A stretch of DNA of 32,365 bases from Chloroflexi bacterium ADurb.Bin180 (GTDB lineage: Bacteria; Chloroflexota; Anaerolineae; UBA2200), in NCBI GenBank assembly GCA_002070215.1, contig MWCV01000028.1, forward strand, positions 1-32,365, in the 5' to 3' direction. The translations under genes and the position numbers were made by a program. Positions 1 to 32,365 of the stretch are shown here, piece by piece (within the stretch, counting starts at the first letter, position 1; each line of letters opens with the position of its first letter). The notes under the pieces were generated by a model that did no database searches, had not been told where the DNA came from, and saw nothing but the letters and a program-made list of their open reading frames with translations.

Positions 1-138
1 CAGGGTGCACTGTCCGGCCAGGGAAGTCAGTCGGCGTGGTGGCTCCTGGCGCTGATCTTGGGTCTGCTGGGCGCGGCCTTTGGCACGGCCACGCTGCTCA
101 TCTGGAAGGCCTTTGGCCCAACTCTAAAGCAAGGGTAG
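1..138 (+). CDS. C-terminal end of a membrane protein (5' truncated)
   Basis: An open frame enters the window at base 1 and ends at TAG (136-138), giving 45 residues. They hold one strongly hydrophobic segment (about residues 13-37, beginning WWLLALILGLL) followed by a short basic tail ending LKQG. This looks like the last transmembrane helix and cytoplasmic tail of a membrane protein whose start lies outside the window. The family cannot be named from this fragment. An open frame with a clear membrane segment supports it being real. Confidence 0.55.
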   Translation, partial: QGALSGQGSQSAWWLLALILGLLGAAFGTATLLIWKAFGPTLKQG

Positions 139-190
139 GAGCACAGGGCCGAGTGCTGCTCAGTTGAAGCGGTGAAGCGCCGGCAACCTC

Positions 191-799
191 TCAGGGTGTG
201 ACGCGCGCCCCGCACTTTTCGCAAAAGCTGCCGCCGGGGATGAGAGGGGCTCCGCACTTGGGGCAGGTGGCGGCAGCGGCCAGCGACGCGCCACAGCCAT
301 CACAGAAACGAGCTCCAGGGCGAACCACAGCGCCACAGGCCTTACAGGTAGCTCCGGGGACATCCACCCGGCCGGGGGCAGGGGGAGGCGTGTAGCCGGT
401 TGCGGCCGCTGCGGCTGGTGGAGGCGAGGAAGCGGCCTGGACACCTGGCGTTGGAGGAGCGGGCGCGGCACCGGGCTGGGCTGCGGCTGCGGCGAACTGG
501 GCGACCATTTCCCGGCAGTCCTTCATGGCTCCTTCCCAGACCGTAGTCCACACAGGAAAGCGAAAATTGAACTCGACCGCGATGGCGTTGCCTGCCTGGG
601 ACGTGAAGGTCACCACCAGGTCGCGATAGCCGCCCTTGGTACTCTCCAGAAGCAGCGACAGGGCCTTGCTGCCGCGAGAAGCAGTGAGGGTGGTGTAAGG
701 GGACTGGGACTCGATCTTGTACTCGTGGGCATACAGGGTGCCCAGGAGGCTCTGCCAGACATCGGGGGCCTGACCGTAGACCGTGACATTCACCTTCAT
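191..799 (-). CDS. Double zinc-ribbon protein with an N-terminal alpha/beta domain
   Basis: The 202-residue protein starts at ATG (799-797) six bases after GGGAGG. Residues 1-105 form a compact domain of unknown family, with alternating hydrophobic strands and a helix holding the WEGAMKDCREMVAQF stretch. A Pro/Ala-rich linker follows (about 106-148). The C-terminus carries two CxxC...CxxC zinc ribbons (CKACG...CDGCG and CPKCG...CEKCG), typical of DZANK/zinc-ribbon regulatory tails. Such ribbons usually mediate protein or nucleic-acid contacts; the actual role is unknown. No signal peptide is seen, so it is probably cytoplasmic. It is divergent from the exporter gene at 1024 and has its own promoter-like sequence. 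Confidence 0.8.
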   Translation of the reverse strand: MKVNVTVYGQAPDVWQSLLGTLYAHEYKIESQSPYTTLTASRGSKALSLLLESTKGGYRDLVVTFTSQAGNAIAVEFNFRFPVWTTVWEGAMKDCREMVAQFAAAAAQPGAAPAPPTPGVQAASSPPPAAAAATGYTPPPAPGRVDVPGATCKACGAVVRPGARFCDGCGASLAAAATCPKCGAPLIPGGSFCEKCGARVTP

Positions 800-876
800 T
801 GCACACCTCCCGACAAAGGGGTGACCGCGTGGAAGGAACGCCTGGTGGGATGCGGTGATACACCGGCACCGCTGCT

Positions 877-905
877 ATGTTACGGCAGCCGGGGTAGAGA
901 TGCAA
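877..905 (-). promoter_or_regulatory. Sigma-70-like promoter for the zinc-ribbon gene
   Basis: Read on the minus strand, TTGCAT (905-900) and TAACAT (882-877) are separated by exactly 17 bases. Transcription would start near 870, leaving a leader of about 70 bases before the ATG at 799. The rest of the 800-1023 intergenic stretch shows nothing else I can name. Confidence 0.5.
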
Positions 906-1023
906 ATCCATAAGCCGAGCGCAGGCCGGTCCGACTGGGGGCGGCGGGGGGGTTCTCGCCGGGAAGAGAACTGGCTGAACCCACGGCGGCAGCAGAGACA
1001 GCAAAAAGACGAGGGCTGACGGG

Positions 1024-1965
1024 ATGGGGACACGCAGAGCAGACCTGGGACGAGGCTACGCTGTGGCACTGGCCAGCGCGGCAGTGCTATCGCTCACGGC
1101 CATCTTTATCCGCTACCTGACGGTCAATTCGAACTTGCCGGCGTTGGTGCTGGCTTTCTGGCGCGAGATACTCGTGGCCCTGTGTCTGGGGGCCGTGCTG
1201 GCCGTCGGTAGACCAGCGCTGCTGCGTGTGCGGTGGGAGCAACTGAGGTTCTTGCTGGCCTACGGTGTAGTGCTGGCGACCTTTAACGCGTTGTGGACGG
1301 TATCGGTGGCGCTGAATGGCGCGGCGGTAGCCACGGTGATCGCCTACAGTTCTGCTGCCTTCACTGCCCTGCTCGGCTGGTGGCTCTTGCGCGAGTCGCT
1401 GGGTCCGGGCAAGGTAGCCGCGGTGGCGCTGTGCCTGTGTGGCTGCGTGGTGGTCTCGGGGGCCTGGCAGGCTTCGGCCTGGCAGGGCAATGCGTTGGGA
1501 GTGGCTACGGGGCTGCTTTCCGGGCTGGCCTATTCGGTCTACAGTCTGATGGGGCGGCGGGCGGCGCAGATGGGAATCAGCCCCTGGACGGCGCTGCTCT
1601 ACACCTTTGCCTTTGCGGCGCTGTGCATGCTTGCGGTGAACTTGAGCGGCGCTGGTGTGCTGCCGGGGACCGCAGCGAATGCTGCCGGCATCCTCTGGCC
1701 AGAGGGCACTGCACAGGGGTGGGGGTTGCTGCTGGCGTTGGCCGCCGGGCCAACGCTGGTCGGGTACGGATTGTACAATCTGTCCCTGGGCCTGCTCCCC
1801 TCGAGCACGGCGAACCTCCTGGCCACGGTGGAGCTGGTGTTCACGGCCATCGTAGCGTGGTTGGTGTTGGGCGAGAGGTTCACCTGGGCTCAGGTCCTCG
1901 GCAGCGGCTTGATCTGGGCCGGGGTGCTGTGGCTGCGCCTGACCGAGCCGAACGAGAGCAGCTAG
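1024..1965 (+). CDS. EamA/DMT-family membrane transporter
   Basis: The 313-residue protein is almost wholly hydrophobic, with about ten predicted membrane segments arranged as two EamA repeats (roughly residues 12-145 and 158-308). This is the normal length and shape of the drug/metabolite transporter superfamily. Typical features include a Pro/Glu pair late in each repeat (WLLRESLGPGKV and WLVLGERFTWAQ). The family exports small metabolites such as amino acids or nucleosides; the substrate cannot be read from sequence. The ATG at 1024 is the first start in frame with the hydrophobic core; its ribosome binding site is weak (GAGGG further upstream). It is transcribed alone. Confidence 0.9.
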   Translation: MGTRRADLGRGYAVALASAAVLSLTAIFIRYLTVNSNLPALVLAFWREILVALCLGAVLAVGRPALLRVRWEQLRFLLAYGVVLATFNALWTVSVALNGAAVATVIAYSSAAFTALLGWWLLRESLGPGKVAAVALCLCGCVVVSGAWQASAWQGNALGVATGLLSGLAYSVYSLMGRRAAQMGISPWTALLYTFAFAALCMLAVNLSGAGVLPGTAANAAGILWPEGTAQGWGLLLALAAGPTLVGYGLYNLSLGLLPSSTANLLATVELVFTAIVAWLVLGERFTWAQVLGSGLIWAGVLWLRLTEPNESS

Positions 1966-2086
1966 CAGGCACGGCGGCACCACGGTAGACTGCCCGGTGC
2001 AGAAGGGGCGGTCCTGCCTCTGGCTGCAGCCTGGCCGCATGCGCTGCAGACGGGCCAGGCGTCATCGATCCTGCACCCCGTCTCCA

Positions 2087-2114
2087 TCGAAACTCCACAA
2101 CTCTGTGCTAGGAT
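2087..2114 (+). promoter_or_regulatory. Candidate extended -10 promoter for the HtrA-like gene
   Basis: TCGAAA (2087-2092), a 16-base spacer and TAGGAT (2109-2114), preceded by TGC, resemble an extended -10 promoter. Transcription from about 2121 would give a leader of around 218 bases before the ATG at 2339. The -35 match is only moderate. Confidence 0.35.
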
Positions 2115-2248
2115 GGACTTGCCGACTGGGGGTGAACCAACTCACTTCGTGCGGCAAGAGGGTATTCAGACCGACGCGCCAGACGTCTCCCTCACCGCTC
2201 CTTTCCCACCCCGGACGCTGCCAATACAGGGCGAGGTCAACGGCCGGC

Positions 2249-2311
2249 CCGCAGACCAGGCTAGATTGGTCTGCGGAAAAACAGGGGGGCGGGCGGTCCT
2301 TCACCCGCCCC
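2249..2311 (+). promoter_or_regulatory. Two consecutive hairpins in the HtrA-like gene leader
   Basis: The first hairpin has a perfect 10-bp stem (2249-2258 with 2267-2276, CCGCAGACCA) and an 8-base loop. The second has a perfect 8-bp G/C stem (2286-2293 with 2304-2311, GGGGCGGG). Neither is followed by a T-run on the plus strand, so neither is a standard terminator. The second lies 15-16 bases before the AAAGGAG ribosome binding site (2327-2333). The 1966-2338 stretch otherwise holds no convincing gene. A role in post-transcriptional control of the protease is possible but not shown. Confidence 0.45.
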
Positions 2312-2338
2312 TCTCATAGTGGAGCTGAAAGGAGAGCG

Positions 2339-3556
2339 ATGAGACCCAGTTCGATTCGCAAGTGGTCAAACATGTTGTTGCTAGTGTTGGTGTTGAGCCT
2401 CGCGGCGTGCAGCCCGCTTCTGGAGCGGCTGGAGCCGTCGCGGTGGACAACGCCGACGGCAAAAGTCAGGTCGGGCGGCAGTTTGCCCGAGCCGCAGGTG
2501 ACCGTGCAACCGGTTCTGGCGGCGACGAGTTCGCCGGCGACCAGCGCTGCTGACAGTCCGGCCGCTCTACCTGACAAAGGGTTGCTGGCGCAGGAAGAGC
2601 TGCTGGCAGACCTGTACGATGCGGTCAATCCAAGCGTGGTGAACGTGAACATCACCACGAGAACCGGTGCTGGAGCCGGTTCCGGTTTTGTCTATGACGT
2701 GCAAGGCCACATCGTGACCAACAACCACGTGGTGGAGGATGCGACCCAGGTGTATGTGACCTTTGCCGACGGCACAATGGTCAAGGCCAAGGTCCTGGGC
2801 AAGGACCCGGGAAGTGACCTGGCCGTACTGCAGGTAGAGGCGTCGGCCAAAGAACTGGTACCGGTGACCCTGGGCGACTCGGACAACCTCCGAGTCGGTC
2901 AGATGGCCATTGCCATCGGCAACCCGTTTGGTCTGGAGGGCACGATGACCAGCGGCATCATCAGCGCGCTGGGCAGGGTGATGCCTGCCTCCAGCTCGCG
3001 CTACTCGATGGTCGACCTGATTCAGACCGATGCGCCGATCAACCCGGGCAACTCGGGCGGACCGCTACTCGATTCGTCGGGCCGCGTTATCGGCGTGAAC
3101 ACGATGATCTACACCGAGAGCGGCACGTCGTCGGGCGTGGGACTGGCCGTGCCGGTCGCGGCGGTTAAGCGAGTGGTGCCAGCACTGATCAGCGACGGGG
3201 CCTACAAGCACTCGTGGCTGGGGCTGACTGGCATGAGCATCAACCCCTTACTGGCCGAGACGCTGGGGCTGGATGTGACAAAGGGCGTGCTGGTAGAGTC
3301 GGTGGTCAGCGGCGGCCCGGCCGACAAGGCCGGCCTGCGCGGCGGCACGCAGCAGCGTATCGTCGACGGGCAGCCGATGGGTGTGGGGGGCGATATCATC
3401 GTAGCCGTGGACGGCAACCAGGTCCAGAACTTTGACGACGTCGTAGGTTACCTGGCCAGGAGCACCAGGGCCGGGCAGAAGGTCAGCGTCACTGTGCTGC
3501 GTGACGGCAAGCGGCAGACGCTTACCGTGACGCTCGGGGAGCGACCGGACCAGTAG
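2339..3556 (+). CDS. htrA: DegP/HtrA-like serine protease, predicted lipoprotein
   Basis: The 405-residue protein begins at ATG 2339, after AAAGGAG. The frame stays open upstream to 1997, but this start places a lipoprotein signal at the N-terminus (hydrophobic stretch, then LAAC near residues 19-22). A low-complexity linker (to about residue 80) precedes an S1C trypsin-like domain with a visible catalytic triad: His130 (TNNHVV), Asp160 (GSDLAV) and Ser239 (NPGNSGGPL). A single PDZ domain follows (about 290-400). The family degrades or refolds damaged proteins outside the cytoplasmic membrane. One PDZ domain and membrane anchoring fit the DegS/HtrA type. It is a single-gene unit with a terminator behind it. 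Confidence 0.93.
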   Translation: MRPSSIRKWSNMLLLVLVLSLAACSPLLERLEPSRWTTPTAKVRSGGSLPEPQVTVQPVLAATSSPATSAADSPAALPDKGLLAQEELLADLYDAVNPSVVNVNITTRTGAGAGSGFVYDVQGHIVTNNHVVEDATQVYVTFADGTMVKAKVLGKDPGSDLAVLQVEASAKELVPVTLGDSDNLRVGQMAIAIGNPFGLEGTMTSGIISALGRVMPASSSRYSMVDLIQTDAPINPGNSGGPLLDSSGRVIGVNTMIYTESGTSSGVGLAVPVAAVKRVVPALISDGAYKHSWLGLTGMSINPLLAETLGLDVTKGVLVESVVSGGPADKAGLRGGTQQRIVDGQPMGVGGDIIVAVDGNQVQNFDDVVGYLARSTRAGQKVSVTVLRDGKRQTLTVTLGERPDQ

Positions 3557-3580
3557 ACGGCTGAAGACGAAAGCGGCAGT

Positions 3581-3622
3581 ACAGGCCGGGTGAGAAGGAC
3601 TCATCCGGCCTGTTTTGTTGTT
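3581..3622 (+). terminator. Rho-independent terminator after the HtrA-like gene
   Basis: A 13-bp stem (3581-3593 with 3601-3613, one G-T wobble) starting ACAGGCCGG encloses a 7-base loop and is followed by a T-rich tract TTTGTTGTT. It lies 25 bases after the protease stop codon and separates it from the next operon. Confidence 0.85.
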
Positions 3623-3638
3623 CAGCCCCCGAGGGCCG

Positions 3639-3667
3639 TTGCGGGAGCCGGGTTTGTGTGCTAAACT
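3639..3667 (+). promoter_or_regulatory. Promoter of the VOC-methylglyoxal synthase operon
   Basis: TTGCGG (3639-3644) and TAAACT (3662-3667) are 17 bases apart. The predicted start near 3674 lies about 38 bases before the ATG at 3712 and directly downstream of the preceding terminator. Confidence 0.55.
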
Positions 3668-3711
3668 GGCCGTGAGGGTCGTGGTTCTGGCCCGAGAACA
3701 GGGGAGGGAAC

Positions 3712-4080
3712 ATGCACCCGCGAATCGCCGTCGTGAGTCTGTGGGCCGAGGATGTCGAGGCCGAGGCCGAGTTCTACCGCACTGTGCTGGGCCTCAAGGC
3801 GCTCAAGCAGCGCCACGGCAAACCGCATTTTGATGTGGGCGGAGTCCGGCTCGCCATCGTGCAGGGCAGGCCGGTCGATGCAGCGACGCCAACGCCATCA
3901 CGGTTTCCGGTGATCGTACTGGAGGTAGAGGACCTGGACGAGGCCATCGACCGGCTGAAGGAGCACGGTGTGCGGCTGCCCTGGGGCACGGGGCACGATG
4001 CCCGGTCGCGGTGGGTGATGTTCCGCGACCCCGGGGGCAACCTGGTCGAGCTGCTGCAGGAAGAGGGGGATGAGGGATGA
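3712..4080 (+). CDS. VOC-superfamily (glyoxalase/bleomycin-resistance fold) protein
   Basis: The 122-residue protein has the two-module VOC fold: [17 protein letters not shown] near the N-terminus and [14 protein letters not shown] at the C-terminus. The terminal Glu metal ligand (VELLQ) is present. The usual first His ligand in the opening strand is replaced (VVSLW), so canonical glyoxalase I activity is doubtful. Its stop overlaps the start of methylglyoxal synthase by four bases (ATGA), which implies translational coupling. That makes a role in handling methylglyoxal or a related 2-oxoaldehyde an attractive guess. Other VOC members are dioxygenases or binding proteins, so the reaction is left open. 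Confidence 0.88.
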
Positions 4081-4553
4081 CCGATCTCAAGATACCCATC
4101 GGGCGCGACAAAAAGATCGCCCTGGTGGCGCATGACAACAAGAAGAAAGCCCTGCTAGAATGGGCCAAGTTCAATCAGGTGCTGCTGGCCCATCACAAGC
4201 TGTACGCCACAGGCACGACCGGCGAGGTACTGCAGCGCGAGCTGGGGCTCAAGGTGCATCAGTTGCAGAGCGGCCCGTTGGGCGGTGACGAGCAGGTTGG
4301 CTCGATGATCGTCGATGGCAAGGTCGATTTCCTGATCTTTTTCTGGGATCCGCTCGAGCCGCAGCCGCACGACCCGGATGTAAAGGCGCTGCTGCGAATG
4401 GCGGTGGTGTGGAACATCCCCGTGGCCTGCAACAGGGCCACGGCCGACTTTATGATCTCGTCCCCTCTGATGGACGCACCCTACGACCGGCTCGTGCCGG
4501 ACTATTCCGTCTATCGAAGGCGGCCCATCGAGGGATTCGAGGGCGGCAAGTAG
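4077..4553 (+). CDS. mgsA: Methylglyoxal synthase
   Basis: The 158-residue protein matches methylglyoxal synthase along its length. This enzyme converts dihydroxyacetone phosphate to methylglyoxal and phosphate, bypassing lower glycolysis when phosphate is short. The active-site residues fall at the same numbers as in the E. coli enzyme: Asp71 (GPLGGDEQ), Asp91 (FFWDPL), His98 and Asp101 ([10 protein letters not shown]). The phosphate-binding ATGTTGEVL segment is also present. It overlaps the upstream VOC gene by four bases and is followed after 13 bases by a lipoprotein gene. It is cytoplasmic. The identification is firm. Confidence 0.96.
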
Positions 4554-4566
4554 GGTGGAGGCGCCG

Positions 4567-5097
4567 ATGATACGGCAGAGAGCTCTGATCACGGTTCTGA
4601 CTGCAGCGATGCTGGTGACTGGTTGTGATGCCTGCACGCGCTCGAGCACGCCTACGCCCGAACCCACGGAAGGGTTCGCCATCTACCTCACCGACCCGGA
4701 GATCCGGCCGGAGAACCTGGTGATGCAGAGCCACCTTGGCCTGGCTGAGCAGCCCCTGATCACGGAAGCGGATCTGGTGCAGTATGACTGGGCCAAGCAC
4801 GAGCTGACCTTTGCTGTGTCCGGGTATGAGAAGCTGCACGCAATCAAGCTGCCGACCAGTGGAGTCTCGTTTGTGGTGTGCGTGTCCAAGTCGCCGGTGT
4901 ATGCCGGGGCGTTCTGGCCGGCGTACTCTTCACAGAGCTGGGACGGGATCATCATCGACCCCATCCTGATGACGCTGGACAGACCGGTGGCCAGGATTGA
5001 GCTGGGCTATCCAGGTTCCAGCTTTTACCAGGGTTCGGATCCGCGCGGGGACGAGCGCATCAAGGCGGCCCTGGAAAAGGCCGGCAAGCTCAAGTGA
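4567..5097 (+). CDS. Predicted lipoprotein of unknown function
   Basis: The 176-residue protein starts at ATG 4567, with GGTGGAGG five bases upstream; an in-frame GTG at 4555 overlaps that site and is less likely. A short signal peptide ends in a lipobox (LVTGC, Cys near residue 20), followed by a Thr/Pro-rich spacer. The remainder is a globular domain of about 140 residues with no family I recognise. A pattern such as FVVCVSKSPVYAGAFWPAYS suggests a mostly beta structure. The gene sits inside the mgsA-rlmI operon and overlaps the next gene by four bases (GTGA). Confidence 0.8.
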   Translation: MIRQRALITVLTAAMLVTGCDACTRSSTPTPEPTEGFAIYLTDPEIRPENLVMQSHLGLAEQPLITEADLVQYDWAKHELTFAVSGYEKLHAIKLPTSGVSFVVCVSKSPVYAGAFWPAYSSQSWDGIIIDPILMTLDRPVARIELGYPGSSFYQGSDPRGDERIKAALEKAGKLK

Positions 5098-6335
5098 GTA
5101 TTGCTGAGGCAGCCGCGGTGGTCAGGAACATCGCCCTGCGCGTGACCCCTGAGGCGGAAAGGGCCATTCGCGGCGGGCACCCCTGGTTGTTCGCGAGCTC
5201 GATTCGTGAGCAGAGCCAGCCGGGTCAGGCGGGCGACCTGGCGGTGATCTTTGATCGCAAGGGGCGCTTCCTGGCCGTGGGGCTGCTCGACCCCGAGTCG
5301 ACCGTGCGGGTGCGCATCTTGCAGCGAGGCAACTCGGCACCAATCAACGCGGCCTGGTTCGAGAGGCGAATCGAGGCTGCGGCGGCGATACGGGCGCCGC
5401 TCGTCGCACAGGCAGCGGGTTGGGAGACCACCGGCTACCGCCTGGTGCATGGGGAGAACGACGGCCTACCCGGGCTGGTGGTGGATCGCTACGACCGGAC
5501 GCTGGTGCTCAAGGTCTACACCGCTGCCTGGCTGCCTCATCTGAGCGACGTGCTGGCCGCGCTGGCCGCCGTTCAGGCCAGTGAGCGGGTGGTGCTGCGG
5601 CTCGGGCGCGGCTGCGCAGGGCAGGCCAGCGAGGGATGGGGGCTGAGCGACGGCGCGGTGCTGGCCGGGCCGCCGTTGGAGGGGCCGCTGCTCTTTCGCG
5701 AGAACGGCCTGGAATTCGAGGCCGATGTGGTCCACGGCCAGAAAACGGGGTTCTTCTTTGACCAGAGGGACAACCGGGCCAGGGTGCAAAAGCTGGCCAA
5801 AGGCAAGAGCGTACTCAACCTCTTTGCCTACACCGGCGGCTTTTCAGTGTACGCAGCGCGGGGCGGCGCCAGGTCGGTGCTGAGCCTCGACTCGAGCGCG
5901 CCGGCACTGGAGGCAGCGCAGCGCAACTGGGAAAGAAACAAGGCCAGCTATCTGCCAGGTGCCAGGCACGAGGTGCTGGCCACAGACGCCTTTGCGCAGC
6001 TCGAGCGGATGAAGGAAGGCGGCCGGCGCTTTGGCCTGGTAATCGTCGATCCGCCGGCCTTTGCCCAGGAGCAGTCCCAGGTGAAGCAGGCCCTGAAAGC
6101 CTACGAGCGCCTGTCGATGATGAGTCTGGCCGTGCTGGCGCCTGGCGGCACGTGGGTAATGGCTTCCTGTTCGAGCCGGGTCGATGCGGACGCCTTCTTT
6201 GGCACGGTGCTGCAGGCGGCGCAGAGGGCCGGGAGGCGGGTCACGGAACTCGAGCGAAGCAGGCATGCTCTGGATCACCCCATTGGCTTTCGCGAAGGGG
6301 CCTATCTCAAGTGCCTGTTCGCGCGAGTCGCGTAA
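5094..6335 (+). CDS. rlmI: RlmI-like 23S rRNA (cytosine-5)-methyltransferase family
   Basis: The 413-residue protein starts at a GTG overlapping the upstream stop (GTGA). Residues 10-85 form a PUA-type RNA-binding domain (RAIRGGHPWLFASSI). A class I SAM methyltransferase domain follows, with FFFDQRDNR, the SAM-binding LNLFAYTGGFSVYAA, the VDPPAFA motif and the catalytic-type SCSS motif near the C-terminus. The order and length fit the RlmI family, which methylates a cytosine in 23S rRNA using S-adenosylmethionine. The exact target base cannot be told from sequence. It ends the operon, and the next gene has its own promoter. Confidence 0.9.
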   Translation: MSIAEAAAVVRNIALRVTPEAERAIRGGHPWLFASSIREQSQPGQAGDLAVIFDRKGRFLAVGLLDPESTVRVRILQRGNSAPINAAWFERRIEAAAAIRAPLVAQAAGWETTGYRLVHGENDGLPGLVVDRYDRTLVLKVYTAAWLPHLSDVLAALAAVQASERVVLRLGRGCAGQASEGWGLSDGAVLAGPPLEGPLLFRENGLEFEADVVHGQKTGFFFDQRDNRARVQKLAKGKSVLNLFAYTGGFSVYAARGGARSVLSLDSSAPALEAAQRNWERNKASYLPGARHEVLATDAFAQLERMKEGGRRFGLVIVDPPAFAQEQSQVKQALKAYERLSMMSLAVLAPGGTWVMASCSSRVDADAFFGTVLQAAQRAGRRVTELERSRHALDHPIGFREGAYLKCLFARVA

Positions 6336-6393
6336 CAGCGCAACCTCTCCAAGAGAAGCAGGTGGTCGAGCGTTCAGCGGCGTGCCAGGCCAG

Positions 6394-6421
6394 TTGACCC
6401 TTGATACGAACCGGTTATCAT
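6394..6421 (+). promoter_or_regulatory. Promoter of the expansin gene, placing transcription at the ATG
   Basis: TTGACC (6394-6399), a 16-base spacer and TATCAT (6416-6421) form a near-consensus promoter. The ATG begins at 6429, seven bases after the -10 box, so the transcript would start at or next to the A of the start codon. No ribosome binding site is visible before the ATG, which fits a leaderless mRNA. Confidence 0.6.
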
Positions 6422-6428
6422 TGGCGGC

Positions 6429-7289
6429 ATGGTTCCAGAGACGTTGTGCAAGTGGCTGGCGGCGACGGCCCTGCCCTGGGCAGTGATGACCGTGCTGTTT
6501 TGCCGCACGGCCACGAGCGCGGCACCGGCCAGGTCCAGCGTCTGGCTCCCGCTGGCGGTGAGGGCAGAAGCGACGCCAACCGCAACGTCAACCCCGCTGC
6601 CCAGCCCCACCCCGACGACCACGGCCAGCCCGACCCACGCGCCGACCCCAACCGCCACGGCGACCGTTCCTCCAGCAGAGATCCACCACGGCAGCGCCAC
6701 CTACTATGACGCGACCGGCGGCGGGGCGTGCTCCTTCGATCCTTCGCCCGAGGACCTGATGGTGGCGGCGCTCAACGACCGGTACTATGGGGCAGCGGAC
6801 CTGTGCGGGGCCTATGTGGAGGTGACCGGGCCCAAGGGCGTAGTGGTGGTACGGATTGTGGACCTGTGCCCCGGCTGCCTCAAGGTAGGTCTGGACCTGG
6901 ACCTCAGCCGGCAGGCCTTTGAGGCCATTGCTGACCTGGCCAAGGGCCGCGTGGCCGTGACCTGGCGGGTGGTGAGCCCCGAGCTGGACGGCCCCATTGG
7001 CTATCACTTTGCCGATGGCTCGAGCCAGTGGTGGACGGGTATTCAGGTGCGCAACCACCGCAACCCGGTGTTGAGCCTGGAGTACCGCGATGCAAAGGGC
7101 ACCTGGGTGAACGTGCCGCGCAAGGCGTGGAACTATTTCGTGCAGACGTCGCCAGGCATGGGGCCGGGACCCTACGAGCTGCGGGTGAAGGACATCTATG
7201 GCCACCAGATCAGCGACGCGGGCGTGCCGCTGACGCCCGGCGGGACGGTGCAGGGGAGCGCGCAGTTTCCTGGCGCTGACGCGCACTAG
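6429..7289 (+). CDS. Secreted bacterial expansin (DPBB + CBM63-like domains)
   Basis: The 286-residue protein has a signal peptide (about 1-32), a VWLPLAVR motif (38-45), a Thr/Pro linker (49-82) and a two-domain expansin module. Domain 1 (about 86-183) is a double-psi beta-barrel keeping Thr91, Asp145 and Asp158, which align with Thr12, Asp71 and Asp82 of Bacillus subtilis EXLX1. The Tyr73 position is Cys147 in a CPGC pair, with further Cys at 101 and 126. Domain 2 (about 187-280) is CBM63-like, with the cellulose-binding Trp pair 201-202 (SQWWTGIQVRNH) and Trp234 where EXLX1 has Tyr157. Expansins loosen cellulose without hydrolysis. The length fits a two-domain expansin plus linker. Confidence 0.9.
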   Translation: MVPETLCKWLAATALPWAVMTVLFCRTATSAAPARSSVWLPLAVRAEATPTATSTPLPSPTPTTTASPTHAPTPTATATVPPAEIHHGSATYYDATGGGACSFDPSPEDLMVAALNDRYYGAADLCGAYVEVTGPKGVVVVRIVDLCPGCLKVGLDLDLSRQAFEAIADLAKGRVAVTWRVVSPELDGPIGYHFADGSSQWWTGIQVRNHRNPVLSLEYRDAKGTWVNVPRKAWNYFVQTSPGMGPGPYELRVKDIYGHQISDAGVPLTPGGTVQGSAQFPGADAH

Positions 7290-7309
7290 GAAAGGACGAG
7301 AACGGGACA

Positions 7310-8029
7310 ATGGTCGACCGTGGACAAGGGATCGAGGTCATCGGCTTTGACGGCGACGACACGCTGTGGCACAACGAGCCGTTGTTTCAGGCGGCGCAGG
7401 ACCAGTTTGTCGAGCTGCTGGCGCACTATCACGACCGGGCCTGGATGAGGGAACAGCTCTACCAGACCGAGATGCACAACCTGGACCATTTCGGTTACGG
7501 GATCAAGGCCTTTGCGCTGTCGATGATCGAGACGGCGGTGGAACTGACCGAAGGCCGGGTGACGGGGCAAGAGGTGCGTGCGCTCATCGAGGTGGCCAAA
7601 GGCATGCTCAACGCCGAGACCAGGCTGCTGGATGGCGCGGCCGAGGCGGTAGCCCGGCTGGCCGAGAACTACCGGTTGATGCTGATCACCAAAGGGGACC
7701 TGCTGGACCAGGAGGGCAAGATCAGGCGTTCGGGGCTGGGCGACTGTTTTCGCGACATTGAAGTGGTGAGCGGCAAGTCGCGCGAGGCCTATGAGAAGGT
7801 GCTGCGCAAGCACAAGCTGAGTGCGCCGCGCTTTCTGATGGTGGGCAACTCGCTCAGGTCCGATATCTGGCCGGTGCTGGAGCTCGGCGGCAGGGCGGTA
7901 TGGATACCTTACGCCGTGGAGTGGGCACACGAGGCGGCAGAGGAGCCGGCGGGGAGAGAGGGGTACTACCGGGTTACCAGGATCGACGAGCTGCCTGAGC
8001 TGCTGGAGCGCATCGGCGACGAGTCGTAG
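7310..8029 (+). CDS. HAD-superfamily hydrolase
   Basis: The 239-residue protein starts at ATG 7310, after AAAGGA, 20 bases behind the expansin stop. It carries all four HAD motifs: DGDDT near residues 14-18 (nucleophile and acid Asp), LITKGD (motif II), a Lys in SGKSREAYEKVL (motif III) and MVGNSLRSDI (motif IV acid). A helical cap lies between motifs I and II. HAD enzymes of this type hydrolyse phosphate esters; the substrate is unknown. It is cytoplasmic and probably read through from the expansin promoter. Confidence 0.92.
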   Translation: MVDRGQGIEVIGFDGDDTLWHNEPLFQAAQDQFVELLAHYHDRAWMREQLYQTEMHNLDHFGYGIKAFALSMIETAVELTEGRVTGQEVRALIEVAKGMLNAETRLLDGAAEAVARLAENYRLMLITKGDLLDQEGKIRRSGLGDCFRDIEVVSGKSREAYEKVLRKHKLSAPRFLMVGNSLRSDIWPVLELGGRAVWIPYAVEWAHEAAEEPAGREGYYRVTRIDELPELLERIGDES

Positions 8030-8084
8030 GCCACACAGAAAGGTCCTTGTTTCGCGCCTGCCACGGCGACGCACGGACAACTGG

Positions 8085-8375
8085 GTGCGTTCCCCCGTCC
8101 CGTCCCCAGCCCAGCACTGCGAACAGGCACTGGTTGGGGCAGCTACCCTGCCGCTGAGGCAAAGCCTCCTGGGCGGCGGCCACCGCGCGCTGGCACCGCA
8201 AGGACTGGTGCAGGAGCTGACGCCGCTGATGTTCGACAAGGGCGGAGTGGCCGAGGCGACGCTGGAGGTGCTGCTGAGGCGCGGCGGGCTGCTGACCGAG
8301 GCAGCTCCGGGCAAGGTCGGGTTTGTGTATGAGGCAATGGCTGAGCCGTGCCAGGAACTGGGTCGGCTCCGGTAG
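8085..8375 (+). CDS. Uncertain small ORF, possible gene remnant
   Basis: A 96-codon frame lies in the gap between the HAD gene and the large secreted protein. Its second half (LVQELTPLMFDKGGVAEATL, then a basic helix and a Phe-Val-Tyr strand) has a protein-like amphipathic pattern, while the first 30 residues look random. No ribosome binding site is visible before the start. It could be a small protein, the remnant of a longer gene, or chance. Apart from this and the promoter at 8393, the 8030-8495 region shows nothing else. Confidence 0.25.
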   Translation: MRSPVPSPAQHCEQALVGAATLPLRQSLLGGGHRALAPQGLVQELTPLMFDKGGVAEATLEVLLRRGGLLTEAAPGKVGFVYEAMAEPCQELGRLR

Positions 8376-8392
8376 CGCGTCAGGTTGGCCAG

Positions 8393-8421
8393 TTGACAGA
8401 CGTCTAGTCATCAGGTAGCAT
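8393..8421 (+). promoter_or_regulatory. Consensus-like promoter of the C25 peptidase gene
   Basis: A perfect TTGACA (8393-8398), a 17-base spacer and TAGCAT (8416-8421) predict transcription from about 8428. This leaves a leader of around 68 bases before the ATG at 8496. A GTG at 8427 in the same frame lies almost on the predicted start site. Confidence 0.7.
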
Positions 8422-8495
8422 AGAAGGTGAAGCGCCTCCGGGCGCTCCTGAGGTGTCGGCCAGCAGAGCTTGCCCAAGAGTCAGGGAGGTATCTG

Positions 8496-11400
8496 ATGAG
8501 TCCAAGGCCAGCCCTCGTCGTCCTCGTCGCTCTCCTGTCTGTCTGCTCGTTTGTCCTCCTGGTACGAGCCGAGTCGGCAGAGACCGCCCTGTCGGTGGTG
8601 TCGCTGCCTGCCTCCGCCGACTGCTTTATCGACAGCGGCAGGCCGAATGAAAACCTGGACGGAGCTGGCGTGTTGTACGTAGCCAGCGACATCAACAAGA
8701 GCACCCTGCATACGCTGCTCCGCTTTGACCTGGCCAATCTGGGCGGCGTGCACGTGGTGAGCGCAACGCTGCACCTGTACCCGGGTCAGTCCATGCAGGG
8801 TCCCGGCAACCGCGACGTGCAGATGGCCAATCTACTCAACCCCTGGGAGCAGGCCAAGGTCACCTGGAATACTCGCCCGGACACGGGAAAGCCATACCTG
8901 CAGCGCACGGTGACCTCGACACCGGGATGGAAGGCCTGGGATGTGACCGAGCTGGTATTGGCCTGGCTGACGCCGGGTGGGCCCAACCATGGACTGGCGA
9001 TCTTGCCCGTGACGACCGGCTCGTGGCTACGCTCCTATGCCGAACGGTCGCCGCAGCACAGTCTGGGGCCGTACCTGATGGTAACCTACACACTCACCAC
9101 GCCGACCCCAACGAGAACGCAGACACGCACGCCTACGGCTACGGCGACGCGGACCAGGACTGCATCGCCTTCACCGAGTGCCACGCCGACCGCGACCCTG
9201 CTGCCCACCAAGACGAGCAGCAGCACGCCCACCAATACCAGGATTCCTACTCCCACCGCGACCTCCATCCAGCAGCCAACCGTCACTCAGCAACCAACTC
9301 CATCGCCGACGGTCACCGGAGAGCCAATGCCGGTGCCGGACCTAGTGATCACCGACATTTGGCTGGAGGGGACCCTGGTCTGCTATCAGGTGCTGAATCA
9401 GGGAGAAGGCGCGGCGCCTGCCGGGCACATCACGCACCTGCTGGTACAAGGACAACTGGTGGGACAGGATCTGATTGGCGAGTCACTCAAGCCGGGGCAG
9501 CGGCTCAGCCGCCGCTTCAACTATTCGTGGGTCTGTCAGGGACAAGAGTCCGCGCTGCAGGTCTGTGCGGACGCGCTATCGACTGTGGTCGAACTGGACG
9601 AGGGCAATAACTGCCGCGATGAATCCTGGCGCTGTGACACTACAGCGCCCCGGATCACGGCAGGCCCGGCCGTGAGCGAGATCACCCAGACAACGGCGCT
9701 GGTGTGCTGGGATACGGACGAAGCCAGCCACAGCATGGTACGCTACGACCGGCGCTTTGACCTGTTTGGAAGCTGGATGCAGCACCCGTCGCTGGTGACC
9801 AGGCACTGTCTGAGACTGGACGACCTCACCAGGGACTCGGCCTACCAGTATCGGGTAGAGTCGTGCGATGCGGCGGGCAACTGCGTGCACAGCGACCCGG
9901 GGGTATTTCGCACCCTGCCGCTCGCAGAGAACAACAAGCCCAGCCTGACCCTGCACATCGGCGATACGCTCAGCGGCAAAGCACGCATTGGAGCGGACGC
10001 AGCGGACGACCAGGGCATCAGGCAGGTCGAGTTCTGGCTGGATGATCAGTTGGTGCACACTGCTTGGAGCCCGCCCTATGGGCTGGAGTGGGAGACGCGC
10101 GAGATGAGCGACGGCCCGCACACCTGGCGCGTACGAGCCATTGACGTGGCCGGGAACGTCACCGAACGCGAGAGGACGACACAGATCCGGAATCGCTTCG
10201 ACGAACTGCTCAGCCCGGTACATGTCTCTTTCATCGGGCTGGCTAACGGGCAGGAGGTGTGGGGCGAGGTGCCAGTGGAGGTTCGGGTCACCCACGACTT
10301 GAGCTCTACTTTGCTCAGCCTGCAGATCGAAGTGGACGAGGTCGAGCTGGCCAGCTGGACCTATCCGCCGTGCGGGAGGAGCTCGTCAGATCCCTGGAGC
10401 AGGTACATCCCCCGTTTGCCGTGCGGCAGGACGCCGCTCACCGAGAGCTCGCCCTGGAATGCCAGAGCTGAGCCATTGCACACGGAGCACATTATCGAGG
10501 CGCACGCGGAAGACCAGAGCGGCAACTGGGGACACGCCTCGGTACGGGTGACGGTCGAGCCGCCTGATCCGGTGGTTGAGGTCAGTCGGATGGTGCAGCG
10601 TAACGGCACCCATTTCGATGTCACCATCTCCATCGTCAACCACAGTGAGGCGTCAATCCGTGACATCGTCCTGAAGGATTTGAGTCTGGGCTATCAGAGC
10701 ATCGGGCAGTGTTCCGTAAGCATCGCCGGAGAGGTATTTAGACCGCCGAGCCCCTGTCCGGTGGCCTATTACAGCCAGGCTCACACCAGCCTGATCACCT
10801 TCACCTACGCTTCGCTCGCGGCCTCCCAAGGCATGCGGGTGAAATATAGTGCAGTACCTATTCTCTACACTGCTCGCGAGGCGCCGTCCGAGCCAGGTAT
10901 TGGCGACTTGACCACGCTGTCGTTTGCTTTCCTGGGCGAGAGGCACGAGCTAGCGCCAGTCAGCCGCTGGAGCTCGAGTGAAGAGCGGGCCAAGGCGCTT
11001 CACGCAGCGGATTACCTGATTATGACCAACCCGCATCGCTTTACCTGTCCCCAGGAGGATGTGAGCAAGCTGCTCAGCACTGCCGCCGAGCTGGCAATGG
11101 AAAAATCCGGCGTGCTTGGCTATCTGCCGGACGACCTTGGCGCACGCGATCCACACATGGTGCGCGACCTGATCGTACCGGGGGGCGAGTGGAGCAGGCA
11201 GCTGGGACCTACCTTCACCACACCGCACCCGACAAGCAACGAGGCATACCTCTTGATCCTGGGGGAGACCGAAATCGTGCCGGCGTTCAACCTGGATATC
11301 ACCAGCTGGGGCATCACCTGGGCCGGAGGGGGGCGCACGAATTCGATCAAACTGACCGACCACTTCTACGGGGACGTGGTAGGCGCGGATTGGTTGCCCG

Positions 11401-14249
11401 ACATCATCGTGGGCAGGATCTTGGGCGATAGCGCCCGGGCGATGCAGCTACCGCTTCTGTCCAGTCTCGAAACCCTGCGGGGCAGTGGATTCGACCGGAC
11501 GCACGCCCTGGCCATCGGCGGCTACGAGGACGGGTCGGGCGACGTGTTCTACGCCAACGCGCGGGACGTGGCGAGCGACCTGACGCGACGGGGGATGAGC
11601 ACGGCGATCATCCAGTGGAGCGACTGGGTGGACGGCCAGTGGACCGTACCCTTCACACACTACGACGCGTTGACGGTGGGCGACGTCGATGGGGACGGAG
11701 TAGACGAGCTGATCATCGCTCAGGATGAGGACAGCAAGATCCGCATCATCGAACCATTGGGAGCCGAGATCGGCCATTTCTACTCGGCGTTCACCCCGTA
11801 CGATGCCCTCGAGGCAGGAGACGTCGACGGAGACGGCCGAGACGAGATCATTGTGGCACGGAATCTTGGCGAATCCTTCGGCGTGCTCACCGTGTACAGG
11901 GGCGACGGTACTTTTGTGGCCGACGTGCCCGTGCCCTTTCGCGAATGGGACGACATGGACGTCGGTGACGTGCTGGGCGATGGCTGGGCCGGAGGCGAGT
12001 GGATCGACGACCGGGGACGAGAGGAGATCGTGCTTATCAGCGAGAGAGACGACCGCGTGAGAATCTATCGGTTGACCGACCTGAACCACCTTGTCCAGGC
12101 CGGGTCGGGGGAGTGGACGGCCAGTGTGAACTTTACGCGCAAGGACCGCATGAGGGTGGGCAACGTACGCAGCGAATGGCCCCGGGATGAGATTGTAGTC
12201 GTGCGCGATGACGACCAGACCATCTACATCTACAACGGTACTGGTACCGAGCTGGCGCGACTGGGAAGAGATGTGGACGGAGACGGCAAGACAGACACCA
12301 GGTACACCCCTTACGATGGGTTTGAGCTGGGTGACCTGGATGGGGACGGTCAAGACTCGATCGTGATGATGTGCGACGACGACAAAAAGCTGTACCTGAT
12401 CAGCGCCAAGCCCATGGCGGGCGCATGGGGCGGGGCCCGCAAGTACACGCGCTTGATGAGTGACTGGTTCTATGGGACGAGGTACACCGGCAGCGAGACA
12501 CGCCACGACGGATTCGCGGTGGGAACGATGGCGCTCGGAACCAGGCCGCGGATCGTCGTGCTGCGCAACCTGAATGGCGCCAGCAGCACCGCGCGGCTCA
12601 TCGTGCCACTGTGGGAGGAGCTCGACCGGTTGGCAAACCGGAGACTGGGCGAGTTGGGGGGCAATCGCAGCATCATCGCCGTCAGCGGGCACGGGAACTG
12701 CGGCGGACCGTCGCCTATCGGGACAGCTTTCGCAGGCTTGTGGGGAACGTTTGCTCAGCATCCGCTCGTGTTCGCCTTCTCGTGCCTCACGGGTAACTAT
12801 GAAGATCGCTGGTGCCTGGACTATACCTTTGGCGATGCCCTGATGGAGCACGGCGCTGCGGTGTTCATCGGCGCGACTGAGGTGTCGGGGCGCAATCAGA
12901 ATACTCCAGCGATGAAAGGGTTCTTTGAGTCGCACTGGGATCCTGACACCACACTGGCGGGCAAGGCCTTTGCACAGTACGAGCGCTTGCGGGCAGACGA
13001 TGGGATTCGCTGGAGATTCTGGGTTGTGGAGTACAACTATTACGGCGACCCCAAGTTCGGCGCGGCCAGCATTCCGGTCCGGGCCGTTGCCGAGACAGCA
13101 ACGGCCGCGGCAGCGGAGCAAGCTCCGCCGCCAACTACGCTGCAGGTGCATGTGCCGATGTATCAGGTCGAGAACGCAGACGGTATTGATGTGGTCAGTC
13201 TGGAGGGTGGCGAGTGGACCTCCGAAGACAACCGACCGCAGGTGCCGATGTATCCAGTCGTGGTTGCAGTGCCGATGGGGTACGAGTTGCAGGACGTGCA
13301 GATGACCTCGCGGGGCAGTCTGTACAGCACAGAGGGGCTGAGTCTGTCCTTCAACGTGCCCATCACCGATGGCGGCAGCCTCGACGAGGCACTGGTCGCG
13401 CTGGCCAGAGCCGAGAGCGAGGGTTGGTATCCCGAGCAAGCATATTCCTGGATGGTCAGGCAGGAGGGCGATGGCTCCAGCTCGCTGCTGCTGACGCTGT
13501 ACCCGTTCCAGTACAACGCGCTTACCACCGGCGTCAGGTTTTACCAGGACATGACATTCAGCCTGGGCTATACCGTTCCGGCGGTCACCATTACGCACTT
13601 GAGCACGGACCGGATCAGCTATGAGCCGGGAGATGTAGTGACGGTATCCATCGGCCTGAGGGTGTCGGAGACGCCGACCGACGGGTACGTCGAAGCAGCC
13701 ATCTACACGCTGGCCGGCGATTACGTCGATGGGCTGCTGGTGCAGGCCCTGCCTGGCCTGACTGGTGCAGCCGAGTTGTCGCCGGTATGGAACAGCAAGG
13801 GGAGCCAGGCAGGGATGTACGTAGTGCGAGCGAAAGTGATCAACGGCGCAGGCGAACTGCAAGACGAGGACAGTTGTTCCTTCCGGCTGGGAACAGTGGG
13901 CGCCGAAGTGACGTTGTTGAGCGCTGCGCCGAACGTGCTCACCAGCGGTCAGTCTACGTACATCACGGTTCAGGCGAGAAACACGGGCACGACGGCTCTC
14001 GATGGCTCTCTGACCATTGACGTGCGACAGGGGAGCCGTGTGGTCAGCAGCGAGCAACACACCTTCACTGGGCTCGGTCCTGGCCTGAGCACCTCGTGGG
14101 GGGTGAGCTGGTCCAGCGAGGACAATGCACCTGGTTCATACGTAGCGACGGGAGCGGTGCGGTATGGGGGCGCCGCTCACTCCAAGAGCGCAGAGATCAC
14201 TGTTCGCGGCGCACACAGCCTGGTCTTGCCCCTGGTGATCAAGAGGTAG
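8496..14249 (+). CDS. Giant secreted gingipain-like (C25) multidomain protein
   Basis: The 1917-residue protein starts at ATG 8496, six bases after GGGAGG. In order it has a signal peptide (about 1-27), a DNRLRE domain (34-198), a Thr/Pro linker (200-279), a CARDB-like domain (280-380), an FN3-like domain (381-478), two Ig-like domains (480-695), a beta domain (696-818), and the first part of a C25 cysteine-peptidase fold (about 839-1048, with LPDIIVGRI). Four or five FG-GAP/VCBS calcium-loop repeats (about 1060-1305, DVDGDGxD) follow. The C25 catalytic part has His1399 (SGHGN), Cys1430 (FSCLTGN) and YGDPKFG near 1516. A C25-propeptide-like domain (1549-1693), two Ig-like domains and a C-terminal VLPLVIKR complete it. 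The His-Cys spacing of 31 resembles gingipain's 33. It is probably an extracellular peptidase or adhesin, and its last 11 bases overlap the convergent ABC gene. Confidence 0.9.
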   Translation: MSPRPALVVLVALLSVCSFVLLVRAESAETALSVVSLPASADCFIDSGRPNENLDGAGVLYVASDINKSTLHTLLRFDLANLGGVHVVSATLHLYPGQSMQGPGNRDVQMANLLNPWEQAKVTWNTRPDTGKPYLQRTVTSTPGWKAWDVTELVLAWLTPGGPNHGLAILPVTTGSWLRSYAERSPQHSLGPYLMVTYTLTTPTPTRTQTRTPTATATRTRTASPSPSATPTATLLPTKTSSSTPTNTRIPTPTATSIQQPTVTQQPTPSPTVTGEPMPVPDLVITDIWLEGTLVCYQVLNQGEGAAPAGHITHLLVQGQLVGQDLIGESLKPGQRLSRRFNYSWVCQGQESALQVCADALSTVVELDEGNNCRDESWRCDTTAPRITAGPAVSEITQTTALVCWDTDEASHSMVRYDRRFDLFGSWMQHPSLVTRHCLRLDDLTRDSAYQYRVESCDAAGNCVHSDPGVFRTLPLAENNKPSLTLHIGDTLSGKARIGADAADDQGIRQVEFWLDDQLVHTAWSPPYGLEWETREMSDGPHTWRVRAIDVAGNVTERERTTQIRNRFDELLSPVHVSFIGLANGQEVWGEVPVEVRVTHDLSSTLLSLQIEVDEVELASWTYPPCGRSSSDPWSRYIPRLPCGRTPLTESSPWNARAEPLHTEHIIEAHAEDQSGNWGHASVRVTVEPPDPVVEVSRMVQRNGTHFDVTISIVNHSEASIRDIVLKDLSLGYQSIGQCSVSIAGEVFRPPSPCPVAYYSQAHTSLITFTYASLAASQGMRVKYSAVPILYTAREAPSEPGIGDLTTLSFAFLGERHELAPVSRWSSSEERAKALHAADYLIMTNPHRFTCPQEDVSKLLSTAAELAMEKSGVLGYLPDDLGARDPHMVRDLIVPGGEWSRQLGPTFTTPHPTSNEAYLLILGETEIVPAFNLDITSWGITWAGGGRTNSIKLTDHFYGDVVGADWLPDIIVGRILGDSARAMQLPLLSSLETLRGSGFDRTHALAIGGYEDGSGDVFYANARDVASDLTRRGMSTAIIQWSDWVDGQWTVPFTHYDALTVGDVDGDGVDELIIAQDEDSKIRIIEPLGAEIGHFYSAFTPYDALEAGDVDGDGRDEIIVARNLGESFGVLTVYRGDGTFVADVPVPFREWDDMDVGDVLGDGWAGGEWIDDRGREEIVLISERDDRVRIYRLTDLNHLVQAGSGEWTASVNFTRKDRMRVGNVRSEWPRDEIVVVRDDDQTIYIYNGTGTELARLGRDVDGDGKTDTRYTPYDGFELGDLDGDGQDSIVMMCDDDKKLYLISAKPMAGAWGGARKYTRLMSDWFYGTRYTGSETRHDGFAVGTMALGTRPRIVVLRNLNGASSTARLIVPLWEELDRLANRRLGELGGNRSIIAVSGHGNCGGPSPIGTAFAGLWGTFAQHPLVFAFSCLTGNYEDRWCLDYTFGDALMEHGAAVFIGATEVSGRNQNTPAMKGFFESHWDPDTTLAGKAFAQYERLRADDGIRWRFWVVEYNYYGDPKFGAASIPVRAVAETATAAAAEQAPPPTTLQVHVPMYQVENADGIDVVSLEGGEWTSEDNRPQVPMYPVVVAVPMGYELQDVQMTSRGSLYSTEGLSLSFNVPITDGGSLDEALVALARAESEGWYPEQAYSWMVRQEGDGSSSLLLTLYPFQYNALTTGVRFYQDMTFSLGYTVPAVTITHLSTDRISYEPGDVVTVSIGLRVSETPTDGYVEAAIYTLAGDYVDGLLVQALPGLTGAAELSPVWNSKGSQAGMYVVRAKVINGAGELQDEDSCSFRLGTVGAEVTLLSAAPNVLTSGQSTYITVQARNTGTTALDGSLTIDVRQGSRVVSSEQHTFTGLGPGLSTSWGVSWSSEDNAPGSYVATGAVRYGGAAHSKSAEITVRGAHSLVLPLVIKR

Positions 14250-16215
14250 CAGAGCTGCGGAACTGCGTCTCGTACAGGTGGGCGTAGAGCCCGCCGAGCT
14301 CGAGCAGCTCGGCGTGTGTGCCTCTTTCGACAATGGCGCCGCGGTCGAGCACCAGGATCAGATCAGCCGCCAGGATCGTGCTCAGGCGGTGGGCGATGAC
14401 GATGCTGGTTCGTCCGGATAGGACGCGGTTGAGCGCTTCCTGAATCAGCGCCTCGGACTCGCTGTCGAGCGATGAAGTGGCCTCGTCGAGGAGCAACACG
14501 CGGGGGTTCTTGAGAATCACCCGGGCCAGAGCCAGGCGCTGCTTCTCTCCACCGCTCAAACGGTAACCTCGTTCTCCCACGATCGTGTCATAGCCCTGCG
14601 GCAGGTCCTCGATAAAGCTGCGGATGTTGGCGGCTTCGGTGGCAAACTCGAGGTCGGCCTGGGTAGCATCCAGGCGAGCATAGAGCAGGTTGGTGCGAAT
14701 GGTGTCGTGGAACAGGTAGGTTTCCTGAGTAACCATGCCCACGGCGGCCGAGAGCGAAGAGAGCCGCAGGTCGCGCAAGTCGTGGCCATCGAGCAATACC
14801 CGTCCCCTGGTGGGATCGTACAGCCGCGGGATGAGGTAGGTGAGGGTGGTCTTGCCTGAACCGCTGGGGCCGACCAGTGCGGCGAGCTGGCCTGGCCTGA
14901 CGGTGAAGGAAACGTCCTCGAGGGCCCATTCGCGCGCCTGGGAACGCGACGAGGCGAGGGCTGGCCCGGCGGCTTCGGCTTCAGTGGCGGGAGACGAATT
15001 GGATTGGCCGCGGGCAGGCGGTTTGGGTGTGTCGCCAGACAGGGCAGCCGTGACGTCAGCCATGAGTCCGGCGCGGTACACCTGGGAGAGCAGGCCGCGC
15101 TGACTGGTCTCGTACTTGAAGAACACGTTCTCGAACGTCAGTTCGCCTTCGACCTCAGGGATGGCCAGGGCATCGGGGCGTTCGTCAGTCTCGAGCGGCA
15201 GATCCAGCACCTCAAATACGCGCTCAAAGCTGACCACGGACGTGGTGAACTCGGCCGGGGCGTTGGCCAGGGCCTGCAGAGCGCCATAGAGCGAGCCCAT
15301 GTAGGAGCCGAAGGCCACGATTGTGCCGATAGAGAACGATCCCCGTATTACAAAGTAGCCACCAAGACCGTAGATGAGTGCCGTTCCCGCGGCGCCTATC
15401 AGGCCCATGGCCACGAAAAAGGCGGTGCCCAGGACGGCGCGATTGGTGCCCACGTCGCGTACCTTGCCGGCGCGGCTGCGCATGCGCTCGAGCTCGACAT
15501 CAGTGCGGCCGAACAGCTTGACCAGCAACGCTCCACCGATACTGAGGGTCTCGTTCAACAGAGCGTTCATCTGCGCGTTGGCATCCATCAGTTGGTAGGC
15601 CATGTCTCGCAGGCGGCGGCTAAGGCTGCGAGCAGCAAGGAGGAACACTGGCATGACCAGAAGGCTGGCGAGGGTGAGTCGCCACTGCAGAGAAAGCATA
15701 ACCGCGAGCAGCGCGGTGGCCTGAACGAGGTTCGTGATCATGGTCACGATGGTGCTGGCGATGGCCGTGTGGGCACCGACGACGTCGTTGTTGACCCGGC
15801 TCATCAGCTCCCCGAGGCGGGTGTTGGTGAAAAAGCGCAGCGACATCCGCTGCAGGTGGTCAAAGAGGCCGACGCGCAGGTCGTAGATGACCCCTTCCCC
15901 CACGTACGCGTTGATGCGGCGCTGGGCCACGTTGATCAGGCCACTCAACACCGGCAGAGCCAGGAGCGCTCCAGAGAGCAACGCCAGGCGGCGCAGGTCG
16001 CCCGAGGGGATGGTGCGGTCGATGAGGTCTCGCAGAACGAGAGGAGTGAGGAGCTGGATGCCGGTGGCGCTGAGGATGAGCGCAAGCAAGGCCACCATAT
16101 GCCAGCGGTAGGGCGTCGCATAGGCCAGAACACGCCGCAGGAGCGGCCAGGTGACCTTGGGTTTTTCGTCTACAGTGCGTGGAACTCTGGCCCAGCTACC
16201 GTGTACTGCCACCGT
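14239..16215 (-). CDS. ABC exporter (fused membrane and ATPase domains, MsbA/MdlB type)
   Basis: The chosen start is GTG 16215, six bases after GGGGGA; a TTG at 16233 would precede that site. The 658-residue protein has a six-helix ABC exporter membrane domain (about 20-320), then an ATPase with Walker A (GPSGSGKTT), the signature LSGGEKQR, Walker B (VLLLDEATSSLD) and a switch His (IVIAHRLST). It is a half-transporter that would work as a dimer, exporting lipid, drug or peptide. The ATPase carries an unusual insertion of about 58 residues (roughly 15110-14935) between its first two strands, rich in Ser, Ala and Pro. Its 3' end overlaps the peptidase gene on the other strand by 11 bases. Confidence 0.93.
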   Translation of the reverse strand, partial: TVAVHGSWARVPRTVDEKPKVTWPLLRRVLAYATPYRWHMVALLALILSATGIQLLTPLVLRDLIDRTIPSGDLRRLALLSGALLALPVLSGLINVAQRRINAYVGEGVIYDLRVGLFDHLQRMSLRFFTNTRLGELMSRVNNDVVGAHTAIASTIVTMITNLVQATALLAVMLSLQWRLTLASLLVMPVFLLAARSLSRRLRDMAYQLMDANAQMNALLNETLSIGGALLVKLFGRTDVELERMRSRAGKVRDVGTNRAVLGTAFFVAMGLIGAAGTALIYGLGGYFVIRGSFSIGTIVAFGSYMGSLYGALQALANAPAEFTTSVVSFERVFEVLDLPLETDERPDALAIPEVEGELTFENVFFKYETSQRGLLSQVYRAGLMADVTAALSGDTPKPPARGQSNSSPATEAEAAGPALASSRSQAREWALEDVSFTVRPGQLAALVGPSGSGKTTLTYLIPRLYDPTRGRVLLDGHDLRDLRLSSLSAAVGMVTQETYLFHDTIRTNLLYARLDATQADLEFATEAANIRSFIEDLPQGYDTIVGERGYRLSGGEKQRLALARVILKNPRVLLLDEATSSLDSESEALIQEALNRVLSGRTSIVIAHRLSTILAADLILVLDRGAIVERGTHAELLELGGLYAHLYETQFRSSATS

Positions 16216-16282
16216 GGCTCCCCCTGACAACAAGATTTCACCGCGGACCCGGCGTGGCGCGGCGGGCCGAGGTGACGGTCAC

Positions 16283-16311
16283 AGTTTACACGAAGCAGGA
16301 GGAAGGCGCAA
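16283..16311 (-). promoter_or_regulatory. Promoter of the ABC exporter gene
   Basis: On the minus strand TTGCGC (16311-16306), a 17-base spacer and TAAACT (16288-16283) precede the GTG at 16215 by a leader of about 60 bases. The same -35 hexamer and spacing occur before the gene at 32163. Confidence 0.5.
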
Positions 16312-16315
16312 CTCG

Positions 16316-16535
16316 GAGAGTGTGGAAAATGTGGGCGACGTGCAACAGCAGACGGGAGATCGCCAAGTACGAACGCGGAGAGGTTCGTAGTACAGGCTTC
16401 AGCCTGTCCGGATCGGGAGCGCTGAAGCGCCTCTTCGCAGTAGCTCAGAGACCTACGGCAACTACGAACCTAATCCCGCTCGAACAGCATGCCCTGACTG
16501 TGTTCGTGCTCCTCAGGCGGTTTTTCCACACTCTC
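16316..16535. repeat. Perfect 14-bp inverted repeat pair enclosing 220 bp
   Basis: GAGAGTGTGGAAAA occurs at 16316-16329 on the plus strand and its exact reverse complement at 16522-16535. The pair encloses the smaller palindromic element at 16382-16470. A 13-of-14 match lies at 32291-32304. No open reading frame between the arms looks like a transposase, so a non-autonomous element such as a MITE is possible. The remaining 16216-16605 intergenic stretch holds only the exporter promoter. Confidence 0.5.
16382..16470. repeat. REPIN-like palindromic element (two inverted hairpins)
   Basis: The 89-bp element is bounded by a perfect 10-bp inverted repeat, GGTTCGTAGT (16382-16391) and ACTACGAACC (16461-16470). 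Inside are two hairpins with related cores in opposite orientation: ACAGGCTTCAGCCTGT (16392-16407), and GCGCTGAAGCGC (16419-16430), whose complement reads GCGCTTCAGCGC. Both share the core CTTCAG. Two inverted REP-like hairpins inside terminal repeats are the layout of a REPIN or BIME. Only one copy lies in this window, so repetition in the genome is inferred. Confidence 0.6.
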
Positions 16536-16605
16536 AACTGGGCCGACAGTGACGTGCCTGGCTGCGGCTGGGGCGGCTGGCACGGGTGCGGTCCGGAAGC
16601 AGCGG

Positions 16606-17358
16606 CTATTCCCAACGAAAGATGCGCGTGGCCACCAGAGTCGCGACGGCGAGAATGGCCACCAGCACCAGGGCCTCTGTGCGGTACTCCGACCAGGTTC
16701 CGCCAAACCATAGCCCGCGCAGGAGCCTGGTCACATAGGTGAGGGGCAGCCAGTCGGCAACGCGCTTCAGCGAGGCGGGGAGCAGCTCGGATGGGTAGGC
16801 AGCGCCAGAGATGAACATCATCGGGTAAAAGAGCACCATGCCCACTACCTGGGCCATACGGGCAGTAGGTGCCAGGCTGGCAATGACATAGCCGAGAGAG
16901 GACATCGAAAGACCGCCCAGGATGACTCCGAGGAGGACAGAGAGGGCGTTGCCCTCAAAGTGAGTGTGGAAAAGGAGCCGCGCGACGATCACCATGCACA
17001 GCATTCCGATCAGGGTCATAAGCTGGTTGGAAAGCACGTCGGCGGTGAGGTAGACCAGAGGCGACAAAGGCGTCGCCCGAAAGCGCCTCAGGATGCCAGC
17101 TTCGCGGTAAGAGCTGGTATTGATGGTGACCGTCAGCAGACCGACGGTGCCGAGGATCAGCGCCGTATAGCCGGGCATAGAGATGTCCATCGAGCCGCGG
17201 CCGCCGAGTAGATGGCTTGGCTGGTTGCCAAAGATCGCGCCAAAGATGAGCACGAGCATGACTGGAAAGCCGATGATGAAAAAAGCAGTGATCGGCTCAC
17301 GCAGGTACAGTATCAAGTTGGTCACGGTGAGTTTCAGCAGGCTTTTCATCTTGGTCAC
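16606..17358 (-). CDS. ABC-2 type transporter permease
   Basis: The 250-residue protein has six hydrophobic segments and the ABC-2 permease layout, with an N-terminal amphipathic stretch, FFIIGFPVMLVLIFG early on, and a late FLPLTYVTRLLRG-like region (seen as DWLPLTYVTRLLRG). It would form the membrane channel of an efflux pump with the ATPase encoded just upstream. Its GTG start (17358) overlaps the ATPase stop by four bases (GTGA), so the two are translationally coupled. The substrate (drug, lipid or polysaccharide) is not evident. Confidence 0.92.
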   Translation of the reverse strand: MTKMKSLLKLTVTNLILYLREPITAFFIIGFPVMLVLIFGAIFGNQPSHLLGGRGSMDISMPGYTALILGTVGLLTVTINTSSYREAGILRRFRATPLSPLVYLTADVLSNQLMTLIGMLCMVIVARLLFHTHFEGNALSVLLGVILGGLSMSSLGYVIASLAPTARMAQVVGMVLFYPMMFISGAAYPSELLPASLKRVADWLPLTYVTRLLRGLWFGGTWSEYRTEALVLVAILAVATLVATRIFRWE

Positions 17359-18269
17359 TCCCGCATCTTGCGGCCGGTGAGGGCCAGGAACACGTCTTCC
17401 AGAGTAGCTTGTTCGATGCGCAGGTCTCCGGTCAGCAGGCCGGCCTGGTCCAGCGCAAAGACGACGTTGTTGATCAGGTGGTCACCCTGGCCGTAGACAA
17501 TCAGTTGATCTCCATTTCTCTCGATGCGGCTCACCTCAGGCAAGTGAGTGAGGGAGGGGGCTGCGGCGGAGACGGGCAAGGCGAAGATGAGGCGCTTTTC
17601 AGCGCTCAGCGACCGGATGAGCGCTGCCGGGCTATCGAGGGCAACAATGCGCCCGTGGTCCACAATGGCCACGCGGTCGCAGAGCCGCTCGGCCTCTTCC
17701 ATAAAGTGCGTGGTGAGCAGCACCGTCTTGCCCTGACGGCGAATGTCCAGCACGAGATCCCACATCGCGCGGCGGGCCTGGGGGTCCAGGCCGGTCGTCA
17801 GCTCGTCGAGAAAGACCACCTCCGGGTCGTTGAGCAGGGCGAGGGCGATGAACAGACGCTGCTTCTGGCCGCCAGAGAGCTGACCAAAGGCAGCGTCGCG
17901 CTTGTCGGCAATGCCGAGCTGCTCGAGCAGGGGCAGGGCAGGCAGCGAGCGCTGGTAGAATGAGGCGAACAGGTCCAGCGTTTCGGCCACCTTGAGGCGC
18001 AGCGGCAGTGCCGACGTCTGAAGCTGCACCCCGATGTGCTGCCTCAGCGCCGGGCCAGCGAGCCAGGGATCCATACCCAGCACCCGCAGGGTACCCGAGT
18101 CGGGCTGGCGCAGCCCCTCGATGCACTCCAGGGTGGTGGTTTTTCCGGCACCATTGGGCCCGACCAGGCCCAAGATCTCACCCTGACTGACTTGAAACTC
18201 AATCCCATCAACGGCCTTGACCGGCCCGTAAGCCTTGTGCAGTTGATGAACAGAGACCACGGTGGACAT
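17355..18269 (-). CDS. ABC transporter ATP-binding protein (DrrA/CcmA-like)
   Basis: The 304-residue protein starts at ATG 18269 after GGAGGG. It carries Walker A (GPNGAGKTT), a Q-loop, the signature LSGGQKQR, Walker B (VVFLDELTTGLD) and a switch His (LLTTHFMEE). An extra C-terminal domain of about 80 residues is typical of DrrA-type ATPases paired with ABC-2 permeases. It energises the permease at 16606-17358. A promoter -10 box lies upstream at 18310-18315. Confidence 0.94.
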   Translation of the reverse strand: MSTVVSVHQLHKAYGPVKAVDGIEFQVSQGEILGLVGPNGAGKTTTLECIEGLRQPDSGTLRVLGMDPWLAGPALRQHIGVQLQTSALPLRLKVAETLDLFASFYQRSLPALPLLEQLGIADKRDAAFGQLSGGQKQRLFIALALLNDPEVVFLDELTTGLDPQARRAMWDLVLDIRRQGKTVLLTTHFMEEAERLCDRVAIVDHGRIVALDSPAALIRSLSAEKRLIFALPVSAAAPSLTHLPEVSRIERNGDQLIVYGQGDHLINNVVFALDQAGLLTGDLRIEQATLEDVFLALTGRKMRE

Positions 18270-18309
18270 CGGCCCTCCTGCTGCGCGAAGTCAGAAGATT
18301 ACTCCGCTT

Positions 18310-18315
18310 ATTATA
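18310..18315 (-). promoter_or_regulatory. Candidate -10 box of the ABC-2 exporter operon
   Basis: A perfect TATAAT reads on the minus strand at 18315-18310, about 41 bases before the ATPase ATG. No good -35 hexamer stands at 16-18 bases. It is divergent from the promoter at 18409-18437. Confidence 0.4.
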
Positions 18316-18408
18316 CGCGCAAATCGCCAGAAGAATTCAGGTCGAGTTCAGCCGCGTGGGCAGTGGCGACGTGGTGCCCACCGGTCGCGCGATGAATCTG
18401 CGGTCGTT

Positions 18409-18437
18409 TTGCTCCAGCGCTGCTTTGTCAGTATAAT
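18409..18437 (+). promoter_or_regulatory. Promoter of the DNA-alkylation-repeat gene
   Basis: TTGCTC (18409-18414), a 17-base spacer and a perfect TATAAT (18432-18437) predict transcription from about 18444. This gives a leader of about 113 bases before the start at 18557. Confidence 0.55.
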
Positions 18438-18447
18438 AGGGCGTTAG

Positions 18448-18467
18448 CTGCGCCCGAGTGGGCGCAG
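18448..18467 (+). promoter_or_regulatory. Perfect hairpin at the 5' end of the leader
   Basis: CTGCGCCC (18448-18455) and GGGCGCAG (18460-18467) form a perfect 8-bp stem with a GAGT tetraloop, about four bases after the predicted transcription start. There is no T-run, so it is not a terminator. A role in mRNA stability or regulation is possible. Confidence 0.5.
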
Positions 18468-18556
18468 TGGACAGGGCGGCCTAGACCCATTCCGTGGCTG
18501 CGTTCGGTTTGAGGCTGCAGCCATGGGGTGCAATACCGAGACGAAGGGGGTACCCT

Positions 18557-19444
18557 GTGGAAACGGCCATGACCAAGTCCGTAGCTTCGATGCTTACCTC
18601 GTACGATTCTGCCGCAGCCCGTGAGACTGCGCAGCGACTGCGTGAGTTGTGGCTCAAGGCGGACAAGGTGGACATGGCCAGCATCCCCCAGGAGCAGCGT
18701 GAGCTGCAGGAGATCGCCGGCATTGGAGTGCCCGCGCTGAAAGAAATCGGCGACGCGGTGGCGAGGGAGGCGGGCAAGCAGGTCGATGAGTACCTGCCTC
18801 TGGCAGGCACGCTGTGGGACGAGTTTGGGCGCGAGGGCAGGGTGGTAGCGGCGATCCTTCTGGGCTCCCTGGCGCTGGCCGAACCGGCCAAGGTACTGCC
18901 TGTTCTGCAGGAGATGGCCGGGACCTGCGTGACCTGGGAGGATGCCGACCGGCTGGCGATGGACGGGGTGGAGCCCGTCGTGCGGCAGAAACCCCAGGCC
19001 TGGCTGGGCACGCTCGAGCCGTGGCTGGTGGATAAGAACAAGTGGGTCAGGCGGGCAGGCATCACGGTTATCGGGCGGTTGCCGATGAAGTATCCCGAGC
19101 TCACTAGGCGGACGCTGGATCTGGCCGAGAGGCTGCTGCGCGATGAGGATCCCGACGTGCGCCGCGCGGTGAGCTTTGCCATTCGTATGTCGGCCAGGGG
19201 CGAGGTTCCAGCGGTGGTCGGTTTTCTGGCAAGGCACGTACCACCGACCGAGCCCTCGGGCAACTGGGTTCTGTGCGATGTGATTTGCAGCATGTCCAAA
19301 CAGTCGCTGCCTTCGTTCGCCGGAATGCTGACGCGCTATGAGCGCTGGGCCAAAGACCCCCAGTTGAGTCCGCAGGACAAGAGTTCGGTGGATAGCGCGG
19401 TGCAGGTATTGCGAGAGGCAGCACGAAAGAGAGGACGGGCGTGA
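18557..19444 (+). CDS. DNA alkylation repeat protein (AlkD-like HEAT protein)
   Basis: The 295-residue helical protein resembles the AlkD family, whose HEAT-like repeats excise alkylated purines from DNA. Family-like patterns include WDEFGREGRVVAAILLG, a Trp-Leu-Val-Asp-Lys-Asn-Lys-Trp-Val-Arg-Arg stretch (WLVDKNKWVRRAGITV) and further repeat helices such as DEDPDVRRAVSFAIR. GTG 18557 was chosen because AAGGGGGT stands just before it; ATG 18569 is the alternative. Catalytic residues cannot be assigned with confidence, and some family members only bind DNA. The following gene overlaps by four bases. Confidence 0.82.
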   Translation: METAMTKSVASMLTSYDSAAARETAQRLRELWLKADKVDMASIPQEQRELQEIAGIGVPALKEIGDAVAREAGKQVDEYLPLAGTLWDEFGREGRVVAAILLGSLALAEPAKVLPVLQEMAGTCVTWEDADRLAMDGVEPVVRQKPQAWLGTLEPWLVDKNKWVRRAGITVIGRLPMKYPELTRRTLDLAERLLRDEDPDVRRAVSFAIRMSARGEVPAVVGFLARHVPPTEPSGNWVLCDVICSMSKQSLPSFAGMLTRYERWAKDPQLSPQDKSSVDSAVQVLREAARKRGRA

Positions 19445-19752
19445 GCAGTGCGGCGGTGCGCCGTGCTGCATCGATTCTGCCAGCCCAGACGGGCGCCAGG
19501 GCATGGCACCGGTCCGCTCGCGCGGTGCCTCCCTCGCTCCTGCCGAACCACGGCCCTCAGGCGGTACGCTGGGTACTGGCTACCGGTGAACAGAAATGGG
19601 ACCTGCAGTTTGAGACGAACGAGGACGTGATGGTGGCCCTGGAGCACGTGCCGCCGGTGCTGGGAGAGCACCTGCAGGTCAACATCGAGTGGAACCCGTC
19701 CCGGGGCAATTTCGTGCGCCGGAGCGGCGCAGCCGTGAGCCCCGGCGGTTGA
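19441..19752 (+). CDS. Small hypothetical protein coupled to the AlkD-like gene
   Basis: A 103-residue frame starts at a GTG overlapping the upstream stop (GTGA). The first 42 residues are basic and low in structure. The rest (VRWVLATGEQKWDLQFETNE, then a helix and a final VNIEW strand) looks like a small alpha/beta domain. No family is recognised. The overlap and the protein-like second half favour a real gene, but the N-terminus may be wrong. Confidence 0.45.
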   Translation: MSSAAVRRAASILPAQTGARAWHRSARAVPPSLLPNHGPQAVRWVLATGEQKWDLQFETNEDVMVALEHVPPVLGEHLQVNIEWNPSRGNFVRRSGAAVSPGG

Positions 19753-19808
19753 GGAACGTAGAGCAAAGGGTCCAGGGTGGACCCATGACTGTGGTGTGGG
19801 CTGGCAGT

Positions 19809-19837
19809 TTGGCAGATGGCCGGTTTTGTGGTATAGT
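19809..19837 (+). promoter_or_regulatory. Promoter of the tRNA-Arg gene
   Basis: TTGGCA (19809-19814), a 17-base spacer and TATAGT (19832-19837) precede the tRNA. Transcription would begin at about 19844, five bases before the mature 5' end. Confidence 0.7.
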
Positions 19838-19848
19838 AGCTGTCCGTT

Positions 19849-19920
19849 GCCCCTGTAGCTCAGTGGATAGAGCGTCGGCCTGCGGAGCCGTGTGCGGGCG
19901 TTCGAGTCGCCCCAGGGGCG
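19849..19920 (+). tRNA. tRNA-Arg, anticodon GCG
   Basis: The cloverleaf folds as a 7-bp acceptor stem (GCCCCTG with CAGGGGC), a D stem GCTC/GAGC, an anticodon stem with loop CTGCGGA (anticodon GCG at 19882-19884), a 4-base variable loop, and T stem GGGCG/CGCCC with loop TTCGAGT. The discriminator is G, and CCA is not encoded. The outermost anticodon-stem pair is a T-T mismatch (19875, 19891) and the D loop is one base short. GCG reads the CGC arginine codon; most bacteria use an ACG anticodon edited to inosine instead. A strong promoter and terminator flank the gene, so it is probably functional. Confidence 0.88.
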
Positions 19921-19951
19921 TGTGACCGCAACCTGCACGTGTCAATGCCAG

Positions 19952-19992
19952 ACCCCCTGCTGCCTTGGATGGCGGCCAGGGGGTTTTGTGTT
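19952..19992 (+). terminator. Rho-independent terminator of the tRNA gene
   Basis: A stem of 13 pairs with one bulge (19952-19964 with 19971-19984) closes a 6-base loop TTGGAT and runs into TTTTGTGTT. It lies 31 bases after the tRNA. Confidence 0.85.
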
Positions 19993-20036
19993 CACAGCAG
20001 GCCCAGGGAAAGCAGCACCCCACGCGGGGCCGCAGT

Positions 20037-20065
20037 TTGTGACCGCGGACCAGTAGGGCTAGAAT
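20037..20065 (+). promoter_or_regulatory. Promoter of the DUF488 gene
   Basis: TTGTGA (20037-20042) and TAGAAT (20060-20065) are 17 bases apart. Transcription from about 20072 would give a leader of about 69 bases. Confidence 0.5.
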
Positions 20066-20140
20066 GGATCGCGAATCCGGATGACGCCCGGGCCAGCAGC
20101 TATGGCGTACGGTGCATTCTGGAGAAAGGAGCAGGGGCAG

Positions 20141-20506
20141 ATGATCGCCGTGAAACGCGCTTACGCTCCTCCGGCGGCGGAGGACGGCACTCGCTTCCTG
20201 GTAGACGGTCTGTGGCCCAGAGGGGTCAAGAAAGAGACGCTGCGGATCGAGGCCTGGCTCAAGGAGGTTGCGCCGAGTGCTGCACTGCGCAACTGGTTCG
20301 GCCACGACCCGGCTCGCTGGGACGTCTTTTTGACCCGCTACTTTGCCGAGTTGAAGGACAAGGAGCAGGCGCTGGAGCCCATCCGGGCCGCGGCGCGAAA
20401 GGGCCGCGTGACGCTGGTCTATGGCGCGCGCGACGAGGAGCACAACAACGCCGTGGCCCTCAAGGCCTACCTGGACAAGTCCAGGTCCGGCGCCCGCGGC
20501 AGTTAG
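20141..20506 (+). CDS. DUF488 family protein
   Basis: The 121-residue protein starts at ATG 20141, downstream of AAAGGAGCAGGGGC; an upstream in-frame ATG at 20081 adds an unlikely tail. It has the DUF488 hallmarks: FLVDGLWPRGVKKE, a WFGHDPARWDVF motif and VTLVYGARDEEHNNAV. The length is normal for the family. Function is not established for most members, and the protein is probably a cytoplasmic enzyme. It stands 176 bases before the SIS gene; that gap holds no clear feature. Confidence 0.9.
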   Translation: MIAVKRAYAPPAAEDGTRFLVDGLWPRGVKKETLRIEAWLKEVAPSAALRNWFGHDPARWDVFLTRYFAELKDKEQALEPIRAAARKGRVTLVYGARDEEHNNAVALKAYLDKSRSGARGS

Positions 20507-20682
20507 GAACAGACACGCCAGCAGAGCCTGTATTGATCCCTCGCGGGAGGAGCAGCAGGCCACCTGCCCAAGGAGTTGGGCAAGCGCGGCCGCACATACG
20601 ATGAACTGCCTGCTTTCTTGATCGAATGGCCCGGCCGTCTCTTTCGCCCTAGTCAAGAGAACGTGGGAGGTACAACAAACCG

Positions 20683-21717
20683 ATGGCAATTTACGCAGAG
20701 ATTCTCGAGCAGCCTCACAGGTTGGAGCGGCTGCTTCAAGACCAGAGAGCGACCGTCGAACGTATCGCGGCTGAGATCCGTGATCGCGGCATCGAGCTGG
20801 CCTTTCTGGCCGCCCGCGGTGCATCGAACAATGCGGCACGCTACGCCAATTACCTGTTCGGTGCCAGGAATAGGCTGACCGTAGCTCTAGCCACACCCTC
20901 GCTCTTTACCTGCTACAAGAGCCCGCCACGCATCAAGAACGCGCTGGTGATCGGCCTGTCTCAGTCGGGGCGGTCACCCGACGTAGTGAGCGTGCTGGCC
21001 GAAGGGAGAAAGCAGGGCAATCCCACTCTCGCCATTACCAACGAGCCATCATCGCCGCTGGGCCAGGCTGCGGAATATGTACTGAATATCCAGGCCGGCG
21101 CTGAGAAGGCAGTTGCTGCGACCAAGACCTACACCGCAGAGCTGATGGCTGTGGCCATGTTGTCGGCCGGCCTGGGCTCAAAGCGCGAGATGTGGGATGA
21201 GCTGGCCAGGGTGCCTGAGTGGCAGCGTCAGGCGCTGGCCCTGGATGAGGCGATCGCCAAGGCGGTGCAGCGCTATCGCTACATGAGACAGGCTGTGGTG
21301 ATCGGCCGGGGCTACAGCTATGCTACAGTCTCCGAGTGGGCGCTCAAACTCAAGGAACTGACCTATGTGCTGGCTGAGCCTTACTCGTCAGCCAGCTTCA
21401 TGCATGGGCCGATCGCTCTCGTGGACGAAGGTTTTCCGGTGCTGGCGGTTGCGCCGAGAGGTAAGGTGCTGGGGCCGGTGCTGGAAACGCTAAAGCTGGT
21501 GAGGGCGCAGCGAGGTGAGCTGGTGGTGATCTCGAATGACCGGCGTGCCCTGGCTCTCGCGCAGACCCCTCTACCCATCGCCAGCGAGGTGCCGGAGTGG
21601 CTTTCGCCGCTGGTAGCGGTTGTGTTGGGTCAGCTCTTTGCCTATCACCTCACCCTGGCCAAGGGCTACGATGTGGAGCAACCACGCGCGACTCACAAGG
21701 TCACCGAGACACGGTAG
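20683..21717 (+). CDS. SIS-domain sugar isomerase/deaminase, GlmS-isomerase-like without glutaminase domain
   Basis: The 344-residue protein has two SIS domains resembling the isomerase half of glucosamine-6-phosphate synthase. Phosphosugar-binding patterns are visible: FLAARGASNNAA, GLSQSGRSPDVVSV and AVAATKTYTAELMAVA, with FMHGPIALVDEG in the second SIS domain. The N-terminal glutaminase domain of GlmS is absent, as in NagB-II/AgaS-like amino-sugar deaminases. It may deaminate or isomerise an amino-sugar phosphate. GGGAGG lies about 12 bases before the ATG. The next gene follows after 10 bases. Confidence 0.9.
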   Translation: MAIYAEILEQPHRLERLLQDQRATVERIAAEIRDRGIELAFLAARGASNNAARYANYLFGARNRLTVALATPSLFTCYKSPPRIKNALVIGLSQSGRSPDVVSVLAEGRKQGNPTLAITNEPSSPLGQAAEYVLNIQAGAEKAVAATKTYTAELMAVAMLSAGLGSKREMWDELARVPEWQRQALALDEAIAKAVQRYRYMRQAVVIGRGYSYATVSEWALKLKELTYVLAEPYSSASFMHGPIALVDEGFPVLAVAPRGKVLGPVLETLKLVRAQRGELVVISNDRRALALAQTPLPIASEVPEWLSPLVAVVLGQLFAYHLTLAKGYDVEQPRATHKVTETR

Positions 21718-21727
21718 GAAGGCGGAT

Positions 21728-22297
21728 ATGCATCGTCGACACTTCGCTCCACTCTTGCTGTGCGTTTTTCTCTCTGGTTGCGCTCCAGGGGCAATGCCCG
21801 CCACAACAGCGCCGCCCCCGCCAGTGGCTATGGAACCTACTGCTGCGCCGCAGCCCACTCTGCCTGCCGCAGCCACCGCCACGCGCCCCGCGTTTGTGGT
21901 GACAGGCAATCTTTCTGTACCCCTTCCCGAGTCGACTCCGCCAGCACCGATTACCGGTGCCAAGTTCTACGGTTACCATGTGACTCCTCTGGGATTCATC
22001 GAGTACTACCATATGGATGCCTGGTGGGTGCCCACAGACAAACCACCCGCCGGCAGCAAGACCACGCTCAATGTGAGCCTGATCAAGAACGGCGAGTTGT
22101 GGCTCGGCGGAGACATCCACGCCGAGTGGTGGAAAGGCGACGAGCTGCAGACAGCGGACATGATCGTGATCTACCAGCGGGGCATCATCGACATCTACGC
22201 GGACGGCTACCAGCCGGGGGTGTTTGTGCCGGTCACGGCGACGATCGAATACCTCAACCGCGACTATACCGTTCACACTGGCTTTACGCCGCAGTGA
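21728..22297 (+). CDS. Predicted lipoprotein
   Basis: The 189-residue protein starts at ATG 21728, after GGAAGGCGG; the frame stays open upstream but overlaps the SIS gene. A signal peptide ends in a lipobox (FLSGC, Cys near residue 18), followed by a Pro/Ala/Thr-rich spacer (about 19-68). The C-terminal domain of about 120 residues has repeated aromatic strands (FYGYHVTPLGFIEYYHMDAW, then WWKGDELQTADM). No family is recognised, although the shape suggests a beta-rich surface domain. It sits in the SIS-NUDIX operon. Confidence 0.82.
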   Translation: MHRRHFAPLLLCVFLSGCAPGAMPATTAPPPPVAMEPTAAPQPTLPAAATATRPAFVVTGNLSVPLPESTPPAPITGAKFYGYHVTPLGFIEYYHMDAWWVPTDKPPAGSKTTLNVSLIKNGELWLGGDIHAEWWKGDELQTADMIVIYQRGIIDIYADGYQPGVFVPVTATIEYLNRDYTVHTGFTPQ

Positions 22298-22307
22298 GGC
22301 TGAAGAG

Positions 22308-22742
22308 ATGACGAACGCTGAGCAGAACGGGCGCCCGCGCGTCGGCGTGGCCATTCTCATCTGGCGAGAGGGCAGACTGCTGCTCATCTGTCGGCGGGGG
22401 GCGCACGGTGCAGGGACCTGGGCCCCGCCCGGCGGGCATCTGGAATACGGCGAGGATCCGGTCGAGTGCGCACGCCGCGAGACCAGGGAAGAAGTGGGAC
22501 TAGAGGTTGGTGAGGTGACCTTTCGCGCAGTGACGAACGACTTGTTCGAGGCAGAAGGCAGGCACTATATCACCCTGTGGATGACGGCGCGGACTGGCGC
22601 GGGCGAGCCAATGATAGCGGCTGAGGACGAGGTGGGTGAGTGGGGCTGGTTCGACCTCGAGCATCTGCCGCAGCCGCTGTTCCTGCCCTTGCACAATCTG
22701 CTGAGCGGAAACACCCTCAGCGGCGAAGGCGGTCTGCCGTGA
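22308..22742 (+). CDS. NUDIX hydrolase
   Basis: The 144-residue protein starts at ATG 22308, ten bases after the lipoprotein stop. It carries a complete NUDIX box (GX5EX7REUXEEXGU) from GHLEYGE to REEVGLE, preceded by TWAPPGGH. The family hydrolyses nucleoside diphosphates linked to other groups, needing magnesium. The APPGGHLEYGE pattern resembles NUDT15/MutT-type sanitising enzymes, but the substrate is not settled. It is cytoplasmic and overlaps the next gene by four bases. Confidence 0.93.
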   Translation: MTNAEQNGRPRVGVAILIWREGRLLLICRRGAHGAGTWAPPGGHLEYGEDPVECARRETREEVGLEVGEVTFRAVTNDLFEAEGRHYITLWMTARTGAGEPMIAAEDEVGEWGWFDLEHLPQPLFLPLHNLLSGNTLSGEGGLP

Positions 22743-23008
22743 GGTGCCGGGTCGGCTGCGGGGCCTGCTGTATTGCCCTGTCCATCTCGTCGCCCATCCC
22801 GGGCATGCCCGACGGCAAGCCGGCAGGGGTGCGCTGCGTTCAGCTCAGCCAGGACAACCGCTGCCTGATCCACGGTCGGCCGGAGCGCCCCGAGGTGTGC
22901 ACTCGCCTGACGCCCAACCCCGAGATGTGCGGCGATTCGATGGAGCACGCCCTGGCTTACCTGAGCAGGCTGGAAGAGCAGACCAGGCCGCGGCAGGCTT
23001 CTGCATAA
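22739..23008 (+). CDS. YkgJ-family cysteine cluster protein
   Basis: The 89-residue protein starts at a GTG that overlaps the NUDIX stop (GTGA). Cysteines are arranged as CRVGCGACC near the N-terminus, with later RCVQL, NRCLIHG and PEVCTR. SSPIPGMPDGKPAG is characteristic of this family. The cysteines probably bind iron-sulphur or zinc. The function of this type is unknown. The gene ends the SIS-NUDIX operon. Confidence 0.88.
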   Translation: MRCRVGCGACCIALSISSPIPGMPDGKPAGVRCVQLSQDNRCLIHGRPERPEVCTRLTPNPEMCGDSMEHALAYLSRLEEQTRPRQASA

Positions 23009-23075
23009 AGGGCCGCTGGCCGCGGCGAACAGGGCGCCCCCGTTTTCGGCGCTATACAGAATAGTGGGACGCACA

Positions 23076-23087
23076 GGGTTGCAACCC
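23076..23087. other. 12-bp perfect palindrome in the intergenic region
   Basis: GGGTTGCAACCC is a perfect palindrome between the YkgJ-family gene and the FxLYD gene, about 110 bases before the promoter-like box at 23175. It could be a regulator binding site. Nothing else is seen in the 227-base gap. Confidence 0.3.
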
Positions 23088-23174
23088 ATAGCCTCGTGAC
23101 ATAACCGCGTTGGCGAGACAGCGGTGCCTTTCTGGCCCGGGTCGCCTCCGACGTCGTGCTCGGCAAGTCCCCCG

Positions 23175-23204
23175 TTAGCTCCCGGCGCCTGGCGAGTCTA
23201 TAAT
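23175..23204 (+). promoter_or_regulatory. Candidate promoter of the first FxLYD gene
   Basis: A perfect TATAAT (23199-23204) has TTAGCT (23175-23180) 18 bases upstream. Transcription from about 23211 would leave a 25-base leader containing GGAGG. Confidence 0.45.
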
Positions 23205-23235
23205 GGCAGAGGCGTCGAACAATGGAGGCAGAGGT

Positions 23236-24264
23236 ATGAACTGGCGAGTGATGCGCGGGCCCCTGATCTTGTTGTTGGCTCTCCTGGTGGCGCTCCCGTC
23301 GGCCCCAAGCGGTGCAGAGGGAGCGCTGGCCGAAGTAGAGCTGCTCGGCTCGAGCGCTTTTCTCTCTGCCGGGAGCATCTATGTCGTCGGTGAGGTGCGG
23401 AACACTGGCGCGGCACCGGTGACGCTGGTGCGAGCGGTGGCCACATTCCGCGATGCAGGCAACGCCGTGATCGGCAGCGCTTGCAGCTTTGCGCTGCACG
23501 ACATCCTTGGGGCCGGGCAAGTCTCGCCGTTTCTCATCGAGCGAACCGAGCCCGCCGGCTACGCCTCCTATGAGCTGGCGCTGGACTGGGCGCCGAGCAT
23601 CAGCGGGCCGATGCCGCAGTTGACCTTTGGCCCGGCGCGGCATTACGTGGACAGCTACGGGTTCCACACGTGGGTCGGCGAGGTGAGCAACACCACCGGT
23701 TTTGCGGTTGCCAGTCCCGAGATCGTGCTAACGCTCTACGACGCGGAGGGTGCGGTGCGCAACGTCGAGCACGAGGCGCTGTTCCACGATGTCCTGGCGC
23801 CAGGGCAGAAAGGGCCTTATCAGTTGGTGCTCTTCCAGGGCCCCACGGATTATGCCAGCCTCTCCTTCTCCTCGGACTGCCGCCTGTCGACCACTGCACC
23901 GCCCACGCTGCGCTCGTTGGGGGTCAAACAGAGTGTCGGCCCGGGTGGCGGCCCCCGGTTCACGGGACAAATACAGAATATCGGCAGCAGCCGTGTGTCG
24001 CGCGTGAGGGCCGTGGTGACGCTGTACGATGCGTCAGGGGCGGTGGTCAATGCCAGCTATGACTGGACCGACCCCATCAGCCTGGACCCCGGAGAAGCCT
24101 CCGGTGACGACCGCCTCACCAACGATCACGCCCACCGCCACGCCCACGACGATCGAAACGCTCACGCCGACGGTCACGGCAACAGCGACGATGGAGCGGT
24201 GCCGGGGCTACTTGCCGCTCATCGTTCGGCACGGAGAACGCTGAAAGCAACCGACCGGTACTGA
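23236..24264 (+). CDS. Secreted FxLYD-repeat protein with a frameshifted C-terminus
   Basis: The start is ATG 23236, eight bases after GGAGG; the nominal protein is 342 residues. A signal peptide (about 1-28) precedes two full FxLYD-type beta domains and a partial third. Domain cores contain YVVGEVRNTG, AVATFRDAGNAVIG and VVTLYDASGAVVN. The third domain stops at LDPGEAS, where the others continue with a PF strand of about 20 residues. After that the frame becomes a His/Asp-rich string unlike a protein, while the +1 frame encodes a Thr/Pro linker and YLPLIVR. The gene therefore appears frameshifted near 24092, by an indel, a small deletion in the third domain, or a sequence error. Confidence 0.75.
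   Translation: MNWRVMRGPLILLLALLVALPSAPSGAEGALAEVELLGSSAFLSAGSIYVVGEVRNTGAAPVTLVRAVATFRDAGNAVIGSACSFALHDILGAGQVSPFLIERTEPAGYASYELALDWAPSISGPMPQLTFGPARHYVDSYGFHTWVGEVSNTTGFAVASPEIVLTLYDAEGAVRNVEHEALFHDVLAPGQKGPYQLVLFQGPTDYASLSFSSDCRLSTTAPPTLRSLGVKQSVGPGGGPRFTGQIQNIGSSRVSRVRAVVTLYDASGAVVNASYDWTDPISLDPGEASGDDRLTNDHAHRHAHDDRNAHADGHGNSDDGAVPGLLAAHRSARRTLKATDRY
24092..24244 (+). other. Displaced C-terminal PT linker and YLPLIVR tail, +1 frame
   Basis: In the frame one base ahead of the upstream gene, this stretch reads as a typical Thr/Pro linker (for example SPTITPTATPTTIETLTPTV), then CRGYLPLIVRHGER and TGA at 24242-24244. It is almost certainly the original C-terminus of the FxLYD protein. The linker type and the YLPLIVR motif recur in four other secreted proteins here. 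Confidence 0.7.
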
Positions 24265-24292
24265 GCATCATCTTGCCCGGGGAGGCAACGCA

Positions 24293-24838
24293 ATGAAGAA
24301 GGCGGAACGAGCGAACCTGAGCCAGCTCATCGAGTCGATGGGTTTTGCCGACTGGGCCTGGATCGAGCCAAAGGACATTCAGGTGGCGCAGTGGGTGCGG
24401 CTCAAGTGCATGTTCGGCTGCCGTGAGTACGGGCGCAACGCCAGTTGCCCGCCGAACCTGCCATCGGTGGAGGAGTGTCGCCAGGCGATCGGCGAGTACC
24501 GGAGTGCGGCAATCCTGCACTTTCCCAAGAAACTGGCCAAGCCGGAGGACAGGCACGACTGGAGCAAAGAGGTCAACGCACGTCTGCTCGAACTGGAAAA
24601 GGCCGTGTTTCTGGCAGGCTACTACAAGGCTTTTTTGCTGGCAATGGATTCCTGCGCCCTGTGCGGCACCTGCGCCGGCGAGCGAACCGCGTGCAAGAAC
24701 CCGCGCGCTGCCAGACCCTCGCCAGAGGCAATGGGGGTGGACGTTTTCGCTACAGCCCGGGCTGCGGGGTTTCCCATCGAGGTCCTGCGCGACACAAAAC
24801 AGGAAATGAACCGCTATGCGCTTCTGCTCATCGAGTGA
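24293..24838 (+). CDS. DUF2284 predicted metal-binding protein
   Basis: The 181-residue protein starts at ATG 24293. Cysteine motifs [16 protein letters not shown] near the middle and [17 protein letters not shown] near the C-terminus match DUF2284, predicted to bind metal or an iron-sulphur cluster. A conserved [12 protein letters not shown] stretch follows. The family's function is unknown. It lies between two FxLYD surface-protein genes, and its stop touches a possible GTG start of the next. Confidence 0.88.
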
Positions 24839-24858
24839 CCAGTGCTGAGGGCCGGGGC

Positions 24859-26700
24859 GTGAGACAGCGGGGACCTTCGAAGGTCAGTGCCTGGCTGTTT
24901 GTCGGCTGGGCCTGCCTAGTGCTGTGCCTGACGGTGGGCGGCCCCCGCGCCAATGCCGATGCGCCGTGGAAAGCGCACCTGCCCTGCATCGTGCGGCGGG
25001 TCGACGTGCAGCGGTTTGTCCCGCTGGCCACGGTGACCCCGACCCGAACAGTTCGGCCGACAACATCGGCGACGGCAACACGGACAGCTACGGCCACGGC
25101 GGGGGCCACCGCGTCAGTCACGCCAACGGCCACGAACAGCCCCACGCCGACGGCCACGGCTAGTGCTACACCCGGCAACACCCCGACCACCAGTCCTACC
25201 CTGTCAGTCACACCAACAGCCAGCCCGACGCACACGCCGAGTCCTACCCTGTCAGTCACACCGACTGCCAGCGCGACGAACACGCCGAGTTCGACCCTGT
25301 CAGTCACACCAAGCGCCAGCCCGACGCACACGCCGACGAACACACCCAGCCCGACGTTGTCGGCCACGCCAACTGCCAGCCCGACCCGTACCTCGACGAA
25401 CACGCCGAGCCCGACGCTCTCGGCAACACCAACTGCCAGCCACACTCCCACACCGACGAGTACGCCGAGTCCGACGCTGTCGGCGACAGCCACGGCCAGT
25501 GCAACGCCTACCAGGACCGTAACGGAGACTCCTAGCCCCACCGCGACCAGCAGCCCCAGCCGAACGCCGACGTCTACCTCGAGCGCAACGGCAACTGTGA
25601 CGCCGACCGCCAGCCGCACTTTTACGCCGACCAGCACTGCCAGCCACACACCGACTGCCACGAGTACAGCCAGCCTCACTCCGAGCCGCAGCGCTACGCC
25701 GACCCATACAGCGACGAGCTCTCCCAGTGCCACGGGCACGCCCACGCGCACAGTCACGCCCAGTCACACTGCCACCAGGAGTCCTACCCCGAGTGCGACG
25801 CCGACCGTGCCGACAACGGGAGTAGTCGTTCGCAGCTCGAGCCTGTACCGCGAGAACGGATATATGCACCTCGTCGGCGAGGTGCGCAACGATTCGCCGG
25901 ACAACGTCGAGCTGGTGCTGGTGTCGGCTACCTACCTGGATGGACTGGGCGGGGTGCTGGGCACCGGTGCTACCTACACCGAGCACACCATTCTGGCCCC
26001 GGGGCAGCGCTCGCCCTTTGACGTGATGGATCTCGACCAGCCCGCTATGGCGGACTGGCGTCTGGTGGTGACTTGCACGGTCATTCCGGACGACCCCGTG
26101 CAGCAACTCACCCTCCGCGGGATGACGAGCTGGGTCGACGATGATGGCTGGCACTATTATGTGGGTGAGGTGACCAACAGCAGCATCGCCAACGTGCGCT
26201 GGGTAAGGGCCGTGCTGACGTTCTACGACCGCAGCAGCACCGTGGTGAACGTAGCCAGCACAGCGGTGCTGGCCGACGTTCTGCTGCCGGGTCAGAGCGC
26301 GCCGTTCCGGGCCATCGTGGGTGCCGGGCCGGTGGAGGGCACGCTCTTGATGGTGTCCACCGATGCCCAGCGCACGTCCGAGTCCCCGGTGATTCTCGTG
26401 GCGGCTGATCCGGAGCAGGAGGTCGATGGCAACGGCTGGCAGCACATCCGGGGCAGGGTGGTCAACCCCGGCAAGACCACGGTGAGCGTGGTGCAGGCCG
26501 TGGTGACGCTCCTGGATCCCGCGGAGAACGTGATTAACTGCGACAGCGCCTTTACCGTGCCGTCGACTCTCGGGGCAGAGGAGAGCGCTCCGTTCGACGT
26601 GGTCTTTCGGGACCACTGGGGAGGCTGGGTGTTGTACCGCGTGACGCCGTTCGGTCAGGACCTGGGAATGAGGCGGGCGGGGCGAGGGGCGCTGCCCTAG
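24859..26700 (+). CDS. Secreted protein: long PT linker plus three FxLYD domains
   Basis: The 613-residue protein starts at GTG 24859 (GAGGG upstream); GTG 24835, overlapping the upstream stop, is an alternative. A signal peptide is followed at once by AHLPCIVRR and RFVPLA, then a Thr/Ser/Pro linker of about 265 residues (57-320). Three FxLYD-type beta domains follow (about 322-413, 415-505, 506-605), with [23 protein letters not shown] and [11 protein letters not shown] cores. The upstream paralogue has the same parts in the reverse order. It probably projects from the cell surface. The linker is likely O-glycosylated, which is inference from composition. Confidence 0.85.
25192..25500 (+). 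repeat. Tandem 48-60 bp coding repeats in the PT linker
   Basis: Six imperfect copies of a unit built on [16 protein letters not shown] (48 bp) or a 60-bp form with an added TNTP lie head to tail. The copies differ mostly at the third base and in the final residues. Unequal exchange is the likely source, so linker length may vary between strains. Confidence 0.7.
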
Positions 26701-26731
26701 CGCCCGCACCGGCCGCATTGGAGATCACAGC

Positions 26732-27079
26732 ATGGGATTCATCGGCGAGGCCATACAGGTCGAGTTCGTAGACAAGCCGTTCCTGGAAAAGGATCCGCCC
26801 TGTCCCAGCAGCGTTACCTGGCGGGGCAAAACGTACGCAGTGGCCGAGATGCTCCGAGAAGCGCATGACTATGGGCGACGCGGCAAGGTGGCCGACAACA
26901 TGAGGCCAGCCCATCTGCGCGCAGCCTTGCGGAGAGGGTCGTGGGGCGTCGGGCGGAGCAGCTTTCGCGTTCGTACCACGGAGGGCGAGGTGTTTGACCT
27001 GTACTATGACCGCGCTCCCAGCGCAGGAGGACGAAAGGGCGGCTGGTTCCTGTATCGGCAGGTCAGCGATGAAACGTAG
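26732..27079 (+). CDS. DUF6504 family protein
   Basis: The 115-residue protein starts at ATG 26732, 31 bases after the FxLYD gene. Patterns such as SVTWRGKTYAVAEMLR and FRVRTTEGEVFDLYYDRAP, ending in WFLYRQV, fit the DUF6504 fold. Function is unknown. It has no signal peptide. It converges with the glycosyltransferase at 27105 over a 25-base gap with no clear terminator. Confidence 0.8.
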   Translation: MGFIGEAIQVEFVDKPFLEKDPPCPSSVTWRGKTYAVAEMLREAHDYGRRGKVADNMRPAHLRAALRRGSWGVGRSSFRVRTTEGEVFDLYYDRAPSAGGRKGGWFLYRQVSDET

Positions 27080-27104
27080 ACGTCGGGCGGCGGGCTGCCA
27101 GCGT

Positions 27105-28028
27105 CTACAGGTCTCCCTCCGCCGCAGGAGTGCTACGGCGGCCGTAGAGCACACGTTCGGTGAAGAATCCCCCGGCGTTAGCCACTTGACTGAGCAATAG
27201 CAGCCCGGCCACCTTCGCTGCCACCGGCACGGGATATCCCTCCCCGAAGGGTTTCGCAAGCAGCCGCGCATAGAAGCGAAGCGGCTCCACACGGACCGGT
27301 TCCCGCTCACGTTCCGCCCTGGCCAGTCGGTAGCGCCACGCACCCTGGCCGTAGGTCCAATGCTGCTTGCAGAAGCCGCGCAGGGTCATGGCGTGTTCGT
27401 GGTACACCACTGCTTCGGGTACGTAGCTTAGCTTCCACCCCCGCTGCAGCCAACGGTCGCACAGCTCGCGATCTTCGGCCGCGGCCCTCAGGAACCTCGT
27501 GTCGAATCCGCCGATTTCGGTGAACTTGTCGCGAGGGACAGCGAGGTTGTTGGTCGTCAGGAAGCGGGCGTCTTCCCGATGCGGATTGTAGTACGAGTAG
27601 AGGAAGGAAATCAGCAATTGGCTGGCGGTGGAGTAGCGGTCCGAGGGAAGACCATTGATGGTGCGTCCACCCACAGCGCGTTCCGGGAATTGCGTCAGAC
27701 TCAGAGCCAGCAAACGGAGCCAATCGCTGGACGGTCGGCAATCATCGTCGGTGAAGGCGACAAAGCGGCTCTGCGCAGCGGCCGCGCCGCGATTGCGGGC
27801 GGCTGCCGGGCCGGCGCCTTGCTGGACGAACAGCCGGAGTGGCAGGCGGGTCAGGAACGGCCGGATGGCTGCGTCGATGGACGGCTCGCTACCATCGTCT
27901 ACTACGATGATGCTCAGCAAGTCGCGCGGATAGTCCAGTTGCGCGAGGCTCGAGAGGCAGCGCGCAAGCTGAAGGGGGCGGTCGCGGCTAGGGATGACGA
28001 CGGTGAATGTGGGTAACGACTGGGACAT
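27105..28028 (-). CDS. Family 2 glycosyltransferase
   Basis: The 307-residue protein starts at ATG 28028, which overlaps the stop of the radical-SAM gene (TGATG); a GTG one codon earlier is possible. The GT-A fold is shown by TVVIPSRDRP, IIVVDDGSEP, GPAAARNRGAAAA and the metal-binding FTDDDCRP. A later Glu/Asp region (RAAAEDRELCDRW) fits the acceptor and catalytic base part. Family members transfer a sugar from a nucleotide donor to polysaccharide, lipid or protein. A hydrophobic stretch near the C-terminus (VAAKVAGLLLLSQVANAGGF) suggests membrane association. Confidence 0.9.
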   Translation of the reverse strand: MSQSLPTFTVVIPSRDRPLQLARCLSSLAQLDYPRDLLSIIVVDDGSEPSIDAAIRPFLTRLPLRLFVQQGAGPAAARNRGAAAAQSRFVAFTDDDCRPSSDWLRLLALSLTQFPERAVGGRTINGLPSDRYSTASQLLISFLYSYYNPHREDARFLTTNNLAVPRDKFTEIGGFDTRFLRAAAEDRELCDRWLQRGWKLSYVPEAVVYHEHAMTLRGFCKQHWTYGQGAWRYRLARAEREREPVRVEPLRFYARLLAKPFGEGYPVPVAAKVAGLLLLSQVANAGGFFTERVLYGRRSTPAAEGDL

Positions 28029-29209
28029 CACAAGCCTGGCTGCCCTTGCTGGTGAAGGCCCGGCAGTGGGCCAATCTGGGCCATCACAGGTCCCCTCAGG
28101 GCAACGGCGCGCACGCTGCAGGCCTCGGCGGGGCGGTCGGCGAAGGGGCAGTTGGGACAGATGTCGAGGGTCTCGGGCGTATCACGAACGATGCGTCGGA
28201 CGCGGGCAGAGTCCCGGCCAAACCAGACATCGGCGAAGGATCTCTGGGGTGTGATTACGCCAAAGGGCAGCCGGGCCTGACTGTCCTGATCGCAGGGCAC
28301 GAGTGTGCCGTCGCTGTACAGGGCCGGGAACCAGAAGGGCTGCTGGCAGACATAGTCATGACGGCGGATGCGCTGACCCGCCTCGTACTCGTAGGCATTC
28401 CAGTCGCTGGCCACTGGCACAAATTGCGGATACGCCGCGTCGGTCGAGTCGGTGGTTGACAGAGTACGGATGGTAAGCAGGTCAAACTCGGCATCTCTGG
28501 CGAACCGCTCGATGTCGGGGAGCTCGTGTTCGTTGTGGCGCATGACGATGTAGCGCATGTGCAGAATCGGGAAGGTGAGATTACGCTCGCGTTTGGCCGC
28601 GGCGATACGCTTCACTCCCTCGAGCGCGGGCTGGAGCCGCGCGCCTCGCCGGTAGACCTGATTGGTCTCATCGGTCAGACCATCGATGCAGACGATGAGA
28701 TAGGTGGGAGGATAGTCCACCAGAGCCTGCTGCACATCCGGGCGATCCAGGCGCTGGCCGTTGGTGGACAACAGCGTGGCTACCGGTTGAGTCGAGGCGA
28801 TGCGGAGGATGTCGCGTAGCTGCGGATGCAGTAGAGGCTCGCCCCAGCCCCACAGAGAAGCCGTCAACAGGTAGGGTCCAATCTCGTTCCACACGCGCTC
28901 AAAGAGGCCCAGGTCCATGTCCAGAGGCGGACGAGCCAGGGCACCGGAGCCAGTCGGACAAACCGGGCAGTGCAGGTTGCAGTAGTTGGTCAGCTCGAGC
29001 TGTATGTGCAGGGGCCAGTTGGCAGGCCTCAGGTGGCGATGGACGAGGTGCTGACCGGACAGAGTCAGGTTGATGCGCTTGTGTGTAGACATGCCGCGAA
29101 CCTGCACTGGCATCAAGTCATAGGTGAAATCGTAGCTTCCCCGCAGGAGTACACGGTAGAACGTCCAGGGCGAGCGCAACAGGCTGCGTATACGCTCGTG
29201 GACTTTCAA
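28028..29209 (-). CDS. Radical SAM protein with SPASM-like C-terminus
   Basis: The 393-residue protein has the radical-SAM cluster motif CNLHCPVC (Cys77, 81, 84) after LELTNY. A later GWGEPLLHPQL strand and a SPASM-like tail with CQQPFWFPALYSDGTLVPCD and ICPNCPF also fit. Radical SAM enzymes use a 4Fe-4S cluster and S-adenosylmethionine to start radical chemistry; SPASM members often modify peptides or proteins. The start is the TTG overlapping the upstream glycosyltransferase stop (TTGA), with no clear ribosome binding site. Later starts exist, but the conserved basic N-terminus is kept this way. The substrate is unknown. Confidence 0.9.
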   Translation of the reverse strand: MKVHERIRSLLRSPWTFYRVLLRGSYDFTYDLMPVQVRGMSTHKRINLTLSGQHLVHRHLRPANWPLHIQLELTNYCNLHCPVCPTGSGALARPPLDMDLGLFERVWNEIGPYLLTASLWGWGEPLLHPQLRDILRIASTQPVATLLSTNGQRLDRPDVQQALVDYPPTYLIVCIDGLTDETNQVYRRGARLQPALEGVKRIAAAKRERNLTFPILHMRYIVMRHNEHELPDIERFARDAEFDLLTIRTLSTTDSTDAAYPQFVPVASDWNAYEYEAGQRIRRHDYVCQQPFWFPALYSDGTLVPCDQDSQARLPFGVITPQRSFADVWFGRDSARVRRIVRDTPETLDICPNCPFADRPAEACSVRAVALRGPVMAQIGPLPGLHQQGQPGL

Positions 29210-30195
29210 GGGCGATGCTCCGGCCGATTTTGCCGCTGGCGATGGAATTCATAACGGGCGGCTGCGGTGGCACTGCTACCAGGGCCAAAGGCGTAGCCGA
29301 AGAATTCGCCAACGGCGCCGGCGTAAAGAATGAGGATCACGGCCGGCCAGGCGGCCGCAGGGACGCCGCGCCGCTGAGCCGGGTTGGCCCGGAGCTGACG
29401 CAGCAGGCGCACCATACGGACAGCCGGGATGAGCGGCGAGCCAACGGCGTATACCAGGCGACGCAAGGGCGACCATCGTGTCGAGCGAGCAGTGGCCAGC
29501 GAGCGACCATTGTGAAGGGCCTCGCCGAGTGCCCCTCTGAGGTGGGTGAATCCAAGGTGGGCTATGCGGGCATCACCGGCCAGCCAAAGCGTTTCCCCTC
29601 GGGCACGGAGCTGCCAGTGCAGGTTGGTCTCGGCAGCAAGCATCGCCTCCAGGTCGTCACCACAGGCCAGAAGCACCGAGCGCTTGTAGGACACGTTGTG
29701 CCAGCACAGCCCGTCGCGCGGGCCGGAGCGAGAAGGGTCCATCCAGGGACCGTAGGACACGAGGTGATCAGCCCAACCCACCACGCTGTCCGGGACGGCG
29801 TTTCGGGCGGCTGGGGCCACCGCTGCGCACGGCATGCGGTGGGCCTGGATGAGGGCCTGTGCCCAGTCCGGATCGGGAAAGGCGTGCTCTTCGACAAAGG
29901 CCACGATGTCGGCGGTGGCGGCCAGGGCTCCATACGTATTGCCGATGGCTACCGATGGGATGGCGCCGCCAGGAACGACCCTGACTGCCCAGAACCCGTC
30001 CAGCTCGGCGACTGACCGGTCGATTACGTGTTCTGCCGGGGCAACGATCAGCAACTCGATCTGATCGCGTACCGTCTGGGAGTGAAGGCACGCCGCGGTA
30101 CGTTGAATGGTGGACCAGTCATCCGGCGTGACCAGCACGACCGAAATGGCCGGGGACAGTGCTGTTGCGGCGTTCGCAGGCGCTTCTGAAGGCAT
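29206..30195 (-). CDS. Glycosyltransferase-like protein (GT-A fold, atypical DXD)
   Basis: The 329-residue protein starts at ATG 30195; TTG 30213 and GTG 30210 overlap the hairpin before it. It begins SVVLVTPDDWSTIQRTAACL and continues in the family 2 pattern (ELLIVAPAEH, VAFVEEHAFPDPDW). The usual Asp-x-Asp is replaced by EEHAFP. A late hydrophobic stretch (about residues 270-310) could be a membrane anchor. It is the first gene of a three-gene operon. It may be a transferase with altered metal binding. Confidence 0.82.
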   Translation of the reverse strand: MPSEAPANAATALSPAISVVLVTPDDWSTIQRTAACLHSQTVRDQIELLIVAPAEHVIDRSVAELDGFWAVRVVPGGAIPSVAIGNTYGALAATADIVAFVEEHAFPDPDWAQALIQAHRMPCAAVAPAARNAVPDSVVGWADHLVSYGPWMDPSRSGPRDGLCWHNVSYKRSVLLACGDDLEAMLAAETNLHWQLRARGETLWLAGDARIAHLGFTHLRGALGEALHNGRSLATARSTRWSPLRRLVYAVGSPLIPAVRMVRLLRQLRANPAQRRGVPAAAWPAVILILYAGAVGEFFGYAFGPGSSATAAARYEFHRQRQNRPEHRP

Positions 30196-30207
30196 GGGTC
30201 GATTGTA

Positions 30208-30244
30208 CACCAAAGCCCCGAAGGCGGGAAATGCCTCCGGGGCT
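30208..30244 (-). terminator. Terminator behind the DNRLRE-lectin gene
   Basis: On the minus strand AGCCCCG (30244-30238) pairs with CGGGGCT (30220-30214), with an inner 4-bp stem and a 7-base loop, followed by the short T-run TTTGGTGT. It lies 27 bases after the stop at 30271. The T-run is weak, so some readthrough into the glycosyltransferase operon is likely. Confidence 0.55.
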
Positions 30245-30270
30245 CTTGCGTTATGGCCAAGGCGGGATGA

Positions 30271-32163
30271 CTACCATCCCCAGAGCTGGCACCTCGAGAT
30301 ACGGATATAGTCCACGTACAGGTTGGTCCAGGCGCCCCAGAAGGGCTGAATGGTCGGGTTGCCGATATAGATACTGGACGGACGCACGGACGAGATGGTG
30401 CTGCCAACGAGCACGTCGTCCACGTACATTGTGTACAGATTGCCGTGCTCCAGGGTGATGCGCAGAGTATGCCAGGTAGTGTCACCCGGAATACCGGTCC
30501 AGACCACCTTGTTGCGGAACATCTTGATGTCAAAGCGGAAGATGCCGCCGGCGGGGTCCACGACGTGGTGAATGTTGAGCATATCCTCGATTCCGGCAGG
30601 CAGGTCGGTTGAGGCCGGCACGCGGGTACCGTCAAAGGCCCACGAGTTGAGGGCGATGGTGGTGCCGTAGGCACTCAGGTCGGTGTAGCGGAAGCGGGCT
30701 TCGAGGGCAAAGTCATCTCCGGCACCCTCGAACAGGTCGTTGCGCCAGACCATCGGGAAGCGGTCATAGTTGCCCACTACCCACTGGTGGATCACGCTGC
30801 TGCTGACCTCCTGCTGACCGCCAGCCAGGCTGACCGTCCACCCCGGGAGTGCGGGGTCGAGGAACTCCTCGTCAAAGGTATAGCCCCAGGTCAGGCAGCG
30901 CTCGCTGCGGTGCCGCATTAGCAGCGGGACATAGAGGTCCTGCGGCGTTGGCGTGGCCGTCGCGGTAGGCGTTCTGGTGGCGGTGCTGGTCGGGGTCGCC
31001 GTAGCAGTAGCCGTGGACGTGGGAGTGTGGGTGCTCGTAGGCGTGTAGGTGGCGGTGTTGGTGGGCGTATGAGTGGGCGTATTGGTCCGGGTTGGCGTCG
31101 CTGTCGGCGTCGACGTTTGGGTCGGCGTTGCCGTTGGCGTATAGGTAAAGGTCGGTGTGGCGGTTGGAGTAGGGGTCAAGGTGCTGGTCGGCGTCGCAGT
31201 AGGTGTCGGCGTCGAGGTCAGAGTAGGCGTCGGCGTCGCCGTCGGCGTGGCAGTGTTCGTTGGCGTCGGCGTGACGGTGGGCGTGTTGGTGCTGGTTGGA
31301 GTAGCCGTTGGCGTCGGCGTCGGCGGCGGGACGTACAGGATCACCAGCTTGGGTCGGTGCTCCAGCGAGCCATCAAAGTTCACATCGTCGGCCGAGTCGA
31401 ACCAGATGGTCTGTGTGTCAGTGATCGACTGGTGCAAAGCATGTAACGAGACGCCATAGTTGGGCTGAGAGCCGTTGTACCAGGAGCGCACCAGGTCAGT
31501 CACCGGGAATTCGTACCAATGGTACACGGTCTCGACCGGCACGACAGCCAGGGGCACCTGCGAGCGGTCGGCGATGCCGTTGCAGCCGCCGATGGTCCAC
31601 GGGCTGATACCCTCCCACCACCACCAGGTGGCCTGGGTGCTCACCCAGGGGCGCTTCACATAGAACATCGACACGTCAATGTGAAAATCCGGCTCGCCAC
31701 TAAAACGTTCGGCAAAAAGGTGAATGCCGGCGCAGATGATCTTGGAGCCGGGCGGAATGGGCGACAGGTCGAACTTGAGCAGGGCCGAATCCTTGGCCTT
31801 GTAGCCGAGGTGCAGGTACCAGGTGGAGGAAAAGTTGAGCTCGGGAAAATCGGCGCGCAGCGTGGTATCTTCGGTGCCATAGTAGCCGTCAAAGCCCTGC
31901 TGCAAGACCATCAGTGCGGCGCCAGGCTCCGGCGTGCCGTCGCAGGGCAGGGGCTGAGGGGTGAGCGTCGGCCAGGGGCCGAGATACTCTTTGGTGGCCC
32001 GGGGAGCAGATGGATCAAGCGAATCGGGCGTGGCCGGGGCGGACTGCGGCCTCGGGAGCTGCTGCTGGGGAAGGGCCATGGCGTCGAAACCAGGCGAGGC
32101 AGCCAGATAGAGAGCAATCAGGAGGCCAAGCAATATCAACAGACGGGCTGGATAGCGGACCAT
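30271..32163 (-). CDS. Secreted DNRLRE, PT-linker, lectin-like protein
   Basis: The 630-residue protein starts at ATG 32163 with a perfect AAGGAGGGG upstream. A signal peptide (about 1-28) and a Pro/Gln-rich spacer lead to a DNRLRE-type domain (about 80-280; RADFPELNFSSTWYLHLGY early, HRPKLVILYV at the end). A Thr/Pro linker follows (281-408), then LYVPLLMR (410-417), and a concanavalin/LamG-like beta-sandwich (about 425-627) with a YVDDVLVGS core. It is probably a cell-surface adhesin or carbohydrate-binding protein. It shares the DNRLRE type and the motif with the giant peptidase at 8496. Confidence 0.88.
   Translation of the reverse strand: MVRYPARLLILLGLLIALYLAASPGFDAMALPQQQLPRPQSAPATPDSLDPSAPRATKEYLGPWPTLTPQPLPCDGTPEPGAALMVLQQGFDGYYGTEDTTLRADFPELNFSSTWYLHLGYKAKDSALLKFDLSPIPPGSKIICAGIHLFAERFSGEPDFHIDVSMFYVKRPWVSTQATWWWWEGISPWTIGGCNGIADRSQVPLAVVPVETVYHWYEFPVTDLVRSWYNGSQPNYGVSLHALHQSITDTQTIWFDSADDVNFDGSLEHRPKLVILYVPPPTPTPTATPTSTNTPTVTPTPTNTATPTATPTPTLTSTPTPTATPTSTLTPTPTATPTFTYTPTATPTQTSTPTATPTRTNTPTHTPTNTATYTPTSTHTPTSTATATATPTSTATRTPTATATPTPQDLYVPLLMRHRSERCLTWGYTFDEEFLDPALPGWTVSLAGGQQEVSSSVIHQWVVGNYDRFPMVWRNDLFEGAGDDFALEARFRYTDLSAYGTTIALNSWAFDGTRVPASTDLPAGIEDMLNIHHVVDPAGGIFRFDIKMFRNKVVWTGIPGDTTWHTLRITLEHGNLYTMYVDDVLVGSTISSVRPSSIYIGNPTIQPFWGAWTNLYVDYIRISRCQLWGW
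30950..31327 (-). repeat. Low-complexity Thr/Pro linker-coding DNA
   Basis: This stretch encodes runs of TPT, TAT and TST in the secreted protein above and has no further substructure I can name. Its complementary strand contains artificial Val/Gly-rich reading frames that are not genes. Confidence 0.6.
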
Positions 32164-32249
32164 AGCCCCTCCTTCGAGAACAGAATCCTCTTCTACTTCT
32201 GTTGACGACTGGCAGGGAAATCAGATACTGCGATTGGACCTGTTCGGCT

Positions 32250-32278
32250 AGTGTATCACAACAACGGACAAAGCGCAA
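32250..32278 (-). promoter_or_regulatory. Promoter of the DNRLRE-lectin gene
   Basis: On the minus strand TTGCGC (32278-32273), 17 bases and TACACT (32255-32250) predict a start near 32243, about 80 bases before the ATG. Confidence 0.55.
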
Positions 32279-32290
32279 GCGCCACAATGC

Positions 32291-32304
32291 GAGAGTGTTG
32301 AAAA
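32291..32304 (+). repeat. Third copy of the 14-bp repeat near the window edge
   Basis: GAGAGTGTTGAAAA matches the inverted-repeat arms at 16316 and 16522 in 13 of 14 positions. It could be one end of an element extending out of the window. Confidence 0.35.
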
Positions 32305-32317
32305 ACGACCTGGCGTT

Positions 32318-32346
32318 TTGTGTGCAGGCGGTGAATCCGGTACACT
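32318..32346 (+). promoter_or_regulatory. Candidate promoter for a gene beyond the window
   Basis: TTGTGT (32318-32323), 17 bases and TACACT (32341-32346) stand just before ATG 32351 and GTG 32354. The predicted start site falls on these codons, so a leaderless gene may begin here, but only a few codons are visible. Confidence 0.35.
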
Positions 32347-32365
32347 GGGTATGGTGCCACGGCGC

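Follow-up and report, generated by a model that had tools for sequence, protein, structure and literature searches.

Proteins built from FxLYD domains are covered by the NCBIfam model NF038353 (FxLYD_dom; curated cut-off 23 bits), and NCBIfam already holds the YLP-box as a putative sorting motif (NF050076, NF053834). Our search of a literature collection on FxLYD, the YLPLV motif or the YLP-box found no paper there. Bacterial pseudogenes that arise by out-of-frame deletion form the other relevant background, and errors in assembly are documented as giving rise to spurious pseudogenes (PMC11017572), although metagenome-assembled genomes were not assessed in that work.

Here we describe a gene in the window, which is the whole 32,365-nucleotide contig analysed (contig C28 of a 3.13-Mb draft assembly in 170 contigs, from an uncultured member of the Chloroflexota). 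The gene appears to have encoded a secreted protein with three FxLYD domains, and it is quite likely that a single deletion of 3n+2 bases has cut off the end of domain 3 and left the C-terminal tail out of frame. With ordinary bacterial pseudogenes caused by out-of-frame deletion it shares a single short deletion of non-3n length, an intact syntenic ortholog and a recognisable stranded 3′ coding sequence; it differs from them in nothing beyond the particular gene. This is ordinary gene damage, probably recent, and not a new mechanism.

A change of reading frame within an FxLYD protein gene

The open reading frame at 23236-24264 starts with an ATG at 23236 preceded by GGAGG, and a further in-frame ATG lies at 23203. 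In frame 0 (the codon phase of 24001) the translation runs ...NASYDWTDPISLDPGEAS-GDDRLTNDHAHRHAHDDRNAHADGHGNSDDGAVPGLLAAHRSARRTLKATDRY, and in frame +1 (the phase of 24002) it runs ...EKPPVTTASPTITPTATPTTIETLTPTVTATATMERCRGYLPLIVRHGER. Past the residues LDPGEAS (24097-24102), frame 0 continues as GDDRLTNDHAHRHAHDDRNAHADGHGNSDDG... and meets no stop for about 54 further codons, whereas frame +1 gives PPVTTASPTITPTATPTTIETLTPTVTATATMERCRGYLPLIVRHGER up to its own TGA. The resulting features are listed in Table 1.

Table 1. Parts of the disrupted FxLYD protein gene, in window coordinates
Feature	Position	Strand	Remarks
Intact gene part	23236..24099	+	signal-peptide-like N-terminus (MNWRVMRGPLILLLALLVALPSAPSGA), FxLYD domains 1 and 2, strands 1-4 of domain 3
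Deletion junction GCCTCCG	24097..24103	+	located by sequence against the ortholog; candidate 5-nt CCTCC microhomology, repeat-mediated origin inferred
Stranded original C-terminus, +1 frame	24098..24244	+	PPVTTASPT... P/T-rich linker, YLPLIVRHGER, TGA 24242
YLPLIVR, YLP-box-like C-terminal motif, +1 frame	24209..24229	+	class-wide pattern YLPL[VIL]x[RK]; related to NF050076/NF053834
Out-of-frame His/Asp-rich replacement tail, primary frame	24103..24264	+	ends TGA 24262

The preliminary description of this DNA had proposed that a frameshift separates an FxLYD protein from its P/T linker and YLPLIVR tail, that the primary frame degenerates into a His/Asp-rich string, and that the +1 frame yields the linker and motif and ends in TGA. 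All of this holds, and the frame break is genuine. Codon log-odds trained on the window's other genes favor frame 0 as far as 24090, and +1 over 24122-24181. When aligned with the tail of the same-genus ortholog described below, the +1 tail attains a BLOSUM62 score of 77, a value reached by 0 of 500 composition-preserving shuffles (mean 46, maximum 76). The frame-0 tail scores 21, in line with its shuffles (mean 19). Its His-rich string arises when ACG, CCC and ACC codons (threonine and proline) of the linker are read in the wrong phase, and is no feature in its own right. The interval first assigned to the frameshift, 24061-24264, correctly delimits the affected stretch, but the coding frame itself shifts by +1 at about 24097-24103.

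A complete syntenic ortholog in UBA2200

A syntenic ortholog is present in Anaerolineales bacterium UBA2200, a member of the same genus (contig DCVA01000040.1). The gene order NUDIX, CxxCxxCC protein, FxLYD protein, DUF2284 protein and second FxLYD protein is common to both genomes, and at the corresponding position UBA2200 carries a 407-codon gene that encodes a full domain 3, a P/T linker and YLPLLLRLATR* in a single frame. Comparison of the locus in related strains had been suggested at the outset; in this same-genus genome the complete architecture lies in one open frame. The intact part of the window gene is 55-57% identical to the ortholog. Divergence is 0.63 at third codon positions versus 0.33 and 0.31 at the others, evidence that the domains were formerly under purifying selection but no means of dating the deletion.

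A genome-contig search with a single protein recovered no further orthologs, one with an alignment recovered only UBA2200 and distant relatives but no second genome of the species, and a search of viral contigs recovered none. Among the more distant homologs, the G057 protein stops directly after a complete domain 3 and has no tail. As a separate observation, the mechanically called frame of the second FxLYD protein (24445-26700, + strand) extends upstream over the DUF2284 gene, in a different frame; its real start is probably near 24860-24883, and the same spurious extension occurs in UBA2200.

The missing end of domain 3

The window protein matches NF038353 with 77.7 bits in three stretches above the cut-off, as is also seen for the ortholog and paralogs, and therefore belongs among the FxLYD domain-containing proteins. 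It differs in that its domain 3 matches only model positions 2-49 of 71. In the ortholog the third domain is the top-scoring stretch and extends to position 59. Complete third domains are also found in four further homologous three-domain proteins, such that the domain end is present in five of the five comparison proteins, paralogs included, and absent from the window protein.

The ortholog was modelled with AlphaFold2 (mean pLDDT 79 for the whole protein, 87-97 across domain 3), which predicts that domain 3 closes with strands 297-303 and 313-317. The segment missing from the window protein, approximately residues 300-317 in ortholog numbering, would therefore comprise most of the first of these strands and all of the second. 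The domain had been suspected to lack its last strand; by this model it lacks the last two. When this model was searched against PDB folds, the matches were all beta-sandwiches with low TM scores, among them arrestins, transglutaminases and complement C5.

A one-base sequencing error, one form of the error originally offered as an alternative, is refuted by these results because a single base would not remove about 18-20 residues that include two beta-strands. A programmed frameshift is likewise rejected, as the missing strands would stay missing.

Size and origin of the probable deletion

Because the tail is displaced by +1, the net loss must be 3n+2 bases. The simplest alignment, in which AS is placed with AS and PP with PP, gives a deletion of 59 nucleotides in ortholog coordinates that removes about FDVLFPEAYQGWTSYGLY. 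A deletion of 62 nucleotides would fit if linker or loop lengths differed, giving a range of about 59-62. These alignment-based values, like the breakpoints, are approximate because the nearest ortholog is only 55-57% identical. The earlier proposal of a deletion of about 20 residues together with an out-of-frame change is borne out by the syntenic ortholog, and it can be simplified: a single 3n+2 deletion would account for both the lost domain end and the change of frame, so no second event is needed, although two events are possible.

Read in frame 0, the junction sequence GCCTCCG gives A-S, and read in frame +1 it gives P-P; these are the residues that the ortholog has on the two sides of the gap, in GEKAS and YPPTEL. 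The CCTCC overlap suggests slippage between short repeats. The event was probably recent, given that the +1 tail has kept an open frame and can still be recognised.

The same lack of decay would also be predicted if the gene were really intact and a metagenome-type assembly, or a mixture of strains within it, had lost about 60 bases. This larger form of the error alternative survives the refutation of a one-base error. The genome is a draft in many contigs, only one genome of the species can be compared, and assembly errors are known to create pseudogenes of this kind, with the limit on scope noted above. However, the loss is a clean deletion of about 60 nucleotides with no long repeat at its junction, unlike a typical single-base sequencing error, and the window genes with long UBA2200 matches show no further frame break. 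These genes align collinearly and in one frame each, which argues that the assembly is not generally indel-ridden. We therefore regard an assembly artefact as unlikely, and the deletion as probably located in the organism.

Phase variation had also been raised as an alternative. By this account, or by that of a programmed +1 frameshift, the gene would give both tailed and tail-less forms of the protein, and the preservation of the tail in frame +1 and the openness of both frames over the junction are in keeping with it. Yet a frameshifted product would still be without the end of domain 3, and the UBA2200 ortholog has everything in one frame. Tandem-repeat and repeat scans found no slippage-prone, frame-changing tract near the break: the only tandem repeat has a 6-bp unit, and direct repeats in the linker are spaced 18, 24 and 39 nucleotides apart, so the units and spacings nearby are all multiples of three. 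We consider such switching extremely improbable. There is equally little chance that the species population switches between tailed (sorted) and tail-less FxLYD forms, with the deletion allele as one maintained variant.

Somewhat less remote, but still highly unlikely, is that the gene has been functionally remodelled, with two complete domains and the new His/Asp-rich tail kept and used. Frame 0 does remain open to 24262, and the G057 protein, a more distant homolog, provides at least one case in which the tail can be dispensed with. Nevertheless, the new tail resembles the ortholog tail no better than shuffled sequences do, and it starts in the middle of a beta-sandwich.

Our preferred explanation, a single disruptive deletion, would proceed as follows. 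The ancestral protein was presumably secreted, with three FxLYD domains, then a linker rich in P and T, and a C-terminus of the YLP-box-like kind. A single 3n+2 deletion of about 59-62 bases, probably by slippage between short CCTCC repeats, would have taken away the two final beta-strands of domain 3 and joined the remainder in the wrong frame, such that a meaningless His/Asp-rich tail is appended and the linker and YLPLIVR would never be translated. The expected product has a misfolded third domain and is without the putative surface-sorting tail, so that the gene has probably been inactivated or cut back to domains 1 and 2. Loss of function is what we would expect, but a truncated two-domain product could still work.

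In itself the finding is of little importance, as one more surface-protein gene has been hit by a small deletion. It does serve as a warning for annotation, since automatic calling would give a protein of 342 residues whose His/Asp-rich tail is spurious. In addition, a same-genus pair with and without a YLP-box-like tail is usable for testing the putative sorting motif.

The displaced tail and the YLP-box

Within the class, many genomes have more peptides of the type YLPL[VIL]x[RK] than matches to the reversed control (e.g. 57 versus 3, 30 versus 5 and 21 versus 1). Among matches in fetched stretches with at least 60 open codons upstream, the motif starts within 20 residues of the stop in 38 of 61, a figure that is no unbiased class average because the stretches come mostly from motif-rich genomes and a few are duplicated under different locus ids. 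The C-terminal consensus of the class is [RK][VIL]YLPLV[LM][RK], followed mostly by 0-3 residues, and class members that share it have NF050076 scores close to the 15-bit cut-off or slightly over it. We had considered the YLPLxxR tail as an undescribed sorting signal, a candidate that was dropped because NCBIfam already has the YLP-box.

The window sequence resembles the YLP-box in that its +1 frame closes, C-terminally, with YLPLIVR plus HGER. It differs in being out of frame, in having four residues after the motif, and in its lack of a model match: searches of the window and ortholog tails against NF050076 and NF053834 reported none at E≤10. The motif is not at the extreme C-terminus of the translated window protein, lying instead in frame +1; in the ortholog it is C-terminal and in frame. 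The tail is thus likened to the YLP-box by consensus only, and its sorting function is putative.

Across the class, genomes differ widely in how many YLPL[VIL]x[RK]-like peptides they carry, from none to over 50 (e.g. G026, G056, G015, G036), and some copies are internal, with further domains after them. Related peptides occur elsewhere in the window. The YLP-box-like VLPLVIKR stands at the C-terminus of a 1940-residue protein (14226-14249, +), YVPLLMR follows a P/T linker inside the 30271-32163 protein (30914-30933, -), and WLPLAVR and HLPCIVR (in 6429-7289, +, and 24883-26700, +) come directly after signal-like segments and before P/T linkers. From these copies, YLP-box-like motifs also occur N-terminally or internally beside linkers, and not at C-termini only. 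The 30271-32163 (-) protein is a DNRLRE-domain protein whose residues 21-278 are 79% identical to UBA2200, whereas residues 280-630, past the P/T linker, are without a clear counterpart in the syntenic UBA2200 region.
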